Source: a virus
IMG/VR virus record: IMGVR_UViG_3300049456_000054
Location: 1-64,000 of that record
Length of the DNA stretch: 64,000 nt
Direction: 5' to 3' (one strand)
The notes below the pieces were generated by a model. The model ran no database searches. It saw only the letters and a program-made list of their open reading frames with translations, and had not been told where the DNA came from. Of this stretch, positions 1 to 64,000 are shown one piece after another (within the stretch, counting starts at the first letter, position 1; every line of letters starts with the position of its first letter). The position numbers were made by a program, and so were the translations under genes.

Positions 1-1
1 G

Positions 2-241
2 CACACCGTACTGACCGGGCTCGGATTCGGCAGCCAGGACCGTGAGCAGAAACTCGTCCTCGCCGAGGTCATCACCGGCCGCGCCCCGCTGCACGGGCCC
101 TTCCCCGGCCGGTCCAGCAGGAACCTGACCCTCCGCGAGGCGAGCAAGCTCATCGACACCCTCGACGGGTTCGGCGGCGACCGCGACGCGCTCATCGCCT
201 CCATGGCCGAACGCGAGCAGGCAGGGGCCGGCGGTGAGTGA
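2..241 (+). CDS. C-terminal part of a recombination/replication-type phage protein (partial)
   Basis: The gene is cut by the left window edge. The frame from base 2 runs 79 codons to TGA at 239-241. The visible tail contains LTLREASKLIDTL near its end and resembles the C-terminal accessory domain seen in actinophage recombination and replication mediators (family resemblance from memory). The core domain lies outside the window, so the assignment rests on this tail and on the replication-type genes that follow. It overlaps the next start by 8 bases, so it is part of an operon. Confidence 0.5.
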   Translation, partial: HTVLTGLGFGSQDREQKLVLAEVITGRAPLHGPFPGRSSRNLTLREASKLIDTLDGFGGDRDALIASMAEREQAGAGGE

Positions 242-554
242 CACCGGGATACCGCCGCTGTACGACGAGGACAACGCCCTCCGCGAACTCGCCCGCGGTC
301 GCCTCAAACGCGACGGGCTCACCCGCAGCCAGGTCCAGATCGCCGACCTGCTCGCTGAGCACATGCAACGGCACTTCTCCGCCGAGGAGACAGAAACCGC
401 CGGCCGGGCCCTCCTGGTCAGCGCCGCGTCCGTCGCGGCCCTCGCCGAGGAAGGCGTCCCCGCCACGGTGGTCTGCAACGTCCTCGCCTTCACCGCCGGG
501 CGGATGATCACCGACGGCCGCGCATGGCTCGGCGCCCAGGCGGGCCCGACGTGA
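234..554 (+). CDS. Hypothetical early protein, 106 aa
   Basis: Starts at GTG 234 inside the previous gene and ends with a TGA that overlaps the next GTG (GTGA). The product is soluble and mostly helical, with no membrane segment or metal-binding motif. Function not recognised. Translational coupling in a compact rightward operon supports it as real. Confidence 0.75.
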   Translation: MSDTGIPPLYDEDNALRELARGRLKRDGLTRSQVQIADLLAEHMQRHFSAEETETAGRALLVSAASVAALAEEGVPATVVCNVLAFTAGRMITDGRAWLGAQAGPT

Positions 555-910
555 TCCTCACAGCCGCCTGCGCACTCATGGCCCTGGTCATCTCCGGATG
601 CGCCATCTACGCCGCGCTCACCCTCGGCCACGGTCACGCCCGCGGCCGGGGACGGATCGGATGCCTGCGCCGCACCATGGCCATCCGCGTGCTCATCGCC
701 GCCACCCTGGTGGCCATCTGCGCCGTCCGCGTCAGCCGCGCCGCCCGGCACCCGGCACGCCACGCCCGCTACCTCACCGCCCGGGCCACCCGCCGCATCC
801 CCGGCCAGCCCGGCGACGGCGAGACGCTCGACCCGGACGAGGCGCGGGCATTCATCGCCATCTGCCGCGGCTGGAAACACGACAGCCGCACCGAACGGAG
901 CAGGACGTGA
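551..910 (+). CDS. Small membrane protein, 119 aa
   Basis: GTG 551 overlaps the upstream stop by four bases. Two hydrophobic segments (about residues 2-22 and 43-60) are separated by a basic His/Arg loop, and a charged C-terminus follows. Likely an inner-membrane protein of unknown role. Its stop overlaps the next GTG start. Confidence 0.65.
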   Translation: MILTAACALMALVISGCAIYAALTLGHGHARGRGRIGCLRRTMAIRVLIAATLVAICAVRVSRAARHPARHARYLTARATRRIPGQPGDGETLDPDEARAFIAICRGWKHDSRTERSRT

Positions 911-1086
911 ACCCGCACTTCCTCGCCATCAGCCTCACCGTCGCAGCCGCCTGCATGCTCGGGATGACTGGACTCCTCGCCCGCGACGGGCTGAAACGGC
1001 ACGACCGGCAGATGGCCGCCTCCGCCGTCATCGCCGGCGCGGCCCTGGCCGCCGTCTTCATCAACGCCGCGGTGGACCTGTGGTGA
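907..1086 (+). CDS. Small two-TM membrane protein, 59 aa
   Basis: GTG 907 lies in the last codons of the preceding gene (GTGA overlap). The product is almost entirely two hydrophobic segments (about residues 5-25 and 38-57) around a short charged loop. Probably acts with the preceding membrane protein. Function unknown. Confidence 0.6.
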   Translation: MNPHFLAISLTVAAACMLGMTGLLARDGLKRHDRQMAASAVIAGAALAAVFINAAVDLW

Positions 1087-1163
1087 CCCTCGAGACCCCG
1101 GCCGGGGCTGGGCGTGATGCGGACAGCACAGCCCCGGCCGGATTCCACGGAGGCGGCGGATGA
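1083..1163 (+). CDS. Putative 26-aa leader-type peptide
   Basis: GTG 1083 overlaps the stop of the preceding gene (GTGA), and its TGA overlaps the ATG of the next small ORF (ATGA). Gly/Ala/Pro-rich with no recognisable motif. The double stop/start overlaps are the only support, so it may be only a translational bridge. Confidence 0.3.
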   Translation: MTLETPAGAGRDADSTAPAGFHGGGG

Positions 1164-1267
1164 CGACGTGGGGAGACGGGCCGGTCGCGGCACCGCGGCG
1201 GCCGGGGTGGCGGGAACTGATCCGCAGGCTGCTGGCCCGCAGCACCTGGCACGTGCCTGCCCGCTAG
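1160..1267 (+). CDS. Putative 35-aa basic peptide
   Basis: ATG 1160 overlaps the preceding TGA (ATGA). The product is Arg/Trp-rich with a helical stretch GWRELIRRLLARSTW. Such tiny basic ORFs are common in actinophage early operons. It ends 17 bases before the start of the initiator-like gene. Function unknown. Confidence 0.4.
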   Translation: MTTWGDGPVAAPRRPGWRELIRRLLARSTWHVPAR

Positions 1268-1284
1268 CTGAGGAGACGGGACCG

Positions 1285-1764
1285 TTGAACGTGGGATACA
1301 GGCTCTATCGCCAGATCCGCGACCTCGCGCCGCAGAACTGGACGAGCGGGGAGCTGGTCGTCGCGTTCATCATCGCGGACTCGGCCAATGACGACACCCG
1401 CCGGTCGTACCTCGATAACCCGGAGCTTTGCAGGCGGGCCAGAATGAGCGGAGACGGGGTAAGGAAAGCGCTTCAGAGGCTCGCGGAAAGAGGCTTTGAA
1501 TTCCGCGTCAGTAAAGGCAAGGATAAGCACGGAAAGAGGGTTTACGCAGTCTCCGGAAAGAGCGTCGAATACCAGGTTCCTGACGTATTCATGATCCTGG
1601 AAAGAGGCGCGGCGGTCGCGTACGGGCTTGTGGATAACCTCGGCCCAGCCGGTACCACAGTACCGCCTCACGGGGGGTTATCCACAGAAACCTGCCGGTA
1701 CCACAGTACCGGCGAGCCGGTACCACAGTACCGGCTCAGGCGAAGCCATGCTTCTTTCTTTTGA
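1285..1764 (+). CDS. Winged-helix replication-initiator-like protein
   Basis: Chosen start is TTG 1285, preceded by a GAGGAG ribosome-binding site at 1270-1275; longer upstream readings are low-complexity. The 159-aa product has an N-terminal helical domain (about residues 1-90) laid out like phage replication O/DnaD-type winged helices, with a helix-turn-helix candidate around CRRARMSGDGVRKALQRLAE and a basic wing RVSKGKDKHGKR. The last 40 residues are low-complexity because the DNA there is a repeat array with DnaA boxes. The gene is less GC-rich than its neighbours from about 1440. Role inferred: binds the dyads in its own 3' end to start replication. Alternative: a plain transcriptional regulator. 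Confidence 0.5.
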   Translation: MNVGYRLYRQIRDLAPQNWTSGELVVAFIIADSANDDTRRSYLDNPELCRRARMSGDGVRKALQRLAERGFEFRVSKGKDKHGKRVYAVSGKSVEYQVPDVFMILERGAAVAYGLVDNLGPAGTTVPPHGGLSTETCRYHSTGEPVPQYRLRRSHASFF

Positions 1765-1800
1765 ACTTAAGACCTACTAAACCACCTCAACAACCTGACG
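1629..1800 (+). other. Candidate replication origin: DnaA boxes, iterons, AT-rich element
   Basis: Two perfect DnaA boxes (TTATCCACA) face each other at 1629-1637 (minus strand) and 1678-1686 (plus strand). Three copies of the dyad GCCGGTACCACAGTACCGGC (the first incomplete on its right arm) lie at 1648-1667, 1694-1713 and 1716-1735; the last two are spaced 22 bp, about two helical turns. An AT-rich stretch in this GC-rich genome follows at about 1746-1795, and a weaker DnaA-like TTTTCCACA (minus strand) lies at 1857-1865. Iterons, DnaA boxes and an AT-rich unwinding element beside a winged-helix gene are the usual parts of an iteron-type origin. Confidence 0.6.
1648..1735 (+). repeat. Three 20-bp dyad repeats (iterons)
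   Basis: Each full unit is an inverted repeat with 8-bp arms GCCGGTAC/GTACCGGC around a CACA centre. Copies start at 1648, 1694 and 1716. The first diverges at its right end. They lie inside the C-terminal coding region of the initiator-like gene and are likely its binding sites. Confidence 0.7.
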
Positions 1801-1843
1801 AAGCTTGATGACCACACACCTACAGCTGGAAGGGGCGCACGCG

Positions 1844-2386
1844 ATGGACACCGAACTTGTGGAAAACCCGGAGTTTAATGACCCGGACGGAATTCACCGT
1901 CAGCCGTCGCCGCTAGTTGCCCTGCTGGTTGAGACTTTTGAGGACATGAGATGGTACGCACTCGCCACCGACACTGAGGAGCGGTGGCCGCTCGTCCGGT
2001 TCGGCGAACGGGAGCGGATACCGCCATTCGTCCGCCGCCTGATATTCGAGCGCGATGGCGGCATGTGCCTTAGCTGCGGAATACCGCTCACGATAAGGAC
2101 CGCCCGCCTCGACCACATCGTGCCGTGGTCCGCGGGGGGACCGGACACCAGCGGCAACCTCCGCCTGCTGTGCGAGCCGTGCAACGCCGGTCGCAGCAAC
2201 TTCCGGACCGGCCTGGACGACCACGCCGCCACGCGGCCGCCCGTCACCCTCGCCTGCGTCGGCTGCTTCCACCTGCAAAGCCACGACGAGGAGGAACCCG
2301 CACCCGTCGTATACGGCCACATGATCCCCGCCTACTGCGGATACTGCGGCCTCGTCTCACCCACCTGCCCCGGATTGGTGTACTGA
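1844..2386 (+). CDS. HNH endonuclease
   Basis: Start ATG 1844 is preferred over the in-frame ATG 1808 because AAGGGG sits 8 bases upstream. The 180-aa product has a central HNH domain: a CLSCG knuckle, the catalytic segment LDHIVPWSAGG and a CEPCN second knuckle. A C-terminal zinc-ribbon-like pair follows (CVGCF, CGYCG). HNH nucleases in early phage regions act in homing, packaging or DNA turnover; the position next to the origin does not decide which. Confidence 0.8.
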   Translation: MDTELVENPEFNDPDGIHRQPSPLVALLVETFEDMRWYALATDTEERWPLVRFGERERIPPFVRRLIFERDGGMCLSCGIPLTIRTARLDHIVPWSAGGPDTSGNLRLLCEPCNAGRSNFRTGLDDHAATRPPVTLACVGCFHLQSHDEEEPAPVVYGHMIPAYCGYCGLVSPTCPGLVY

Positions 2387-2387
2387 C

Positions 2388-2711
2388 ATGGACCGTCCCC
2401 CTGAGACCGAAGACATCCAGGCGGCCCCGGACGAGCTGCTGGCCCTGGCCCGGGCCGTGCGTCCCGCCTGGGACTGCGACATCCTCGCCGCCGCCCTCCT
2501 CGCCGCCAGGCAGGCCGGGTGGACGTGGGACCGCACCCTGGCCGAGACGGTCCGCCTGATGCGCCACCCGTCCGGGTCCCCGTGGGACCTGAAGCGGGCC
2601 GCGGCGGACCCGTTCCGCAAGTCGACGGTGCCGCCGGGCACGGAGAAGCGCGGCGCGGCCGCAGCGCGGCAGCTGCTGGGCTACGACCGGCCCGCGCCAG
2701 GTGCGGCGTGA
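2388..2711 (+). CDS. Conserved hypothetical, 107 aa
   Basis: Starts at ATG 2388, one base after the HNH stop. Helical and soluble, with a middle segment AARQAGWTWDRTLAETVRLM followed by DLKRAAADPF, a layout met in small proteins of actinomycete mobile elements. Function unknown. Its stop overlaps the next GTG. Confidence 0.75.
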   Translation: MDRPPETEDIQAAPDELLALARAVRPAWDCDILAAALLAARQAGWTWDRTLAETVRLMRHPSGSPWDLKRAAADPFRKSTVPPGTEKRGAAAARQLLGYDRPAPGAA

Positions 2712-2995
2712 CCGCCGCCCGCTGGCTCGCCAGCGCCGCCCTCGTCGCGGTCATGGCCCTGGCCGTCTTCGTGGCGCCCCTGTGCGCCTGGTACAGCTCG
2801 CGGGGCCTGTGGACCATGACGTGGATGGCGGGCATGCTCGCGGCGATCCTGGCCGCCAGTCTGGGCCTGCACGCACTGCAGCCGGGGACGCCGTGCGACT
2901 GCCCGTGCAACTGCCCCGCGCCCGGCCGGCCTGACTATGACGGGGCGCCCGGCTGGTGCGATCCGTGCCGCATGAGAATCCACCAGGAGGCGTGA
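2708..2995 (+). CDS. Small membrane protein with Cys-rich tail, 95 aa
   Basis: GTG 2708 overlaps the previous stop (GTGA). Two hydrophobic segments (about residues 5-28 and 38-55) are followed by a Cys-rich tail containing CDCPCNCP and CDPC. The tail could bind metal. Function unknown. Confidence 0.65.
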   Translation: MTAARWLASAALVAVMALAVFVAPLCAWYSSRGLWTMTWMAGMLAAILAASLGLHALQPGTPCDCPCNCPAPGRPDYDGAPGWCDPCRMRIHQEA

Positions 2996-3177
2996 TGGCT
3001 GACGTGCTGATGAACGGCCGCGAGCCGGTGAGCTGGGAGCTGCCCTCACTCGAGCGGGGCCGCCGCCAGGAACTCGAGCGGGACACCGCGCGGCTGGCGG
3101 GCGTCCTCGCCGAGGAGCGGGAGGACCCGCCGCCGGGCTGCCGGACGGAGCTCCTGCCGCCGCTGGGCACGCTGTGA
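2995..3177 (+). CDS. Hypothetical, 60 aa
   Basis: ATG 2995 overlaps the preceding TGA, with AGGAGG at 2984-2989 as a strong ribosome-binding site. Charged, probably one long helix (residues 18-45). Function unknown. Confidence 0.65.
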   Translation: MADVLMNGREPVSWELPSLERGRRQELERDTARLAGVLAEEREDPPPGCRTELLPPLGTL

Positions 3178-3536
3178 GCGGCGTGCCGGGCATGCGCCGG
3201 GGCCAGCCGCTGCCTGACGGCGAGCTGGAGCCGTGCGGCACCAGGGCGGCGTACCGGCGGCACCTGCGCCGGGGTGACCCGGTGGACGAGTCGTGCCGTC
3301 AGGCGGAGGCCCGCGGCTGGCAGGACCGGGTCGCGGACGGGTATGTCCGGCCGTCCCGCGGCCGCCGCGTTCACCGGGCGCTGCGGTTCGGGGTGGCGAA
3401 GTGCGGCCGGGGTCAGGTGTCGGTGTCGTCCGATCCAGGTGAGGTGACGTGCCTGAACTGCCTGGGCGGTCACCGCCGCATGCCGTGGGTTCCGGCCCGC
3501 CAGCAGCCGGGGGAGCGGTCTCGTGCCGCAGCCTGA
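3174..3536 (+). CDS. Conserved small actinophage protein, 120 aa
   Basis: GTG 3174 overlaps the preceding stop. N-terminal part contains CGTRAAYRRHLRRGDPVD, a pattern common in small actinophage and actinomycete proteins with a conserved Cys-His arrangement, and a second pair CLNCLGGH lies near residue 95. Possible zinc-binding DNA-associated protein. Role not known. Confidence 0.65.
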   Translation: MSGVPGMRRGQPLPDGELEPCGTRAAYRRHLRRGDPVDESCRQAEARGWQDRVADGYVRPSRGRRVHRALRFGVAKCGRGQVSVSSDPGEVTCLNCLGGHRRMPWVPARQQPGERSRAAA

Positions 3537-3777
3537 CCCGCTGGCGGGGCTGTTCTCGCCGGAGTGGCGCGCGTACGACGCGGTGGCCCGGGCGCTGCCG
3601 GACTGCGGGCACAACCGGGCGTGGCGGGCACTGGGCCCGGGCCGTCCCGTGCCGCCGGACTGCGAGCACAACCGCGTGTGGCGCACCGCGCTGGCTGAGG
3701 CGTGGGCGGCTCACCTGGCCGCGCTGAGTGGCGTGCCGGGGGTCGGCGTCCTGTGCGCGCAGGAGGCGCTGTGGTGA
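3523..3777 (+). CDS. Hypothetical, 84 aa
   Basis: GTG 3523 lies inside the end of the previous gene. Contains two similar segments (ALPDCGHNRAWR and VPPDCEHNRVWR), an internal duplication of about 25 residues with conserved Cys-His-Asn. Function unknown. Confidence 0.55.
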   Translation: MPQPDPLAGLFSPEWRAYDAVARALPDCGHNRAWRALGPGRPVPPDCEHNRVWRTALAEAWAAHLAALSGVPGVGVLCAQEALW

Positions 3778-3815
3778 CCGCTGAGGCTATCGACCTGGAC
3801 CACCCCGGCTCCCCC

Positions 3816-3856
3816 TTGACGTGTGGTCCTACCACGCGGTAGTGTGGTAGGACCAC
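3816..3856 (+). promoter_or_regulatory. Promoter with embedded palindromic operator
   Basis: A -35 TTGACG (3816-3821) and a -10 TAGTGT (3840-3845) are spaced 18 bp. The 13-bp arms GTGGTCCTACCAC (3823-3835) and GTGGTAGGACCAC (3844-3856) form a perfect inverted repeat over the spacer and -10. This is a classic autorepression layout for the two small genes downstream. Confidence 0.6.
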
Positions 3857-3877
3857 CTAGAGAACGGGAGCAGGAAC

Positions 3878-4051
3878 ATGGAGCACGAGGAGAAGCGGAG
3901 CGACTACCACGAGGAGCAGGCCGTGATAACCGCTGACCTCACGCAGGACCAGGCGGTCCGGTGGGTCGAGACCCAGGTCAGCCCCCGGCCGCGCACGAAG
4001 GGCATCCTCACCCTCCTGTACGAGGCCCTGGATCCGGCGAACGAGGTTTAG
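3878..4051 (+). CDS. Small acidic protein, 57 aa
   Basis: ATG 3878 with a GGGAGCAGG purine stretch upstream. First gene after the promoter/operator. Begins with a charged segment MEHEEKRSDYHEEQ. Possibly the regulator or partner of the next, ribbon-helix-helix-like, protein. Two bases separate them. Confidence 0.5.
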   Translation: MEHEEKRSDYHEEQAVITADLTQDQAVRWVETQVSPRPRTKGILTLLYEALDPANEV

Positions 4052-4053
4052 CG

Positions 4054-4218
4054 ATGGGCGACCGCCACAAGTACGCACCGATCCGGTTCCGGCCCCCGGA
4101 ACCGGATCGGCTGTGGCTGCTGGAGTATGCATCCAAGGCGGGCCGGCCGGTTAACGCGGTGCTGGCGGAAGCGCTAGCCGAATACCGCATCCGGCGCGAT
4201 GAGCCGGAAGACGGGTGA
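4054..4218 (+). CDS. Ribbon-helix-helix-like DNA-binding protein, 54 aa
   Basis: ATG 4054 follows the previous stop by two bases. A short beta-like segment (KYAPIRFRPP) precedes two helices (RLWLLEYASKAGR and VNAVLAEALAEYRI), the layout of MetJ/Arc-type repressors. Probable ligand of the 13-bp inverted repeat upstream. No toxin gene follows: the attachment site comes next. Confidence 0.5.
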   Translation: MGDRHKYAPIRFRPPEPDRLWLLEYASKAGRPVNAVLAEALAEYRIRRDEPEDG

Positions 4219-4459
4219 CAGCAACCGTGACAGCAACCGCGAGCGCGGACACCAGCGGACCACGGCGGACACCCGTGCCCGTGACCAGGATTTACCGCGC
4301 TGGAGTCCGCCCGTGTCTGCCGCCGCCCAGGACTACGGATCAGAAGGTTGGGGGTTCGAGTCCCTCCGAGCGCGCTTCTCTGACCAGCGGAAACACCTCC
4401 GGTTGCGGGTTGGCATCCCCTCAGATGGTCATCACTGACCGCAACCGTGACAGCAACCG
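4216..4459 (+). other. attP-like site: tRNA-Arg 3' core flanked by arm repeats
   Basis: 4331-4374 matches the anticodon loop to acceptor end of an actinobacterial tRNA-Arg(ACG): CTACGG loop, GGTTCGAGTCC TPsiC arm, CGAGCGCG end. The 5' half of a tRNA is absent, as in phage att cores. The core is flanked by 12-bp repeats TGACAGCAACCG at 4216-4227, 4228-4239 and 4448-4459 and TGACCGCAACCG at 4436-4447, plus an inverted CGGTTGCGG near 4400. These look like integrase/Xis arm sites on both sides, so the site resembles an intact attP rather than attL or attR. The integrase gene lies 1.2 kb away. Confidence 0.7.
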
Positions 4460-4468
4460 TGAGCGATC

Positions 4469-4978
4469 ATGAAAACCTGCACCGCCTACTGGCGACCGCT
4501 CACGCTTGACGGCGAAGAGGAGATGTGCGGCGATCCCGCGCCGCACAAGGTGGCCGATACCTACTTCTGCGACTACCACTACGAGCAAGCCATCAAGTGG
4601 GCCGCCGAGATCGGCCGCACTGAGACGAGCCTCGTCTACTACGGCCAGCGCGAGTCCGACAGTCTCATCAAGATCGGCACCTCGCGGACGATCATCAGCC
4701 GCTGGTCCACGCTGAGGCAAGAGCACGGGCCGCTCGTCCTCATGGCGGCACACCGTGGCGCGCACCGCGAAGAGCGCATGGTTCATGATCACTTTGCCGC
4801 GCTGCGCGTGGAGGGTGAGTGGTTCCGGCCGGAACTGCCGCTGATCGAGCACATCCTGAAGGCGCGTTCGGCGGCAGGTGTCCGCAGGACTGAAAAACTG
4901 CCGCCTCAGCTAGACCTCCTGGAACTCGGCCGGATGGTCCGCAGGCTTAAACGCGAGCGCAACCGGCGGCGGCCATGA
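4469..4978 (+). CDS. GIY-YIG/T5orf172-like protein
   Basis: ATG 4469 to TGA, 169 aa. An N-terminal Cys/His cluster (residues 4-37) is followed by a segment VYYGQRESDSLIKIGTS and later ERMVHDHFAALRVEGEWF, the signature of the T5orf172/MUG113 branch of the GIY-YIG fold. Proteins of this branch are often associated with mobile elements. It overlaps the methyltransferase start by four bases, so the two probably form a cargo pair next to attP. Nuclease activity is plausible but not shown. Confidence 0.7.
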   Translation: MKTCTAYWRPLTLDGEEEMCGDPAPHKVADTYFCDYHYEQAIKWAAEIGRTETSLVYYGQRESDSLIKIGTSRTIISRWSTLRQEHGPLVLMAAHRGAHREERMVHDHFAALRVEGEWFRPELPLIEHILKARSAAGVRRTEKLPPQLDLLELGRMVRRLKRERNRRRP

Positions 4979-5613
4979 CCGCGCCGTACTACCAGGACGA
5001 GTGGGTGACCCTGTATCACGGCGACTGCCGGGAGGTCACCGAGTGGCTGGCGGCTGATTTCCTGATCACGGATCCGCCGTACGGCATGAACTATGAGCCG
5101 ACCCGGCGCTCGAACGGCTCGAAGCGGTGGGGTGCCGAGCGGATCACCGGGGACGCCAAGCCATTTGACCCGGCACACCTGCTCGCGATCCCCCGGGCGG
5201 TCCTGTTCGGCGCCAACTGGTACGCGGACAAGCTCCCCGCGTCGGGCGGCTGGATCGTGTGGGACAAGACCCCGCGCGGCGAGAAGGCCGGATTCACCGC
5301 CTCGCACGCCGAACTGGCGTGGACCAACGTGAGCAGCCTCGTCAGGACGTTCCGGCTTCAGTGGGGCGGGGAAGCGCGCAACGGCGAGGGACACTACCAT
5401 CCGAACCAGAAGCCGGTCGGGTTGCTCCGGTCGATCATCGAGGCGTACAGCGCGCCGGCTGAAGTCATCGCAGATCCCTACGCGGGCTCCGGCTCGTCGC
5501 TCATCGCTGCCCGCGAGGCTGGCCGCCGCATCATCGCTGTCGAGATCGAGGAGCATTACTGCGAGACGGCCGCACGTCGGCTCGCACAGGGCGTACTGGT
5601 CTATGACGCCTAG
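4975..5613 (+). CDS. DNA adenine/cytosine-N4 methyltransferase
   Basis: ATG 4975, 212 aa. Motif IV is DPPYG (about residue 32) and motif I is DPYAGSGSSLIAA near residue 163, the order of the beta class (IV before I), with the conserved NQKPVGLL segment between. Small enough to be an orphan phage methyltransferase used against host restriction. It shares a palindromic CTAG stop (5610-5613) with the convergent integrase gene. Confidence 0.85.
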   Translation: MTAPYYQDEWVTLYHGDCREVTEWLAADFLITDPPYGMNYEPTRRSNGSKRWGAERITGDAKPFDPAHLLAIPRAVLFGANWYADKLPASGGWIVWDKTPRGEKAGFTASHAELAWTNVSSLVRTFRLQWGGEARNGEGHYHPNQKPVGLLRSIIEAYSAPAEVIADPYAGSGSSLIAAREAGRRIIAVEIEEHYCETAARRLAQGVLVYDA

Positions 5614-6863
5614 CGCTGGCGCAGCCCTTCAAGTACCCGGTCCATCACGTCGGCCCCGGCCCGCGGCACGTCCTCCAGGGCATGCATGTACACCGCCGTC
5701 GTGGAGATCCTGGCGTGCCGCAGCATCCGCTGCACCTCCTTCTGGGTAGCGCCCCCGTCGTGGGCGTACGACGCGCAGGCGTGCCGCAGGTCATGCAGCC
5801 GCGCCGTGTCCCGCACCCCGGCGCGCTCCCGGACCCTGGCCCACTGCCGGTTCATGTTCCTTGGCTCGATCGCCGTCCCCAGGCCGGTAGTGAACACCAG
5901 GTCCAGGTCCGCCCACGCGGCGGCGGCCATCCGGGTCCTGCGCTGCTCCCGCTGCCACTGGGTCAGGGCCTCGACGGCGGAGACGGGCAGCGCGACCCGC
6001 TCCCGTGACGCCAGGGTCTTCAGCTCCCGGGCCACCAGCTTGCCGCGCTGCCGCTTCCCGGTGGCCGGGTCGGCGTCGCCGCGCATCCGCTGCACCTGCA
6101 TGCCCGGCGTCCAGATCCGCCTGTCCAGGTCCAGGTCGCCCCACCGCATGCCGAGCCCTTCGCTGCGGCGGAAGCCGAGCAGGAACGCGAGCAGCCAGTA
6201 GCACCACCACCGGTCGTCGGCCATCGCGGTCAGCAGCGCGGACACCTCGTCCGGGGTGAGGATGACCGGCTCGGCCGGCAGCGTCCGGGGCGGGTCGACC
6301 AGGTCGACGACGTTGCGGGTCAGGCCGGCGGTCTCGTCGCGGATCGCATCGGCGATCATCTTGTGGAGGATCTCCCGGCAGTACGCCACGGTGCGCGGTG
6401 ACAGCGTGCGGCGGGGGCCGGTGCTGGGCTGCCGGGCGGATGGCTTGCGGGACAGCCGGTCCTGCCAGTCCCGGACGGTGGCGGCGGACAGGTCGGTGAG
6501 CTTGACGTGGCCGATGCCGCCGCGGGCGGGGAGGATGTGCAGGCGGGCGTTGTCCCGGTAGGAGTCCATGGTGGTGGCGGCCATGCGTCCGGCGCGGACG
6601 TACTGGGGGAGTGTCTTGCCGAGCCAGTTGGCGAACGCGTCGGCGACGGTCTGGCCGGGGTCGGAGGGCAGGCCGCGGGCGAGTTCGGCTGTGAGGTCGT
6701 CGGCTTTGGCTTTGGCTTCGGCGCGGGTTTTGCCGTAGACGTGGCGGGGTCTGGTGTCGAGGCCGCCTGCGGGTGGCCAGACGCGGGCGCACCAGCGTCC
6801 GTCGGCGCGTTTCCAGGGTTTGCCTTCGCGGTTGGGCCGCGCCCCGGCCGGCTTGCCGGTCAC
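5610..6863 (-). CDS. int: Tyrosine recombinase (integrase)
   Basis: GTG start at 6863, 417 aa. An N-terminal arm-binding domain (residues 1-60), a SAM-like core-binding domain (about 70-175) and a C-terminal catalytic domain. Catalytic residues are visible: Arg in GFRRSEGLGMRW, HDLRH (His-x-x-Arg), a third His in LRHARISTTAVYMH and the nucleophile Tyr in the same segment. Presumed to integrate at a tRNA-Arg(ACG) gene through the nearby attP. The start overlaps the stop of the upstream small gene (6860-6863). Confidence 0.95.
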   Translation of the reverse strand: MTGKPAGARPNREGKPWKRADGRWCARVWPPAGGLDTRPRHVYGKTRAEAKAKADDLTAELARGLPSDPGQTVADAFANWLGKTLPQYVRAGRMAATTMDSYRDNARLHILPARGGIGHVKLTDLSAATVRDWQDRLSRKPSARQPSTGPRRTLSPRTVAYCREILHKMIADAIRDETAGLTRNVVDLVDPPRTLPAEPVILTPDEVSALLTAMADDRWWCYWLLAFLLGFRRSEGLGMRWGDLDLDRRIWTPGMQVQRMRGDADPATGKRQRGKLVARELKTLASRERVALPVSAVEALTQWQREQRRTRMAAAAWADLDLVFTTGLGTAIEPRNMNRQWARVRERAGVRDTARLHDLRHACASYAHDGGATQKEVQRMLRHARISTTAVYMHALEDVPRAGADVMDRVLEGLRQR

Positions 6864-7102
6864 GGCCGGGGATTGCCGGACAGTGCCGTCTCAATGCGCC
6901 AGAGCGCATCTTCGGCCGTCTCGGCCCACCGGGTGTTCGATTCGGGGTTAGTGCCTTCCTTGGCCTCAGCGCGCGCCTGTGCCGCGAAGTCCCCGAGCGC
7001 GGTGGTCAGCACGAAGTAGAAATCAGGGTCGTCTGACATCAGGTCGAACGACACGACGCGGGCGCCCTCGGCGGCCGCCTTGACCTTCTGTGTGTCTTCC
7101 AT
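6860..7102 (-). CDS. Small protein upstream of integrase, 80 aa
   Basis: Start ATG 7102 chosen; an in-frame extension further upstream would run through the intergenic promoter region. Mostly helical, acidic, ending GNPRP. Its stop overlaps the integrase start. It may be a recombination directionality or regulatory protein by position, but no motif confirms this. Confidence 0.6.
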   Translation of the reverse strand: MEDTQKVKAAAEGARVVSFDLMSDDPDFYFVLTTALGDFAAQARAEAKEGTNPESNTRWAETAEDALWRIETALSGNPRP

Positions 7103-7228
7103 GTCCCTAACGCTACCCACAACGGACATGTCTGGTCTAGAGTGGACTCCGGATGTCTCCATTTACCGTCAACCGTGACGGGAGAACACGGGAGCCTGCC
7201 TCCAGGCCCCGGCAGCGGAAGGATGACG
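7103..7228. promoter_or_regulatory. Divergent control region between int and xis-like genes
   Basis: 126 bp between leftward int-side and rightward xis-side genes. Contains the palindrome GACATGTC (7125-7132), an ATGTCTCC near 7153 and one CAACCGTGAC (7170-7179), a partial match to the attP arm repeats. No convincing -35/-10 pair stands out. GGAAGG at 7217-7222 is the ribosome-binding site of the gene at 7229. Confidence 0.35.
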
Positions 7229-7435
7229 ATGACCGACGTAGGCGTTGAGGCGCTGGGCCTGCTGTCCATGGCCGAGGTGGCCAAGCGGCTCGGGGGAGTG
7301 TCGGAGAAGACGGTCAGCCGCCTGATCCGGCAGCGCGTGTTCACGAAGCTGAAGGTCGGCTCCCTGGTCCGCATCGACGAAGCGGAGGTCGTGGCGTACA
7401 TCAAGCACCTGCACGAGCAGGCGGAGGCGTCGTGA
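7229..7435 (+). CDS. xis: Excisionase-like helix-turn-helix protein 1
   Basis: ATG 7229 is favoured over 7223 because GGAAGG sits six bases upstream. The 68-aa product has the MerR/Xis-type motif LSMAEVAKRLGGVSEKTVSRLI and a wing ending VRIDEAEVVAYI. By family it binds att arms and steers integrase towards excision. It is followed by a second, related gene. Confidence 0.75.
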   Translation: MTDVGVEALGLLSMAEVAKRLGGVSEKTVSRLIRQRVFTKLKVGSLVRIDEAEVVAYIKHLHEQAEAS

Positions 7436-7659
7436 CCGGGGGCCTGCCTGCGGGTGACCTGCGGATCCTGGACCTGCTCACCATGTCGGAGGTGACGCTG
7501 AGGCTGCGGCTCGCGCCGGAGACGGTGCGCCGCCTGGCTGATGAGGGCGTGCTGGTGCGGGTGCCGTTCGGCCGGAAGGTGCGGATCACCCCGGAGTCGG
7601 TGGCGGCGTACGGGCAGCGCCAGGCCGCCGGGGCTGAGGCGCGGGAAAGGTCGTCGTGA
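7432..7659 (+). CDS. Excisionase-like helix-turn-helix protein 2
   Basis: GTG 7432 overlaps the previous stop. 75 aa with LTMSEVTLRLRLAPETVRRL and wing VRITPESVAAYG, clearly paralogous in layout to the gene before it. Two tandem Xis-like proteins are less usual than one. The second may be a repressor or a partner for heterodimers. Confidence 0.7.
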   Translation: MTGGLPAGDLRILDLLTMSEVTLRLRLAPETVRRLADEGVLVRVPFGRKVRITPESVAAYGQRQAAGAEARERSS

Positions 7660-7850
7660 TGGCCGCCACCGACTGCCGGGTGTGGCATCTATATCAGGCT
7701 CGGTGCCTGCTGTGCGACTGGAGCGAAGAGGTCACCGGCGATCCGGGCGGGGCCGCCTATGGCGCATCCGTGCACCGCGCCAGTAGCGAGCACCTCGCCC
7801 GGCTACGGGAACGGCGCAAGCGGGCTCAGCCGTCGGTGCCGGATGTCTAA
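7659..7850 (+). CDS. Small zinc-finger-like protein, 63 aa
   Basis: ATG 7659 overlaps the previous TGA. A CLLC pair near residue 16 and a later His (SEHL) resemble the small 'CxxC...H' proteins common in Streptomyces mobile elements. Basic C-terminus. Function unknown. Confidence 0.55.
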   Translation: MAATDCRVWHLYQARCLLCDWSEEVTGDPGGAAYGASVHRASSEHLARLRERRKRAQPSVPDV

Positions 7851-8042
7851 GGCGCATCGCGGCGTCAAGAAGCAGCAGGGCCGGCTAGCAGACATGTCGC
7901 TGCCGCCGGAACTGCGGGGCCGCCGTGGCCGTGGGAAACGGCGGGTAGGCGGTGCGGACGGCCACGCAGTAAGCACGGCGGCGACGGGGCTAGGCCGGCT
8001 GGGTCCCCTCTCGCGTCAGGGTCGCCGCCGTCACCGCACGCG

Positions 8043-8074
8043 AAAAAGCCCCCGCGCCACACGGGCGCGGGGGC
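8043..8074 (-). terminator. Intrinsic terminator of the late operon
   Basis: Read leftward, GCCCCCGCGCC (8074-8064) and GGCGCGGGGGC (8058-8048) form a perfect 11-bp stem followed by five T residues (8047-8043). It lies about 460 bases beyond the endolysin stop, so it probably ends the leftward late transcript before the xis/int genes. The 243 bases around it (7851-8092) hold no convincing gene. Confidence 0.75.
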
Positions 8075-8092
8075 AGGTATCAGCAAGGAGAG

Positions 8093-8551
8093 ATGAGCAT
8101 GGGACGCGAAGTACGACCTGTAGCGCTCGACTGGGAGCACCCCTGTGAGCCCGGCACCTACTCGGACGGGTCACCCAGGTACCGGCCGCTGTTCTCGCGC
8201 GAAAGCCTCCGGCACCGGCTGGAGTGGCGCGCGGAGCACCCGGACGATGAGGACGAGCAGGAGCCGGTTGACCTGAACGATTACATGCCGGAGATCCCCG
8301 AGGGCACGCCGTACGGCTGGCAGCTGTACGAGACCGTCACCGAGGGCTCGCCGCTGTCTCCCGTGTTCGCCACGAAGGATGAGCTGGCGGCATGGATGAG
8401 CAGCCCGGCGGCCGGACGTGACCAGGTGGCGCCCGAGGTCGCCGCGCGGTTCGTGGCCGAGGGCTGGGCACCGTCATTCATGATGTCGCCGCAGACCGGC
8501 CTCGTGTCCGGTGTCGAGTGGATCGGCTCGGTCAGTCGACCCACAGCCTGA
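8093..8551 (+). CDS. Conserved hypothetical, 152 aa
   Basis: ATG 8093 or 8099, with AAGGAG just upstream. Acidic, containing YGWQLYETVTEGSPLSPVF and an alternating charged tail, features shared by small proteins of actinophages (recalled resemblance). Its end overlaps the convergent endolysin gene by 20 bases. Function unknown. Confidence 0.7.
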   Translation: MSMGREVRPVALDWEHPCEPGTYSDGSPRYRPLFSRESLRHRLEWRAEHPDDEDEQEPVDLNDYMPEIPEGTPYGWQLYETVTEGSPLSPVFATKDELAAWMSSPAAGRDQVAPEVAARFVAEGWAPSFMMSPQTGLVSGVEWIGSVSRPTA

Positions 8552-9299
8552 TGCCTTTGGGCAGCGGCGTGCTGGCGGCCTTGGTCCCGGCGTGGACCGC
8601 GTTGAGCCATCCGGCGAGGTCGTTGCCGAACGTCCCGAAATGCACGGCGGTCATGCGCAGCAGCGCGGCGGGCGGCACCTCGAGCTTGGCGGCGAGCTGC
8701 GCCAAGCTGAACTGCCCGGCGGTAACGTACTCGCCATGGCCGGTGAACCCGGCCGGCCGCACGGCCGGGTCGCCGGAGACCGCGTCGAGCCACGGCTTGC
8801 TGAACTCTGACACGTCGTAGGTCCCGGCGTTGCGGTGCTGGACGCCGATGACGGGGAACGGGCCGCCGCTGGCATGGATGAGCGCGGCCGCCTCGGCTGC
8901 GGTGAGGTTCCAGTTGGCGATCCACAGGCCGGGCCCGGAGTGGATGCCCCCGGCGATGAGGGCGTTGACGACGGGGGTGACGGCGGACAGGGACATGTAG
9001 ATGGCGGGGTGCCGCTGGCCGGGCCGTTTCCCGGCCGCGTAGTTCGCGGCGGCGGCTTCGGCCCACGGCGCGCACCTGCCGACCCCGGCCGCGCCGGATT
9101 CGACGTCGAGGATGTCGGCGGTGGTGTCGGTGGCGGCGGGGTCCTGGCAGATGCGGACTGCGCCGGGGTGCGCCTTCCAGTCGGCGGCGGTCCACGGGAC
9201 GATGCCCGAGCCGGTGGAGTACCCGGCGGCCAGGCCCTTGGGCAGGTGGCTGATGTTTGCCCTGATGGCGTCGCAGACGGTGACGGTGGCGATCGTCAT
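8532..9299 (-). CDS. Endolysin-like glycoside-hydrolase-domain protein
   Basis: ATG 9299, 255 aa. The N-terminal 190 residues have the TIM-barrel pattern of GH25/DUF1906-type proteins: conserved CDAIRANI start, ILDVESG with candidate catalytic Asp/Glu, AIYMSLSAV and GLWIANWN strands. A C-terminal segment (about 205-255) may bind the cell wall. It is the last gene of the late operon, behind the holin-like genes, as expected for lysis. No signal peptide, consistent with holin release. Confidence 0.75.
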   Translation of the reverse strand: MTIATVTVCDAIRANISHLPKGLAAGYSTGSGIVPWTAADWKAHPGAVRICQDPAATDTTADILDVESGAAGVGRCAPWAEAAAANYAAGKRPGQRHPAIYMSLSAVTPVVNALIAGGIHSGPGLWIANWNLTAAEAAALIHASGGPFPVIGVQHRNAGTYDVSEFSKPWLDAVSGDPAVRPAGFTGHGEYVTAGQFSLAQLAAKLEVPPAALLRMTAVHFGTFGNDLAGWLNAVHAGTKAASTPLPKGIRLWVD

Positions 9300-9318
9300 A
9301 GGTCTCCTAACGTGAAGC

Positions 9319-9927
9319 TCAGAACAGCATTCCGCGCTCTTCGGGCGATAGCACCCTGCTGGCCTCCCATTGGCGGTAGACGCGCTGCTTGTCCGCCCAG
9401 TGTTCAGGCGTGAGCAATCCCTTGCGCCGCTGGCAGGTCATGCAGCACCAGCGCGTGTTAGCGCCATAATCGGGCGGCAAGCGCGGGTCGAAGATGTCGA
9501 GGGTGATGTCGGCAAAGCCGTGGCCCATAGCTACATAAGGGTGATGGCAGTAGTTGCAGCCGTTGTTGTACTGAAACTCTGCGTCGTGCGCAATCTGGGC
9601 CTGTGACCAGCCGTAACGGTTGATCAGGGTTTCTTTGGTTAGAGCTGGGTCATACCACGCCTGGCAGTGCGGCCCTGTTCGCGGAGTCCGCAGCCTTACC
9701 GCGTGACCGGCGGTGGTGGCGGTGGCCTTCTTGCCCCAGCGGTCGCGCGCATCCCTGGCTGTTTCTTCGCACGGACGGCAGATGGTTTTGCGTAGGTAAG
9801 ATGCATCCTGCCTACCGCGCTGGGGCCGAAATGCTTGGCCGCTGGCTATCTCTTCGGCTGTGTACCACGTCCCGCAGCGACCGCATTGGCGGCTGCCGAC
9901 TGACGGGATGGCGAACGCTTGTGCCAT
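9319..9927 (-). CDS. Free-standing HNH-type endonuclease
   Basis: ATG 9927, 202 aa. A Cys4 N-terminal ribbon (CGRCGTWY, CRPC) is followed by a DNA-binding-like middle. The C-terminal domain has CNYCHHPY, then ITLDIFDPRLPPDY and WCCMTCQRRKG, matching Cys-rich phage HNH/His-Me variants. Inserted between holin-like and endolysin genes, so likely a homing endonuclease. A hairpin separates it from the upstream gene. Confidence 0.65.
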   Translation of the reverse strand: MAQAFAIPSVGSRQCGRCGTWYTAEEIASGQAFRPQRGRQDASYLRKTICRPCEETARDARDRWGKKATATTAGHAVRLRTPRTGPHCQAWYDPALTKETLINRYGWSQAQIAHDAEFQYNNGCNYCHHPYVAMGHGFADITLDIFDPRLPPDYGANTRWCCMTCQRRKGLLTPEHWADKQRVYRQWEASRVLSPEERGMLF

Positions 9928-9948
9928 GTGATCTCTCCCTGGCTATGC

Positions 9949-9986
9949 GGAAGCCCCCCGCCTTCCAGGGGAGGCAGGGGGCTTCC
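9949..9986 (-). terminator. Stem-loop between holin-like and HNH genes
   Basis: Arms GGAAGCCCCC (9949-9958) and GGGGGCTTCC (9977-9986) form a perfect 10-bp stem with an 18-nt loop. There is no T tract, so it may attenuate the late transcript or stabilise RNA rather than terminate fully. Confidence 0.45.
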
Positions 9987-10043
9987 TGGCCGCAGGAGCT
10001 ACCTGCGGTTACTTGCGCGGCTGGCCGCCGCCGCCGTCCCGGG

Positions 10044-10409
10044 TCACTCCGGGGCGGCGGGTTCCGCTGGTCCCGCCGCGGCCGGTGGTTGCTCCGCGGC
10101 GGGACCAGCGGGAGGTATCAGGGTCTTGGCCGCCCAGGCTGGCGCCGCGGCCGGCACGGAGATAAGCGCAGCCCCGGGCGGCACGGCGATGAGCGGCTGC
10201 CCGTTGCCGTCCTTCGGGTCGGCCACCGGGGTCACCTTGAACCGGGCGTACAGGAACGCCGCGGCCCCGAGGGCGGCGATGATGACCTGCGGGTCGATCA
10301 CCGCGTGGTGGTGGGTGGCGTTGACGATCATCACGATGGCCGCGTAGACCGCCGCGGCGGATGACCCGATGCCGGCGGGATTCGTCGCCGGGGTCAGGGC
10401 GCGTTTCAC
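10044..10409 (-). CDS. Holin-like membrane protein, 121 aa
   Basis: GTG start at 10409. Two hydrophobic segments (about residues 16-31 and 40-55) separated by a His-rich turn NATHHHAVIDP, then a long Pro/Ala-rich tail. Size, topology and position in the lysis cluster fit a phage holin. An antiholin role is possible because a second membrane protein precedes it. Confidence 0.6.
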   Translation of the reverse strand: MKRALTPATNPAGIGSSAAAVYAAIVMIVNATHHHAVIDPQVIIAALGAAAFLYARFKVTPVADPKDGNGQPLIAVPPGAALISVPAAAPAWAAKTLIPPAGPAAEQPPAAAGPAEPAAPE

Positions 10410-10416
10410 GGGCCTC

Positions 10417-10827
10417 TCACTTCCTGAAGGCGGCGGCGCAGTCCCGCGGCTTATCCTTAGCCCGGACGAGGCGTTCCAGGTCGGCGACCTCGGATTTCTG
10501 TGCCGCCGACGATGGCGCACCCGCGGGGATCGTCAGCAGGCGGTTCCAGATGGCGATGTCCTGCGCGCGGGCCGTGTTCGTCAGCTGGCACTGCCGGATG
10601 TCGCTGGCGCGGATGCCGTTCTGGACGTCGTTCTGCCGGATGGTGTTGTACCCGAGGCCGGCGGTGATGAGCAGGTCCAGGCAGATGGAGACGACCAGGC
10701 CGATGACGAGCCGCCGCTGCCGCCGCTGCCGCTTGCCGAGTTTCCCCAGCTGCAGGGTCATCGCGGTGAGTGACGCGGAGAGGCCGTCGGCGGCAGTGAC
10801 GGCCGGGTCCTGTTCCGGCCTGGTCAC
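10417..10827 (-). CDS. Single-TM lysis-cluster protein, 136 aa
   Basis: ATG 10827. A basic stretch KLGKRQRRQRR is followed by one strong membrane segment (residues 41-62) and a predicted periplasm-facing helical tail with two Cys. N-in single-span topology. May be a second holin, antiholin or spanin-like partner. Function inferred from position only. Confidence 0.5.
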   Translation of the reverse strand: MTRPEQDPAVTAADGLSASLTAMTLQLGKLGKRQRRQRRLVIGLVVSICLDLLITAGLGYNTIRQNDVQNGIRASDIRQCQLTNTARAQDIAIWNRLLTIPAGAPSSAAQKSEVADLERLVRAKDKPRDCAAAFRK

Positions 10828-11045
10828 GCGCGGGCTCCCTGCTCGCCCCGGTCGCCCTTGTCGCCCTTGGGTCCCCGGTCGCCCTTGGGTCCCTGCGGCC
10901 CCTCGGGGCCGGTGTCGCCGCGCCGCGCCTGCACCAGGTCGGCGATCTTCGCGACGGTCGCCTTGATGTCGTCCATCCTCCCGTTCACGGTCAGCAGCAT
11001 CGCGTTGATCTGCTCGTCGATGTCGGCTTCGTCGCTAGCGGCCAC
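10824..11045 (-). CDS. Collagen-like repeat protein, 73 aa
   Basis: ATG 11045. A helical N-terminus (residues 1-40) is followed by nine Gly-X-Y triplets (GDTGPEGPQGPKGDRG and on), a collagen-like triple-helix tract. Such tracts occur in phage tail fibres and host-like surface proteins. It overlaps both neighbours by a few bases. Confidence 0.7.
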   Translation of the reverse strand: MAASDEADIDEQINAMLLTVNGRMDDIKATVAKIADLVQARRGDTGPEGPQGPKGDRGPKGDKGDRGEQGARA

Positions 11046-11415
11046 TGCGCTCCCCGGTGATGTAGCGGTCGCGGAGCTGGGTGAGCATCGCGTCCATCCG
11101 GTCCATCTGGGTCATCAGCTGGTCCAGGACGGCCAGGGCCGCGAGGATCTGCTTGAGTGATTCGGCGGTGGAGGCGAGGACGGGCACGACCTGGCTGGCC
11201 TGGATGGCCAGGATGCGGTCCCGCTGGTCTTCGGCCTTGGTTTTCTCCGCGATGAGCTGGGTGCGCATCTCCTGGGACTGCGCCCACAGGGTGGCGGCGT
11301 CGGAGGTGGCGACCCGGCCGGTGGTGCCGCGGCGGCGCAGCAGGTAGGCGATGATCCCGCCGATGATGACGGCGGCGGCGGTGGCGATGGACAGCAATGT
11401 GGACAGGGTGTTTAT
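11035..11415 (-). CDS. Small N-terminally anchored coiled-coil protein
   Basis: No ATG/GTG start is available in this frame. ATA 11415 lies nine bases after a GGGGGG tract, and TTG 11397 is the next option. The product has one membrane segment followed by LLRRRG and a long helical region rich in heptads (QLIAEKTKAEDQRDRIL, LDQLMTQMDRMDAML). Probably a membrane-anchored lysis or structural helper. Start uncertain. Confidence 0.5.
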   Translation of the reverse strand: MNTLSTLLSIATAAAVIIGGIIAYLLRRRGTTGRVATSDAATLWAQSQEMRTQLIAEKTKAEDQRDRILAIQASQVVPVLASTAESLKQILAALAVLDQLMTQMDRMDAMLTQLRDRYITGERSGR

Positions 11416-11465
11416 TGTCGCCGTCCCCCCGTGGTGTTGCCGGGCCGCGCGGTCCCGGCGTGAGG

Positions 11466-12587
11466 TCAGGGAATGACGGGGGCGAGCATGGCGAGCAGGT
11501 CCGTCTGCGTCCCGGCCCAGTCCTGCCCGGCCGTCAGGCTGAACGCCTCCCGCTGCCCGGCCTGCATCTTCACCGTGTTGGTGACCGGCTCGGTGCCGAG
11601 GACGGCGGTCGCGGACAGTTCCCACCAGCACCAGTGCAGCCCCCGGTCGGCGATGTAGCTGACGATCTGGGGCAGCCATCCGGCCTGCATCGCGGCGAGG
11701 GGCACGTCGGTGTTCGCGCCGAATTCCCCGACCCACAGCGGCGCGGTGCCCGCCTGGGCGAGGTAGCCGGCGGCGGTGTCCATCTGCTGGTAGTAGTCCG
11801 CCTTGGACTGCCCGGCCGGGTGGAACCACGGGTAGTCGTGGATGGACGCGACGACGCCGGCGCCGGTCACCGGGTGCGCCGCCCACCCGGTGAGGTCGGC
11901 GGCGTAGCCGAGGCCCTCGCAGAAGCACAGCGCGCCGGGGTGGACGGCGCGGATCCGGCCGATGGTCGACTGGTACATGGCCCGGATGTCGGTCGGGAAG
12001 CTGCCGCCGTTCCCGGTCCCCCACGTCGGGGTCCGCAGCTGCCCGCCGATCGTCGCGGGGCGCGGCTCATTATGCAGGTCGTAGCCGACCAGCGGGTTCC
12101 CGGCGAGCATGCCCGCGACCAGCAGCCACGTGTTCGTGAAGGTGGCCGACGGCCAGTTGTCGTTGTACCACAGGCCCGCGTTGTCGGCCTGTGAGCAGCA
12201 CCACCCTGGCCATTTGAGGTGCGCGTTGGGGATGGCGTACAGGCCGGCGGCGGTGATGTCGGCGATCAGCTGCGCGTAGACGCCGGCGGGGGTCATGCCT
12301 TGCAGGTCCGGGTTCGCGGCGAGCCGGGATGCTTTCGCCGGCACGGTCTTCGGGGTGCCGCTGGAGTTGACGAAGGTGCCGAGCGCGAACGGGACCCGGA
12401 CGTGGTTGAGGCCCCAGCCGGCGATCCGGGCGATGATCTCGGCCCGGGGCAGCTTGTCGAGGCCGTAGGGGATGCATTCGTCCTGCTGGGCGCCGCCCCA
12501 GTTGACTCCGGCGAGCCGGACGGGGGTCCCGGCGGCGTCGAGGATCGCGGAGCCGGATACGGACAGGGGCCCGGCCAGCGCGGTCAC
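11466..12587 (-). CDS. GH5-family (cellulase-like) glycoside hydrolase
   Basis: GTG start at 12587 overlaps the stop of the preceding gene (12584-12587). The 373-aa product is a single GH5-type barrel: GVNWGG strand, NHVRVPFALG, the acid/base Glu in DLHNEPR and the nucleophile Glu in WVGEFGAN, both on the expected strands. No signal peptide, so it is presumably incorporated in the virion or released on lysis. A GH5 enzyme in a late operon suggests attack on host surface glycan or on surrounding polysaccharide. Confidence 0.85.
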   Translation of the reverse strand: MTALAGPLSVSGSAILDAAGTPVRLAGVNWGGAQQDECIPYGLDKLPRAEIIARIAGWGLNHVRVPFALGTFVNSSGTPKTVPAKASRLAANPDLQGMTPAGVYAQLIADITAAGLYAIPNAHLKWPGWCCSQADNAGLWYNDNWPSATFTNTWLLVAGMLAGNPLVGYDLHNEPRPATIGGQLRTPTWGTGNGGSFPTDIRAMYQSTIGRIRAVHPGALCFCEGLGYAADLTGWAAHPVTGAGVVASIHDYPWFHPAGQSKADYYQQMDTAAGYLAQAGTAPLWVGEFGANTDVPLAAMQAGWLPQIVSYIADRGLHWCWWELSATAVLGTEPVTNTVKMQAGQREAFSLTAGQDWAGTQTDLLAMLAPVIP

Positions 12588-13084
12588 GCGATCCTGCGCA
12601 GGATCAGGCAGGACTGGGCCTTGACGGTGGTGGAGGTGGCGTTGGAGGCGACCTGCGCCCACTGGAGCTGCATGTTCCCGGCGTTGACCCCGGCGACGAT
12701 GCTGCCGATCATCGACGCGGCCATCAGGGTGCCGGTGCCGAGACTGTTGGCGTTGGGCGTGTCCCCGGCGATGTTGGTCAAATGGACGACGGCGGAGCCG
12801 CCGGTGCCCTGGAAGATGGACTGATACCGCATGGTGGTCCCGGTGGGGACGATCCACCGCCACTGGATCTGCCCGGCGGCGTTGGCGCCGGTGTAGTCGA
12901 GGTAGCACTCGAACTGGTAGGTTCCGGCGGCGACGATGGGGACGAACAGCTCGGTGTCGTTGACCATCGCGGTGCTGGAGGTGACGGACTGGTCGGCTGT
13001 CTTGACGGCGGCCACCGGGATGAACCAGCTGTTCACGTCGCTGGCGCTGAGGACCTGCCCGACCGACCAGCTGGGTACCGGCAT
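12584..13084 (-). CDS. Minor structural protein (tail fibre-like), 166 aa
   Basis: ATG 13084. Begins PSWSVGQVLSASDVN, the N-terminal pattern of many actinophage tail-tip/baseplate accessory proteins. The rest is predicted beta-rich (VAAGTYQFECYLDYTG, TTMRYQSIF). It precedes the GH5 gene with a four-base overlap. Confidence 0.6.
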   Translation of the reverse strand: MPVPSWSVGQVLSASDVNSWFIPVAAVKTADQSVTSSTAMVNDTELFVPIVAAGTYQFECYLDYTGANAAGQIQWRWIVPTGTTMRYQSIFQGTGGSAVVHLTNIAGDTPNANSLGTGTLMAASMIGSIVAGVNAGNMQLQWAQVASNATSTTVKAQSCLILRRIA

Positions 13085-13122
13085 TCAGTTCTCCTCGCTG
13101 CGGGTGGTGAGACGATGGCGGC

Positions 13123-13338
13123 ATGGAACCGTGCAGCTGCCAGTTCGATCCGTACGACCCGGCCGATTACGGGCCCGGCGAGGAGGTCGAGGAGTCGTGG
13201 CACTACCGCCGTGTGTGCGAGTCCTGCGGCACGGTGTGCTGGTCGCTGCACTGCCCGCACGACGGTGCCCAGGCAAAGTGCCCGGGATGCGGGCGCCGTC
13301 TGGCGGAGGTCGGCCCGGTAGGAGCAGGGCATGGATGA
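13123..13338 (+). CDS. Antisense moron: small zinc-ribbon protein, 71 aa
   Basis: ATG 13123 on the strand opposite to the late genes. Two CxxC pairs (CESCGTVCW and CPGCGRR) form a probable zinc ribbon. Overlaps the next rightward gene by eight bases. Likely expressed from its own promoter in the lysogen. Confidence 0.65.
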   Translation: MEPCSCQFDPYDPADYGPGEEVEESWHYRRVCESCGTVCWSLHCPHDGAQAKCPGCGRRLAEVGPVGAGHG

Positions 13339-13651
13339 GTGGGTGGCGTTCCTGAAGGCCCGGCTGGACGAGGAAGAGCCTCCGGAGATATGCGGCTGCC
13401 TGGACGTCAACCACTGGCCGCCCTGCACTCCGCAGCCTGCCGCCGAGCGCAAGCGCCGCGAGATCAAGGCCATGCGGGAGATCCTGGCCATGGCCGAAGA
13501 GCAGGCCGGCCGTGAGTTGCCCGAGGGCGTGCACGACGGACGCGACCCGGACGAGCGGGAGCGGGACGAGGACCTGGCGGCCATGCTCGGTGAGGTCGTG
13601 CGTATCCACGCCGGCATCTGGGACGGCCACCCGGCCTACCCCGGCCGCTAG
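13331..13651 (+). CDS. Antisense moron: DUF6221-like protein, 106 aa
   Basis: ATG 13331. The N-terminal MDEWVAFLKARLDEEE and the following Cys/His segment CGCLDVNHWPP are typical of the actinobacterial DUF6221 family, common in prophages and mobile elements, function unknown. Ends in a CTAG palindrome (13648-13651) shared with the stop of the convergent tail gene. Confidence 0.7.
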   Translation: MDEWVAFLKARLDEEEPPEICGCLDVNHWPPCTPQPAAERKRREIKAMREILAMAEEQAGRELPEGVHDGRDPDERERDEDLAAMLGEVVRIHAGIWDGHPAYPGR

Positions 13652-15216
13652 AAAGTCAGCGCGTTGAAGTTGAGCCGCCCGAGCGTGGCGTTATCCAGGG
13701 TGAAGAACGACCCGTACTTATCGGCCGACTGAAGCGTCCACGTCGTCAGCCAGCTTGACGCCGGCGAGTCCCACACGTGGGTGATCCCGGCGATGAAGCA
13801 GTCCTTGACGATCGGGGTGGCGACCCCGGCGGGTCTCACGTGCACCTGGATGCGGTCGCCCATCTCCCGGCCGAGGACCTGCGGCCACAGGTTGTACGGG
13901 TCGGCGGCCGGGTCGACCTGGATGGTCTCGAACCGGTCCTCGCCGCCCTTGGACACGTACAGGACCCACTGCGCCCAGCTGAGCGCGTCCGGGTCGCCTT
14001 GCAGGATCAGGTCGGCCCGGGCGTAGGTCCGCGGGAACAGGTACTTCGCGATCGACGCGGTGTCCTTGATTTCCTGGAGCCCGCCGCTGACCCGGGTGGC
14101 CTGCACGTCGTTGGCGATGGTGGTGTCGTCGCTGGCCCGCCCGATCGCCGCGCACGCCAGCTGCGGCGCCACCTGCGTCACCACGTCCGGCGCGGCCAGG
14201 ATCACCCCGGCCGCCGGCGTGATGCTGATGTTGTTGAACCCGGCGAACGGGCCTCCGACCGCGGTGACGGTGAACACCCGGTCCGGGTTGAGGGCGTCGG
14301 TGAGCCAGTCCCCGGCGGTGATGAGGGCGGCCTGGCTGGTGGCCACGATGAAGTAGGTGCCGTCGGCGGGGGTGCCGCTGGCCGTGAACGACCAGGCGTT
14401 GCCGCCCCCGGCCGGGGCGCCGGGCAGGTCCCCGAAGGTGGCCTGCACGGTGTTGCTGCGCGAGTCGGTGAGCAGGGACCTGCGGTTCCGGAACACGATC
14501 GCCCCGGCCCCGTTGACGTACAGCCGGCCGATCTCGGAGTCCGCGGCGACCTGCATGAGGGACAGCGCGTCGGAGCCGAGGGTGGTGCCCTGCAGCAGCG
14601 AGTTCCCGGCGTCGATCAGGAGCCGCTCGCTGCTGGTGTACCAGCCGACGCGGCCGAGGATGTCCCGCATCCGCGCGCCGGTATCGGCCCCGACCCCGGT
14701 GATGCCGACGGCGGCGAGGGTGACCCCGGCGAGGATCTTGAACGCGTCAGTGCCCGCCACGGTGAGCTCCGCGTAGCCGCCCTCGTAGGTGACCTGGGCG
14801 GGGATCCACCCGTCGGCGAACCCGGAGTACAGCCCGTAGGCCACGGTGGCGAAGACGGCCCGGACCCGGACGGGCACCATCGGGACCAGCTGGGTGGCGC
14901 CGCCGGTGACGTACGGGCCGGCCAGGTTGTCGGGGTCGAACTGGCCCGTGGAGTTGTCGAGGAGGATGGAGACGGTGCCGGCCTGGTAGTTCCACAGCGG
15001 CCCCTGCAGCCGCGTGCTGGGCCGGGTGATGGTGAAGGAGATGACCTGCGCGGAGATGTCGGTCCAGCCGATGGCGGTGCCGAGGGTGTCGGTGTCGAGG
15101 ATCCCGAAGACGGGGTCGGAGAGGCGCAGGGCGAGGCCGGCCTGCCCGGCGGGCGCGTCGGGGATGAGGCCGGCTTCGACGATGATCTGCGGCAGGACCG
15201 GCAGCGGCGTGGTCAC
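13648..15216 (-). CDS. Distal tail / minor tail protein, 522 aa
   Basis: ATG 15216, overlapping the tape-measure stop by four bases. Follows the tape measure as expected for distal-tail (Dit) or tail-hub proteins. It has FTITRPSTRLQGPLWNYQAG near residue 80 followed by ILLDNSTGQFDPDN, a pattern seen in actinophage minor tail proteins, then beta-rich domains to the end. Confidence 0.75.
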   Translation of the reverse strand: MTTPLPVLPQIIVEAGLIPDAPAGQAGLALRLSDPVFGILDTDTLGTAIGWTDISAQVISFTITRPSTRLQGPLWNYQAGTVSILLDNSTGQFDPDNLAGPYVTGGATQLVPMVPVRVRAVFATVAYGLYSGFADGWIPAQVTYEGGYAELTVAGTDAFKILAGVTLAAVGITGVGADTGARMRDILGRVGWYTSSERLLIDAGNSLLQGTTLGSDALSLMQVAADSEIGRLYVNGAGAIVFRNRRSLLTDSRSNTVQATFGDLPGAPAGGGNAWSFTASGTPADGTYFIVATSQAALITAGDWLTDALNPDRVFTVTAVGGPFAGFNNISITPAAGVILAAPDVVTQVAPQLACAAIGRASDDTTIANDVQATRVSGGLQEIKDTASIAKYLFPRTYARADLILQGDPDALSWAQWVLYVSKGGEDRFETIQVDPAADPYNLWPQVLGREMGDRIQVHVRPAGVATPIVKDCFIAGITHVWDSPASSWLTTWTLQSADKYGSFFTLDNATLGRLNFNALTF

Positions 15217-17786
15217 CGGGGTGTCACGCCGGCCGGGTAGATCCGGCCGCCGCCCTTGACGTGCGCGCCGAGGTAGTCGGCGAGCTGGCGGCCGATGTCA
15301 CGCGGACTGGAGCCGACCGGTGCGTGGACGTGGACGGTGATGTACGTGTTCCCGCCGCCGCCGCGGCCGGACCCGGCGTGCACCGGGGCAACCTGCTCGC
15401 CGCCGCGGAACCGCATCAGCTCCGGGCCGCGCTCACCGACCCACGCCCACCCGGGCGCCGCTGAGCTCGTCCCGTACCCGTAGCCGTGGCCGGAGCCGAT
15501 CTGTCCCGCGCCGGTACCGAACCCGCGGCCGTTGTGCGCCCCGTAGTTGAGGGCGGCGGCGACGTTGGCGAGCGGGTCGTAGATGTTGAACGAGGTGCCG
15601 GGCCAGTGCCAGCGCAGGAACGTCGACATGATCGTCTGCATCAGCCCGCGGGACGGGTCTCCTGCGGCCGCGTTCGAGTCGGTCAGGTTGATGGCGTTCG
15701 GGTTGCCGCCGGACTCGGTCTGCATCTGGTAGAGCACTTCGAGGATGTAGAACGGGTTGAGGTGCTCCATGGCCAGGGCCTGCCTGACGAGCCCGGCCCA
15801 GCGGCCGACGCCCGAGCCGACGTTGGGGACATTGGCGCCGAACCCGGTTGACTTGGCCGCCGACTGCGCCGCCCGCATCGCGTTCAGCGCGGCCTGCGCG
15901 GTGTTCTGGGCGATCGCGGTCAGCGTCGCGTCGATCCGGCCGCCTGTCCAACTGGGCAGCCCGGATACGTGCCCCGGCCCGTAGGAGCCGGCCACCCCGC
16001 CGGACGCGAACCCGGGGATCCCGGCGGCGTGCAGCGCCGGGGCCAGCATCGGCCCCTTCTCGGGCGGGACGAAGATCTCCCCCGGCTTCGTCATGACCAG
16101 TACGCTGTCCCGGCCCGGGATGCCGGCGGAGAACGGCACCCGGCCGCCGCCGGCGAACCCGCCCGGCGCGGCGCCGATGTTCTGCGGGCCGTGCGCCACC
16201 CCCGGCGTGATCGTGGTCCCCGTCACCGACCACTTCCCGGTGCCGGTGACGTGGATGGGCGTGCTGATGAACTTGATCAGCTCCAGCTGGTGCAGGTAGG
16301 CGTCTAGCGTCTTGACTTCCTGCCAGTACTGCCTGTTCTTCGTCTTGGCGGAGTCCAGCGCGGGCAGGCCGTTGCGGATCGCGGTGATGGCGGCGTCGGT
16401 GCCGTGGCCGCTCTTGACCGCCGTCGTGGCCTGCCGGGCCAGGTCCCCGATGTAGGTGTTGGCCGCGCCGAAACTGTCCCGCTGGGCCTGGGTGTGCAGG
16501 CCGACCTGACCGGCGGACGCCTTCAGCTTCTGCCGGAACGTCTCCGCGTCATTCGCCGAGGTCAGGATGTCGTTCCCGTAGGCCAGCTGGGCGGACACCG
16601 CCGCGTTCTGGGCGGTCGCCAGGTTCGTGGTGGCCTTCGCGGAGGCCTGCACCCACTGGGCGTAGGACTGCGCCTTCGGCCATGCCCCCTTGAACGCGTC
16701 ACCCGCGCGGCCGGTGCTCTGGCCGGCCTTATCCGACGAGGTGCCCATCTTGTCTAGCGCGCCCTTGAGCTGCCCGGCCGCCTTCACCCCGGGGAACATC
16801 TGCTCGAACGCCTTCTCGGCGGCGTGGCCGAACCGGCCGAGGAGGCCGGTGTTGTTCGACACGGCGGCGGCGTGCTGGTGCTCCCAGGCGACCGCGGTCG
16901 TCCCGGCGTTGACCAGCTTCAGGATCGCGTCGGTGTCCTTGAGGAACCCCTCGGCGAGCGGCTGCAGCTGGGTGAGGATCGGCGGGATGTCGTCGGCCAG
17001 CTGCACGAAGACGTTGCCGAGGAGCTGCATGTCGGGTCCGGCGGTGCGGGCCATGAAGCCGAAGAAGTCCTGCCACGTGCCGGACTGGAATTCGGCGTCG
17101 ATCTGGCCGAGGACCCCGTCGAGTGCCTTGCCGGTGGCGGCGGCGATCGGCTGGATGTCGTGCAGGAGGTGCCCGGCGAGGCGGACGCCGCTGCCGAACG
17201 CGTCCAGCACCTCGGGCTGCAGCGACTCGGAGAACGAGCGGAACTCGTCCTTCAGCGGGGCCAGCTCCGTCTTCATCAGCTTCGCGTTCTTGGACACCCC
17301 GAACGCGGCGAGGCCGAGGCCGCCGAGGCCGATGCCGAGGGTCGCGATCACCGGGGACAGGATCACCCCGGCGCCGATGAGGGCGCCCATGCCGCCGGGC
17401 CCGGACAGGCCGCCCGCGCCGAGCGCCGACGTGGCGGCCTCCGCGGTGCCGCCCTTGCCGCCGAGCTTGTCCAGCTCGAGGTCCACCGCGGATATCTCGG
17501 CGATGGCCCGGGCCACGCCCTCGATGCGCAGGTTCGGCGACGCGACCCGCTTGTCCAGGGTGATCAGCCGGGAGTCCATCTTGTCCAGGGCCGCCTGGGC
17601 TTCCTTGTCCCCGGCCAGCTTCACCCGGGCTTCGACCGACTTGCGGGACAGCTCGTTCAGCCGCTGCGTCAGGGTGTCGGTGTCCTTCGCGGCCCCTTCG
17701 GCGGTCCGCCCGATCTTCCCGATGCCCTCCGATGCCCTATCGCGGACGAGGAGGTCGAAAACCAGAGACTCGACGTTGCCGGACAC
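15213..17786 (-). CDS. Tape measure protein with lytic transglycosylase-like domain
   Basis: ATG 17786, 857 aa. N-terminal coiled-coil part (1-110), a Gly/Ala-rich hydrophobic segment (about 135-175), then long helices. Around residues 680-770 a soluble lytic transglycosylase-like domain is visible: LYQMQTESGGNPNAINLTDS, GLMQTIMSTF and ALNYGAHN, with Glu in QTESGG as the probable catalytic residue. The length would give a tail of roughly 130 nm by the usual 0.15 nm per residue rule. The transglycosylase may open peptidoglycan during DNA entry. Confidence 0.9.
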   Translation of the reverse strand: MSGNVESLVFDLLVRDRASEGIGKIGRTAEGAAKDTDTLTQRLNELSRKSVEARVKLAGDKEAQAALDKMDSRLITLDKRVASPNLRIEGVARAIAEISAVDLELDKLGGKGGTAEAATSALGAGGLSGPGGMGALIGAGVILSPVIATLGIGLGGLGLAAFGVSKNAKLMKTELAPLKDEFRSFSESLQPEVLDAFGSGVRLAGHLLHDIQPIAAATGKALDGVLGQIDAEFQSGTWQDFFGFMARTAGPDMQLLGNVFVQLADDIPPILTQLQPLAEGFLKDTDAILKLVNAGTTAVAWEHQHAAAVSNNTGLLGRFGHAAEKAFEQMFPGVKAAGQLKGALDKMGTSSDKAGQSTGRAGDAFKGAWPKAQSYAQWVQASAKATTNLATAQNAAVSAQLAYGNDILTSANDAETFRQKLKASAGQVGLHTQAQRDSFGAANTYIGDLARQATTAVKSGHGTDAAITAIRNGLPALDSAKTKNRQYWQEVKTLDAYLHQLELIKFISTPIHVTGTGKWSVTGTTITPGVAHGPQNIGAAPGGFAGGGRVPFSAGIPGRDSVLVMTKPGEIFVPPEKGPMLAPALHAAGIPGFASGGVAGSYGPGHVSGLPSWTGGRIDATLTAIAQNTAQAALNAMRAAQSAAKSTGFGANVPNVGSGVGRWAGLVRQALAMEHLNPFYILEVLYQMQTESGGNPNAINLTDSNAAAGDPSRGLMQTIMSTFLRWHWPGTSFNIYDPLANVAAALNYGAHNGRGFGTGAGQIGSGHGYGYGTSSAAPGWAWVGERGPELMRFRGGEQVAPVHAGSGRGGGGNTYITVHVHAPVGSSPRDIGRQLADYLGAHVKGGGRIYPAGVTPR

Positions 17787-17808
17787 GGAGCCCCTCTCTT
17801 GCCGCTGG

Positions 17809-18282
17809 TCAGGACGTGATCTGCTTAGCGGTCTCGGCCAGCGCCTGCATCACCTTGGCGCGGACGTCGGGCCGGGCGTCGCGGCACGCGTCGGCGAAGA
17901 ACCCGGGCCGCATCCCGCCGGCCTGCCGGTTCGACCAGTTCCACGTCTTCCGCGCGCCCTGCGCGTAGACGGGGTGGTTGATGAACCCGTCGTCGAGCAG
18001 GACGATCTTCCGCTTGTGGTCGCGTGCCTTCGCGCGGACCTCGATGCGGGGGTCGGCGCCGAAGCGGCCGGCGACCCGGGCGGACAGGTCGGCGGCGAGC
18101 ACCGCGGCGTACCGGTCGGGCAGGTACGGCTTGAGGTGCTCGACGTCGCTGATTTTCCTGGCGAGGGGCTCGGCGGCGTCGGTGAGGGCTTTCATCAGCT
18201 CTTTGCGGAGGCCCCGGCCGTCCTTGCCTGCCTCGCGGAGCCGGGTGGCGATCCGGTGCAGGTCAGCGCCCCCGTCTGGCAT
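17809..18282 (-). CDS. Head-tail/tail completion-like protein, 157 aa
   Basis: ATG 18282. Helical N-terminus with DLHRIATRLREAG, and a later segment YLPDRYAAVLAADLS recalling HK97 gp10-like tail-completion proteins of actinophages. Placement between chaperone and tape-measure genes, instead of before the tail tube, is a little unusual, so tail-associated is the safe call. Confidence 0.55.
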   Translation of the reverse strand: MPDGGADLHRIATRLREAGKDGRGLRKELMKALTDAAEPLARKISDVEHLKPYLPDRYAAVLAADLSARVAGRFGADPRIEVRAKARDHKRKIVLLDDGFINHPVYAQGARKTWNWSNRQAGGMRPGFFADACRDARPDVRAKVMQALAETAKQITS

Positions 18283-18300
18283 GACGGACCCTCCGCTTGC

Positions 18301-18345
18301 GTTCGTGGTACCAAACTGGTACCGTTCAGGTACAATATAGAGAGG
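18301..18345 (+). promoter_or_regulatory. Moron promoter with GGTACC operators
   Basis: A -10 TACAAT (18331-18336) lies 18 bases before the start at 18354. Two GGTACC palindromes (18307-18312, 18318-18323), 11 bp apart, and a GGTAC (18329-18333) overlap the -35/-10 region and look like repressor sites. Confidence 0.45.
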
Positions 18346-18353
18346 GCAGCGAA

Positions 18354-18539
18354 ATGCCTCAGATCATGCGCTACAAGATCACCGCGACCGTTGAGTTTGA
18401 TGCGGACGGTCCCTACAGCTACAGCGAGGCGGTCCAGCTCGCGGATGTGCGACTTGCACGGCTGGACATGCCGGGCGACAAGTCGCTCAACGGCATCAAG
18501 CAAGTGAAGATCGTGGCACTCAACGCAGAGCGAAAGTGA
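18354..18539 (+). CDS. Antisense moron: hypothetical, 61 aa
   Basis: ATG 18354 after an AGAGGGCAG ribosome-binding site. Small alpha/beta protein with ITATVEFDADGPYSYSEAVQ. First gene of a two-gene rightward cassette with its own promoter, antisense to the tail genes. Function unknown. Confidence 0.6.
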   Translation: MPQIMRYKITATVEFDADGPYSYSEAVQLADVRLARLDMPGDKSLNGIKQVKIVALNAERK

Positions 18540-18545
18540 GGACCG

Positions 18546-18800
18546 GTGACCCAGATCCGTCCCCGCCTCGATGATGACCTCGCCGCCGACGTGCAGGCAT
18601 ACGCGGAGGAATGGCACATCAGCTTCAACGCCGCCGTAACAATCCTGCTGCGGCAAGCGCTCCAGACGGCGCCCAGGGTGACCGTGCAGGCCGGCGACGC
18701 GACAGATGCGCTGGCCGGCCTGAAGGAGCAGCTAGAGACCGTGAGCAGGAAGGAGACGTCGCGAGGGTCGACAGCGGGCAAGGAGCGGGCAAAGCGGTGA
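18546..18800 (+). CDS. Antisense moron: ribbon-helix-helix-like protein, 84 aa
   Basis: GTG 18546. Residues 1-40 read as a short beta strand plus two helices (LDDDLAADVQAYAEEW, ISFNAAVTILLRQAL), the Arc/MetJ layout. A basic disordered tail follows. Probably binds the GGTACC operators upstream. No recognisable toxin accompanies it. Confidence 0.6.
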   Translation: MTQIRPRLDDDLAADVQAYAEEWHISFNAAVTILLRQALQTAPRVTVQAGDATDALAGLKEQLETVSRKETSRGSTAGKERAKR

Positions 18801-18818
18801 GAGCAGGCGTATCTGCTC

Positions 18819-18987
18819 TTAGCCCGGAGTCTTGGACTGCCTGGCTAGGTGCGCGTCGGCGTCCGCTTTGAAGATGAGCCAGTCTTGCCACGTGAGCCGT
18901 TCCCATTCCCACGGCCTGATGCCGTAACGGGTGGCGAAGAGGGGCTTGTAGGCCGCGGCGGCGTCGAGCCGGCTGCCCCGGAGGGGG
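18819..18987 (-). CDS. Tail chaperone frameshift extension (gpT-like)
   Basis: In the -1 frame relative to the upstream chaperone, an open frame continues past the slip site to TAA at 18819-18821. It encodes YGIRPWEWERLTWQDWLIF, the hallmark tail of gpGT-like tail assembly chaperones in actinophages. It has no start of its own, so it must be made by -1 frameshifting. Confidence 0.75.
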
Positions 18988-19369
18988 CTTCCGGCGCGTC
19001 CGCGGCGCGGGTAGGGCCCGCCCCGTTCGCCCCGTTCGCGTCGGCGATGCGTTTCGTCAGCTCGGCCGCCGCCTCGTCCGGGGTGTACTCGGTGTCGTCG
19101 TCGTGGAGCGGCACCACCTCAAGGTCGGCGGCGGCGAATTCCATCGTGGCGAAGTCGGACGGCTGCCCGGCCCGCTTCCGCAGGACGTGGAGGAGGGCGG
19201 CGATGGCGGTGATGGAGTACCGGCCGAGCTGCTGTTCCCATTCGGCGTAGGACAGGCTGGTGGCCTTTTCGATCTCCTGGACCTCGCGAAACATGAGCGT
19301 CGCGCGGTCGTAGACGTGCCGCTCGTCGCCCAGCTTGACGGCGACCCTGGGCCAGATGCTGAAGATCAA
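18845..19369 (-). CDS. Tail assembly chaperone (gpG-like), 174 aa
   Basis: TTG start at 19369 (ribosome-binding AAAGG upstream). N-terminal region contains VYDRATLMFREVQEIEK and a Pro/Ala-rich C-terminal tail after residue 125. Lies between tail tube and tape measure genes, the canonical place. Frameshifted extension described separately. Confidence 0.8.
   Translation of the reverse strand: MIFSIWPRVAVKLGDERHVYDRATLMFREVQEIEKATSLSYAEWEQQLGRYSITAIAALLHVLRKRAGQPSDFATMEFAAADLEVVPLHDDDTEYTPDEAAAELTKRIADANGANGAGPTRAADAPEAPSGAAGSTPPRPTSPSSPPVTASGRGNGNGSRGKTGSSSKRTPTRT
18982..18988 (-). other. Probable -1 programmed frameshift site
   Basis: On the coding strand the sequence is GCCCCCT followed by CCGGGG. 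The zero-frame codons GCC CCC TCC can slip to AGC CCC CTC, so the P-site tRNA re-pairs with CCC. After the slip the frame runs into the conserved WEWERLTWQDWL tail. Confidence 0.6.
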
Positions 19370-19383
19370 ATGGCGCCTTTCTG

Positions 19384-20478
19384 CTAAATGGCGCTGCTCT
19401 CTTTCGAGACCAATTTTACTTGGATAACTGGATTACTGGTACCGTCATCATAAGCCTGGAACCCAATTGACTGCGGGATTACATCGGGGCCATTTACATT
19501 AATGGAACCCGACTTGAACTTGACGGCCGGCAAAATGAAGGACAGCCGGTAGGGGTTGGGGCCGGCGTTGACGCCGTTGGCGTCGAGCCCGGCCGCGTCG
19601 AACTTGGTGAAGTCGAGCTGCAGCGTCGTCGTGGTCCCCAGCTTGAACACGTCGTACAGCTCGGTGCGGCTGAAGAATTCCGTCGTGAGCGTCCCGGTGA
19701 TCGTCGGGATGGCGTTCTCGATCGGCTCGCCCTTCAGCCCGGAGTTCCCGAGCCCGTACCGGTCGACCTTCATCGGGGTGCTGCCCGCGATGGTGATCCC
19801 GGTGACCCGGGAGCCGACCGCGACGCCGGTCGCGACGGTGGTCTCGCCCGCGCTGGTGGTGGCGGTGCCTCCGATCGTGAACACGGACGCGTTGGCGAAG
19901 GAGAACAGGCCATTGGGCGTCGGGTAGCTGGCCGCCGCCAGTCCGGTGGACGTGAGCTCGGTCTGCCCGTCGAGGGTGACCTTCAGCTGGGCGATCTGGT
20001 TGTCTGAGCAGGAGAATTCCCAGTCGGTGCATTTCACCCCGGTGTAGGTGAACGGCTGGACGGTGACTCCGGAGATCTGGGGGCGGCCGACCTGGCAGGT
20101 GATGAACTGGCCGGCTTTTGACCCGTTGGTGTGGACCTGCTTGAACGCGGTGCCCAGGACGACGGTCGGGGTGGTCAGGGCGGAGCCGAGTGCCCACTTC
20201 CACCAGAACCCCATCGAGTCGGCGACGGCGTTGGCGGCCTCGCCGGAGGTGTGTTCCATGGTGAGGTCGCCGTTGACGTCGAACTGGGAGACGACGGTGC
20301 GGGACGCCCTGTTGTACGCCTGCCCGGCCTTAAGTCCCTGGCCGTCGAGCCACGCCGGGTTGTACTGGAAGTTCTCGGACAGGAATTCGTAGAAGTGGGT
20401 GACGGTGACCGGGGTGCCGTACACGGACTCCGCCACGGCTCCGACCTGTCCGCTTAGACCCGACGCATAGGTGGGCAT
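19384..20478 (-). CDS. Major tail tube protein, 364 aa
   Basis: ATG 20478. Beta-rich with an opening YASGLSGQVGAVAESVYGTP typical of siphovirus tail-tube proteins from actinophages, and Thr/Gly-rich strands throughout. It precedes the chaperone genes in transcription order, as expected. The 3' end (19384-19500) is locally lower in GC. Confidence 0.85.
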   Translation of the reverse strand: MPTYASGLSGQVGAVAESVYGTPVTVTHFYEFLSENFQYNPAWLDGQGLKAGQAYNRASRTVVSQFDVNGDLTMEHTSGEAANAVADSMGFWWKWALGSALTTPTVVLGTAFKQVHTNGSKAGQFITCQVGRPQISGVTVQPFTYTGVKCTDWEFSCSDNQIAQLKVTLDGQTELTSTGLAAASYPTPNGLFSFANASVFTIGGTATTSAGETTVATGVAVGSRVTGITIAGSTPMKVDRYGLGNSGLKGEPIENAIPTITGTLTTEFFSRTELYDVFKLGTTTTLQLDFTKFDAAGLDANGVNAGPNPYRLSFILPAVKFKSGSINVNGPDVIPQSIGFQAYDDGTSNPVIQVKLVSKESSAI

Positions 20479-20717
20479 TACATCGCCTTCCCGCTGGTGT
20501 CATCCGTCTTGGCGCTGGCCTTGGCCTTGGCCGGGGCGGGGTCCCCCCACTTGTCCGGCGGCCACACGATGGCGAGGTAGCCGGGATCGCCGGGTGACGA
20601 GTCCGGGTCGTGGGCGGGCTGGAAGTCGGGGACCTCGACGGTTTCGCCGTCCTCGACGATCCGGTCGAGGAGCGGCACGTCCAGCGGCCCGCCGGAGATG
20701 TTCACCTTCATGGACAT
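20478..20717 (-). CDS. Small head-tail region protein, 79 aa
   Basis: ATG 20717 (second Met 20711). An N-terminal beta segment MKVNISGGPLDVPLL is followed by VPDFQPAHDPDS and a Lys/Ala-rich tail. Conserved in position before the tail tube in actinophages. Role unknown. Confidence 0.6.
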   Translation of the reverse strand: MSMKVNISGGPLDVPLLDRIVEDGETVEVPDFQPAHDPDSSPGDPGYLAIVWPPDKWGDPAPAKAKASAKTDDTSGKAM

Positions 20718-20740
20718 GCGCGCTCCCGTACGGTGGTGTG

Positions 20741-21106
20741 GTGACCGACGTGAAAGCCCAGGAGATGAGCCTGGACGAGTGGCGTGAACTGCTTGAGCCG
20801 TACGGCTGGGCGGACATCACGACGCACGCCCCGGCGGTGCGGTTCCGGGTGGCGGCGCCCATCCTGGAGTGGGAGGTCCGCCTGATGCTCAAGCCGGACC
20901 GGGAGGTCAGCCAGCCCGGCGGCGAGTGGGCGGAACGCTCCCGCCTGCTCGATCAGGCCGGCAAGGCCGTCGAGGCCGTGCGGGCCAGGGGGTACCGGCT
21001 GCCGGACGCGCCCCGTGTCGAGTTCGGCGGCGAGTACATGTACCTGCCGGGCGAGACGGATCCCCGCTGGGTGGCGGCGGCCGAGCTGCGTTTCACGGCC
21101 CGCTAG
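20741..21106 (+). CDS. Antisense moron: hypothetical, 121 aa
   Basis: GTG 20741 (ATG 20765 is an alternative start). Soluble alpha/beta protein beginning SLDEWRELLEPYGW. It ends in a CTAG (21103-21106) shared with the convergent structural gene. Function unknown. Confidence 0.65.
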   Translation: MTDVKAQEMSLDEWRELLEPYGWADITTHAPAVRFRVAAPILEWEVRLMLKPDREVSQPGGEWAERSRLLDQAGKAVEAVRARGYRLPDAPRVEFGGEYMYLPGETDPRWVAAAELRFTAR

Positions 21107-21597
21107 CCGCCGATACGGGCACGGAATACGAGGTCGAACGCGACCCGGGCGATGGCGCCCCGGTCGGTGTTGTTCTGCAACAACGCCTGGCCGGTGATGC
21201 CGGGCGCGGGGTACAGCACGTTCCCGCCGAACTGGCTGGTGTCGGCCTGCATGACCGTCTCGACGGCCGCCACGATGCCCGTCGCGGCGACGCGGACGGT
21301 TTTCATGTCGTCGGTGCCGGCCCACGCCTCGGCGCAGCAGTGGATGGTGACGGTCTCGTCCCGGCCGAGCCGCCCGAGCGCGGACCAGTCCTGGACCGAT
21401 TCGGCGGCTGGCTCGGCGGCGCTGCTGTCGGGGTCGGAGAGGCCGATGAACAGTTTCAGCGGCGCGTCAAGCCCGGTGGTGGGCGGCCCGTCGTAGACGG
21501 TGACCGGCGGGACGGCGGCACCGATCGTGGCGGCGGCGGTGAACAGGCCGACGAGGTAGTCGATGAGCGCGGGCATCCGCGAGGTGACCGTGGCCAC
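21103..21597 (-). CDS. Tail terminator-like protein, 164 aa
   Basis: GTG or ATG region at 21597. N-terminal MPALIDYLVGLFTAA and the beta strands VYDGPPTT, LKLFIGL recall tail-terminator/minor tail proteins that sit between connector and tail tube. Conserved RVAFDLVFRARIGG C-terminus. Confidence 0.65.
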   Translation of the reverse strand: MATVTSRMPALIDYLVGLFTAAATIGAAVPPVTVYDGPPTTGLDAPLKLFIGLSDPDSSAAEPAAESVQDWSALGRLGRDETVTIHCCAEAWAGTDDMKTVRVAATGIVAAVETVMQADTSQFGGNVLYPAPGITGQALLQNNTDRGAIARVAFDLVFRARIGG

Positions 21598-22499
21598 TAG
21601 AGGTAAACCTCGCTCATGAACGGGATGCCGCCCTGGCTCCCGTCGAGGAGTTCAGCGGCCTGCGGGGGGATCGCGTACCCGAATCCCGGCACCGTCACCA
21701 GGTCTTCGCCGCCGATCGACGGTCGGGAGCTCGGCCCGTGCTGGGTTTCCCACAGGTGCTGCAGGATGATCCGGGCGGCCGAGTTGAACGCGGCGGGGAC
21801 GGTCACTCCCCAGCCTGCGACGTAGGTGACGGTCACGGCGGGCAGCCACTGGAAGAAGGGGCCGTAGAAGGGGTAGCCGAGGGGGCGGCGGATCAGCCCC
21901 GCGTTCTTGTCCAGGTCGAGGCCGCCGCTGATGTCGATCGCGCCGCCTGCTACCGACGTGATGCTGGTGACGGAGACGAGGGGCCGCTGCCGGACGGGGA
22001 TGACGGTCTGCCCGGCCATCATCTCGGTGCGTTCGGCGGTGATCGTCTTGTTGACGAGGGGCCCGCCGGTGTACCCCTCGAGGCAGGATTCGATGGTGGC
22101 GACATAGGCGGCGATCTCGCTGTCGTACGTGGTGACCGTCTGCGGGATGTTGAGTGCGTCCTTGCCGTCGGCGAGCGGCAGGACGCTGGTCTCGAACGGG
22201 TCGAACACGTCGAATTCGAAGAACGACACCCCGGCGCCGGGTCCGGTGGCGGTCCACGTGCCCTGGTAGTGACCGATGACCGTCAGGTCTGTGACGGGGA
22301 TGTCCTGGTGGTAGGCACCGGTGGAATCATTGGCAGGACTGGCGTAGGTGCCTGTGGTCGCTAGCGTGCCGTCGGCCTGCGCGATCTTCACCAGCATGGT
22401 CAGCGTGGTCGGGTTGACCAGGGTGGTGGTGCCGTCGACGTTGAGTTGCCGGACGGTGGTGGACTGGCGCACCGGCTGGCCGAGCGGGTACCGCGCCAC
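21597..22499 (-). CDS. Head-tail connector with N-terminal Ig-like domain, 300 aa
   Basis: ATG 22499. The first 110 residues are beta-rich (TTTLVNPTTLTMLVKI, GHYQGTWTATGPGAGV). From about 115 a helical connector (gp6-like/Phage_connect) appears, with AAYVATIESCLEGYTGG and VTYVAGWGVTVPAAF. The stop abuts the tail-terminator start. Unusual fused architecture, probably linking portal and tail. Confidence 0.65.
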   Translation of the reverse strand: MARYPLGQPVRQSTTVRQLNVDGTTTLVNPTTLTMLVKIAQADGTLATTGTYASPANDSTGAYHQDIPVTDLTVIGHYQGTWTATGPGAGVSFFEFDVFDPFETSVLPLADGKDALNIPQTVTTYDSEIAAYVATIESCLEGYTGGPLVNKTITAERTEMMAGQTVIPVRQRPLVSVTSITSVAGGAIDISGGLDLDKNAGLIRRPLGYPFYGPFFQWLPAVTVTYVAGWGVTVPAAFNSAARIILQHLWETQHGPSSRPSIGGEDLVTVPGFGYAIPPQAAELLDGSQGGIPFMSEVYL

Positions 22500-22526
22500 C
22501 TAGCTCACCTCCCGTACGCTGGCAAA

Positions 22527-22820
22527 ATGACCGAAGAGGACAAGATGGCGCTGGCCGCCGAGATAGCCGGCGAGCTGGAGGATTCCGCGTACGGCATCGC
22601 GGCCGGGGACGCTCGCAACCTCACGGCGCGGCTCGTTGCGGACCGCGTAGGCCAGTGGCTCGGCCGGGAAGGATGGATATCACCTGAAGCCGCCAGCCGG
22701 ACCCACAACCGCATCGTCGACTGGATGACGAGGACCGGGAGCCTGCCCGAGCATCACGTCAACCGGTCAGTCCTGACCTCGCACCTGGCTGAGCTGGCGG
22801 ACATCATGCACGGCCGGTAG
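22527..22820 (+). CDS. Antisense moron: hypothetical helical protein, 97 aa
   Basis: ATG 22527. Charged helical protein (EEDKMALAAEIAGELED). Overlaps the end of the convergent gene by 54 bases. Own promoter presumed in the 27-bp gap after 22500. Function unknown. Confidence 0.6.
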   Translation: MTEEDKMALAAEIAGELEDSAYGIAAGDARNLTARLVADRVGQWLGREGWISPEAASRTHNRIVDWMTRTGSLPEHHVNRSVLTSHLAELADIMHGR

Positions 22821-23552
22821 CTCCCACTCGACCGTCCAGGCTTCCTCGAGCTCGGCATCCGGGAACGCCCACGCCGGCCATGCCTGCCCCCAGGTGATCC
22901 ACTCGCTGCCGGTGTCCAGCACCGCGTGCGGGGCTGGCAGCGCGAGGCCTAGGATCAGGCCTGAGGCCGGTAGCACGCCCTCCTGAGACGAGGGAAGTCG
23001 GGGTTCGAGTCCCTGCCACGGCGGCGTGGTGCGTGGTGTAACCCCGGTCAGCAGACCGTCGGCCACGGCCGGGGACCTCTCAAAACCAACCAGCCGCACG
23101 CCCGCTAGCCCGTATTCCGCTGCGGCTTCGAGGGTGGCCAGGATCGACGCTCCCGCGTCCAGGTCCGCCGCGGTCCGCCGGTACAGCGCGAGTACGTCCG
23201 CGTCGGTCACCGTCCGCCCGGCGGTCCGCAGTGACGCGGCCAGCGCTTCCGCTGAGCAGCACGCCACTCCCTCGCCGAGGGCGAGCTGCCGTTTGGGGTG
23301 CTGCTTCGCTTTCTTGACGTTCGCCGCCCGGGTCTTGGCCGCTTTCAGCGCGGCGGCGTGCCGCTGTGCCTTGATCTTCGCGGAGACCTTCGGCTTCGGC
23401 GGCACTTTCGCCGGGGGCTTCTTCGCGGGCCCGGCCTTGGCGTGGGCGGCTTTCCCCCGCCCGGGCGCGTTCCCCGGCTGGGCGGCCTTGGCCTTGGCCG
23501 CCGGGGGGACGATGCCCTTGGCCGGCCCGGCCGCGTGGGCGGGTTTCTTCAC
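22767..23552 (-). CDS. Lys/Ala/Pro-rich protein with C39-like C-terminal fold
   Basis: ATG 23552, 261 aa. Residues 1-85 are a basic Lys-Ala-Pro repeat segment suited to binding DNA or capsid. The rest resembles a papain/C39-like fold: Cys in GVACCSAEALAASL, His in PAPHAVLDTG and the following EWITWGQ, the usual Cys-His-Asp order. A middle linker (WQGLEPRLPSSQEG) is encoded by a stretch that reads as half a tRNA on the other strand. Possible maturation peptidase or structural protein. Activity unproven. Confidence 0.5.
   Translation of the reverse strand: MKKPAHAAGPAKGIVPPAAKAKAAQPGNAPGRGKAAHAKAGPAKKPPAKVPPKPKVSAKIKAQRHAAALKAAKTRAANVKKAKQHPKRQLALGEGVACCSAEALAASLRTAGRTVTDADVLALYRRTAADLDAGASILATLEAAAEYGLAGVRLVGFERSPAVADGLLTGVTPRTTPPWQGLEPRLPSSQEGVLPASGLILGLALPAPHAVLDTGSEWITWGQAWPAWAFPDAELEEAWTVEWELPAVHDVRQLSQVRGQD
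22977..23023 (+). other. tRNA 3'-half-like segment inside a coding gene
   Basis: An anticodon arm CCCTC/GAGGG closes a 7-nt loop CTGAGAC (anticodon would be GAG). A TPsiC arm CGGGG-TTCGAGT-CCCTG and an acceptor-like CCACGGCG follow. No D arm or acceptor 5' strand is found upstream. The segment lies antisense in the C39-like gene. Confidence 0.4.
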
Positions 23553-25291
23553 CGCGGCCCTCCCGTGCGCTGGTCCCCGGCCGTGAGGGCGCTTCCCGCC
23601 GCGGTGGCGGCCGTCAGCGTGCTGCTGGCCCCGGCCGCGGTGAGGACGCTGCCCGGCGTCCCGGTGGCGGTCAGGGTGCCGACGGTGAACGCTCCCGCCG
23701 CCGTGGCGGTCGGTCCGAGGGCCTCGGCGAGGGCCTGGGCGGCTGCCGCCCGGGCGAGGACCGCGAGCGCGGGTGCCTGCGCGGTACCGGTCCCTGTGGC
23801 GAGTCCGGCGCTGGCCAGTCTCGCCGTGAGCCCGCTGGCGCCTTGTGCTGCCCCGCTGGCGGTGGCGGTGGCCGCCGTGACGATAACGGCTGCTGTCGCC
23901 GTCTGGGCCGTGCCGGTCCCGGGTGCGAGCCCGGCCGGGGCGTTCCCGGCGGATGAGGTGCTGACCGTGGCCTGCTGCGCAGTGCCTGTCCCGCTGGCCA
24001 GGGTGGCCGCGACGATGACCGCAGGGACCGGGGCGGAGGCTGCCCCGACCCCGGCGGCCGTACCCGGCCGGGCCCCGATCGCGACGGTTGCCTGCTGAGC
24101 TGTCCCGGTGCCCTGCGCGAGCCCGGCATTGACGCTCGCGGCCGCGGACGCCTGCTGTGCGGCCCCGGCCGCGGTGGCCAGCCCGGCGGGGACCGTGGCC
24201 GTGGCGAGGGATGCCTGCGCGGACCCGGATGCGCTGGCCAGGCTCGCGGCGGCGGACTCTGCCGCGGTCGCGGCCTGGGCGGTCCCGGTGCCGGCTGCCA
24301 GCCCGGCGAGGGCCGCAATGGAGACGGCCGGTCCTTGCGCGGTGCCGGTCCCGCCGGCCAGGCCCGCGTTCGCGGTGGTGCCCGTCCCGGTGGTGATCGT
24401 GGCCTGCTGCGCGGCGCCGGCACCTGTGGCCAGGGCGCCCGTGACCGTGATCGCGGCGGTTCCCGGCTGGGCGGCTCCGCTGCCTGCAGCGAGCCCGGCC
24501 GCGGCGCCCAGAGCCGTGGCGGGCTGCTGCGCCGCCCCGGCTCCGCTGGCCAGGCTGGCGCCGACCGTGGCCGCGGGTACCGGCTGGCGGGCGGCGCCTG
24601 CGCCCGTGGCCAGCGCGGAGGTGGCGGTGACCGCGGCCAGCGGGGACTGTGCCGCACCCGTCCCGCTGGCCGCGGCGGCGGTGACCGTCTCTGCGGGTGT
24701 GCCCGTCTGGGCTGCCCCGGTTCCGGTAGCGGCTGCCGCGCCTGCGGCCACCGCGATGACGGGCTGCTGGGCGGATCCTGTCCCGCTGGCCAGGGTGGCC
24801 GCCGGGCCCGCGGATACGGCCGGCTGCTGGGAGGTCCCTGGCCCGGAGGCCAGCGCCGCGTTTGCCGTGACGGATATGACTGCCTGCTGCGCGGCGCCGG
24901 CCCCGGTGGCGAGCCCGGCGGCGGCCGTGACGCCCGAGGCCGTTGTGACCGTGGCGTTCTGCGCGGTCCCGGCGGCGGTGCCCCTGGCCGCGGTCACCAC
25001 GTCGCCGGCGGTCCCGGCGGGGAACGAGGACAGGGCCAGCAGTCCCGTGAAGCTGCCGCCGGGCTTGGCGGCGCCGGTCCCGGTGGCGGTCCGGGCGGTG
25101 ACGGTAATCCCGGCGGTCCCGGCGGGGAACGAGGACAGGGCCAGCAGCCCGGCGAAGTTACTGCCCGGCTGCGCCGCCCCGGTCCCGGTGGCGAGCCCGG
25201 CGGTGACGGTGACGGCGGGCGGCGCGGTGTCCCAGGATGGCTGCTGCGGGTGGCGGAACCGTCGCAGCCACGTCAGGCCGGGCCGCGCCAC
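23549..25291 (-). CDS. Ala/Gly/Thr-rich repeat protein, about 25 x 20 residues
   Basis: ATG 25291, 580 aa. After a short basic N-terminus the protein is a tandem array with a 20-residue period, each unit like LATGTGAAQ plus a beta-prone VTVTAG segment. LLALSSFPAGTAG occurs twice near the N-terminus. Hydrophobic-Thr strands alternating with Gly turns suggest a beta-solenoid or fibre. Lies among accessory structural genes; its stop overlaps the next gene start. One unit recurs in the small protein at 29056-29196. Confidence 0.7.
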   Translation of the reverse strand: MARPGLTWLRRFRHPQQPSWDTAPPAVTVTAGLATGTGAAQPGSNFAGLLALSSFPAGTAGITVTARTATGTGAAKPGGSFTGLLALSSFPAGTAGDVVTAARGTAAGTAQNATVTTASGVTAAAGLATGAGAAQQAVISVTANAALASGPGTSQQPAVSAGPAATLASGTGSAQQPVIAVAAGAAAATGTGAAQTGTPAETVTAAAASGTGAAQSPLAAVTATSALATGAGAARQPVPAATVGASLASGAGAAQQPATALGAAAGLAAGSGAAQPGTAAITVTGALATGAGAAQQATITTGTGTTANAGLAGGTGTAQGPAVSIAALAGLAAGTGTAQAATAAESAAASLASASGSAQASLATATVPAGLATAAGAAQQASAAASVNAGLAQGTGTAQQATVAIGARPGTAAGVGAASAPVPAVIVAATLASGTGTAQQATVSTSSAGNAPAGLAPGTGTAQTATAAVIVTAATATASGAAQGASGLTARLASAGLATGTGTAQAPALAVLARAAAAQALAEALGPTATAAGAFTVGTLTATGTPGSVLTAAGASSTLTAATAAGSALTAGDQRTGGPR

Positions 25292-25295
25292 GGGG

Positions 25296-25856
25296 CTAGT
25301 TCAGGCCGAACACGTCAAGGTGCTCGACGGTGATCGTCGCGCCGGCGTTGGACACCGAGCAGGTGGACCACAGCTCGATGGCGGCCAGCGCCTCGGAGTT
25401 CAGGCCGGTCAGCTGCGTCCGGAACATCGCCTCGGTGTTCGCCGTCCCGAACACCGCCGTCGCCACCACCGACTGCCGCCACTTCCCGTTGCACTGCAGG
25501 GTGAGCCCGGTGGCGCCGATGGCGTACTGCCCGATCCACGCTTCGAGCTCCCACACGCAGGTCGTGGACGCGGTGGGGGCGAGCGCCGGGAACGACGCGA
25601 TCGAGGAGCCGATGGTCCCGGGGGTGGGGTCCCAGGCGAGCACGTTGGCGAATGTCGCGGCGGTGGCCGCGTTGGCGACCGTCCCCCATGCCTTGACCAT
25701 GAGCCCGTCAGAGTAGGAGAAGAAGCCGGCGGGGATGATCGCCCGCTGTGCCGTGTTCGGTGCGGAGATGACCCGCTGCGTGGTGAAGGTGTTGTTCGTG
25801 ACGGCTGCGGCCAGGTTGTACAGCAGTTCCGCCTGGGTGCCGGTGATGAAGCTCAC
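25296..25856 (-). CDS. Accessory structural protein, 186 aa
   Basis: ATG 25856. Beta-rich with repeated Ala/Thr strands (AAVTNNTFTTQRVI, VWELEAWIGQYAIG), similar in style to the proteins at 27850 and 28542. Likely a virion decoration or fibre component. No enzymatic motif. Confidence 0.6.
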   Translation of the reverse strand: MSFITGTQAELLYNLAAAVTNNTFTTQRVISAPNTAQRAIIPAGFFSYSDGLMVKAWGTVANAATAATFANVLAWDPTPGTIGSSIASFPALAPTASTTCVWELEAWIGQYAIGATGLTLQCNGKWRQSVVATAVFGTANTEAMFRTQLTGLNSEALAAIELWSTCSVSNAGATITVEHLDVFGLN

Positions 25857-25877
25857 GGAGTGCCCTTCCCTGGCTGG

Positions 25878-27836
25878 TCAGAAGACCTGGATGCCGATCA
25901 GCGGGCAGTTGTCCACCATCGTGTTCAGTCCCGGGTCGAACGGGAAATCCCAGCTCACCGGCAGCGGGGCGCTCTTGCCGGTGAGTTTCCACCCGCACTG
26001 GGTGGATGCTCCTCCGCCGCCGGACAGCTGCGGCATCAGCAGCGACGGGCCCTTGACGGTGCGGAACGTGACCCCGGTCCCGGTGGTGACGATGAGCAGC
26101 ACCAGCCAGTACAGGCCCGGGTCGGGTCCGAGGATGAAGTAGCCGTTTCCCGCCGAGGTGGGCGAGTTGAACACGGCGGCGCCGGTGGCCAGCGTGATCG
26201 GCCCGGTGGACGGGTTGTTGTACAGGTGCTTGGGCAGCCCGTGCATGCCCCGGTCGTCGTAGACGGCGAACTCGATGGTGGCCGCGGCGCTTCCGCCGAG
26301 GGTCTCCACGGACCACCGGCTCCAGACCTCTGTCTGGGTCATGCAGTTGAACGGGATGGCGAACAGGTCCCCGGCCACCGGGGTGTACGGGGTGCCGCCG
26401 ATGGTGACGCCGGGCGATGTGTACCAGCCGGTGGAGATCCGGGGCAGGTAGACCGGCACCAGTGCCCGGTTCGGCACGTTCATCTGGCTGGACTCGCCGT
26501 AGGCCGAGGACGTGGCGAGCCGCTGCGCCGCGACCCGGAACGCGTCGGCTATTCTCGCCGCGCCCAGTTCTGAGGGGTGCAGGCCGTCGCTGCCTAGCGC
26601 CACCACGTCCTTGGCGATGGACACGTCCAGGTCCACCAGCTGGACCATCCCGTCGAACTCGGGTATCAGCGCGGTGATGTAGCCGTTGAACGCCACTACG
26701 TCGGCGTCGACCGGCCCGGCCCAGGTCAGCGTGCTGGAGGTGTAGTTGCCGCTGCCCCCGGCCGTGGTGCACCCGGTCAGTGCGGTACCCGTGGTGCCGG
26801 TGAAGGTGATGGTGACGGTGCCGCCCGCGCTGGGGCAGGTGACGAACCCGGCGGTAGGCAGCCCGAAGGTCGTCCCGGACGCCAGCGTGATCGTTCCCGG
26901 GGTGGACGCGACGGCGGTGCCGGTCAGCGAGGAGGCGTAGGTGCCGGCGTAGGCCAGGTAGCCGAGCGCATTCAACCTCGGCGCGTTGGCCACCAGCACG
27001 GGCGGCGGCCACGGCGACTCGATCCAGCACCCGGCGAAGTCGGCCGAGCCGCCGCCGTCGATGGCGGTGGCGGCGATGGTGATGGTCTGCCCGGCGTTGG
27101 CGGCGGTCAGGGTGGTGATGCGGCGGACCACCGGGGACCGCCCGGCGGTGACCGCCCCGGCCGGCATGATGTTCGACGTGGACGTGGTGCCGGTGACCCC
27201 GGCCGTCCCGCCCCAGGTGAACGTCGCGCCCTTGACCCCGACGGCGGCCAGGAACAGGAACGTGATCACGCCGCCCTTGTAGTCCGCCGGGATAGTCCAG
27301 GAGATGGTGGCGGTGGTGGTGACCGTGGCGCTCTGGTAGCTGTTCCCGGAGCTGGTTTCCCACTGGAAGTTCTGGGCGGCGAACCCGGTGCCGGGCGTGC
27401 CGTAGGTGAAGGTGGCGTCGCCCGCGTCCCATCTGCGCGAGCAGCGGCACCGGCTGATGGCGGCCCGCAGGGCGTGCTGGTAGGCGGTGTTGCACTGGAC
27501 GGTGTTGCCGTTGTACCCGACGTCGTTGATGCCCCAGCCGAGGAAGAACGCCCCGTCGCTGGCGACGTCGGGGTAGCCGGGGTTGTAGGTGTTGCCGCGT
27601 TCGTACTGCATCAGCCGCGTCCACCCGGACTGCGCCAGCCCGTTCCACGTCAGCCGGGACCCGACGGAGGCGTGGTTCTTGGACTGGCTGACCTGCTCCA
27701 TGGAGAACAGGGACCGCATGATGGAGTCGGCCCGCCCGGCGGGCTGGTGCACCCCGAAGGTGCCTTGCCAATAGCTATGGCCGTAGAAGGTCCAGAAGAA
27801 CGGCAGCGGGTTCAGGGGCGCGGTTGTCAGCGGCAT
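25878..27836 (-). CDS. SGNH/GDSL hydrolase with Ig-like insert, 652 aa
   Basis: ATG 27836. SGNH blocks are present: the nucleophile Ser in FYGHSYWQG (block I), GWGINDVG (block III Asn) and DGLHPSELGAARIAD (block V Asp/His). The long middle (about 150-400) is beta-rich and the last 180 residues look like a carbohydrate-binding beta-sandwich. Such phage enzymes usually remove acetyl or other esters from host surface sugars. Confidence 0.8.
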   Translation of the reverse strand: MPLTTAPLNPLPFFWTFYGHSYWQGTFGVHQPAGRADSIMRSLFSMEQVSQSKNHASVGSRLTWNGLAQSGWTRLMQYERGNTYNPGYPDVASDGAFFLGWGINDVGYNGNTVQCNTAYQHALRAAISRCRCSRRWDAGDATFTYGTPGTGFAAQNFQWETSSGNSYQSATVTTTATISWTIPADYKGGVITFLFLAAVGVKGATFTWGGTAGVTGTTSTSNIMPAGAVTAGRSPVVRRITTLTAANAGQTITIAATAIDGGGSADFAGCWIESPWPPPVLVANAPRLNALGYLAYAGTYASSLTGTAVASTPGTITLASGTTFGLPTAGFVTCPSAGGTVTITFTGTTGTALTGCTTAGGSGNYTSSTLTWAGPVDADVVAFNGYITALIPEFDGMVQLVDLDVSIAKDVVALGSDGLHPSELGAARIADAFRVAAQRLATSSAYGESSQMNVPNRALVPVYLPRISTGWYTSPGVTIGGTPYTPVAGDLFAIPFNCMTQTEVWSRWSVETLGGSAAATIEFAVYDDRGMHGLPKHLYNNPSTGPITLATGAAVFNSPTSAGNGYFILGPDPGLYWLVLLIVTTGTGVTFRTVKGPSLLMPQLSGGGGASTQCGWKLTGKSAPLPVSWDFPFDPGLNTMVDNCPLIGIQVF

Positions 27837-27849
27837 CGGCTCTCCCTCC

Positions 27850-28242
27850 TCACGCGCACGTCGCCGCGGCGGCGAACACGGTCCCGCCGGCGCTGGCCCC
27901 GGCCATGGACAGGGCCAGCTGGGTGAACTGGACCGGCACCTCCCACCGGTCGCCGGGGTTGAGCAGCCAGTCGTAGGCGGTGGCGGTGGGGATGGTGGCG
28001 TCGAACCGGATCCAGACGATGCCGTTCGCGGCGGATGCCAGGACCAGCCCGACCCGGGTGACGTCCGCCGCGATCACGTTGGCCTGCCCGGCGGTGGTCA
28101 CCGGCCACGGGATGTTGCCGAGCGTCCCCTTGGCGGTGCCGCGGGCTTCCCGGACGTACTGGTCGTAGTCCCCGCTGACCTTCTGGAAGGCGCGGACAGG
28201 AGTGCCGGCGCCTTGAGTCACGTTGATATCGACGTCGGGCAC
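27850..28242 (-). CDS. Accessory structural protein, 130 aa
   Basis: ATG 28242. Beta-rich; conserved GIVWIRFDAT and LNPGDRWEVPVQF read like a small virion decoration or fibre-cap protein. Located between SGNH hydrolase and other accessory structural genes. Confidence 0.6.
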   Translation of the reverse strand: MPDVDINVTQGAGTPVRAFQKVSGDYDQYVREARGTAKGTLGNIPWPVTTAGQANVIAADVTRVGLVLASAANGIVWIRFDATIPTATAYDWLLNPGDRWEVPVQFTQLALSMAGASAGGTVFAAAATCA

Positions 28243-28271
28243 GGTGCGGTCACCCCCGTAGGATTTCGGTC

Positions 28272-28520
28272 ATGATGACGGACGGCTGGTACCGGATGAC
28301 CGGGTCGGATGTGCAGGACTGGACGCCCGTGAGTGACGCGGATGCCGAGGCGGAGATCGCGGCCGGAGGGGGCAGGGACCTGATGTCGCTCGGGTTCGGC
28401 GTGGCCGAGCCGATGGACCCGGACGAGCACCGCAGGTGCCTTGAGGGAATCCACCGCCGACTCGCCGAGGATCTGCCGGACGGGTACAGGTTCGTCCCGC
28501 TAGAGGTTGAGCGGGACTAA
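28272..28520 (+). CDS. Antisense moron: paralogue of 46012-46170, 82 aa
   Basis: ATG 28272. Contains GWYRMTGSDVQDWTP and EAEIAAGGGRDLM, matching GWYRLTDHGWDRV and EAEVAAGGGWDLV of the small leftward gene at 46012. Rightward, antisense to the late operon. Function unknown. Confidence 0.65.
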   Translation: MMTDGWYRMTGSDVQDWTPVSDADAEAEIAAGGGRDLMSLGFGVAEPMDPDEHRRCLEGIHRRLAEDLPDGYRFVPLEVERD

Positions 28521-28541
28521 GTCGCGGGATATCAGGGCAGG

Positions 28542-29054
28542 TCAGACCGTCACGTTGAACACGGTGTTGGTGACCGCGCCGACCGTCGCCCAGGTCACGG
28601 TGAAGCTGCCGGCGGTGACGCTCTGGGTGCCGCCGAAGTAGTTGTAGCAGAGGCCCTGCTTGGCGACGGTGCCGGCGGTGATCGTGTTGTCGTAGATGAG
28701 GCAGCCGAACGCGGCGGCGACGGTGACCGGGTTGCCGGTCAGCGCGGCGGTGGAGAAGCAGACGCTGCTCGACCCGGTGTCGATGGCGAACAGCTTGGAG
28801 GCGAGCGGCAGCCCGCCGGCGGGCCAGTTGGCGCCGCCGTTGGTCTCGTTGCCGGTGACCCACTGGCCGGTGTTGTACCCGGTGGAGGCGACGGCGGCGG
28901 TCTTGTCGGGGGTGCCGGAGTTGCCGAACAGGGCGCAGTTGATCACGTCGGCGGACAGGTTCGCGAACGTGGTGGGCGCGGCCGTGGTCCACAGCCGGCC
29001 GAGCATCGGGTTGAGCATGGCCTGCTGGAAGATCGCCGACGCGGTGAACGCCAT
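28542..29054 (-). CDS. Accessory structural protein, 170 aa
   Basis: ATG 29054. Begins MAFTASAIFQQAMLN and runs through beta strands to TVTWATVGAVTNTVFNVTV, a pattern common in actinophage virion proteins. Precedes the small accessory genes in the head-associated block. Confidence 0.65.
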   Translation of the reverse strand: MAFTASAIFQQAMLNPMLGRLWTTAAPTTFANLSADVINCALFGNSGTPDKTAAVASTGYNTGQWVTGNETNGGANWPAGGLPLASKLFAIDTGSSSVCFSTAALTGNPVTVAAAFGCLIYDNTITAGTVAKQGLCYNYFGGTQSVTAGSFTVTWATVGAVTNTVFNVTV

Positions 29055-29055
29055 G

Positions 29056-29196
29056 TCAGCCCTCGCCTTCCGTGTCCGGCTCGTTCTCGGGTTGCGGGGC
29101 CGTGCCCGTGGCGCTGGCCAGCCCGGCCTGCACCACGACGGCGGGTGCCTCGTTCTGCCCGGCCTCTTCCGGCCGGCCCGTGTCCTGCTCGCTCAT
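29056..29196 (-). CDS. Short acidic protein with one repeat unit, 46 aa
   Basis: ATG 29196. Acidic (SEQDTGRPEEAGQNEA) with VVVQAGLASATGTAPQ, one copy of the 20-residue unit that fills the 580-aa protein at 23549. Possibly an end-capping or chaperone partner of it. Confidence 0.55.
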   Translation of the reverse strand: MSEQDTGRPEEAGQNEAPAVVVQAGLASATGTAPQPENEPDTEGEG

Positions 29197-29226
29197 CGGG
29201 CCTCTCCTGGTTGCTAGATTTGCGCC

Positions 29227-29592
29227 GTGACCTGGCTGGACCACATGAAGGCCGATGCGCTGAAGCTGGCCGCGCCGGATTTCGTGCTGCTCGACGGTGA
29301 CGAGATCCACATCAAGGTGCGGTCAGGCGAAGATGAGGAACTGTCATCGGTGACCTTCGAGCCCGGATTCTTCGCCATCGACGTGGAAGTGTGGCGGCCG
29401 ACAGACCTGACCCTGGGCAGTCCCGGTGTCCTGGTGTTCCGGCAGGTAGACACGGGTCAGCACTACATCAAGGCGATGTTCCGGTGCTACCTGGGCAATG
29501 AGGCGCAGGAATTCCTGGTGGCCCTGATGCGGCTCGGCAGCCAGGGCGTTACCGGCGATCCCCCAGCCGGGCCTGCGCCAGGCCCGCGTTGA
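29227..29592 (+). CDS. Antisense moron: hypothetical, 121 aa
   Basis: GTG 29227. Alpha/beta protein (DHMKADALKLAAPDFVLLDG) without a recognised domain. Its 3' end overlaps the convergent gene at 29549. Function unknown. Confidence 0.6.
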   Translation: MTWLDHMKADALKLAAPDFVLLDGDEIHIKVRSGEDEELSSVTFEPGFFAIDVEVWRPTDLTLGSPGVLVFRQVDTGQHYIKAMFRCYLGNEAQEFLVALMRLGSQGVTGDPPAGPAPGPR

Positions 29593-29872
29593 CGATCAGG
29601 TCTTCGCCGTCGTCGCGGGTGGTGCGGACCGCCATGTACGGCCGCCCGTCGTCGCCGGTGGCCTGGATCTCGCCGCCCAGGTAGTCGGCCCGCACCTCGG
29701 CCTCCACCTTGCAGCGGACCCCGGCGCGGATCAGGGGCGCGGTCAGTCCGTGCAGCGACCCGCACACGTGGAACTTGACCTGCCCCGGCGGGGGCTCCGG
29801 CGCGGACACGGCGATCCCGCAGTTCGGGCAGTACCAGTCCGCGTACGCGACCTGCAGCAGCACCGGCGGCAT
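29549..29872 (-). CDS. Small Cys-containing late protein, 107 aa
   Basis: ATG 29872 after GGGAGC. A zinc-ribbon pair CPNCG and CGSLHG lies near the N-terminus, then beta strands. Its upstream region contains a copy of the 3' end of the glycosyltransferase gene, see the direct repeat entry. Confidence 0.6.
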   Translation of the reverse strand: MPPVLLQVAYADWYCPNCGIAVSAPEPPPGQVKFHVCGSLHGLTAPLIRAGVRCKVEAEVRADYLGGEIQATGDDGRPYMAVRTTRDDGEDLIVNAGLAQARLGDRR

Positions 29873-29880
29873 GCGCGCTC

Positions 29881-30327
29881 CCTAGATCAGCATCGTCGTC
29901 TTCATGTGGCCGCCCCCGGCTTCGGCGCGCACATCTGAATCCGTTGCATTCAAGGTATAGTTTCAGCCGTGGAGGCAATATGACCAGGAGACTGAGGACG
30001 CCCCCCGTGTCGTTCGGGGAACATGTCCATCGTGAGCGGGAACGGCGCGGATGGAGCATGCAGGAGCTGGCCGACAAATGCGACCTGGCGAACGCGTCAT
30101 CCATCTTGCGGATCGAGCGGGGCCGGGATCCGTACCTATCGCTAGCCCTCATGATCGCGGCGGCGCTGGAAGTGCCCCTGTCCGTACTGATCACCGAGGC
30201 GGATTGCCCGACGTGCGAGGAGAGGCCGCCCGCCCCGTTCATCTGCCCCGACTGCGGCCGGGGTCGCGTGGCCGGAGACGCCCGCAGCCGATCCTCCTAG
30301 ATCAGCATCGTCGTCTTCATGTGGCCG
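29881..30327. repeat. 32-bp perfect direct repeat flanking the HTH moron
   Basis: Identical 32-bp copies lie at 29881-29912 and 30296-30327, enclosing 383 bp with the rightward HTH gene. The right copy is the genuine 3' end of the leftward glycosyltransferase gene (encodes MKTTMLI then stop). The left copy is a duplicate placed just before the next late gene. Confidence 0.9.
29980..30300 (+). CDS. Antisense moron: XRE-type HTH regulator, 106 aa
   Basis: ATG 29980 after GGAGG. Helix-turn-helix MQELADKCDLANASSILRIE (residues 26-45), then a domain with VPLSVLITEADCP and a C-terminal zinc-ribbon (CPTC, CPDCGRG). A TATAGT -10 lies at 29956-29961. Ends in a CTAG shared with the convergent glycosyltransferase gene. 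Confidence 0.75.
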   Translation: MTRRLRTPPVSFGEHVHRERERRGWSMQELADKCDLANASSILRIERGRDPYLSLALMIAAALEVPLSVLITEADCPTCEERPPAPFICPDCGRGRVAGDARSRSS

Positions 30328-30941
30328 GCTTTCACGCCGGTGCAGACGTGGACGGGGACGCCGGCGGCGGCGCAGCGCAGGCAGAACGTCAGGTCCTCGC
30401 CCATCAGCGCCATCGGCCCCACGGCCGTCTCCCGGAACCACGGCGCGGCCTTGTCCCCGGCGTGCAGCCGGACCCGCTCGAGTGCGCTGCGGTGGATGAG
30501 CAGGCACGCCGCCCCCGTCGCCGACACCTGCACCACGGCGTTGTCCGGCCAGCGGGAGTGCCGGGCGAACGCCAGCTCGCCGCCGGGCTTGCGCGTGAGC
30601 TCGTACATCGTCGGGACACGCACCCCGGCTTCCAGCGACCAGCACAGGCCGCCCAGCACCGGGACGTCTACCGGGTCCGCGGCGGCGATCAGCCGGTCTA
30701 CCGTGTCCGCCTCGAGCACCATGTCCGTATCGGCCATGAACAGCCACTCCGGGGACCCCTGCCTGGCCAGGAAGTCGGCGCACAGCTTGTTCCGGGCCGT
30801 GGAGATGTTCGGCCCGGATTCCAGCGTGAGGACCGCGTCGACCGGGGTCTTGCCTTCCAGGCAGATCCCCAGCAGCGACGAGGTGAACTCGTGCCGGTTC
30901 CACCCGCCGGTGACGTACCCGATGACGGCGCGGTCAGCCAC
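30297..30941 (-). CDS. Glycosyltransferase (GT-A, DxD) in the head operon, 214 aa
   Basis: ATG 30941. GT-A features: N-terminal VIGYVTGGWNRHEF, a DxD motif in MADTDMVLEADTVDRL (about residue 70), and GEDLTFCLRCAAAG near the end. It is part of the accessory structural block, so it may glycosylate virion proteins rather than DNA. Shares its TAG with the moron stop (CTAG). Confidence 0.75.
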   Translation of the reverse strand: MADRAVIGYVTGGWNRHEFTSSLLGICLEGKTPVDAVLTLESGPNISTARNKLCADFLARQGSPEWLFMADTDMVLEADTVDRLIAAADPVDVPVLGGLCWSLEAGVRVPTMYELTRKPGGELAFARHSRWPDNAVVQVSATGAACLLIHRSALERVRLHAGDKAAPWFRETAVGPMALMGEDLTFCLRCAAAGVPVHVCTGVKAGHMKTTMLI

Positions 30942-31212
30942 CGGGCTCGACGTTGGCGGGCCAGTCCTCGCCGCCGCCCCCGGAGTACCCGGCGGTGATG
31001 TCGAACTCCCCGAAGCCCTGCGGTGAGGAGATCAGCGCCTCCGTCTGCTGCTGCCGCGGCCCCGCCGGGTACAGCACCCCCGCCCCGGCCACGGCGTTGG
31101 CCGCGTCGAAGACGCCGGTCAGGTCAGCCTGCGGGGCCTGGATGTCCGTCCCCGACACGGGCACGCCCGCGTAGTCCGCCGGGCTCGACGGGGAATCGCT
31201 CGGGGTGATCAT
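30934..31212 (-). CDS. Small structural-operon protein, 92 aa
   Basis: ATG 31212. Disordered, Pro/Gly/Ala-rich, with ADYAGVPVSGTDIQAPQ. Similar in style to the protein at 31735. Overlaps the glycosyltransferase start by eight bases. Confidence 0.6.
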   Translation of the reverse strand: MITPSDSPSSPADYAGVPVSGTDIQAPQADLTGVFDAANAVAGAGVLYPAGPRQQQTEALISSPQGFGEFDITAGYSGGGGEDWPANVEPGG

Positions 31213-31221
31213 GACGACCTC

Positions 31222-31686
31222 CTAGAAAAGCCTGCTCTCACGCAGGATCTCGGCAACATCCTCGCGGTCCAGATAGCGGACTGCCCTCGCCAGCCACTCG
31301 GGGTCATCAAGGATCGGCAGTGCCAGATTGCACCGGCGGCACAGGATGCCGCGCACGCAGGCCGCGCAAGATCTTTTACCCTTGCCCGGGTGATTACACG
31401 CATGGTCATGATCAAGATCCCGGCTACCCTGCCTGAAGGGTCTTTCGCAGATCGCGCAAACATTCTGCTGCCCGGCAAGGATGGCGTCATACTCATGCCG
31501 CCGCAGTCTGTAATTCTTCCACAGGAACCACGAGTACTCCCGGCCGTGACCATCAGCGCCGATGCCCCGCCTCATGCCGCGCCTATACTCGTTCTCAGCT
31601 TCGCGGCATTCATCGCAGGCTTTATCGCCCCGGTCATTATGGCGACGCTTTCCGGTTGGCTTACCGGGAACAGTCAATTCACACAT
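31222..31686 (-). CDS. Endonuclease VII-like (His-Me finger) nuclease, 154 aa
   Basis: ATG 31686. CAICERPF, DLDHDHACNH and GILCRRCNLAL are the zinc ligands and catalytic His of the recombination endonuclease VII family. The gene and flanks (to about 31740) are AT-richer than the operon. Likely a homing-type intruder between two structural genes. Confidence 0.75.
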   Translation of the reverse strand: MCELTVPGKPTGKRRHNDRGDKACDECREAENEYRRGMRRGIGADGHGREYSWFLWKNYRLRRHEYDAILAGQQNVCAICERPFRQGSRDLDHDHACNHPGKGKRSCAACVRGILCRRCNLALPILDDPEWLARAVRYLDREDVAEILRESRLF

Positions 31687-31734
31687 GCGTTAATTCTAAT
31701 TACCGGACGGCGCATTTCCTAATTAGCCGCCCGA

Positions 31735-32073
31735 CTAATTTTCATAGGTTCTGGGCGGGGTGTAGTAGTGGCCTGACGGGTCGGTCACGCCCGGCGCGGC
31801 GGGCGTGTCCAGCGGCGACGGCGGCAGCGTCATCACGTCGCCGATCACCGACCCCTGCCCGTAGGTGTCCGACTGGTGCTCGCGGTAGCGGGCCTCCGCC
31901 GCCGCCTGCGCCCCGGCCACGTCGCCGGCCACGTTATCCCGGCCGCCCGCGTCCGCGTCGCCCGGGAACCGGATCGCCTGCGGCGAGCCGGCCGCGTCCG
32001 GCGCCTGGATGCTGAACGACGACGCGGGCAGCTGCGGCGGCGCCGCGGGCGGGGTGTCCGGCGGGGTGATCAC
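31735..32073 (-). CDS. Small Pro/Ala-rich structural-operon protein, 112 aa
   Basis: ATG 32073. Disordered, with SSFSIQAPDAAGSPQAIRF and an acidic/aromatic tail. No domain recognised. Confidence 0.55.
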   Translation of the reverse strand: MITPPDTPPAAPPQLPASSFSIQAPDAAGSPQAIRFPGDADAGGRDNVAGDVAGAQAAAEARYREHQSDTYGQGSVIGDVMTLPPSPLDTPAAPGVTDPSGHYYTPPRTYEN

Positions 32074-32372
32074 GCCGGCCCCTTCCCGGTCCTGGCCGCT
32101 GCCGGCTTCGGCGGGTCAGCCTTCGGGCTGTCCTTCACCGCTGCCGCCTTCTCAGCCGCCGGACCGTCCTTCGCGGGCCCGCTTTTGTCAGGCGCCTTCT
32201 CGTCCTCGCTCGTGTCCAGCGCCGCGAACAGCAGCTCCCCGTGGGCCAGGTCGTGCTGCACCACCGGGTCGGACTCGGCCAGTATCGCGCCCTTCTGCAC
32301 CCCCCGCGGGATCCCGTCGAGCTCGATCACGAACGTGTCCAGCGCACGCCGGTATGACGTCACCGCCTGCAC
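32070..32372 (-). CDS. Small structural-operon protein, 100 aa
   Basis: GTG 32372 chosen (AAGGGCAG just upstream), though GTG 32363 is possible. A folded N-terminus YRRALDTFVIELDGIPRG is followed by a Lys/Ala/Pro-rich tail. Function unknown. Confidence 0.55.
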   Translation of the reverse strand: MQAVTSYRRALDTFVIELDGIPRGVQKGAILAESDPVVQHDLAHGELLFAALDTSEDEKAPDKSGPAKDGPAAEKAAAVKDSPKADPPKPAAARTGKGPA

Positions 32373-32380
32373 CTGCCCTT

Positions 32381-32776
32381 CTACGGCCCGGCCGGGTCGA
32401 CGGCCAGGTGATCGGTCACGGTCTCCAGCGCGCGCGGCTCCGGATCGTCCGGCGCCCACTCGCCGAACAGCGCCTGCATCGCCTGCACCCAGTCCGGCGC
32501 CGCGATCAGCACGTAACCGTCCTTGCGGCCCACGGTCGGCCGGGTGTCGATGACCGTGGTCAGCGCCAGCGACGGGGAGAAGCTTCGCTGCAGGTCCGCC
32601 ATGTCGCGGAAGTCGTACCGCCGCGCCTCGAAGTCCAGCTGCGCGGAGGTCAGCCGGTCACTGGCCAGCAGCAGGACACCCGGCCCGTCCCATTCCAGGC
32701 CGATCATCACCCACTTCGGGCGGGCGCTGTTGAGTATCCGCGCCCGGCTCGCGGTGATCCGCTGCGGTCCGCTCAA
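32381..32776 (-). CDS. Conserved late protein, 131 aa
   Basis: ATG 32776. Alpha/beta with WVMIGLEWDGPGVLLLAS and DYVLIAAPDWVQAMQ-like strands. Located in the block between capsid and connector genes. Function unknown. Confidence 0.6.
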   Translation of the reverse strand: MSGPQRITASRARILNSARPKWVMIGLEWDGPGVLLLASDRLTSAQLDFEARRYDFRDMADLQRSFSPSLALTTVIDTRPTVGRKDGYVLIAAPDWVQAMQALFGEWAPDDPEPRALETVTDHLAVDPAGP

Positions 32777-32820
32777 GATGGCCTCCGGAGTTGCGTGAAG
32801 CCAAGGCTACCGACCGGACG

Positions 32821-33360
32821 TCAGGGGCCGGCCGGGTAAGCGGCCAGGTAGCCGGCCATCACGCCCGTCACGTTGCCCACGCCGGCCACCGGGGCCGTCG
32901 TGGTGAAGTTCGCCGCAGACAGGGCGATCAGCGCCGAGTCCGTCACCGAATCCCGCCGCGCCCCCGCATCCACGAAGTACGACGACACCTGAGCCGAATT
33001 CACCGCCGGCGGTGTCCCGGCGCCCAGCGACGTGCCCGTGTCGGTGTAGGCCACCACCGCGCCCAGGACCGCGACCAGCAGGTTCTCAGAGTTGGTCACC
33101 GTGCCCCGGTATACCCGGACGCCCGTCGTGCCCGCGGGGAGCGCCGCCCAGGTCAGCGACGCGGTGCCGTTCAGGGCCACCGAGCACGTCGCCTCGTTCG
33201 AGGCGGTCGTCTCCCCGTTGCTGTTCAGCCCGGTGATCTTCCAGAAGTACGGCGCGGCCGCGAACGTGCCGCCGCCCACGTTCGGGGACGCGGCCAGCGT
33301 GCCCGGGGCCGCGAGGGAGATGGCCGCCGTGAAGGCGCTGGTCGCGTAGTTGGCCACCAT
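32821..33360 (-). CDS. Fn3/Ig-like decoration protein, 179 aa
   Basis: ATG 33360. Two beta-sandwich-like parts: FWKITGLNSNGETTAS, LTWAALPAGTTGVRVYRGT are typical of fibronectin-III-like phage surface domains. Immediately follows the homing endonuclease/moron cassette downstream of the capsid gene, so likely a capsid surface protein. Confidence 0.65.
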   Translation of the reverse strand: MVANYATSAFTAAISLAAPGTLAASPNVGGGTFAAAPYFWKITGLNSNGETTASNEATCSVALNGTASLTWAALPAGTTGVRVYRGTVTNSENLLVAVLGAVVAYTDTGTSLGAGTPPAVNSAQVSSYFVDAGARRDSVTDSALIALSAANFTTTAPVAGVGNVTGVMAGYLAAYPAGP

Positions 33361-33380
33361 CGGTCAGTCCTCCTGCTCTG

Positions 33381-33401
33381 CAACCGTGGTATAGTGGTTG
33401 C
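33381..33401 (+). promoter_or_regulatory. Moron promoter with dyad and leaderless start
   Basis: GCAACC and GGTTGC arms flank a TATAGT -10 (33390-33395) in the palindrome TGCAAC...GTTGCA. The ATG at 33402 lies six bases after the -10, so transcription should start at or beside the ATG. Confidence 0.6.
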
Positions 33402-33683
33402 ATGGATACACAATCAATGACCGTCCGGCTCCCGCGCGACCTCTACGAGAAACTCCGCCACGAAAAGTTCGAGACCAGGGTGTCCATGAACGAGCTCATC
33501 ACCATCGGCCTGCGCCTCGTCCTGAAGGACGACATCAGCGCCGAGCAGTACAGCCAGATGTGCGCCCTGTTCGAGGCGGCCTGGCACCACGCCGTCCCGG
33601 AATCCCTCGACGACCTGCCGCCCGTGACCAGCAAGGAAGCCCGCGCACTGGCGCTGCTAGCCGAGCAGGTGATGTTCCGGTGA
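33402..33683 (+). CDS. Antisense moron: ribbon-helix-helix-like protein, 93 aa
   Basis: ATG 33402. MTVRLPRDLYEKLRHEKFET then VSMNELITIGLRLVL is the beta strand plus helix-turn-helix of Arc/MetJ-type proteins. A helical C-terminal half follows. First gene of a three-gene cassette and probable autorepressor of the dyad promoter. Confidence 0.7.
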   Translation: MDTQSMTVRLPRDLYEKLRHEKFETRVSMNELITIGLRLVLKDDISAEQYSQMCALFEAAWHHAVPESLDDLPPVTSKEARALALLAEQVMFR

Positions 33684-33931
33684 GCACACCGGACAGCTTC
33701 GAGACGCTCGCCGTCTACAACGCCGAACGCGCACGCGGCATCGTCCACACGCTCGAATGGGACGCCAGGATGGCCGCACTCCAGGTCAAGTTCGACGAGC
33801 GGGTCCGGGACACGCTCCCGGGATACCTGCAGCCCGACGGCACCTACATACTCCCCGGCTGGATGCCCGAAGCCCTCTGGGACTCCATCCACCGCATCCT
33901 CAAGCCAGCACACCGGAAGGACACGCAATGA
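33680..33931 (+). CDS. Antisense moron: hypothetical, 83 aa
   Basis: GTG 33680 overlaps the previous TGA. Helical; SFETLAVYNAERARGIVHT and aromatic C-terminus. Function unknown. Second gene of the cassette. Confidence 0.55.
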   Translation: MSTPDSFETLAVYNAERARGIVHTLEWDARMAALQVKFDERVRDTLPGYLQPDGTYILPGWMPEALWDSIHRILKPAHRKDTQ

Positions 33932-34437
33932 GCGCGGGCCAGAACCGGCTTGCCCAGAAGCGCCGCAAGCTGAAGAAGCACGGCTACGACGGGGTGACCG
34001 ATGAGCAGATATTCCAGCGTGACGACTGGCAGTGCCAGATGGCGGAATGCCTGTGCCCGGACGGCCGGGGCCTAGACCAGTGCCTGCGGGGAGCGATCGG
34101 CGGCCCGTGGGTACCTGCTATTCACCACGTCGTCCGGCTGGCTGACGGCGGCCTGTCCAACGCCGGCAACAAGCTGGCCGCGCACAACCAGTGCAGCTCA
34201 ATGGCCAACCGCGAGATTCAGCGGGCGCAGGCGCAGGCGCCGACTGACCCGGTGCCGGGTGTGGTGATGGTGAGGCTGATCGGCCTGCCGGCTGACATCG
34301 ACGCGGCGCTGGCAGTGCTGGCGTCTACCGGAAACTGGGAGACGGGGACCCGCACGGCTGCTCCTAAGGAGCGGATACCAGGGCAGGAGAAAGTCCTCGG
34401 GCTGCTGACAGTCCGGGATTGGCCACCATCTGGCTAG
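33928..34437 (+). CDS. Antisense moron: HNH endonuclease, 169 aa
   Basis: ATG 33928. CQMAECLCPDGRG, then IHHVVRLADGG and NKLAAHNQCSSMANREI: an HNH catalytic core with the IHH segment. Ends at a CTAG shared with the convergent homing-endonuclease gene. With the next gene it makes two HNH genes back to back. Confidence 0.75.
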   Translation: MSAGQNRLAQKRRKLKKHGYDGVTDEQIFQRDDWQCQMAECLCPDGRGLDQCLRGAIGGPWVPAIHHVVRLADGGLSNAGNKLAAHNQCSSMANREIQRAQAQAPTDPVPGVVMVRLIGLPADIDAALAVLASTGNWETGTRTAAPKERIPGQEKVLGLLTVRDWPPSG

Positions 34438-35075
34438 CCTGCCTTTCTGGCCGCCAGCAAGGCGGTCATGGCGTCCGCGTGATACTCCGCGATGTACTCC
34501 ATCAGGTCGGTGACCCGCTGGCCGGAGGGCTGCGTCACGAACCACAGCTCCAGGTTGCCGATCGCGTTGTCGTCCCTGACGCCGTTCTTGTGGTGGACGT
34601 TCTCGCCGGGGACGAGGCGCCGGCGGAGGTCCTGTTCCTTCACGTACCGGTGTTCCAGGTAGCGTTCGCCGTTGACCGTGATGACCCGGTAGCCGCGCCC
34701 GTCGTCGCTGCCTTCGCCGCTGGCGGCCTTCATCAGGCCGACGGGTCCGCCGTCCTCGTATCCCAGCTTGAAGACGCGCTGGTAATGCAGGCGGCACCAG
34801 CCGAGCGCATATGCCGGCTCGGGGCAGCCGTCCTTGTGCTTGCACGTCCCGCCGCGCTTCATGCGCCGCGGGATCGGGGCGTCCCAGTCGGGCAGGCCCT
34901 GACGTTTCCTGTTGTAGTGCGTCGTGCACAGCTTGGCGGCGTCGATGCGCCGGCCGCAGTGCCCTAGCGAGCACTCGCCTAGCGTGGCCCGCCATTCGGC
35001 GTACTGGTGTTTCTTGCAGATCGTGTTGCCCCTGCGCGGTGGCAGATGGCAATCGTCGTGCGAGCATTCTTCCAT
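34434..35075 (-). CDS. HNH homing endonuclease next to the spliced capsid gene
   Basis: ATG 35075, 213 aa. Three Cys/His zinc knuckles in the N-terminal half (ECSHDDCHLPPRRG, ECSLGHCGRR, CKHKDGCPEPAY) are followed by a C-terminal HNH domain with VPGENVHHKNGVRDDN and IGNLELWF, the H-N-H residues of the phage homing type. It is free-standing just after the capsid stop. A stem-loop covering its ribosome-binding site precedes it. It may drive spread of the neighbouring introns in trans. Confidence 0.85.
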   Translation of the reverse strand: MEECSHDDCHLPPRRGNTICKKHQYAEWRATLGECSLGHCGRRIDAAKLCTTHYNRKRQGLPDWDAPIPRRMKRGGTCKHKDGCPEPAYALGWCRLHYQRVFKLGYEDGGPVGLMKAASGEGSDDGRGYRVITVNGERYLEHRYVKEQDLRRRLVPGENVHHKNGVRDDNAIGNLELWFVTQPSGQRVTDLMEYIAEYHADAMTALLAARKAG

Positions 35076-35082
35076 GCTGGCT

Positions 35083-35123
35083 CCCCTAGTTGAGAACCAC
35101 TGTACGCGGTTCTCAACTAGGGG
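35083..35123 (-). promoter_or_regulatory. Stem-loop covering the HNH ribosome-binding site
   Basis: Perfect 16-bp inverted repeat (CCCCTAGTTGAGAACC at 35083-35098 and its complement at 35108-35123) with a 9-nt loop. Read leftward, the 3' arm contains AGGGG directly before the start at 35075, so folding would hide the ribosome-binding site. It also sits 12 bases after the capsid stop and could act as a terminator. Confidence 0.6.
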
Positions 35124-35134
35124 AAACCATCAGG

Positions 35135-37436
35135 TCAGGCGCCCTTCATGACCCTGAAAGCGTTGACGGTCGAGAGCTGTGCTCCCACGCGCCAGAACAT
35201 GAACCACGGATTGTTACTCACTCGTCACGGCGAGTGAGGCCAGGTCGTTTCCGCCTGGCTCTGCGTCTTTTCCATCGGCGCAGACCGGACTATATCTTCA
35301 GCTCCAGCCCTGCTCAGCTGTACCGGCTTCGCAGGTCTGTCGGAGTTGCCACACGTGTAGTCTCTACGGACTCCCCGGCACGGGTTGCCTCGGTATTCCC
35401 CCGTCGATCCTGGAGGGGTTCACCGATACAGTGCGGTGTTCACTAGCACGTCACCGTGCTAGGCGGCCAGTTCAAATTGACCGGCCTGCCCTGCGGGCAG
35501 GATGCCGCCGGTCCCCTTGACCAGCGGTTCGTAGATCATCGATACGCCGCGTTGCTGTTACCACCCGCCTCTGAGGGCGGGCAGGCAGGTCGTTTCCGCC
35601 TGCCTCTGCAGCTTTGCCATCGCTGCAGACCGGACTGTAACTTCACCTGCGGTCCATCGCCCCCGGTGCACTCGGGGCGCGGCCCATAACACAGGTGCCA
35701 CACGCTCAGTCTCTACGGAACCCTGTAGTGCGAGGTTTCCACGGTATTCCCCGTCTTGCCTGGTGGGGTTCACCGTTACGGTGCGGTTTGCACTGGCGGA
35801 TCGCTCCGTCAGGCGGCCAGTGCGAAGTCGTGCTTCGCCTCGACCCGGTCGACGATGATGTACTGCCCGAAGTCCCCGAAGATCGCTTCGAGGGTGGTGG
35901 TCGCCACGCCGGAGGCCATTGTGGTGGACTCGTAAATGGGAGCGCCCAGCAAAGTTTCCGGCTGACCCTTCCCCAAATTCGTCCAGAATGAACTGCCGCC
36001 GGCGGTGTCGAGCTGCCGGAACCGGTTGATCTGCGAGACGTTCGCGACCCAGGCGCAGCCGGGAGCATTCCTGAACCTGGCCGGAAGCGCCGCCTGGACG
36101 GCATATACGTCGGCGATGGCCACGACCGTAGTGGTCGCGGTGGTGACGACGGTAGTGGCGCCGTTGACGACGCCCTGCGGCTGGCCGGCACCGGAGCCGG
36201 TGGCGAACGCCGCCTCTTCGAGGCGATCCTTGGCGTCGGCCAGGAGGCCCGGCAGCTGCTGGCCGAAATCGGTGTCTTCGAGAACTTCGTAGCTCGTCGT
36301 TGTTACCCGCACGTCAGGGCGTGCGGGGCCAGGTCGTTTCCGCCTGGCTCTGCGTCTTTTCCATCGGCGCAGACCGGACCATATCTTCACCTCCAGTCCC
36401 GCCCGGCTATACCGGCCTGGCAGGCCTGTCGGAGGTGCCTCGCGTGTGGTCTCTACGGAGTCCCCGGCACGGGTTCCCTCGGTATTCCCCGGTCGATCCT
36501 GGCGGGGTTCACCGATACAGCGTGGTTGTTCACTGGCCAGTCACCTGGTCAGGCGGCAACTTTTTCCTTACCGAACACCCAGGCAGCGGCCTTGCCGGGT
36601 GTGACGACGATGTTCGCGACGGTGGGCGTGTTGTCGGTGACGATGGTGCCTTCAGCGAGCCACGCCGCGTTGACGCCGGCGGAGTTGACGCCGTTCCACG
36701 TGTTGGACGTGGTGGTCTTGACGTTGGAGATCCGCCGCCACGGGTTGGCGCTGGAGGCGTTGGTGAGGATGATGGTCGGGTCGAGGATGAACGGAAGGAG
36801 ATATCCACCGTTCGCCAGGGTGAGGGACAGGGCGGCGCGCTGGGCGTTGCCCTGCGGGTCCTGCAGGTACTCCTGGAACGCTTCCTGGTACTCCTCGGCG
36901 CCGGTCAGGAGGATGTGCCGGGCGATGTTGTTGTTGGTGAAGTAGCCGCCGTTCTCGACCTTGCGGGTCGTGACCTCGGCGTACTCGGGCATCAGGTTCC
37001 CGCGCTTGGCCTCGTGCTCGATCGCGTCCAGGGCGCGTTCGCGGAGTTCGGAGCGGCGCATCAGGATCTGGTTCTCGGACCGGATGACGTCCTGGCAGTC
37101 GTAGGGGTCCCGGTTGTTGCGGATCACCAGGTCGGGGCCGGAGGGGCCGGAGGTGCCGTACCGTCCGCCGCCGTAGCCGTTCCCGCTGGCGGCGGGGTCC
37201 TGCCCGGCGGGGGCTTCGAGGTTGGCGGGGTCGGCGGCGGCGCGGGTGATGTTGCGGATCTTCTCCATCCGCTCGATCAGCGGCTTGGATTTGGCGTCGA
37301 GGGCTTCCCACCGGTCGAGGAGGGTGTCGCGGAGGTCGCCGTCTTTCTCCTCGGTGGTTTCCCCGTCGTCCTCCATCCGCTGGAGCTCGTTCTTGATCCT
37401 CGCCATCTCGTCGAGGTATTCCTGCAATGCGGCCAT
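35135..37436 (-). CDS. Major capsid protein, HK97-fold, four exons
   Basis: Start ATG 37436 with AAAGGACG upstream. Exons: 37436-36570 (867 nt), 36294-35843 (452 nt), 35549-35480 (70 nt), 35206-35135 (72 nt): together exactly 487 codons, no stop until the last. Joints read in frame: AWVFG|SYEVLED, IIVDR(V)|GVSMIYEP, PAGQAG|WFMFWRV, all typical HK97-capsid sequence. Exon 1 holds the N-terminal delta-like helical domain (residues 1-100) cut by the protease; exons 1-2 the A and P domains; exon 4 ends with STVNAFRVMKGA. Without splicing the longest product would be the truncated exon 1 (about 295 aa). Function: capsid shell. Confidence 0.9.
35207..35479 (-). ncRNA. Group I intron C in capsid gene, 273 nt
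   Basis: Begins after exon ...GCC GGT and ends with ...AATCCG before TGG TTC. P7 strands are 35362-35358 and 35292-35288 (GACUA paired with UAGUC), followed by AAGATATAGTCC. A P8/P9-like hairpin CTGCG...CGCAG and the tract CAGGCGGAAACGACCTG are shared with introns A and B. The 3' hairpin CTCACTCG...CGAGTGAG precedes the splice site. Confidence 0.85.
35550..35842 (-). ncRNA. Group I intron B in capsid gene, 293 nt
   Basis: Begins after exon ...GAC CGG GT and ends ...CAGCAACG before the exon-3 C GGC GTA (phase 2). P7 strands GACUG (35711-35707) and CAGUC (35637-35633) differ from the other introns but remain complementary. Hairpins TCTGCAGC...GCTGCAGA and CCCGCC...GGCGGG match the same positions by covariation. 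A 5-bp P1 (exon CGGGU with intron GCCUG) can form. Confidence 0.85.
36295..36569 (-). ncRNA. Group I intron A in capsid gene, 275 nt
   Basis: Begins after exon ...GTG TTC GGT and ends ...ACGACG before AGC TAC GAA. P7 strands are 36451-36447 (GACCA) and 36381-36377 (UGGUC). Conserved AAGATATGGTCCGG and CAGGCGGAAACGACCTGG. The 3' hairpin CCCGCACG...CGTGCGGG lies before the splice site. The start codes KEKVAA then stop if not spliced. Confidence 0.85.
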
Positions 37437-37459
37437 GTGCCGCACGTCCTTTCGGGCCG

Positions 37460-38563
37460 TTACCAGACCAGCCCGACGCGTTCCCGTGCCTCCTTGGAGC
37501 GCAGCGTGAACAGCGCGTGCTGGTGATACCGGGCCGAGTGCTCAGGTCCGTCACCGTCGGTGCGGGTGAGCGGCTCACCGGCGGCGGCTCCCTCATCTGG
37601 GGGAAGTGCCTCTTCTTCGGGTTCGTCATCGCCGGCGGCCTGGAAGGTGCCGAGCGGTGACATGCGGACGCCGACTAGTTCCGCGCCCGTGTAGGCGGGG
37701 AACGGAGTGGCCCCGTACTCCTTCAGGCCGAGCTCCAGGCGCCGGACCCGCATCAGCTGGCCGCCCTTGGGCCGGTACTTCTCGCCGCGGCGCAGCGCCG
37801 GGGTGGACCGGACGATCGCGCCGGTGAACGACTGGGCGCTGATCGCGCCTTCCCGCCACATCTCCAGCAGCTCATTGCCGAGCGGCGTGTCCAGGTAGTA
37901 CGAGCGGGTCAGGACACCGCGGGACTCGGCGCTGATGTGCTTGCAGACAGCAGGGGGGAGGGAGAACCGCTCGGCGGGGGTTCCGTGCAGGGTCATGCCG
38001 TGGTTGTAGATGCACTTGACCAGGCCGTACCCGGCGCGGGACCGCTGCACGTCGGCGATCCGCTTGTTGAACGCGGCCCGGTCGATCTCTTCCTCGTAGT
38101 GGCCTTCGTGGTCGTAGATCTCGGCGGCCTCGTCGAACACGGCGCAGTACGCCTCGACGAGACGCCCGGATCCGTCGCCTTCGGCGCGGGTGACGACGTG
38201 GGCTTCCTCGAGCGGGTAGGAGCGGAACAGTTCCAGCCGCTGCGTCGCGGGTGCCGGCTTGTCCATCACGTCGGTGCCGTGCTTAGCCATGTCGGCCCTT
38301 CCTGCCTTGTGTTCCGTCTTCGCATGGGCCTGTTTCATGTAGCCCGGCATGACCGCCGTGATGATGTTGGTGGTCAGCCCGTCGGCCGAGATGGCCGGGA
38401 CGCCCGCCTTCAGCAGCAGGTCACGCAGGGTGGTCCACTTGTGGACGGCCCCGGACCACTTCGCGAATCCCTCGCCGCGGGTCCAGTACTTCCACAGCGC
38501 CGACCCGTGGCCGTACTTCAGGTCAGAAGCCCGGACCGCGCCCCGCTCATCCACGGCGCTCAC
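37460..38563 (-). CDS. HK97-family prohead protease, 367 aa
   Basis: GTG 38563, eight bases after GGAGG. A helical N-terminal extension (1-130) precedes the protease domain (about 130-340) with candidate catalytic His in IYNHGMTLHG and Ser in AQSFTGAIV. A 24-base gap separates it from the capsid start. It cleaves capsid protein during head maturation. Confidence 0.85.
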   Translation of the reverse strand: MSAVDERGAVRASDLKYGHGSALWKYWTRGEGFAKWSGAVHKWTTLRDLLLKAGVPAISADGLTTNIITAVMPGYMKQAHAKTEHKAGRADMAKHGTDVMDKPAPATQRLELFRSYPLEEAHVVTRAEGDGSGRLVEAYCAVFDEAAEIYDHEGHYEEEIDRAAFNKRIADVQRSRAGYGLVKCIYNHGMTLHGTPAERFSLPPAVCKHISAESRGVLTRSYYLDTPLGNELLEMWREGAISAQSFTGAIVRSTPALRRGEKYRPKGGQLMRVRRLELGLKEYGATPFPAYTGAELVGVRMSPLGTFQAAGDDEPEEEALPPDEGAAAGEPLTRTDGDGPEHSARYHQHALFTLRSKEARERVGLVW

Positions 38564-38581
38564 TATGCTGACCTCCAGGGG

Positions 38582-38678
38582 GGAGCTGTAGCTGCGACGG
38601 TCGCGCACCCCTGCTCCGCGAGGAGTCCGGTAAGCCGGTTAAAAGAAGGCGATTGCGGGTTCGAGTCCCGCCGGCTCC
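38582..38678 (+). tRNA. tRNA-like gene in an intergenic gap (type unclear)
   Basis: 5' GGAGCTG pairs over 7 bp with 3' CGGCTCC. A perfect TPsiC arm GCGGG-TTCGAGT-CCCGC lies next to it. The distance between them (about 97 nt) is that of a long-variable-arm tRNA, but the D and anticodon arms are not canonical (loop region TTAAAAG). Located on the plus strand between the protease start and the next gene. The 3' end also resembles tmRNA or tRNA ends used as attachment sites. Confidence 0.45.
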
Positions 38679-38684
38679 TCCCGC

Positions 38685-39683
38685 TCACAGTGCTGCTGCC
38701 TGCGCGTCGAGCTGCTTAGCCTGCGTGTTCAGGGTGCCGATCCGCTGCTGCAGGCCGCTGATCCGCTGCTTGAGGGTGGCGTGGTGGCCGCGGGCCTTGC
38801 GGTGCGCGGCGGCGGCCTTCCGGGCGGCGGCGACTTTCGCGGAGACCGGCTTGGCGGCGGCCGCGTGGTGGGCTTTCTTCGCCGCGGCGGCGGCCTTGAC
38901 GGCGGCGGCGTGGGCGTGGGCTTCCTGCGCCTGGAGGACGTGCAGCTCGGTGCCGAGCTTGCGGGCCTGCGCCCGGTCGGCGGCGGCCCGCTCGTGCAGG
39001 TGGGCCTTCCTGGCCTTGATGACCGCCGTGGCCGGGTGCGCGGTTTTCGCGGCTGGCTTGGCGGCGGCGGCTTTGGGTGCGGTCTTGGCCGGGGCACCGC
39101 CGCCGCCGGAGCTGGCGAACTGGCCGCCGGTCGACGCCCCGGCGGGCGCGTGGGTCATGTTGAAGCGCTGCGCCTCCGCAGCCCACGACGCCGTCCAGGT
39201 AGCGGCCCAGGTGTCAGCCATGCCCGTCAGCCCCATCCCCCGCTGGGCCGCCTTCGCCAGCTTCAGGCCATCCAGCGGGTGCCAGTGCGGTGCGTAACCC
39301 TCTGTCCAATCCCCGTTGCGGGGATATTGCACGTTCGCGCCGGGGATGCCGTGGGGGCCTGTCTGGATCTTGATGATCGTGCCGATGCGACCGCCGGGAA
39401 GATGTACTTTCATCCCCGGCTTCACGTCAGCGGCAGTCAGCGGCTTTCCGGCAGGTGCATGCGGGGTGACTGTTATCCCCGGCTTGCCGGTCGGCTCCAC
39501 GACGTGCGCGCCGGTCAGGAACTCGCCGCCGCTGGCGTCCCTGATCTTGACGTTTCCGCCGTCCTGCGAGACAACGTGACCCTCTTTGCCACCGTGGTAT
39601 CCGCTGGTCACGCGGACGTGCATGCCCTCTTTGATCCACCCGTGGGAGTAGCCTTTCGGGCCGACACGGCTGAGGTCAGACAT
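38685..39683 (-). CDS. KOW-domain and Ala/Lys-rich coiled-coil protein, 332 aa
   Basis: ATG 39683. Two N-terminal KOW-like motifs (IKEGMHVRVTSGYHGGKEG and VKPGMKVHLPGGRIG), then an Ala/Lys/His-rich region and a C-terminal coiled coil (HATLKQRISGLQQRIGTLN). Sits between portal and protease, where scaffolding proteins lie. The second half suits a scaffold and the first half nucleic-acid binding. Role unconfirmed. Confidence 0.6.
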   Translation of the reverse strand: MSDLSRVGPKGYSHGWIKEGMHVRVTSGYHGGKEGHVVSQDGGNVKIRDASGGEFLTGAHVVEPTGKPGITVTPHAPAGKPLTAADVKPGMKVHLPGGRIGTIIKIQTGPHGIPGANVQYPRNGDWTEGYAPHWHPLDGLKLAKAAQRGMGLTGMADTWAATWTASWAAEAQRFNMTHAPAGASTGGQFASSGGGGAPAKTAPKAAAAKPAAKTAHPATAVIKARKAHLHERAAADRAQARKLGTELHVLQAQEAHAHAAAVKAAAAAKKAHHAAAAKPVSAKVAAARKAAAAHRKARGHHATLKQRISGLQQRIGTLNTQAKQLDAQAAAL

Positions 39684-41112
39684 GCCCGTTCGCCTCCTCC
39701 AGCGCCCGCCGCGCGCTGCCCGGCCTCGGCGTCGGCCTGCTTCCGTTCCCGCCGTCAGCGGGCGACGTGGACCCGACCGGCAGCCTGGGCATCGTCGCCG
39801 GGAGCGGGTCAGCCGTCGCGCCAGGCTGCTGCTGCGGGAGCATGTGCTGCACCGGCTGCGAACTCGACGGCGTACCCACCCCGCCGGCCTTCAGCTGGGA
39901 CAGGTCCATCGCGTCCACCGCGGCGATAGCGCTCTCGTGCGTGTACCCGGCCTGCACCAGCGCCAGCAGCGCCTGCGCGCGGACGAGGGCCGCCTGGCCG
40001 CGTTCCATCTCCCCGTCCTGCAGCGCCGCGATGTCGGACGTGTCGAACCACAGCCGGTTCCCCGCCGGGACGTCCATGATCCGGCTGAACGCCCCGCAGA
40101 ACGACCGCCAGTGCGGCCGCGCCCAGATGTTCGCGAACTTCTGCATCGACTCCTGGAAGCCCCGGCCGGCCCCGCGTAGCGGTTCGAGGCCGGCCAGGAC
40201 CGCCGGGACCATCGCCGCAGCGAGGATCCGCTCGACCCCGACCGCGGACACGCCGGAGAAATCCATCTGCGCCAGCGAGTTGCCGATCACGGTCACGTCG
40301 GCGCCCTGGTCCAGGACCAGGGTCTTGAACGCGTTGTCGACGCCGCCGTAACGGGCGTGCATCCGCTCCCGCACGCTGTCCACCGTCCCGGGCTGCAGCT
40401 TCTGCGCGTACCGGATCAGCAGGTTCGGGCTGGCCGAGTTCTCCAGGTACTTGATCTTGTACCGGGTCAGGCCGTCGTCGCCCTGCACGTCCCGCATCAC
40501 CGGCGTCAGCCAGGACATGCCCCGGAAGTCCGCGGCCGGGTCGGGCACCGGATGCCAGTGGACGACTTCCTCGGCCGGGGCCAGGAACCCGCGGCCGCGG
40601 TCCAGGACGCCCTTGGGGGGTTCGTGCCAGTAGCCGACCGGCCGCCGGTACCAGCCCGGATGTTCAGGATCGCCGCCGTCTACATACACGACCTCGGACA
40701 CGATCGTCGTCCAGTCGGGCCGCAGCCGGACCAGGCGGTCCTCGCCGGGCGGATCCCACGTGTAGGAGTTCCCGGCCATCGAGACGTCCTGCTCGGCGCG
40801 GGCCAGCAGGTCACCCGTCGTCGAGTCCGGGCCGAACGGGTGCTCGATCTTGGCCAGGGACTGATTCCCGAACAGGTGCTTGTCGTCCAGGGCCTGGTAT
40901 TTCATCGTGGCCTCGGAGAACAGGGCCATCCGGATGAGGATCGCGGAGAACACGATCGACGAGCTCGAGTTGGCGTTCTGCGCGAACTGGGCGAGCTGCG
41001 GGAGGACGGGCTCGCGGTCGGCGGAGGCGTAGGAGGTGGTGAGGACGGCGGCGCCGGACGCGACGCCCTCCCAGTAGCCGTCCCGGCGGATCAGCCGGTC
41101 AATCAGCCTCAC
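39676..41112 (-). CDS. Portal protein, 478 aa
   Basis: ATG 41112. Core layout of HK97-type portals with LTRYKIKYLENSASPNLLIR, SGVSAVGVERILAAAMV and SFCGAFSRIMDVP, and a disordered Pro/Ser C-terminus. Placed between terminase and head genes as expected. Confidence 0.9.
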   Translation of the reverse strand: MRLIDRLIRRDGYWEGVASGAAVLTTSYASADREPVLPQLAQFAQNANSSSSIVFSAILIRMALFSEATMKYQALDDKHLFGNQSLAKIEHPFGPDSTTGDLLARAEQDVSMAGNSYTWDPPGEDRLVRLRPDWTTIVSEVVYVDGGDPEHPGWYRRPVGYWHEPPKGVLDRGRGFLAPAEEVVHWHPVPDPAADFRGMSWLTPVMRDVQGDDGLTRYKIKYLENSASPNLLIRYAQKLQPGTVDSVRERMHARYGGVDNAFKTLVLDQGADVTVIGNSLAQMDFSGVSAVGVERILAAAMVPAVLAGLEPLRGAGRGFQESMQKFANIWARPHWRSFCGAFSRIMDVPAGNRLWFDTSDIAALQDGEMERGQAALVRAQALLALVQAGYTHESAIAAVDAMDLSQLKAGGVGTPSSSQPVQHMLPQQQPGATADPLPATMPRLPVGSTSPADGGNGSRPTPRPGSARRALEEANGHV

Positions 41113-41399
41113 GCGTCGACCAGCTCTCCGTTACGGATCCACCCGTGCCACGGTGCGCGCTGGTCGAGATCGTTGATCGACGGCGTGACCGTCAGGTCGG
41201 GCGCCTCACCGGTCACGGTCCACATCAGGCCGCTCCCGTGCGCGGGCACGCAGGTGTACCAGATCGAGCGATTCGGCAGCACGATCGAATAACAGGCCCC
41301 GCCGTGCGCCGCGTCGTGGTCGTGGTCATGCCACATGTCGCCAGGTTCAAGGCGCCGGCTCGTGTCATCAGGATCGACGATGCGCAGCGGAATGCTCAT
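41109..41399 (-). CDS. DUF6527-like protein, 96 aa
   Basis: ATG 41399. GDMWHDHDHDAAHG, CYSIVLPN and WTVTGEAPDLTVTPSIND followed by WHGWIRNGELVDA are the conserved elements of DUF6527 (recalled). Function unknown. Overlaps the portal start by four bases. Confidence 0.65.
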   Translation of the reverse strand: MSIPLRIVDPDDTSRRLEPGDMWHDHDHDAAHGGACYSIVLPNRSIWYTCVPAHGSGLMWTVTGEAPDLTVTPSINDLDQRAPWHGWIRNGELVDA

Positions 41400-41614
41400 C
41401 CGACTCGCCGGGCCCTTTCCAGGACGTTCGCCAGGGTCGGCACCTCACTCACCGACGGCTCCCGGCGGCCGCCGTCATCACGCAGCAGCCCCCACGCGCC
41501 CACCGCCACGGAGTCCGCGATGACCGCCGCGCCCAGCGCCTGCACCCCGATCAGCGCCGCACCGCCCAGGATCCCCGCGAGGGACAGCACCAGCAGGACC
41601 ACGGACAGGCGCAT
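41396..41614 (-). CDS. Small membrane protein, 72 aa
   Basis: ATG 41614. Two hydrophobic stretches (residues 4-22 and 25-42) in a mostly apolar N-terminal half. Possibly linked to virion entry or lysis control. Function unknown. Confidence 0.6.
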   Translation of the reverse strand: MRLSVVLLVLSLAGILGGAALIGVQALGAAVIADSVAVGAWGLLRDDGGRREPSVSEVPTLANVLERARRVG

Positions 41615-41636
41615 CGGGTCCTCCTAAGCTGCTGGC

Positions 41637-41921
41637 ATGAGCCGAACTGTGCTGTTCGCCGGCGGACCGCTGCACGGCCAGACGATGACGGTCGACGGTC
41701 ACCCGACGCTCATACACGCCCTCGAGCCGCCCACGATTCCCGCCATCGACCTATCCGACCCGGCCGGCATCGGGTTCAAGCAGGTGGCCTACCACGTGTC
41801 CAGGTTCGCGATGTGCGGGCGCATCATCTGGGTCGGTCACCTCGGCACCGAACCGGACGAAGACCTGGCATTCGAGGTGCTGACCAGCGACGGCGCCAAG
41901 TCAGCATCCGTTCTGGCCTAG
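41637..41921 (+). CDS. Antisense moron: hypothetical, 94 aa
   Basis: Starts at ATG 41637 after a divergent gap. Beta-rich N-terminus SRTVLFAGGPLHGQTMTVDG, as in small actinophage and actinomycete proteins of unknown function. Followed by an 8-bp-arm stem-loop (GACCTGAC...GTCAGGTC, 41921-41945) that may end its transcript. Confidence 0.6.
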   Translation: MSRTVLFAGGPLHGQTMTVDGHPTLIHALEPPTIPAIDLSDPAGIGFKQVAYHVSRFAMCGRIIWVGHLGTEPDEDLAFEVLTSDGAKSASVLA

Positions 41922-41945
41922 ACCTGACGGGCACTGTGTCAGGTC
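41921..41945 (+). terminator. Stem-loop after the moron
   Basis: Arms GACCTGAC and GTCAGGTC with a 9-nt loop, without a T tract. The rest of the gap to 42186 shows no convincing gene. Confidence 0.35.
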
Positions 41946-42186
41946 CGGGCCGCCAGCGCCTCTGTACGGCTGGAAGCCCGGCGGTTCCCCCTGGCCGGCC
42001 GGGGCCGCACCCGCACCCCGGCGGGCCGCGCCACATGCGGTCACATCCCGGCAAGAGTCACAGGCCATCGCGGGCCAGGCGCCGCCGGGCTTCCCTCCGG
42101 TAGTCTGTTCGGTACGGCCAGCCCAGTCCAGCCCGGTCCTTAACGTGCCCCGCCACTCCGCTGCTTGCCTGACCTCACCTAACGCA

Positions 42187-42693
42187 TCAAACGGCCCAGA
42201 CATTCGGGCTGGCCAATTCCTCCCACCGGAGATAGGCCCACACGGCTCCCGTGGCGGCGACGAGCGGGCTTTGGTCAACGGCCACTTTCGGGTCCCATGC
42301 GGCGGCGCCTGCGAGCGGCCTCTGCTGCGCCGCCCGCACCGCCGCCGTCAGCGGCGGCTGATCCAGGTGCTCAAGGCCGCCGTCATTGACCAGATCCAAA
42401 AATTCGCCGTGGGCAACGGCCACATCCTGTGCTGTCACCTGCAGCACCAGCACCCCCGCCTCGGCCAGCGGCTTCACCAGCGTCCCGCTCTGCGACTTCG
42501 GGTTCACCACCACCGCCACCGGGTCATGCTTCTCGTACAACGCAGCCATCCGGGCCACCAGCAGCCGCGGGTGATCGTAGAACGGGGCCAGGTCCACCAG
42601 GATCCGCCCCGACCCGCTGCGGCCGGCCGCCACGATCGAGCCGTGCTTGCGGTCCTCGCTGATGGCGCACCCGAACGCGACGGGGCCGCTCAC
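42187..42693 (-). CDS. terL: Terminase large subunit, nuclease domain (second ORF)
   Basis: GTG 42693 overlaps the TGA of the ATPase ORF (GTGA). The 168-aa product is the RNase-H-fold part of TerL: GPVAFGCAISEDR and VAVVVNPKSQSGTLV stand where the acidic ligands VD and ID are normal, and WDPKVAVDQSPLVAA keeps the last Asp. The first Asp reads Ala and the second Asn, so metal binding may be altered. Translationally coupled or frameshifted to the ATPase. Confidence 0.75.
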   Translation of the reverse strand: MSGPVAFGCAISEDRKHGSIVAAGRSGSGRILVDLAPFYDHPRLLVARMAALYEKHDPVAVVVNPKSQSGTLVKPLAEAGVLVLQVTAQDVAVAHGEFLDLVNDGGLEHLDQPPLTAAVRAAQQRPLAGAAAWDPKVAVDQSPLVAATGAVWAYLRWEELASPNVWAV

Positions 42694-43625
42694 AGCTGTC
42701 CCTGCGGCACCGTGGCCGCACCCCACGTGTCCTCGCCGATGATGTCCCAGCCGGGTTTAGCCACATCTGGCCATTGGCAGCCGTACGCACGGCGGAACTC
42801 GGGAAGCTCCATGAGCTCGTAGTCGGTCCGCACCGTCTCCTCGGACACCGTGATCCCCAGCGCGGGCATCCGCCGCCGCCACGTCACCGGGTCACCCGGA
42901 TCCTCATCGTCGGCGAACGAGTAGCCGATGTAGCAGCCGCCCTCCGTCACGCCCATCTCCGCCCGGGCCCGCCCGTCATCCACCTTCCCGCGGAAGTACG
43001 CCGACTTCTCATCGCCCGCCGCGGACACGATCCACAGCTGCGCATCGCGGGTCATCATCGCCGGGCGCATCGCCTGCTCCAGGTGGTCATCATGCTGCGC
43101 CCACGCCTCGTCTATGACGCCCAGGTCCAGGTTGTCGCCGTGGCCGCTGGTCTGCGTCCCGGACACCAGGCCCAGCATCGACCCGTTCCTGAACATCAGC
43201 GCCTCAGACCCCGACCCGCGGCGCACGTCGATGAACGGCGCTAGCTTGCTCATCGCGATCCGCGGCCACCACACGTCCAGCAGGCGGTGCCGGGCGTCCA
43301 GCCGGGTCTGCGCCGTATAGCTGATCTGCGTCCCCGGCCTGCGCAGGCCCCGGGCGATCATCATCGCCAGCAGATCCACGGACTTGCCCTGCTGCCGCAT
43401 GACCTCGATCACGACCTGCCGGTACGCGAACCGGCCCTCCGGGGTGAGCTCGGTAGTGACCGCGTTCGCCTCGTGCTGCCACGGCATCAGGCCCGGGCCC
43501 AGCGACGTGCGGAACCCCAGCAGCTCCGCCGTCTTCCCGATCCCCTCCGCCAGGTTCGGCCGGCCCGTGGCCGGGGTCGCGAACCTAGGCCTGCAAGGCG
43601 CCGAACAGTCCCGTGAGGTCGGCAT
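42690..43625 (-). CDS. terL: Terminase large subunit, ATPase domain (first ORF)
   Basis: ATG 43625, 311 aa. Walker A RQQGKS (about residue 80), Walker B LGVIDEAW (about 170), adenine-binding PWQHEANAV near the N-terminus. Ends just before the nuclease domain, whose ORF overlaps by four bases. Together they give the usual 480-aa length. Confidence 0.85.
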   Translation of the reverse strand: MPTSRDCSAPCRPRFATPATGRPNLAEGIGKTAELLGFRTSLGPGLMPWQHEANAVTTELTPEGRFAYRQVVIEVMRQQGKSVDLLAMMIARGLRRPGTQISYTAQTRLDARHRLLDVWWPRIAMSKLAPFIDVRRGSGSEALMFRNGSMLGLVSGTQTSGHGDNLDLGVIDEAWAQHDDHLEQAMRPAMMTRDAQLWIVSAAGDEKSAYFRGKVDDGRARAEMGVTEGGCYIGYSFADDEDPGDPVTWRRRMPALGITVSEETVRTDYELMELPEFRRAYGCQWPDVAKPGWDIIGEDTWGAATVPQGQL

Positions 43626-43938
43626 CGGCTTGCGGCTTGCCCTTCGGCATCAGCTCGAGCAGCGTCTTGCGCAGCTCCGCGCCCAGGATCGCGTTCGCCG
43701 GGTCACCGCGGTGCGCCTCGGCCATCCGGTAGGCCAGCTGGCGCATCTCGGCCGGGGCGTCGGTCACCTCGTCGTCGTGCTCCGGGAGATCAGGGACCCG
43801 GCGCGGCGGCGGCATCGTCACCGCGGGCCCGGACGACGCGGCACCACTGCGGACGGCCGGGCAGCGGCGGCACAGCGAATGGTCGCCCTGCACGTGGGCT
43901 TTCCGGCGACGCTGCCGCAGGGCGTCACTGTCAGCCAC
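43585..43938 (-). CDS. terS: Terminase small subunit-like protein, 117 aa
   Basis: ATG 43938. N-terminal RQRRRKAHVQGDHSLC and a C-terminal helical ELRKTLLELMPKG, placed directly before TerL as usual. Overlaps TerL by 41 bases. The 237-base gap upstream (43939-44175) holds no convincing gene and is a candidate place for a packaging (cos/pac) site. Confidence 0.65.
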   Translation of the reverse strand: MADSDALRQRRRKAHVQGDHSLCRRCPAVRSGAASSGPAVTMPPPRRVPDLPEHDDEVTDAPAEMRQLAYRMAEAHRGDPANAILGAELRKTLLELMPKGKPQADADLTGLFGALQA

Positions 43939-44175
43939 TGGCCCTCCCGGTCACGTGAGCGGTTACCCTCGGTTATATGAAGTCCGGCTGCGGAGACGTA
44001 GCCAGGAATCTCCTTCGAACGGCGATTCGATTACTGGCTCTGACCTGCGCCTCACTGACCACAATCCAGGGTGGTGGCTGGCGTGCGCACGGGTGGTCAG
44101 GCCGGTCACCGCTGACCGTGGTCACTGCCTGTCACTACAGCGCTGTCTGCTCACCGTCATCCGCGCTACCTGCGC

Positions 44176-44502
44176 TCACCACCGTCGTGCCTGCTGCCAC
44201 ATCCGCGCCCGTCCGCGCATCCTGTTGCCCCTGGTCGCGCCCTCCGCCCGGTTGTGGCGGCGGCAGCTGAGGCCGGGCAGGTAGCCCGAACGGTCGGCGG
44301 TGTGGGGCAGGTCGAGGTACCGGCGGGCCAGCTGCAGCGGCCACCACAGGAGGGGCTCGCCGCCGTGGGCGCACAGGTCCCCGGGCCGGTAGAGCAGCAG
44401 CCGCCGTTCCCGTTCGGCCCGGTGTGGTGAGCCGTAGCCACGTTCGGCGGTGCTGCCCCTGCGTGCCCACCGCTGCATGTCCCGCCGGGTGCGCGCCGCC
44501 AT
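44176..44502 (-). CDS. HNH endonuclease, packaging-type
   Basis: ATG 44502. RRGSTAERGYGSPHRAERE is the N-terminal pattern of HNH proteins next to terminases; LDLPHTADRSGY and CRRHNRAEGAT complete the degenerate HNH. In phages this gene often works with terminase in DNA packaging. Confidence 0.7.
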   Translation of the reverse strand: MAARTRRDMQRWARRGSTAERGYGSPHRAERERRLLLYRPGDLCAHGGEPLLWWPLQLARRYLDLPHTADRSGYLPGLSCRRHNRAEGATRGNRMRGRARMWQQARRW

Positions 44503-44505
44503 GGG

Positions 44506-44784
44506 TCAGAGCGAGCAGATCCGGGCGGGCAGCAGCGTCGGGTCCCATGCCGCGTTCTCCCGCCAGTGTGCGCAGCAGGACACGCACAGCGGGACCTCAT
44601 CACCGGTCATGGTCACCCACCTGTAGGCCGACGGGACGTAGCGCGGCCTGTCGTCACCAGCGCGGATGATGTGCAGGCAGCAGTCGCACCATGGCCCGGC
44701 GTCGGGATGCAGCGGCCATGGCGGCGGCTTCAGGAACTCCTGTCGCAGGTACTCCAGCGTCAGCCCCATGGTCAGTCGGGCCAT
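44506..44784 (-). CDS. Small Cys-rich protein, 92 aa
   Basis: ATG 44784 (ATG 44769 possible). CDCCLHI and CVSCCAHW pairs suggest zinc binding. First of a series of small leftward genes packed before the terminase block. Confidence 0.55.
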   Translation of the reverse strand: MARLTMGLTLEYLRQEFLKPPPWPLHPDAGPWCDCCLHIIRAGDDRPRYVPSAYRWVTMTGDEVPLCVSCCAHWRENAAWDPTLLPARICSL

Positions 44785-45119
44785 TCGCCGATGTAGCCGC
44801 GGACGCGGGGCACGTACTCGCCGATGCGGTAGATGACGGTTCGGTTGACGCCTTCGATCTTCAGGACCGCGCCTTCCCAGAAGGGAGTGCCGTTCCTGTC
44901 TTCCGCCGGCGGGCCGAGGCTGACGCCGGGTGCGGGGTTGATGAAGGCCTCGGCCAGCAGTTCGGCACTGATCAGGACGCGCGGGTCGGCGTGGTCGATG
45001 CGGACGCCCGTCGCTCTCCCGACCGCGCCCTCATCGTCGTACAGCGAGGTCATGATGCAGTCGCCGGTCGGCAGGTCGCCTGGTGGCGGCCTGCCGTCCG
45101 TGACGGCGAGTTCAGCCAT
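44772..45119 (-). CDS. Hypothetical, 115 aa
   Basis: ATG 45119. Mixed protein with VLISAELLAEAFINPAPGV. Overlaps the next gene by 13 bases. Function unknown. Confidence 0.55.
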   Translation of the reverse strand: MAELAVTDGRPPPGDLPTGDCIMTSLYDDEGAVGRATGVRIDHADPRVLISAELLAEAFINPAPGVSLGPPAEDRNGTPFWEGAVLKIEGVNRTVIYRIGEYVPRVRGYIGEWPD

Positions 45120-45122
45120 GGG

Positions 45123-45212
45123 TCAGTGCCTCGATCGGAAGGTCATCCAGGCTGCGAAGTACCCCAGGGCCCAGCCGGCTAGGCCGGAAATCGCACCTGC
45201 GAGGCAGATCAT
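45123..45212 (-). CDS. Tiny membrane protein, 29 aa
   Basis: ATG 45212. Nearly all hydrophobic: ICLAGAISGLAGWALGYFAA then basic residues. Single-span. Function unknown. Confidence 0.4.
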   Translation of the reverse strand: MICLAGAISGLAGWALGYFAAWMTFRSRH

Positions 45213-45225
45213 CGGGCAGTCATGG

Positions 45226-45498
45226 TCAGCGGGTGACGACGCGGCCGGGGTGGTCCTGCGCCTCGGCCATGGCCTCGCGGATCCGGTCCTCACCGGACGG
45301 CGACACTGGGACGTCGCCGCCGATCGCGTGCCTGTGCCCGTACCAGTCTTCGCGTGCCCTGCTGGCCTTCTCGAACGCAGCCAGGGCATCGAGCATGTAC
45401 TGGGCCAGGATGAAGTCCGGCGTATCCGACCGGTTCTCGGCGGAGTGCCTGTTCAGGACGCTTCCCAGATCCTGCGCGAGCGGTGAGGACTCGGCCAT
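45226..45498 (-). CDS. Conserved small phage protein, 90 aa
   Basis: ATG 45498. DFILAQYMLDALAAFEKASRA then WYGH is a recurrent arrangement in actinophage small proteins. Function unknown. Confidence 0.6.
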   Translation of the reverse strand: MAESSPLAQDLGSVLNRHSAENRSDTPDFILAQYMLDALAAFEKASRAREDWYGHRHAIGGDVPVSPSGEDRIREAMAEAQDHPGRVVTR

Positions 45499-45500
45499 GG

Positions 45501-45788
45501 TCAGGACTTGGATGACTGGGCTGCCGCGTCGGCCTTGTCCCGGTCGGCCTTGGCGGCGTCGTCGGCGGCGGCCTGGCGGGCGTCGGTGGCGAGCGCGCCC
45601 AGGTCCTGGACGACCTTCAGCAGCGTGTTGACGGCCGCCTGGTCGACGGGGCCGCCGGTGGCGACGGCGGTGTTGAGGTCGCCGATCGCGGCGTGGGCGG
45701 GCTTCAGCGCGGCGGTGATGCGGTCGGCGAGGTCAGCGGAGGTCACGGCGGATACCTTTCCGTAGGTGCCGGTGGACAGTGCGGCCAT
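45501..45788 (-). CDS. Helical small protein, 95 aa
   Basis: ATG 45788. Coiled-coil-prone (LADRITAALKPAHAAIGDLN) with an Ala/Asp/Lys-rich end. Start chosen at the ATG in a TGACCATG junction that recurs in this gene train. Confidence 0.55.
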   Translation of the reverse strand: MAALSTGTYGKVSAVTSADLADRITAALKPAHAAIGDLNTAVATGGPVDQAAVNTLLKVVQDLGALATDARQAAADDAAKADRDKADAAAQSSKS

Positions 45789-45790
45789 GG

Positions 45791-46009
45791 TCAGCGGGCG
45801 CGGTAGTAGCCGGAGCGGCGCCAGCCCCACGCCACCTCGGCGCAGACCAGGGCCAGGCCGATGAGCAGCAGCCAGGTGATCCAGTCGCCGTGCTTGTCGA
45901 CGAGCTTGAGGATGATGCCGACGGCGGCGAGGACGAACCCGAGGACGGCGAGCATGGCTAAGGCTCCTGACTCGCAGTGGGCGGTGCGGGGGATCGTGTA
46001 GCGCGCCAT
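45791..46009 (-). CDS. Small membrane protein, 72 aa
   Basis: ATG 46009. Two hydrophobic segments (about residues 16-36 and 43-61). Function unknown. Confidence 0.55.
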   Translation of the reverse strand: MARYTIPRTAHCESGALAMLAVLGFVLAAVGIILKLVDKHGDWITWLLLIGLALVCAEVAWGWRRSGYYRAR

Positions 46010-46011
46010 GG

Positions 46012-46170
46012 TCAGAACAGCGGGGTCTCGGCCATGGCGGCGGTCTTGACGTGGACGAGGTCCCAGCCGCCGCCCGCCGCGACTTCCGCCTCGGCCATGG
46101 TGTCGTCTACCCGGTCCCAGCCGTGGTCGGTGAGCCGGTACCAGCCGGGTTCACGCAGCGGCTCAGCCAT
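46012..46170 (-). CDS. Small protein, paralogue of moron 28272-28520, 52 aa
   Basis: ATG 46170. GWYRLTDHGWDRV and AEVAAGGGWDLVHV match the rightward gene at 28272. A link between the main early/middle gene train and the late-operon morons. Confidence 0.6.
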   Translation of the reverse strand: MAEPLREPGWYRLTDHGWDRVDDTMAEAEVAAGGGWDLVHVKTAAMAETPLF

Positions 46171-46172
46171 GG

Positions 46173-46427
46173 TCAGCCCACACTGACGGTGCCGACTTTG
46201 CCGTTGAGTACGCCCGCTGGCGGTATCCCGTCGGGCCACACGAGCCGGAATGATTGCCCTGTGCCGCATTCGGAACACCGCTTCACCTTCGGCGTTGGCC
46301 CATGACCCTCGCAGTAAGCCGACTCGATGACGCTGTTGCCGTGCCAGCCCAGGAGCAGCCGGTGCCGGGGCTGGTTACAGCCCGGCAGGGCACAGTCTGC
46401 GGTCGCGTCTGGGAGGTCCTCGCTCAT
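46173..46427 (-). CDS. Zinc-binding small protein, 84 aa
   Basis: ATG 46427. CALPGCNQPRHR, CEGHG and CSECGTGQS resemble a multi-Cys zinc-binding module. Function unknown. Confidence 0.55.
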   Translation of the reverse strand: MSEDLPDATADCALPGCNQPRHRLLLGWHGNSVIESAYCEGHGPTPKVKRCSECGTGQSFRLVWPDGIPPAGVLNGKVGTVSVG

Positions 46428-46429
46428 GG

Positions 46430-46570
46430 TCACGGCACCGGCGGGCCGGGGATGCGGATCTCGGCGGTGACGGTGCCGTCCCCGTGCTCGGTCAGCTCGG
46501 CCACCGCGCCATCGACGGGCACCAGTGCGCCGTCCGGGGTGATGCCCGTAGCGCAGACGGTGATGTCCAT
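46430..46570 (-). CDS. Small protein, 46 aa
   Basis: ATG 46570 after a CCGGAGG ribosome-binding site. Beta-prone MDITVCATGITPDG. Last ORF before a stem-loop. Function unknown. Confidence 0.5.
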   Translation of the reverse strand: MDITVCATGITPDGALVPVDGAVAELTEHGDGTVTAEIRIPGPPVP

Positions 46571-46589
46571 GGTGACCTCCGGTATGCGT

Positions 46590-46627
46590 CAGGCCCGGCA
46601 CCGCGATGGGGGAGCGTGCCGGGCCTG
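46590..46627. promoter_or_regulatory. 12-bp inverted repeat upstream of the small-gene train
   Basis: Arms CAGGCCCGGCAC (46590-46601) and GTGCCGGGCCTG (46616-46627) with a 14-nt loop. It lies in the leader of the gene at 46570; no T tract. Attenuator or operator. Confidence 0.45.
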
Positions 46628-46722
46628 ATATGGCGCGTGCCCGGGGGGCTGGGCATGGGGTGCCAGGGCCAGTATCGGCCCGAAACCATCTCATTGCAAA
46701 TACCCGCGCCCGGAGACGGCCG

Positions 46723-46971
46723 TCAGATACCTCCCGATGGCGGCTCCTGCACTGTCAGCCACGGGGCCAAGGCTGAGTGCAGGCGCTGCAATTCGCCGAT
46801 CTCATACAAGACCCGGCCGCGGCCGCCTTTCTCCCCGGACGGCATCTCCCCGGCGCGCGGGAGCCGGGCGACGCGGGTGACGGCTATCCGGAACCGGGCC
46901 GGGTCGACGGGCACGCCGGCCCGCTCGAACTCGGCGACCGCCTCCGCGATGGTCCAGCCAGGGGCGGTCAC
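46723..46971 (-). CDS. Small DNA-binding-like protein, 82 aa
   Basis: ATG 46971. IAEAVAEFERAGVPVD then RFRIAVTRVARL looks like a helix-turn-helix with a beta wing. Overlaps the next upstream stop by four bases. Confidence 0.5.
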   Translation of the reverse strand: MTAPGWTIAEAVAEFERAGVPVDPARFRIAVTRVARLPRAGEMPSGEKGGRGRVLYEIGELQRLHSALAPWLTVQEPPSGGI

Positions 46972-47177
46972 GGCAGCCCTCTGCGCTTCCGGCAGCAGCG
47001 GCTACCGCAGTCGATCAGGTCCGGGTCATAATGCGACGGGATGAAATCCGATGTGGCCCATAGCTCGGCGACAGCGCCGGGATGAACGCCGGCCGCCTCT
47101 TCCATCTCGGCGATCTTCAGCGGCGGCAGCGGGCGATCATGGATGTCACAGCGGGTCAGCCGGTCCAGGAGCTTCAC
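46968..47177 (-). CDS. Hypothetical, 69 aa
   Basis: GTG 47177 preferred because further upstream is low complexity. VKLLDRLTRCDIHDRP, then EEAAGVHPGAVAELW, a helical module; Cys pair near the C-terminus. Function unknown. Confidence 0.5.
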   Translation of the reverse strand: MKLLDRLTRCDIHDRPLPPLKIAEMEEAAGVHPGAVAELWATSDFIPSHYDPDLIDCGSRCCRKRRGLP

Positions 47178-47662
47178 CCGGCGTCCCGTTCGGCGAGGAG
47201 GGCGCGGAGCTGCCCGGCGGTCATCTCCTCCGCGTGCACCGCGTCCACGGCGTGCGGCCACGCTATCCACACCCCGAAGTCGGCGTGCCGCCACTCCTCC
47301 AGCACCTTCCCGGGGACCGCCGCGACGGCGAGCATGGTGGCGTCGCCCAGATCGTCCAGCGGCGGCGGCGCGGCGACCTTGCGGGCCAGCTCCATGGCGG
47401 CCTCATGCGGGTCCGGTGGCGGCTCGCTGGCCATCTCCAGGTGCGGCTCGCCGCCATCATCGCGGACGCTGAGGGGAATGCCGAACAGCGTGTCCGCGGG
47501 ATCCGGCGTCATCATGTCCGGGTCGGTGTGCACGTCACGGCCGATCTCGGATGCGGCCCGGACCCGCCTGTACCAGGAGAGGTCCATGACCCAGCGGGCG
47601 CCGCCGGGCTGCCGCGCCCAGCCACCTGCGGCGCCATACACCCGCATGCACAGGTCAATCAC
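47174..47662 (-). CDS. Conserved actinophage protein, 162 aa
   Basis: GTG 47662. DLSWYRRVRAASEIG then LFGIPLSVRDDGGEPHLE, a combination met in small actinophage/plasmid proteins. Acidic C-terminal half. Function unknown. Confidence 0.55.
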   Translation of the reverse strand: MIDLCMRVYGAAGGWARQPGGARWVMDLSWYRRVRAASEIGRDVHTDPDMMTPDPADTLFGIPLSVRDDGGEPHLEMASEPPPDPHEAAMELARKVAAPPPLDDLGDATMLAVAAVPGKVLEEWRHADFGVWIAWPHAVDAVHAEEMTAGQLRALLAERDAG

Positions 47663-47861
47663 GGATCCGGGGGACGACGCGGCGGCCGCCCCGGGACAGG
47701 CAGGTTTCGGCGCGGTGGCGGCTGGTGCTGCGGGTGTGCGGGCCGAGGGCGACGAACTTCCGGTCGGCGTGGTCCGGTTCGGGTCCGACGGCACGCCCGG
47801 AGACGGTGCGGCCGCACTCCGGGCAGACTCCTTTCGCCCGGGGAACACCCTGGTTAGCCAC
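47655..47861 (-). CDS. Small zinc-ribbon protein, 68 aa
   Basis: ATG 47861. CPECGRTVSGRAVG and a later Cys/His cluster. Basic tail. Function unknown. Confidence 0.5.
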   Translation of the reverse strand: MANQGVPRAKGVCPECGRTVSGRAVGPEPDHADRKFVALGPHTRSTSRHRAETCLSRGGRRVVPRIRD

Positions 47862-47877
47862 CGCCGCGTCATCCGGC

Positions 47878-48105
47878 CTACCGGGGGGCGCGGCCGGACT
47901 TGAGGCGGACGGTGAACGCCCGCCACGCCGCCGGGGTGAGCTCCAGCCGGCCGCCGACCGGGTCCTGGCTGTCCCGCACGCCGATCACGCCGCCGCCATA
48001 GCCGGCCTCCACGCAGCTGCCGTTGTAGGCGCTGGCCGTGCTCTTGCGCCACGACGCCGCCTCCACGCAGTCGCTGGCCCCGCTGCGGCTCGACTTGCGC
48101 CACAT
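47878..48105 (-). CDS. DUF397 protein (tandem), 75 aa
   Basis: ATG 48105. WRKSSRSGASDCVEAA is repeated as WRKSTASAYNGSCVEAG, followed by GVRDSQDPVGG and TPAAWRAF, the DUF397 signature. In streptomycetes DUF397 genes usually accompany a DUF5753/XRE regulator (whiJ-like). No such regulator lies next to this one. Confidence 0.8.
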   Translation of the reverse strand: MWRKSSRSGASDCVEAASWRKSTASAYNGSCVEAGYGGGVIGVRDSQDPVGGRLELTPAAWRAFTVRLKSGRAPR

Positions 48106-48107
48106 GG

Positions 48108-48245
48108 CTAGCTGACCGCGCCCGGCTGGATCGCGGCGAGCATGCGGACGTACGCGGGCTCGGTGTTGCGGGCCTCGCCGGCTAGCGCCCCCATGGCACT
48201 GTTATGGCTGTTGCCGTTCGCGAAGCTGTTGCCGTTGCTGAACAT
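48108..48245 (-). CDS. Asn/Ser-rich small protein, 45 aa
   Basis: ATG 48245 after GGAGG. FSNGNSFANGNSHNS is an Asn/Gly/Ser tract. Function unknown. Confidence 0.45.
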   Translation of the reverse strand: MFSNGNSFANGNSHNSAMGALAGEARNTEPAYVRMLAAIQPGAVS

Positions 48246-48247
48246 GA

Positions 48248-48898
48248 TCACTCCTCCAGATCTGGTGCTGTCTCTACCAGGCCATCCGCCCACATGAGCG
48301 CGGGATGGCCGTGCGCGTCGGTGCCCATCATCGCAGCCGGCCGCAGCCCGTTCCGGTCGGCGCACCAGACCTCGACGCCATCGCGGGTGACAGGGGCGGC
48401 GTGACATTCGACGTGCCCCGACGGGCGGCCAGCGGCGTCCAGCAGCACCTTCAGCGCCCAGCAGCCGCAGTACGGGCACGCGCGGCCCCGCACGTACCGC
48501 CAGCGCTGCGCCTCGTCGATCGCCGGGACGGCCCGCGCCAGGTCCACCAGCCACTCCAGGATCCGCGCCGCCACCGCCTCCGCGTCCTCGTCCAGCCCTG
48601 CGGCCAGCCCGGGGACGGCGGCCAGCGCGTCGAGGAAGTTCCCGGCCGAACCGCCGCGGCGGGGTCCGGGACGGCCGGTGACGGCCAGGCGGAGGGCGGC
48701 TTCGAGGCGGGGGACCTTCTCCCAGATGACCATCAACGCGGCGAACGCCTGCGCGTCGCCTGGGAACGGGGGGTCGGCCGGGCGGGGGCCCATGCCGCCC
48801 TGCGGGGAGGACGCCTGCGTGACGTGGCGTTCCAGGGCGGCACGGTACCCGGCGAGCTGGGTGCAGCTGTCCCGCACGAGATCCGCCGGAGTGGTCAT
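48248..48898 (-). CDS. Zinc-ribbon protein, 216 aa
   Basis: ATG 48898. Helical N-terminal half (LVRDSCTQLAGYRAALER), then CPYCGCWALKVLLDAAG and HVECHAAPVTRDG: a zinc-ribbon. Probably regulatory or replication-linked. Function unknown. Confidence 0.6.
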   Translation of the reverse strand: MTTPADLVRDSCTQLAGYRAALERHVTQASSPQGGMGPRPADPPFPGDAQAFAALMVIWEKVPRLEAALRLAVTGRPGPRRGGSAGNFLDALAAVPGLAAGLDEDAEAVAARILEWLVDLARAVPAIDEAQRWRYVRGRACPYCGCWALKVLLDAAGRPSGHVECHAAPVTRDGVEVWCADRNGLRPAAMMGTDAHGHPALMWADGLVETAPDLEE

Positions 48899-49133
48899 CA
48901 AGCGTCGCCCATGCTGGTCACCCGCCCGTATCTGCCGCCATCAAGAGTTATACGGAGTCTAAGCGCGGTGCCGGGCCATTCGCGGCTCGCCCGGTCACCG
49001 CTCGATGGTTGCGGGGAAGCAGGGTCCGGTTACGGTCTCCGGCACCGGCCAGCACAAGTCCGCCGCGAGCGGGGGCTGATCTACCCATCCCTGAGCGCTT
49101 CCCCTAGTGGGAGTTTTATCGCATTACCGCAGG

Positions 49134-49991
49134 TCAGGATAAGGGACAGTCGTAATGCCCGGGGGTGATCTGGTTCGGTGCGCCGGTGCAGCCGATGATC
49201 CGGGCCACCTGGTTCGGCGCGTCGTTCTCCGGATAGGCCAGCAGCCACGCACCCGGGACATGCGACCCGCCGGGCACGTCCAGGACGAACGGGTGATTGA
49301 ACAGGTTGCCGGACAGGGCGTTGTTGGCGAACACGAAGCCGGAGCCGACCGGCCCGAACGGGCTCCACGTCTGCCAGAAGTTCGGGGAGGTCACCACACC
49401 GGTCGTGCCCGCGTCAGCACCGCCGTCAGGGATGCCGGCGTAGAAGGTCGCGCCGCCGGTGTCGCAGGTGCGGGCCACGGTCCGCCACCGGAGCGCGTGG
49501 TGGTGGTGCACGACCGGGCCGTTGGCGACGGCCTCGACGGACAGGCACAGGTTGCCGGCCGTGTTGATGGCGGTGCCCAGGTGATGGCCTAGCGGGGTGA
49601 TCTCCGCGACGAACTCGGCTTGCCCGTCCGGGTCCATCGTCGGCGTGCCGGTGCCGCACGGGCTGGCCACGGTGCGGGTACCGCCGACGCTGTTGCACCG
49701 CTGGTAGACGGTGAAGTCCTGGTCGGAGCGGGCCGGGTCGTAGATCGCGGTCGTGACGTGGCTGTTCCACTGCGGGTTGGTGGCGGTCAGGGTGAGGCTG
49801 GTGCCGTTGGGCTGGATGCCGGAGCCGAGGCCGGAGAAGTACAGGCCGCCGCAGCCGATCGGCTGGGCGATGGGGGTGGCGATGTTGAGGCACGTGCCGG
49901 TGGTCGCGTGTGCGGTGCCTGTGGCGGCGGCCGTGACCGCGCCTGCCGTGAGGATGGCGCCCGCCGCGAGCGCCGCTATCCGTCTGAGCAT
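49134..49991 (-). CDS. Secreted protein with Sec signal peptide, 285 aa
   Basis: ATG 49991. Signal peptide MLRRIAALAAGAILTAGAV with probable cleavage after AHA near residue 29. The mature part is beta-rich with several Cys pairs and Trp residues, with no recognised catalytic motif. Its position outside the virion operon and its signal suggest lysogenic conversion. The 232-base gap behind it (48902-49133) has no gene. Confidence 0.65.
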   Translation of the reverse strand: MLRRIAALAAGAILTAGAVTAAATGTAHATTGTCLNIATPIAQPIGCGGLYFSGLGSGIQPNGTSLTLTATNPQWNSHVTTAIYDPARSDQDFTVYQRCNSVGGTRTVASPCGTGTPTMDPDGQAEFVAEITPLGHHLGTAINTAGNLCLSVEAVANGPVVHHHHALRWRTVARTCDTGGATFYAGIPDGGADAGTTGVVTSPNFWQTWSPFGPVGSGFVFANNALSGNLFNHPFVLDVPGGSHVPGAWLLAYPENDAPNQVARIIGCTGAPNQITPGHYDCPLS

Positions 49992-50074
49992 GGAGCCGTC
50001 TCCCGGTGTCGTCAGTTAGGTGTGGTCAACCTATCGGACGTGGCAGGAGGCCGGGCGGTTTACAGGTGCCGCCA

Positions 50075-50323
50075 TCAGGAGCTAGCGGGCACGTCCTCCC
50101 ACGGGCCGTAGGTCACCGTGCGGCGGACGAGGGCACCGCCGATGCCTGCGCGATCATGATGGGCAGCCAGCAACCGGGCAGTGTCCTCATCGTCGCATTC
50201 ATGGACTCCGCCGCGACGGCCGGGCCAGCGCACGCCCCACTCGGTCGCCACGGACTCAGCCCGGCCCGTCACGATGTCCTCGGCCGCGTCCAGCTCGGCG
50301 GTCAGGTCAGTTCGGTCAGCCAT
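50075..50323 (-). CDS. Hypothetical, 82 aa
   Basis: ATG 50323. Charged helical: LTAELDAAEDIVTGRAESV. First of a train of small genes overlapping by a few bases. Function unknown. Confidence 0.55.
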   Translation of the reverse strand: MADRTDLTAELDAAEDIVTGRAESVATEWGVRWPGRRGGVHECDDEDTARLLAAHHDRAGIGGALVRRTVTYGPWEDVPASS

Positions 50324-50600
50324 CGATTTCCTCCGTCGTCTCCCCGCCGCCGATGCCGAACTCGGCGAGCATCAGCGCACCCAGCCGCACCAGCCGAACG
50401 CCGTTCGCATCCGTGATCACCGGGTCATACCCCCGCCGCGCCAGCGCCAGCGCCGCATCAGCCACCAGCGCCACAGCGGCCTCCTCGCGGACCAAGCAGC
50501 CTCCCCCGAAGACGGCCCGCAGGCAGCGGCGAAGACACGCGCCAGGGCGGGATGGTGACCGAAAGGCCGTGGTCATCCTATCGGGACGACTGGTCATCAT
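50316..50600 (-). CDS. Hypothetical, 94 aa
   Basis: Start uncertain: ATG 50600 or ATG 50576. C-terminal part ADAALALARRGYDPVITD is helical. Function unknown. Confidence 0.45.
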   Translation of the reverse strand: MMTSRPDRMTTAFRSPSRPGACLRRCLRAVFGGGCLVREEAAVALVADAALALARRGYDPVITDANGVRLVRLGALMLAEFGIGGGETTEEIDG

Positions 50601-50778
50601 TGCCCTCAGCAGCCTGCGTGCCGCGCAGTGGCAGGAACTCGTAGGCGGCCATGCCGAGCTTGTATGCGAGCGCGGCCCGCGTGGTGCGCTCGTCCTCGGT
50701 CAGGGCACCATACTCCAGGCGGTTCAGTCCCGTCATGAGCATCTCTATCTCGGCGCGGCCGACGGATATCTCAGCCAT
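50578..50778 (-). CDS. Hypothetical, 66 aa
   Basis: ATG 50778. Helical protein with LMTGLNRLEYGALTEDE. Overlaps the next upstream gene by eight bases. Function unknown. Confidence 0.5.
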   Translation of the reverse strand: MAEISVGRAEIEMLMTGLNRLEYGALTEDERTTRAALAYKLGMAAYEFLPLRGTQAAEGNDDQSSR

Positions 50779-51124
50779 CGCCGGGCACCTTCCCGGTCCG
50801 GGCGGCCGTCACCATCGCCAGCCACACCGCGTAGAAGTCGCTGCTCAGGAACGGCACCCGGCACACGTCAGCGCCGCACGGACGGCCCGTCCACAGCCCG
50901 GCGGCCGTCGCGATCAGGAACCGCTCACCCTCAGACCAGGTGACGTCCTTCAGCGCGGCCGTCCAGTCGACGCCGCCACGGTCCGCGTACCGGGCGAACC
51001 TCGGATGCGCGCCCACCGGGGCGAAGCCGAGCAGGACCGCGACAGCAGCCGCCTCACCCCACGGGCCGACGGCCAGGGACCGGGCCAGGTCCTCGCGCAG
51101 GGCCTCAATGCCGGTGTCAGCCAC
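50771..51124 (-). CDS. Hypothetical, 117 aa
   Basis: GTG 51124 chosen over an upstream in-frame codon. Contains YADRGGVDWTAALKDVTW and WTGRPCGADVCRVPF. Function unknown. Confidence 0.5.
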   Translation of the reverse strand: MADTGIEALREDLARSLAVGPWGEAAAVAVLLGFAPVGAHPRFARYADRGGVDWTAALKDVTWSEGERFLIATAAGLWTGRPCGADVCRVPFLSSDFYAVWLAMVTAARTGKVPGDG

Positions 51125-51395
51125 CGCGGGCCTCACGTCCGGCCGCGTGCGCCCGGGTGACGAGGCCGACGACGACGGCGCAGATGCCGTCCTCCCAGTC
51201 GGCCAGCCACCGCAGGATCCGGGCGTCGTAGTCGCCGAGCTCCACGCCGGCCGCCTCGCACTCCACCTCGAGCATCAGGCGGCGCTGCCCCTCTGACAGG
51301 ATCGACCACCCCGGCTCGGGCGGCCCGCCGAGGGCCTTCGCGGCGGCGCGGGCCTCCGCCTCGGTGCCGAACGGGCCGGCTGGGCTGGTGTCCAC
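51117..51395 (-). CDS. Hypothetical, 92 aa
   Basis: GTG 51395. EAEARAAAKALGGPPEPG and ILRWLADWEDGICAVVV are helical. Function unknown. Confidence 0.5.
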   Translation of the reverse strand: MDTSPAGPFGTEAEARAAAKALGGPPEPGWSILSEGQRRLMLEVECEAAGVELGDYDARILRWLADWEDGICAVVVGLVTRAHAAGREARGG

Positions 51396-51398
51396 GGG

Positions 51399-51629
51399 TC
51401 ACTCCTGTCCAGGGTCCGGGGTCACGGGCGGCGGGGCGTCCCGCTCGAGCGAGGCCAGGGCGATGTAGTCCTCGGCGAGCCGGAACGACGTCTCCATCGC
51501 CACGGCCTCCATCTCGGCGGCTGCGGCCAGGCGGTCCTCACGTGCCTCCCTGGCACGGCCCCGCATCGCGCCGTTGTCCCGCACGATCTTGGCCAGCTCG
51601 GCGGCGGCCAGCTCCCTGTAATCCGTCAT
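51399..51629 (-). CDS. Hypothetical, 76 aa
   Basis: ATG 51629, inside the end of the upstream gene. Long charged helix (ELAKIVRDNGAMRGRAREA). Function unknown. Confidence 0.5.
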   Translation of the reverse strand: MTDYRELAAAELAKIVRDNGAMRGRAREAREDRLAAAAEMEAVAMETSFRLAEDYIALASLERDAPPPVTPDPGQE

Positions 51630-51634
51630 GATGC

Positions 51635-52081
51635 TCAGCACTTCCCCTCATAGGACCGGATCTGATACGTCACCCATGGTGACCAGTTTGTCCCGTCGTG
51701 GCTGATCAGGACAGCCGCGCGGGCGTTGCCGTACGCGTTGTAGGTGGACAGCGAGCCGTGGACGCTGTTGATCTGCCAGTAGCCGCGATCTGTGGACCTG
51801 CCGCCATTGGTGTTGACGGCGTACTGGCGGCCGCTGGACTCGGCCATAGCGATCTCGGCGGCCATGAAGGCCTCGGCGCGCGAGCCGCCCGCCTGCTCCC
51901 ACAGCCGCTCCAGGCCAGCGCAGTCCAGCGTGCCGCCGCGGACGGCACCGCCATGGGCAGCACCGCGGACCGCGTCCGTCGTCGCGGCGGGCGTCGCGGC
52001 GGCACCCATCTGGTAGGCGTGGAAGCCGGCGAGGGCGACAGTGATGACCGCGGCCCCCTTCAGCTTCCCCATCAGCGTCAT
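51635..52081 (-). CDS. Secreted lytic transglycosylase-like protein, 148 aa
   Basis: ATG 52081. A hydrophobic N-terminal segment (GAAVITVALAGFHAYQM) is a signal or anchor. The domain (about residues 52-145) has AFMAAEIAMAESSGR with a catalytic Glu candidate and STDRGYWQINSVHG, the SLT pattern. Lies just before the FtsK-type gene. In conjugative elements such enzymes open peptidoglycan for DNA transfer. Confidence 0.75.
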   Translation of the reverse strand: MTLMGKLKGAAVITVALAGFHAYQMGAAATPAATTDAVRGAAHGGAVRGGTLDCAGLERLWEQAGGSRAEAFMAAEIAMAESSGRQYAVNTNGGRSTDRGYWQINSVHGSLSTYNAYGNARAAVLISHDGTNWSPWVTYQIRSYEGKC

Positions 52082-52087
52082 GACCGG

Positions 52088-52501
52088 CTACCTCCGGCCC
52101 GGCGAGCATGAGGCGTGCAGCTTCCCGGCGTCCTCGAGCACGTCGTCCGCGTCCGCCGACTGGGTACGCTCGCAGATCAGGCGGAGCGCCAGGCGGCGGG
52201 CCGCGTCCTCCGGGCCGGCCGCGTCCAGCAGCCAGTCCAGGAACTGCCGGGCCGGGGAGGGCTTGCGGCTGATCAGCTTCGCGGGGTAGCCGGCGCCGGT
52301 GCCGAAGACGTGGGCGGCGCAGGCCATCGCGGTGCACTGCGCGGCCAGCCCCCAGTCATCCGCGGGCAGCGCCGGGTCCAGGCCGTGCACGCCGGCCCAC
52401 CACGGGACACCGCGCGGCAGGGCAGGCGGCGGGTTCGTCACGCGGGTCTCCTCGGGATCGGCGGGTGCGGTGAAGCGGTCAAGGAGCGACGTCACGGCCA
52501 C
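52088..52501 (-). CDS. Hypothetical, 137 aa
   Basis: GTG region 52501. GVPWWAGVHGLDPALPADD then helical ARQFLDWLLDAAGP, a pattern seen in Streptomyces mobile elements. Function unknown. Confidence 0.55.
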   Translation of the reverse strand: MAVTSLLDRFTAPADPEETRVTNPPPALPRGVPWWAGVHGLDPALPADDWGLAAQCTAMACAAHVFGTGAGYPAKLISRKPSPARQFLDWLLDAAGPEDAARRLALRLICERTQSADADDVLEDAGKLHASCSPGRR

Positions 52502-52677
52502 TCCCCGGGGCGGACGGTCTGCGGGTTGATGGAGCAGGTCGTGAAGCCGTGCTTTTCCCGCAGGGCCTCTTCGACGGCGGTCAGGCAGTTGATGAGGCGG
52601 CGGCGCTCGGCCATCAGGTCATCGCGGTCGTCCTCGTCGATGTGCGGCCAGCGGGGGGCCGTGTCGCTCAATGGCAT
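52492..52677 (-). CDS. Hypothetical, 61 aa
   Basis: ATG 52677 after AAAGGTG. Helical: DDLMAERRRLINCLTAVEE. Function unknown. Confidence 0.5.
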   Translation of the reverse strand: MPLSDTAPRWPHIDEDDRDDLMAERRRLINCLTAVEEALREKHGFTTCSINPQTVRPGEWP

Positions 52678-52710
52678 GTTCTTGTCACCTTTCGGGGGTT
52701 TAACAGGGGG

Positions 52711-54756
52711 CTAGCCGCCGCGCAGCAGCAGGACGGTCGCGTCCATGTCCTCGGGCCGGACCAGCACGTCGCGGGCCTTGGAGCCCTCCGACGGCCCCAC
52801 GACGTCCCGGGACTCCAGCAGGTCCATCAGCCGGCCGGCCTTCGCGAAGCCGACCCGCAGCTTGCGCTGCAGCATCGACGTCGACCCGAACTGGGTGGAG
52901 ATGATCAGCTCGGCCGCCTGGATCAGCAGGTCCAGGTCATCGCCGATCTCCGCGTTGATCTCGCGGGCCGGGGCGGCGTCGGCGAACACGTCACTGCGGT
53001 AGTCCGGCTGCCCCTGCTCCCCGCAGCGAGCCACCACCTCGCGGATCTCGGCCTCCGACACGAACGCGCCCTGCAGCCGCACCGGGGACGACGCGCCCAC
53101 CGGCAGGAACAGGGCGTCACCCTGCCCGGTCAGCTTCTCCGCCCCCGGCCGGTCCAGGATCACCCGCGAATCCGACAGCGACGACGTCGCGAACGCCAGC
53201 CGCGACGGCATGTTCGCCTTGATCAGGCCCGTCACCACGTCCACGCTCGGATGCTGCGTGGCCAGCACCAGGTGAATGCCGGCCGCCCTCGCCAGCTGGG
53301 TGATGCGGACCACGGAGTCCTCCACGTCGCGGGGCGCGACCATCATCAGGTCCGCGAGCTCGTCCACGATCACCAGCAGGTACGGGTACGGCCGGTACGG
53401 CCGCTCGCTGCCCGGCGGCGGCTTGACCTTCCCGGCCCGGACGGCGGCGTTGAAGTCGTCGATGTGCCGGAACCCAGCCGAGGACAGGTCGTTGTAGCGG
53501 CGCTCCATCTCCCCCACCACCCAGCCGAGGGCCTCCGCGGCCTTCCTCGGGTCGGTGATCACCGGGGTCAGCAGGTGCGGGATGTCCTCGAAGATGGTCA
53601 GCTCGACCCGCTTCGGGTCGATCAGGATCATCCGCACGTCATCCGGGGTGGCGCCCCCGATGAGGACGGAGACGACTAGGCCGTTCAGGCACACCGACTT
53701 GCCCGCGCCGGTCGCCCCGGCGATCAGGATGTGGGGCATCTTCGCCAGGTTCGCGGTGATGACCCGGCCCTCCACGTCCTTGCCGAGCCCGACGGCGAGC
53801 GGGTGGTGCCCGGCCCGCATCTGCGGCGACGCCAGGATCGCGCCCAGGGTGACGGTCTCCCGGTCCGCGTTCGGGATCTCCACGCCGATCGCGGACTTGC
53901 CGGGGACCGGGGACAGGATGCGGACATCAGCGGTCTTGACGGCGTAGGCGATGTTCCTCGCCCGCGCGGTCACCGCCTCCACCTTCACCGCCGGGCCCAG
54001 GGTGATCTCATACCGGGTCACCTGCGGGCCGCGCGTGAAGGCGGTCACCTGCGCGTCGATGCCGAACGACTCGAGCACCCCGTTCAGGGCTGCCACGGTG
54101 GCGTCGTTGACCGGGGTCCGGGCGGCGGTCGCCGTGCCCGGCTGCAGCAGGGCGGCGGCGGGCGGGACGTAGGCGTCCTCGTCCAGGGCGGGCTGGCGGG
54201 CGGTGGCGGGAGTGCGGGCCGGCCCGGTCACGGCCGCGGCCAGGACGGTGGCGGCGGGCAGTTCAGGCGGGGGCTGCGGCGCGGCGGCAGGCGAAGGAGC
54301 CGGGCGCCGCAGCCTCGCCGCCTCGCAGGCGCCGGTAGCCGCCAGGAAACCGCCCGCGAGGAGCAGGATCGCCTTCAGCTGCCACCCGGGGCCGAGGAAG
54401 GCCGCGGCGAGAACCCAGGCCAGCGCGGCGACGCGGGACGTAACCACGAACGAGCGGTCCCGGCGGGCGCCCCAGTGCCTCAGCTTCCACGCCGCGCCGA
54501 ACACGCCGGCCGTCAGGACCAGCTTCGCGGGGAAGACGACGGCGTGCGCGGCCGCGCCGTCCGCCCAGACGGCGGCCAGGGCCAGGAACGGGCCGACCGC
54601 CGGGCCGTGATGCTGCCACAGCAGGCGGGGTGCCCCCGGCCGGGCGGCGACGGCGGGCGCCTCCCGTGCCGGGGGCACGCTCTCGGCGGAGACGACGTGC
54701 CCGGTGAGCACGTCGTCCCCTTCCGGCTGCATGGTCAGCGTCACGGCCGGTTCCAT
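52711..54756 (-). CDS. FtsK/SpoIIIE-type DNA translocase, 681 aa
   Basis: ATG 54756. N-terminal membrane segments (about residues 55-150), an Ala/Pro linker, the alpha-beta motor with Walker [15 protein letters not shown] (about 340) and Walker [14 protein letters not shown], the conserved [17 protein letters not shown], and a C-terminal winged-helix gamma domain ([15 protein letters not shown]...RDVVG). It is a complete FtsK-like protein, with the sequence-reading gamma domain, unlike most TraB transfer proteins. Function: directed dsDNA pumping, in transfer, segregation or phage DNA handling. Confidence 0.9.
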
Positions 54757-54758
54757 CC

Positions 54759-55229
54759 CTACTGGGTGATCCCGTTGACGGTCTGCGAGACGCCGTGCTG
54801 GACGGCGTGCGCGGCCGGGTGCCAGCTGGTGACCAGCGCGAAGATAAACGCCATCGCGCCGACGGTGACGAAGATGGCCCGGTGGTGAGCGGCCTTCGGG
54901 TGCGCCGACTTCGGCTCGGCCGCCCCCGCCTTGTCCTGCGCGCCGCTCTTACGGCGCGGCCTGCGGAGCGCGCCGTGATTCCGGACCACCACCACCACGA
55001 ACAGGATCGCGAAGATCACCGCGCCGACGATGACGACCAGGAGCGGGAACCCCGACGACACGGGGTGATGCGCGAGCTTCGACAGCGGTGGGACGGCCAC
55101 CACGAGCGCCGCCAGGGCGGCGGCCACCACGAGGCCGGTCGCCCGGGCCCAGCCGGTGAAGTGGTAGAGGCCGGCCGCGCAGGCCGCGACGAGGCCGGCG
55201 ACGATCAGCGGATCCCACGCGATATGCAT
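54759..55229 (-). CDS. Membrane protein of the FtsK module, 156 aa
   Basis: ATG 55229. Four hydrophobic segments (about 8-24, 32-48, 58-82, 125-141) and a basic loop [13 protein letters not shown]. Adjacent to the FtsK gene as Spd-like or transfer-associated membrane proteins are in actinomycete elements. Role inferred. Confidence 0.6.
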
Positions 55230-55240
55230 GGCGGTTCCTT

Positions 55241-55744
55241 TCAGAGCAGGACGATCAGGGCGATGGCGAGAACGGCGAGGCCGAGCATGGCGAGGGGATA
55301 AGGCGCGGCAGCACCTACCGCCTTGGCGGCGGCCATCAGCGGCCACGCGACAATCAGCTGATAGGCAATCCCGGCGATGACGAAGAATGCGCGCCATTTC
55401 CCGGTCATTTCCTGCGGCACCCACGCGGCGGATTTCAGGTAGGCCATGTGCTCGGCCATCGAGCCGGGCTTCCCGTACCACAGCGAATGCAGCAGCCGGC
55501 CGGGGTCGAGCCACAAGCCCCGGACGTGGTGCCCGAGGGCAACCCCGACGCGGGAGGCGACGCTGAGCGGTACGGCCGCCGGTGCAGTGTCGGCCGACAC
55601 TGAGGCCGGAAGCCGGGGCGACACAGCGTCGGGTCCCGCGTCGCCCTCAGTGTCGGGGGCGACGCCAGCGTCGCCCTGCGGCGGTCGCAGCCGTATCGTC
55701 GGCCTGGCCGGGTCGGTCATCGCATCCTCCTTCCGTCGCTTCAT
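55241..55744 (-). CDS. Membrane protein, 167 aa
   Basis: ATG 55744 (ATG 55720 possible). A disordered acidic N-terminus (1-60) and two C-terminal hydrophobic segments (about 120-140 and 148-166). Probably part of the transfer/spread module. Function unknown. Confidence 0.55.
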   Translation of the reverse strand: MKRRKEDAMTDPARPTIRLRPPQGDAGVAPDTEGDAGPDAVSPRLPASVSADTAPAAVPLSVASRVGVALGHHVRGLWLDPGRLLHSLWYGKPGSMAEHMAYLKSAAWVPQEMTGKWRAFFVIAGIAYQLIVAWPLMAAAKAVGAAAPYPLAMLGLAVLAIALIVLL

Positions 55745-56064
55745 CAGGGCCGCCAGTCGCCGCCGGGCAGCAGCGAGACGGGCCGGTACTCGTCCTTCGG
55801 GGCGTGGTCATGGACCTGGCCCGCGAGCTCGGCGAGCAGGTGCGCGGCGTGACGGCGGAACGCGTCCGCGTCCTGCTCGCGGCGCCTGCCCTGGATGTGC
55901 TTCACGCGGGCCCGGAAGTACTGGAATGCCAGGTAGAACGCCTGCTCGTGGTTGCCTGCCGCGATCTCCTGGTTGATCAGGTCGACATGCTCACGGCACG
56001 CCCTCGGCAGGACCGGCGCATCAGTCCGCACAGCCGGCCTCCTCGCGGGCAGGGGTAAAATCAC
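55744..56064 (-). CDS. Small helical protein, 106 aa
   Basis: ATG 56064. Helical with REHVDLINQEIAAGNHEQAF and YFRARVKHIQGRRREQD. Overlaps the upstream stop region. Function unknown. Confidence 0.55.
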   Translation of the reverse strand: MILPLPARRPAVRTDAPVLPRACREHVDLINQEIAAGNHEQAFYLAFQYFRARVKHIQGRRREQDADAFRRHAAHLLAELAGQVHDHAPKDEYRPVSLLPGGDWRP

Positions 56065-56209
56065 GCGCGCGGGACTCGCGGGCGCGGGTCGCGCGAGGAG
56101 CCGCCCCTGCTGAAGAGGGGCGACCCCTCCCCCGGGGGAGGGGGACGACCGTGCGGGGCTCGTGGCGGCGGCCGGGAATCGCGGGAAATCCGGCCCTCAT
56201 CCCGGCCAT
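56021..56209 (-). CDS. Possible small basic protein, 62 aa
   Basis: ATG 56209 overlaps the stop of the DUF2637 gene (TGATG). Arg/Pro-rich with no motif. The frame also contains a strong palindrome, so it may be non-coding. Confidence 0.3.
   Translation of the reverse strand: MAGMRAGFPAIPGRRHEPRTVVPLPRGRGRPSSAGAAPRATRARESRARDFTPAREEAGCAD
56124..56143. repeat. Perfect 20-bp palindrome in the transfer-type module
   Basis: CCCCTCCCCC is followed directly by GGGGGAGGGG, a loop-free palindrome 66 bases upstream of the DUF2637 gene end. A short companion hairpin (GGGGCGACCCC) lies at about 56117-56127. Possible protein-binding site or RNA element. Confidence 0.4.
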
Positions 56210-56997
56210 CACCCGCCACCTCCCGGGGCGGTCACGGTGAGCTTCCGCCTGAGGGTCCTGCCGTAGCTCGGCTTGAAGCCGAGACGGCGGCCCAATTCGG
56301 AACCCGAGATGTCCGGCTCGGCGGCGAGGATGGCGAGCGCCTCGGCCTGGACGTCGATGTCGTCGGTATTGCCGTCGGTGTCAGGCGGTGCAGCGTCGGG
56401 CTTGCGCCGGTCCGGCTTCGGCGTGGCAGCGTCGGCCTTGAGTCGCTCCACTTCCCCGGCCAGCGTCGCCTCGCGGTCGGCAGCGTCGGCCGACGCGCGG
56501 CGGGCAGTGTCGCGCTCCCCCCGCATGGCGTCACGCTCAGCCTCAGCGTCGAGCCGGGCGTCCCGCTCGGCCTGCGCCGCTGATTCCAGCGCGGCGGCCT
56601 CCGCCTTCACGTCCCTTTTCGCGGCGGTCATCAGGAAACGCGCCGCGAGGATAGCGGCACCGTCGAGCAGCAGGCCGAAAAGCAGCGACGAATGCGGCGG
56701 GGCGGCACGCAATACCACCGCCCCCGTCGCAGCCGCTGAAAGGAACATCGCCCCGCCGATAATCAGGTAGGCGGCGGCAGGAGTCCATTTCGGGGCGCCC
56801 TCCCAGCCGGACACCACCTCGATGAGGAGCATCGAGATGCACAGCGGGACGACACCGTAAAGGACGGCGAGCGGTGCGGGCATGTGGCCGAGCTCGACCG
56901 AGTGATAGACCTGGAACGACATGGTCGTCCCGGCCATGGAGACGAACACGGCCCACGCGCAGAAGCGGGCGCGGCCGTTCGCGGCCTGAACCGTCAT
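56209..56997 (-). CDS. DUF2637-domain membrane protein, 262 aa
   Basis: ATG 56997. Four membrane segments in the first 135 residues (ARFCAWAVFVSMAGTTMSF and on), the DUF2637 layout, then an Ala/Glu-rich coiled coil and a C-terminal helix-turn-helix-like segment DISGSELGRRLGFKPSYG. DUF2637 proteins accompany transfer genes in Streptomyces plasmids and integrative elements. Confidence 0.75.
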   Translation of the reverse strand: MTVQAANGRARFCAWAVFVSMAGTTMSFQVYHSVELGHMPAPLAVLYGVVPLCISMLLIEVVSGWEGAPKWTPAAAYLIIGGAMFLSAAATGAVVLRAAPPHSSLLFGLLLDGAAILAARFLMTAAKRDVKAEAAALESAAQAERDARLDAEAERDAMRGERDTARRASADAADREATLAGEVERLKADAATPKPDRRKPDAAPPDTDGNTDDIDVQAEALAILAAEPDISGSELGRRLGFKPSYGRTLRRKLTVTAPGGGG

Positions 56998-57016
56998 GAT
57001 GTCCCTCGCTTCCTGA

Positions 57017-57304
57017 TCAGCTCAGCGAGCCGGCGGGCTCGGGCAGGTCGGCCGCCGCCTCGGGCAGCCGGACCGGGGCGGGGCGGGTCAGCCCCGGTAC
57101 CCGGCGGGAGCGCAGGCTGTGGACCAGGCCGCAGCCGGAGAACACGGCCCCGGCGAGCAGGACAGCGGCGAGCGTGCCGCGGGCGCCCCCGATGGTGCCC
57201 GCGGCGTAGCGCTCGGCCGCGGCCAGCGCGACGAGGACGCCGACGCCCCCGGCGGCGAGGGCGAGCCTCGCCAGCGGGCGGCGGGCGTGGTTCGATGTGG
57301 TCAC
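57017..57304 (-). CDS. Membrane protein, 95 aa
   Basis: ATG 57304. Two hydrophobic segments (about 13-27 and 42-56) and an acidic Pro-rich end. Part of the same train of membrane proteins. Confidence 0.55.
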   Translation of the reverse strand: MTTSNHARRPLARLALAAGGVGVLVALAAAERYAAGTIGGARGTLAAVLLAGAVFSGCGLVHSLRSRRVPGLTRPAPVRLPEAAADLPEPAGSLS

Positions 57305-57374
57305 GGCCTTCTCCTTCGAGCGGATGGGTCTGCGGGGGCCCGGCGTGGTTTCGGTGCCTAGCCGGGCTCTCGCG

Positions 57375-57518
57375 CTAGCTGGCCTTGACGACGGCGGTGA
57401 CGACAGCGACGAGGACGAAGAGGATGGCGAGGCCCAGGACCACGCCGCCCTTGCTCCAGCTTTCCGTCGCGTACTGCCAGCCGTTCGGGCTGCCTGCGGC
57501 GATGAGGTGCGCGTGCAT
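57375..57518 (-). CDS. Tiny membrane protein, 47 aa
   Basis: ATG 57518. One C-terminal hydrophobic segment (GGVVLGLAILFVLVAVVTAV). Single span. Function unknown. Confidence 0.5.
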   Translation of the reverse strand: MHAHLIAAGSPNGWQYATESWSKGGVVLGLAILFVLVAVVTAVVKAS

Positions 57519-57568
57519 TTCGGTTCTCCTAGCGGGGATGTCCCGGCCGCCGGATGGCGGCGGGGGGT

Positions 57569-58018
57569 CTATGAGCCGCTGCCTTTCAGCAGCGGGCGGA
57601 CGATGGCGAAGGCGACCAGCAGGGCGGCCACGACGATCACCGTCCACTCGGTCCCGGTCAGGTGATTCAGGAACGCGAGGGTGACGTGCGGCGCGGCGGC
57701 GTGCGGCGGGGCGGTCACCGTGACCGTGGGCGCCGGATGCGGGACCGGCGCGGCTGCCACCCCGGAGGCGGCGGCCCCGCGCTTCCACAGCAACCAGCCC
57801 CCGGCGGCAGCCGCAGAGGCCACCAGGAAGGCCGTCCCCCGGCCGGACGACTTCGGGGCCGGTGCGGGCGCGGCGGCCACGCCGACAGCCTTGGCCAGCC
57901 GGCCCACGGCCCGGACCAGGCCGGTGACCACGACCGCCACGGCGACCGCGGCGGCGATCAGGGCCAGGTTGTGCGGGGTCACCCAGCCGGGCAGCTGCCG
58001 GGCGTGCGCGGTGCTCAT
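57569..58018 (-). CDS. Membrane protein, 149 aa
   Basis: ATG 58018. Three hydrophobic stretches (about 16-34, 60-80, 123-142) with a Pro/Ala-rich loop. Transfer-module membrane protein by position. Confidence 0.55.
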   Translation of the reverse strand: MSTAHARQLPGWVTPHNLALIAAAVAVAVVVTGLVRAVGRLAKAVGVAAAPAPAPKSSGRGTAFLVASAAAAGGWLLWKRGAAASGVAAAPVPHPAPTVTVTAPPHAAAPHVTLAFLNHLTGTEWTVIVVAALLVAFAIVRPLLKGSGS

Positions 58019-58212
58019 GATTCCTCCGCGAACGGCTCGCCGTAGAAGCCGCTGGACTCGTCGGTGAAGTGGGACCGGTGGATGCGCGACCCGCCGGACG
58101 AGATGACCAGGGGGTCGCCGTCCGCCGGGAGGTGACCGCAGGCGCAGCAGCGATCCCGCAGCCCGGCGGCGTCCCGGACCTGCTGCTGCTCGCTCAGCTG
58201 GAAGGCGGTCAC
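58015..58212 (-). CDS. Small Cys-containing protein, 65 aa
   Basis: GTG 58212. CCACGHLPADG and a His/Glu tail. Overlaps neighbours by four bases on each side. Function unknown. Confidence 0.5.
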   Translation of the reverse strand: MTAFQLSEQQQVRDAAGLRDRCCACGHLPADGDPLVISSGGSRIHRSHFTDESSGFYGEPFAEES

Positions 58213-58511
58213 GATGCCACTCCAGCCGGGACGCAGGGGATGACGGTGGCGGGCGTGAACGCGTCCGGTGCCGCGTCGAGCACGACGGCCATGTCCGCGG
58301 CGCTGACCGCACCGCGGCGGCGGGCCCGCGCCAGGCGCGCGAGATGTATTCCCGCGACGTCGCAGGGTTCGCCGGGCGCGGACCAGCAGACCTCGCACAG
58401 GTAGTCCAGGGCGTCAGCGGCGATGAGGTGCAGCGGGCGCCGCTCGGACGGCGGGACGGGGGTGCCGTGGTCGGCTACCGGGTCGCAGGCGTACAGGTGC
58501 ACGGCGGTCAC
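58209..58511 (-). CDS. Small Cys-containing protein, 100 aa
   Basis: GTG 58511. CEVCWSAPGEPCDVAGIHLAR has a Cys/His pattern of zinc-binding mobile-element proteins. Function unknown. Confidence 0.55.
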   Translation of the reverse strand: MTAVHLYACDPVADHGTPVPPSERRPLHLIAADALDYLCEVCWSAPGEPCDVAGIHLARLARARRRGAVSAADMAVVLDAAPDAFTPATVIPCVPAGVAS

Positions 58512-58687
58512 CGCTGCCCCCTCCTCAGCCACGCCAGGGCGGCCGAGCCGGCGACGAGGGCGGCCATGATGACGGTGACGCCGATCCAGCCCCGCCCCGG
58601 GTCGAGCGCGATCAGGGCGACGCCGGCGAACAGCGCCAGCCAGCAGGCGACCGCGACCGCGACCGCGACGACGGCGCGGCGGGTCAC
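58508..58687 (-). CDS. Small membrane protein, 59 aa
   Basis: GTG 58687. Two hydrophobic segments (about 5-24 and 33-52). Function unknown. Confidence 0.5.
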   Translation of the reverse strand: MTRRAVVAVAVAVACWLALFAGVALIALDPGRGWIGVTVIMAALVAGSAALAWLRRGQR

Positions 58688-58818
58688 GCCGCCCACGGCT
58701 CCGGGGGCAGTCCGCGGCGGGCGGCCTCCTCCTCCAACAGCTCGGTAAACAGCGGGGTGATGCGCGGCCCGTCCATCCGGTCCGGGTCGCTGTCGGTGGC
58801 CTGTGCTAGCTTGGGCAT
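58684..58818 (-). CDS. Small acidic protein, 44 aa
   Basis: ATG 58818 after AAAGG. Charged helix FTELLEEEAARRG. Function unknown. Confidence 0.5.
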   Translation of the reverse strand: MPKLAQATDSDPDRMDGPRITPLFTELLEEEAARRGLPPEPWAA

Positions 58819-58914
58819 CGGTCAGCCTTTCTTCGTGGGGACGGACAGGGCGAGCTGCGGCGGTCCGGCGTGCTAGCGCCGGGCTGCCTTTCACGTTCAG
58901 GGCGGGGCTGGCCA

Positions 58915-59145
58915 TCAGGCACCGTCCCCGGCCGCGAGGATTGCCTTGCCGTCGTCGGTGGCCGTGTAGGACGCCGGGCAGGTGCTCGCGTCCGCGACGG
59001 CGAGGCCCTTGGCGGCGAGCGCCCGCAGGTGATTGTGCACGTCGGTGCGGCCCATGCGCAGGCCCGCGGTGACGCCCAGTTCGGTGGCCGGCCCGGCGTG
59101 CGCCAGGTAGCGCAGCACGCGGGACTGAGCTAGGGGCAGGGTCAT
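58915..59145 (-). CDS. Winged-helix regulator, 76 aa
   Basis: ATG 59145. LAQSRVLRYLAHAGPATE, RMGRTDVHNHLRALAAKG and a wing ending ATDDGKAIL: a compact winged helix-turn-helix, like MarR/ArsR-type regulators. Likely regulates the membrane-protein train. Confidence 0.65.
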   Translation of the reverse strand: MTLPLAQSRVLRYLAHAGPATELGVTAGLRMGRTDVHNHLRALAAKGLAVADASTCPASYTATDDGKAILAAGDGA

Positions 59146-59146
59146 C

Positions 59147-59413
59147 TCAGGCCGCCGCCCTCAACGCGCTGGCGAGCCCGAAGATCTCCGGGGCGTCGTA
59201 ACGGCGGTGACCGCCGATCGTGCGCTGGACGCGGGTGATCTTGCCCTTGCGTGCCCAGACGCTGACCGTGCGGGGATGGACCTTGAGGATGGCGGCCGCC
59301 TCGGCGGGCAGCAGCCACGTTGCGGCGGGAGCCGGAGTGTCCAAGGTGTCCGTCCTCGCGTAGTCGTCCGGTTGGTCTGGTTCCACCGTAACCGGGGGGG
59401 TGACAACCGTCAA
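59147..59413 (-). CDS. BldC-like MerR-type HTH regulator, 88 aa
   Basis: TTG 59413. LLPAEAAAILKVHPRTVSVWARKGKI then HRRYDAPEI is the BldC/MerR-type DNA-binding motif. Faces a div. operator (12-bp inverted repeat) that overlaps its own start codon, implying autoregulation. Confidence 0.75.
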   Translation of the reverse strand: MTVVTPPVTVEPDQPDDYARTDTLDTPAPAATWLLPAEAAAILKVHPRTVSVWARKGKITRVQRTIGGHRRYDAPEIFGLASALRAAA

Positions 59414-59464
59414 CCCCCCGGTTACCCCTAGCCGTCGTCTAGGGGGTAGACGGCCCGTTTATGC
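59388..59464. promoter_or_regulatory. Divergent operator/promoter of BldC-like and early genes
   Basis: Arms GTAACCGGGGGG (59388-59399) and CCCCCCGGTTAC (59414-59425) form a perfect 12-bp inverted repeat over the TTG start of the BldC-like gene. To the right a TATGCT -10 (59464-59469 region, TTTATGCTGG) precedes the rightward gene start by few bases. Confidence 0.5.
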
Positions 59465-59472
59465 TGGTGGGT

Positions 59473-59784
59473 GTGGGCAACCCCCCTGTTGACGGTGACG
59501 ACGACTACACCCGCGCTGTAGAGGCATTCCGTGAGAGCTGGAAACGGCTGCTCAGCGCGCTGCACGTCACCTCCGACCCGCAGCGCCACTTCGACAGGGC
59601 CACCGAGGCGGGGCAGATGCTGGCGGAGTTCGCCATCGAGAACGCGGACGAGCGCGCCGCTGCCGCAGCCCGCATCAAGGACGCCGAGAGCCTGACCCTG
59701 ACGGTCCTCGGTAAGCGGACCCGGATGACCAAGCAGGCCGCCGGCCGGCTCATCGAGCGGTCGCGACGGCGGAAGGAGCAGTAA
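59473..59784 (+). CDS. Early regulator-like protein, 103 aa
   Basis: GTG 59473 (ATG 59461 possible). Short distance to the -10 suggests a leaderless message. Helical, with C-terminal TKQAAGRLIERSRRRKE basic segment. Function unknown. Confidence 0.55.
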   Translation: MGNPPVDGDDDYTRAVEAFRESWKRLLSALHVTSDPQRHFDRATEAGQMLAEFAIENADERAAAAARIKDAESLTLTVLGKRTRMTKQAAGRLIERSRRRKEQ

Positions 59785-60302
59785 TGGCCGAGAACATGCC
59801 AGTCATCGTCGAGGGATGGGTCGTCGCGGCCGACCGCGCGGGACTGTGGCTCGTCAGCGGCGACGACGCCTGGCGCACCGCGCCGGTCCCCTCGGACTCC
59901 GGACCGCACTTCGAGCTGGAGCTTGAGCTGGGCCTGCACTACATCCACGATGACCAGGTGCTGCTGATGCACTCGACGTCATGGCGCGCCGACGAGGCGT
60001 GCCTGATCGTGACCTACATGGTCGTGGTCGAGCCCGGGGATCTCGTCCGGGCGATCTGGCCGGACGCGCGGCCCATCACGGTCCAGGCGGCGGACGAGGT
60101 AGGCAAGCCGCGGACGCACGCGCCGGACGAGCCGCCGGAGCCGTCGGACTGGCACGTCCTGATGCACGGCCTGCGGCACCTGAAGTACCTGCTCGAGCAC
60201 GACGCGACGAACGCCGCGGCGCTGGGCGGATTGTGGCGCGAGCACCTCGAGCCGTTCGAGCCCGCGCTGGCCGGCATGTACTCCGAACGGCACGTCGCTT
60301 GA
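59784..60302 (+). CDS. Hypothetical, 172 aa
   Basis: ATG 59784. Alpha/beta with PVIVEGWVVAADRAGLWLV and HVLMHGLRHLKYLLEHDA; the last 50 residues are helical. Function unknown. One-base overlap with the previous stop. Confidence 0.65.
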   Translation: MAENMPVIVEGWVVAADRAGLWLVSGDDAWRTAPVPSDSGPHFELELELGLHYIHDDQVLLMHSTSWRADEACLIVTYMVVVEPGDLVRAIWPDARPITVQAADEVGKPRTHAPDEPPEPSDWHVLMHGLRHLKYLLEHDATNAAALGGLWREHLEPFEPALAGMYSERHVA

Positions 60303-60307
60303 GCAGC

Positions 60308-60547
60308 ATGGCCAGCACCAGCGTTTACAGCTGCTACCACTGCGGCAAGATCTGCGGCGGCCGGACGCCGGGCGGGTACGGGGCGATCACCGGGACGGAC
60401 GGCGCCATCCACGCCGCGTGCAGCCCGGACGACCCGACGGCGCGGCCCGACTGCTACCGGCGCGTGGCCCTGGGCGAGCAGCCGGGCGCGCTGCGCGGGG
60501 TCGATCCGCTACCTGCAGGGACTGACGACATCAGAGTCACAGCGTGA
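60308..60547 (+). CDS. Zinc-binding small protein, 79 aa
   Basis: ATG 60308 (TTG 60299 possible). CYHCGKICGG and a later CYRR give a CxxC zinc site. Function unknown. Confidence 0.5.
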   Translation: MASTSVYSCYHCGKICGGRTPGGYGAITGTDGAIHAACSPDDPTARPDCYRRVALGEQPGALRGVDPLPAGTDDIRVTA

Positions 60548-60584
60548 CACATCGGTAACGCCGTGTTAGTCTCGGCCTGTTCAG

Positions 60585-60657
60585 GCGCCAGTAGCTCAGC
60601 CGGACAGAGCGGCCGTGACGTAGCGGCAGGTCCGAGGTCCGAATCCTCGCTGGCGCG
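60585..60657 (+). tRNA. tRNA-like gene with odd anticodon arm
   Basis: Acceptor GCGCCAG pairs perfectly with CTGGCGC; D arm GCTC/GAGC; variable AGGTC; TPsiC arm CGAGG-TCCGAAT-CCTCG. The anticodon stem (GCCGT with GCGGC) leaves only six loop bases, so the anticodon cannot be assigned. No CCA is encoded (CCC follows). Host-like fold but possibly degenerate or a phage tRNA with unusual specificity. Confidence 0.6.
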
Positions 60658-60709
60658 CCCTTATGTGGAGACCCTCGTCATCCGTCTCCATATGGCGTAG
60701 CGTGCCCAG

Positions 60710-60898
60710 ATGGAGGGGATCACCGCAGCACGCATAGCCCAGATCGCACGCACCCACCCCGAGGCCGACATCTGCCTCGTCGAAGGCACCTGGCACGCGT
60801 GGAAGCCGGAGCCCGGCGACCCGTTCAGCGGCGAGATGACCCACGCCCGCACCGAAGACGAGCTCCTGGCCAAGCTGGCCTGCGCGACCGGCGACTGA
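60710..60898 (+). CDS. Small helical protein, 62 aa
   Basis: ATG 60710. ITAARIAQIARTHPEADI then WHAWKPEPGDPFSG. The 173-base gap after it (60899-61071) has no supported gene. Function unknown. Confidence 0.5.
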   Translation: MEGITAARIAQIARTHPEADICLVEGTWHAWKPEPGDPFSGEMTHARTEDELLAKLACATGD

Positions 60899-61071
60899 GA
60901 GGCAGCGGCGGGGAATCCCGATTCTCCACCCCGCATACCGGAATCGCTGATGAATGCCCTCAGCGCGGGATCTCGCGATACGTCCGGCGTCCTGCTTTTG
61001 TTGATCGTCCTGTTGAACGACGCTGCCCTGAGCCTAGGAATCTCAGCCCTCGGCACCAGCTTAACGCGCGG

Positions 61072-61386
61072 TCAGGTGACCGCGCGCAGGTGACCGCCGC
61101 GGGGACGCGGCACCGCCGCCCGGTCCTCGGCCACCGCCCGGTCCCGCTCCGCCTCGATCACCGCCTCGCCGACGTCGAGGCGCCGCGCCATCGCGCCCAG
61201 GTCCTGCAGGACGCTGATGGCCATCGCGCCCATCACCGCCGGGGCGCTTGCGTCATCACCCCCGGCGGCCAGGTAGGCGGCCACCGCCGTGGCGCAGGCC
61301 TGCGCGGACACCATCATCTGCCGCCGGACATCACCCCAGCCGGGTGCCGCGGGCCCCGCTGCGCTTCTCCGCGCAGGATCGGCCAT
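61072..61386 (-). CDS. Hypothetical helical protein, 104 aa
   Basis: ATG 61386. Helical: VSAQACATAVAAYLAAGG and ISVLQDLGAMARRLDVGE. Function unknown. Located between the early genes and the repressor gene. Confidence 0.55.
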   Translation of the reverse strand: MADPARRSAAGPAAPGWGDVRRQMMVSAQACATAVAAYLAAGGDDASAPAVMGAMAISVLQDLGAMARRLDVGEAVIEAERDRAVAEDRAAVPRPRGGHLRAVT

Positions 61387-61560
61387 CGTCTCGTCCCTCC
61401 CTGACCCTGCCCGCCCGGGTGAGCCTCCGGTGCCGTCCTGTGCTCGCGGGCGGGCGTACTGCGTCGTGACGCCAAAATCACATCACAAGCGACAGCGCGC
61501 GATTGCGCAAGCGGTACGGGCGATGTATGCGATAACCATTACGGACGTCACGGACAGTAG

Positions 61561-62178
61561 TCACGCCCCGCGGCGGGCTGCGGCGCGGCCGCGGCTTAAC
61601 GCGCTCGTCGCGCCGGTGCCGGAGTCGCCGTCACGGCCCGCGGCGCGGCGGCGCAGGTCCGCGATGAACCACACCCGGGCATCGATGTCGAGCCGCGCGC
61701 CGATGCCGTCCCACGCCTTGGCGTCGTCGGGTGCGTCGGGGAACAGCTGGCGGCCGGACGGGTTGGGGGTGCCCCGGGCGCGCAGGAGGCCCAGCCGTCC
61801 CTGGATCTCGTCGAAATAGGTGCGGTCGGAGGCGGCCCGGGCCGGGTCCAGCGGCGGCGCCTCGTCGGGCGGCGCGGGCGGGACGGCGGCCGGGACCAGG
61901 TCGTCGGCTTCGCCGCGCAGCACGGCCAGCACCGACTCGTACGTGACCGCGTACCCCCGCGCGATCAGCTGCAGCGTCCCCGGCATGAACGTGTTGACCC
62001 GCTCCTTGGCGGCCTTCTCGATGTCGGCGGCAAGCCGCGTGTTGACGCCGTGGTCGCGCTCGAACGTCTTCCGGTAGGTGTGGCCGAGGGTCCGGCGGCG
62101 CAGTTCCAGCTGGCTGCCGAGCAGGACCCACCTGTCGTATGGCGCTGTAGCTGCGGACCGTCTCCGGTTGGCTGGCAT
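61561..62178 (-). CDS. Phage repressor-like HTH protein, 205 aa
   Basis: ATG 62178. N-terminal helix-turn-helix-like domain (residues 15-75: LRRRTLGHTYRKTFERDHGV...LQLIARGYAVT), then a less conserved C-terminal half. Divergent from a short HTH gene across a palindromic control region, the layout of a lysogeny switch. Probable immunity repressor. Confidence 0.65.
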   Translation of the reverse strand: MPANRRRSAATAPYDRWVLLGSQLELRRRTLGHTYRKTFERDHGVNTRLAADIEKAAKERVNTFMPGTLQLIARGYAVTYESVLAVLRGEADDLVPAAVPPAPPDEAPPLDPARAASDRTYFDEIQGRLGLLRARGTPNPSGRQLFPDAPDDAKAWDGIGARLDIDARVWFIADLRRRAAGRDGDSGTGATSALSRGRAAARRGA

Positions 62179-62391
62179 CGGTGCTGTGTCCCCTTTGCGC
62201 CGAGATGTACCGCCCCGTACTGACTTTGGACGCCGGAGCGGTTGCCGTCAAGTAACCGGCATCATACAAGGAATAAGCGCAGCGTAGACCGCATCTCGCA
62301 GAGTTACCGCAGACATCTCGCCGATACCGCTAGCCGGGATTTATCTGCGGTTGGGTTGACGGCACATGGAAATGGGGCCTATGGTCTCCAC
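62179..62391. promoter_or_regulatory. Divergent lysogeny-switch control region
   Basis: A 213-bp gap between repressor and Cro-like genes. ACCGCAGA (62306-62313) and TCTGCGGT (62344-62351) are inverted. A -35 TTGACG (62356-62361) and -10 TATGGT (62380-62385) with 18-bp spacing precede the Cro-like ATG by six bases, predicting a leaderless early message. AT-richer than the surroundings. Confidence 0.55.
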
Positions 62392-62670
62392 ATGCCAGAC
62401 ATACCGAGCGCAGTGCCGGACAAGGTCAAGATCCGCGCGCTGATCCGGAGGCGCGGCGACACCATCACCGACTTCGCCCGGGAGATCGGCATCCCCCGGG
62501 ACAAGATCTGGGACATCACCAGCCGGGGCACGCCCAGGCCGGTCGCCGTCAGGACTCTCAAGCCGATCGCCCGCGGACTCCGCGTCAGGCTGAGCGACAT
62601 CAGCGACTGGGCCGGCGACGACATCGACGACATCGAGAGCGGCGCGGAGACGAAGATCCCGGCCGCCTAG
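62392..62670 (+). CDS. Cro-like XRE HTH protein, 92 aa
   Basis: ATG 62392. ALIRRRGDTITDFAREIG and IPRDKIWDITSRGTPRP is the helix-turn-helix, followed by an acidic tail. Rightward early lead gene opposite the repressor; likely the Cro-type anti-repressor. Confidence 0.7.
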   Translation: MPDIPSAVPDKVKIRALIRRRGDTITDFAREIGIPRDKIWDITSRGTPRPVAVRTLKPIARGLRVRLSDISDWAGDDIDDIESGAETKIPAA

Positions 62671-62681
62671 ACGCAAAAAAA

Positions 62682-62705
62682 GGGGCGCCGCTGACACGGC
62701 GCCCC
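62682..62705 (-). terminator. Leftward intrinsic terminator after the Cro-like gene
   Basis: GGGGCGCCG (62682-62690) and CGGCGCCCC (62697-62705) form a 9-bp stem with a 6-nt loop. Seven A residues precede it, so the T tract lies on the minus strand and it can stop leftward transcripts from further right. No rightward T tract. Confidence 0.6.
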
Positions 62706-62763
62706 AAGGGAGGCGGGACCATCCCGCTTCCAAAGGTAACAAATGATGGAGGGACCACCCTAA

Positions 62764-63642
62764 GTGACATCCCCGAGATTCCGCCGGCACCGCAACCCAG
62801 ACGGACGGCGCCCCGACTTCACCGGCGACGGCCGCGACATCACCCAAGCCCTCCAGGACGCCGGGCCGCCCGACTGGGACGGCACCACGATGCCCCTGTC
62901 CGCCCTGCGCAGCCAGCCCCGCTACACGCCGGCCGTCACCCCGGCCGAGGACTACCGGCAGGCCATCGCCCACGCCGGCGCCGAACCCGGCAACCCGCCG
63001 GGGAGCGGGTACTTCAGCGGCATCGGCCCCGGCGCCGTGACCTGGCATCCCGGCCAGTACCCGCCGGACCCCGGACCCGCCGCCGCGCCGCTCGCCATGC
63101 TCCGCGCCCGGCCGCACGGCCCGGACATGTTCCCCGCCCTGCCCGGTCCCCCGCCCGCCCCCGTCGGCTACGAGGTCACCGGCCGGGAGACAGGGCGAGG
63201 CTGGCCGCACCTGTTCGAACTGCGCTGCGCCTACCCCGCCGCCCTCGCCGAAACCCCCATCCCCTGCGACTCCGTCCACCGCGACGCCGGCGCGCTCTCG
63301 TTCCGGGCGCTGCGGCGGTCCGCGCAGGCCGCCGGATGGCACATGGACAGGCTCGAGCAGTGGGTGTGCCCCCGCTGCTGCCAGGTCAACCCGGAGTACC
63401 GGACGCTGTACTCGGTCACCCTCTACGACATCCAGGCTGCCGAGGCGTACGTCTCCGGGGACTGGCTCGGGTCGGCGGCGGACTGGCTGGAACAGGACGA
63501 CTGCCCCCCGGACTCCGAGTACGGCGAGTGGGTCGCTGCCGCCGGCGTCGAGGTCGCTGCCCGGGCCAGCGCCGAGCACGACCTGTTCCGCTGCGCGCGT
63601 GACGTCGCCCGGCGCGGACGGCACGCGGCGGTGACACGGTGA
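62764..63642 (+). CDS. Hypothetical early protein with Cys motif, 292 aa
   Basis: GTG 62764. A long disordered basic N-terminus (1-130) and a C-terminal domain with LEQWVCPRCCQVNPEYR and WLGSAADWLEQDDCPP. Possibly a zinc-binding replication accessory protein. Function unknown. Confidence 0.6.
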   Translation: MTSPRFRRHRNPDGRRPDFTGDGRDITQALQDAGPPDWDGTTMPLSALRSQPRYTPAVTPAEDYRQAIAHAGAEPGNPPGSGYFSGIGPGAVTWHPGQYPPDPGPAAAPLAMLRARPHGPDMFPALPGPPPAPVGYEVTGRETGRGWPHLFELRCAYPAALAETPIPCDSVHRDAGALSFRALRRSAQAAGWHMDRLEQWVCPRCCQVNPEYRTLYSVTLYDIQAAEAYVSGDWLGSAADWLEQDDCPPDSEYGEWVAAAGVEVAARASAEHDLFRCARDVARRGRHAAVTR

Positions 63643-63923
63643 CCGCCGTCAGCGTCACAGCCGAGCACATCGCCAGGGGCGTACCCCGGTCCGCCTTCTC
63701 CTGCCCCGTGGCCTACGCCCTCGAGGAGGCCTTCCCCGGCACGGACTGCTACGCGGGCAGGGACAACCTGACCGTGTACGACAGCGACAGCGGCGGCGGC
63801 CTCCGGATGCGGGTGCGGGTCCCGCACCCGGACAGCGTCCTGAAGTTCATCAGGGCGTTCGACTCCGACCAGCCCGTCGAGCCGTTCACGTTCGAGCTGG
63901 ACTACCCGGCGGCGACGCGATGA
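63639..63923 (+). CDS. Hypothetical early protein, 94 aa
   Basis: GTG 63639 overlaps the previous stop. Alpha/beta, with ALEEAFPGTDCYAGRDNLTV and PFTFELDYP. Function unknown. Confidence 0.6.
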   Translation: MTAVSVTAEHIARGVPRSAFSCPVAYALEEAFPGTDCYAGRDNLTVYDSDSGGGLRMRVRVPHPDSVLKFIRAFDSDQPVEPFTFELDYPAATR

Positions 63924-64000
63924 GCTGGAGTGACTGCCAGGTCCTGTGGCCCGGTGAGCCCGTGCAATGCCAGTGCGCCCGCACCGTCGTCGCCTCGATC
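63920..64000 (+). CDS. Hypothetical early protein (partial at right edge)
   Basis: ATG 63920 overlaps the previous TGA. The first 27 codons are open and Cys-rich: DCQVLWPGEPVQCQCAR. Truncated by the window. Function unknown. Confidence 0.45.
   Translation, partial: MSWSDCQVLWPGEPVQCQCARTVVASI

What the first reader, a model, noticed from the sequence alone, without database searches (positions are those of the whole stretch)
35135..37436. Major capsid gene spliced by three related group I introns
The capsid gene looks fragmented by stops, but removing 36295-36569, 35550-35842 and 35207-35479 joins four exons into one clean 487-codon HK97 capsid frame with phases 0, 2 and 0. Each exon ends with U, each intron with G. 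Their P7 helices co-vary (GACCA:UGGUC, GACUG:CAGUC, GACUA:UAGUC), and P8/P9-like hairpins change together in all three. Three group I introns in one capsid gene of an actinobacteriophage, all of one family, imply repeated invasion or duplication.
Basis: partly seen in the sequence, partly recalled or inferred. Interest (0 to 1): 0.95.

Follow-up and report, generated by a model that had tools for sequence, protein, structure and literature searches.

The report
Three ribozyme introns in capsid gene
A virus of probably actinobacterial hosts has its main shell-protein gene cut into four pieces by three small RNA elements that should remove themselves from the message, and related viruses show that this element family has landed again and again, at different spots, in shell-protein genes.

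Summary
Confirmed: removing 36295-36569, 35550-35842 and 35207-35479 (minus strand) joins four exons into one 487-codon HK97 capsid frame. Of 79 related loci, 67-76 read straight through each of these joints. The inserts are group I introns: 27 of 54 base pairs change on both sides across 17 relatives; Rfam RF00028 hits intron 3 at E 6e-8, though below its curated cut-off; intron 3 is 72% identical to the RT-PCR-proven tail-gene intron of mycobacteriophage Baka.

The wider picture goes further. This mostly endonuclease-free family occupies nine sites in this capsid family, sits in capsid genes of several other families (51 of 64 contigs found by intron sequence alone) and reaches five introns in one capsid gene. 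Cores do not follow sites: the window's three introns are not one clade (p 2e-6), nor are site-E introns. That points to repeated ectopic spread.

Unexpected lead: read without splicing, each intron ends the capsid fragment at an early in-frame stop, very often after (A)LAA, the end of the actinobacterial tmRNA degradation tag (window: KVAA, FALAA, ELAA). It may be a built-in degron or an RNA by-product. Splicing itself was not tested.

The parts
36570..37436 (-). Capsid exon 1 (codons 1-289; ends ...TTCGGT)
   Evidence: relatives read through the joint
36295..36569 (-). Group I intron 1 (275 nt, phase 0, site B); in-frame tail KEKVAA-stop
35843..36294 (-). Capsid exon 2 (ends ...CGGGT, phase 2)
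35550..35842 (-). Group I intron 2 (293 nt, site D); in-frame tail VEAKHDFALAA-stop
35480..35549 (-). Capsid exon 3 (70 nt; ends ...GCCGGT)
35207..35479 (-). Group I intron 3 (273 nt, phase 0, site E); in-frame tail QFELAA-stop
   Evidence: Rfam RF00028 39.6 bits E 5.8e-8; 71.8% identity over 208 nt to the Baka intron
35135..35206 (-). Capsid exon 4 with stop codon
36554..36557 (-). Intron 1 internal guide sequence GCCG, pairs with exon CGGU (U-G at the splice site)
   Evidence: duplex; sequence
35815..35817 (-). Intron 2 guide GCC, pairs with exon GGU (3 bp, then G-G mismatch; weakest of the three)
   Evidence: sequence; duplex program preferred another register
35464..35467 (-). Intron 3 internal guide sequence GCCG, pairs with exon CGGU
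   Evidence: sequence; duplex program preferred a 6-bp register one step upstream
35358..35362 (-). Intron 3 P7 5' strand GACUA
35288..35292 (-). Intron 3 P7 3' strand UAGUC

Best explanation
The capsid pre-mRNA carries three small, endonuclease-free group I introns. Each folds into a P2-P9 ribozyme, pairs its guide sequence (GCCG/GCC) with the last 3-4 bases of the upstream exon (ending in U), and by the usual guanosine-started two-step reaction excises itself after its last G, giving one message for a 486-aa HK97 capsid protein. The introns are members of a phage intron family that were not all copied within this gene; the family spreads ectopically, mostly in capsid genes, to sites whose only common feature seen is a short ...GGU end. 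Shown here: coding restoration, joints, fold covariation, homology, site turnover. Inferred: that splicing occurs and is efficient, the chemistry, and the route of spread (reverse splicing into abundant capsid mRNA, or endonuclease-driven jumps).
For: Clean frame with U/G splice rules; capsid family hit; 67-76 of 79 related loci without insert at each joint. Group I model hit for intron 3 and for relatives L103, L062 and L110. Covariation score 0.371 against 0.142 in shuffles and at most 0.079 when slid, 27 pairs with double changes, among them pairs of P2, P3, P4, P6, P7, P8 and P9. Homology to the Baka intron, spliced in vivo by RT-PCR (PMC3706429). Nine capsid sites in all, the joined exons restoring the capsid frame. 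8 of 9 sites end in GGU (binomial p 7e-8); the ninth has a compensating guide GUCG:CGAU. Window introns not one clade, p 2e-6; site-E introns not one clade.
Against: No RNA data. Rfam scores are under the curated cut-off and introns 1 and 2 are not hit by that model. Intron 2 has a weak predicted P1. GGU ends are needed for splicing anyway, so they do not prove targeting by reverse splicing.
Confidence: 0.95

Rival explanations
1. The capsid gene is a decayed pseudogene with insertions, or an assembly artefact.
For: The frame is broken by stops when read directly.
Against: All three inserts remove to leave an intact conserved frame; RNA pairs covary; independent contigs carry the same family at the same and other sites.
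Confidence: 0.01
2. All three introns arose by copying within this one gene, not by separate arrivals.
For: Introns 1 and 3 are 83-86% identical; that pair as sisters is not rejected (p 0.18).
Against: All three as one clade is rejected (p 2e-6); intron 2 groups with introns of other phages at sites B' and E.
Confidence: 0.1
3. Spread is driven by homing endonucleases acting in trans, such as the HNH-like gene just downstream (34434-35075), or by endonucleases since lost from the introns.
For: An HNH_3-like gene adjoins the capsid gene (E 4e-5, just under cut-off); some family members carry endonuclease VII or LAGLIDADG-like genes.
Against: The HNH neighbour is as common beside intronless capsid genes (18 of 56) as beside interrupted ones (5 of 15), p = 1; the flanks of the nine sites share only ...GGU by eye.
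Confidence: 0.3

Closest known systems
Mycobacteriophage Baka/Optimus minor-tail group I intron (265 bp) and LittleE capsid intron (PMC3706429)
   Same: Homologous core (72% over 208 nt to Baka), same size as the endonuclease-free Baka intron, U/G ends, phage structural genes; LittleE also interrupts a major capsid gene
   Different: One intron per gene there; here three in one gene, with nine sites across relatives. LittleE's intron carries an endonuclease gene; these do not
Staphylococcus phage Twort orf142 (Landthaler and Shub 1999, as cited in PMC11878797: one gene with three group I introns, exon skipping)
   Same: Three group I introns in one phage structural gene
   Different: A tail-tube gene of a phage of low-GC bacteria; here a capsid gene, with an intron family that colonises capsid genes broadly
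Bastillevirinae group I introns (PMC11878797)
   Same: Several genes with two or three introns
   Different: Those sit in polymerase, terminase and reductase genes; mean length 802 nt
[quoted passage not shown]
   Same: Related introns at different sites, proposed to spread through a short guide match
   Different: rRNA genes of eukaryotes, not phage protein genes

Membership tests
Group I self-splicing intron | Catalytic core P3, P4, P5, P6, P7, P8 with P3/P7 pseudoknot | tested here: met
Group I self-splicing intron | 5' exon ends in U paired with G of the guide sequence | tested here: met
   U in all three; U-G with GCCG/GCC can be drawn in all three (sequence). Intron 2 has only 3 bp, and the duplex program preferred other registers for introns 2 and 3
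Group I self-splicing intron | Intron ends in G | tested here: met
Group I self-splicing intron | Guanosine-dependent self-excision | not testable with these tools
   needs an in vitro transcript assay
Rfam RF00028 at curated cut-off | Score of at least 50 bits | tested here: not met
   39.6 bits for intron 3, none listed for introns 1 and 2; the splicing-proven Baka intron was not listed at E 0.01 either, so this cut-off does not decide
Baka-type phage intron family | Sequence homology to the proven intron | tested here: met
   E 9e-20 for intron 3; introns 1 and 2 are homologous to intron 3
Mobile intron with its own homing endonuclease | Intron-encoded endonuclease | tested here: not met
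   introns are 273-293 nt, too short for such a gene
HK97-fold major capsid protein | PF05065 match over the profile | tested here: met

The most novel reading that the evidence does not exclude
The introns carry a built-in safety tag. Ribosomes that run into unspliced message add a short tail ending in an ssrA-like (A)LAA and stop, so that truncated capsid proteins, which could poison shell assembly, are sent to ClpXP. For: in-frame tails end LAA in 29 of 74 introns against 0 of 81 in other frames and 2.4% of long ORFs; in LuckySocke-type capsids late sites carry LAA (11 of 16) and early ones do not (0 of 20); several different codons are used; actinobacterial tmRNA tags end FALAA/YALAA. Against: in many introns Ala-Ala comes from the guide GCCGCC, the Leu codon touches P10 and the stop lies in or beside P2, so RNA constraint plus the known need for an early in-frame stop could yield it; the introns are related, so the counts are not independent.
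Probability: 0.27. Interest if true: 0.85.

Novelty: new variant of a known kind. Interest (0 to 1): 0.62.

Why it matters
A 2025 survey found phage introns chiefly in nucleotide- and DNA-metabolism genes and asked why (PMC11878797). This family does the reverse: it piles up, mostly without endonucleases, in the major capsid gene, at many sites, up to five per gene. That gives a natural system, with intronless controls at every site, for the open question of how endonuclease-free group I introns jump to new sites, for which a 2014 review found no direct experimental evidence (PMC3984707). It also means that capsid genes of many metagenomic phages look broken and may be missed or split in annotation, since the Rfam model misses this family at its curated cut-off. 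If the LAA tails are degrons, an intron would be shown to clean up after its own splicing failures.

Tried and rejected
Rfam at gathering threshold: no hit in the window; the laxer search was needed. Plasmids: no related DNA. Bacterial genomes: a 17-base pattern gave 50 loci but no convincing intron (best E 7e-4), and the P4-P5 pattern is absent from 396 genomes drawn from the phylum of a Streptomyces genome. Trans-homing by the neighbouring HNH-like gene: tested by association, none. Triplication within the gene: rejected for all three. Host assignment: not possible beyond high GC (68-72%) and kinship to actinophage capsids at 35-37%. A paper search for intron-encoded ssrA-like tails found nothing.

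Full report
OBSERVATION. On the minus strand the capsid gene starts at 37436 and ends at 35135. Read directly it is broken by stops in all three frames. Removing 36295-36569, 35550-35842 and 35207-35479 gives exons of 867, 452, 70 and 72 nt and one open frame of 487 codons, junction phases 0, 2 and 0, every exon ending in U and every intron in G. The product matches Pfam Phage_capsid at E 1e-40, lies after a prohead protease and a portal gene, and is 35-37% identical to capsid proteins of Gordonia and Mycobacterium phages. The window is 64,000 bases of a 66,052-base virus record, GC 68-72%.

JOINTS. A scan of IMG/VR found 79 loci encoding relatives of the spliced protein. 76, 75 and 67 of them read straight through the three joints; 60 are uninterrupted over nearly the whole gene.

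GROUP I IDENTITY. At Rfam's curated threshold nothing is reported. With the laxer search RF00028 aligns over its full length to intron 3, 39.6 bits, E 5.8e-8, and to relatives L103 (45.7 bits), L062 and L110. The splicing-proven Baka intron was not listed in that last search, so the cut-off is a blind spot for this family and not evidence against. Intron 3 is 71.8% identical over 208 nt (E 9e-20) to Baka-type minor-tail introns; in Baka splicing was shown by RT-PCR (PMC3706429). On 17 introns the helices P2, P3, P4, P5, P6, P7, P8 and the P9 hairpins pair in 95.7% of cells, 27 of 54 pairs change on both sides, and covariation is 0.371 against 0.142 (sd 0.011) in shuffles and at most 0.079 when slid. 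The helices were laid out by hand on intron 3 and the rows are related, so none of these counts is a probability. A covariance model of the core finds exactly the three introns in the window (they are in the model, so only the absence of others is informative).

GUIDE. Intron 1 pairs CGGU with GCCG (U-G at the splice site), and intron 3 can do the same, although the duplex program preferred a 6-bp register one step upstream there; intron 2 can form only GGU:GCC followed by a mismatch, and the program preferred another register. At site A of relatives the exon ends CGAU and the guide reads GUCG, a compensating change seen directly.

FAMILY AND SITES. Sixteen introns in relatives were spliced by rule (U...G, best match to the protein; for L108_A the second-scoring joint was taken because it fits the consensus intron ends) and each restores the capsid frame. 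With the window and L006 they fall on nine sites: ANGG|YLLP, VLD|PTII, W(V)|FG, FG|SYEV (window 1), YE(V)|LED, LG|KGQ, DR(V)|GVS (window 2), RVG|VSI, QAG|WFM (window 3). L110 has three introns, L108, L006 and L213 two. One of the five introns at site A (L105) is 975 nt long and encodes an endonuclease VII domain (E 1e-20). Eight of the nine sites end in GGU, where 10% of the T's in the gene are preceded by GG, p 7e-8; this may reflect targeting or the simple fact that other insertions could not splice.

GENE PREFERENCE. Contigs were also collected by intron sequence alone, blind to the gene. Of 64 distinct contigs, 51 place an intron in or near a major capsid gene (within 900 bases of a capsid match), from several separate PHROG families (1357, 2263, 752/212, 29, 10) besides PF05065; others are major tail, minor tail and a portal-like gene. 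The collection is viral, so this is a preference among phage genes. L210 carries five introns (266-300 nt) whose removal gives a 332-aa capsid, 67% identical end to end to that of Streptomyces phage LuckySocke, which is uninterrupted. In the papers searched I found no phage gene with more than three.

HISTORY. In a tree of 34 cores the window's three introns as one clade is rejected (p 1.9e-6); introns 1 and 3 as sisters is not (p 0.18); all site-E introns as one clade is rejected. Many inner branches are weak, and recombination between cores in one gene would mimic this. Still, intron 2 sits with introns of sites B', D-like and E of other phages with full support. Cores thus move between sites. 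The HNH-like gene downstream shows no association with introns (5 of 15 against 18 of 56).

TAILS. Reading from each exon into the intron, a stop comes within 11 codons in all 25 exactly joined introns. An early in-frame stop is known for most group I introns (PMC3073962). New is the ending: KVAA, FALAA and ELAA in the window. With a homology-free choice of frame (third-position GC), 29 of 74 tails end LAA and 43 end AA, against 0 and 2 of 81 in other frames (LAA: p 1e-11) and 22 LAA of 906 long ORFs. In LuckySocke-type capsids LAA occurs at late sites (11 of 16) and not at early ones (0 of 20), p 7e-6 (list tallied by hand, threshold chosen after seeing the data, introns related). Actinobacterial tmRNA tags read ANAKRSSFALAA, ANTKSDSQSYALAA, ADSNQRDYALAA. 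Codons vary (CTG, TTG, CTC, CTT; GCA, GCC, GCG, GCT), but the Ala-Ala often lies in the guide, the Leu codon in the P10 strand and, in the WALAA class, most of the LAA codons in P2, with the stop in a GNRA-like loop (sequence). RNA constraint may explain much of it. I put the degron reading at about one in four.

PREDICTION. Since the introns share cores and guides, partial or alternative splicing is likely; only exon 1 to exon 4 would stay in frame among the skips, losing codons 290-463.

Noticed in passing
L210 (reverse strand 3081-5500): Capsid gene with five group I introns; spliced product 67% identical to the capsid of Streptomyces phage LuckySocke.
   Followed up: yes
36569-36549, 35842-35809, 35479-35459: In-frame intron tails KVAA, FALAA, ELAA before the first stop, like the end of tmRNA tags; widespread in the family.
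   Followed up: partly
34434-35075 (-): Free-standing HNH_3-like gene directly after the capsid gene; similar genes follow about a third of related capsid genes, with or without introns.
   Followed up: partly
35083-35123: Perfect 16-nt inverted repeat CCCCTAGTTGAGAACC/GGTTCTCAACTAGGGG between capsid stop and HNH start, perhaps a terminator.
   Followed up: no
33757-34437 (+): Convergent ORF with HNH-like Cys/His spacing but no Pfam match.
   Followed up: no
L187, L212, L218, L226: Intron-bearing structural-looking gene (FEDI...LLLQEFML) without a PHROG match, with up to three model matches per contig.
   Followed up: no
L112, L105, L194, L206, L210 and others: A second core lineage (AAGGTNCANNGACTATGTACG) shares 5' and 3' ends with the first but has a different core; suggests core swapping between introns.
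   Followed up: partly
60585-60659 (+): tRNA-like gene with undetermined anticodon.
   Followed up: no
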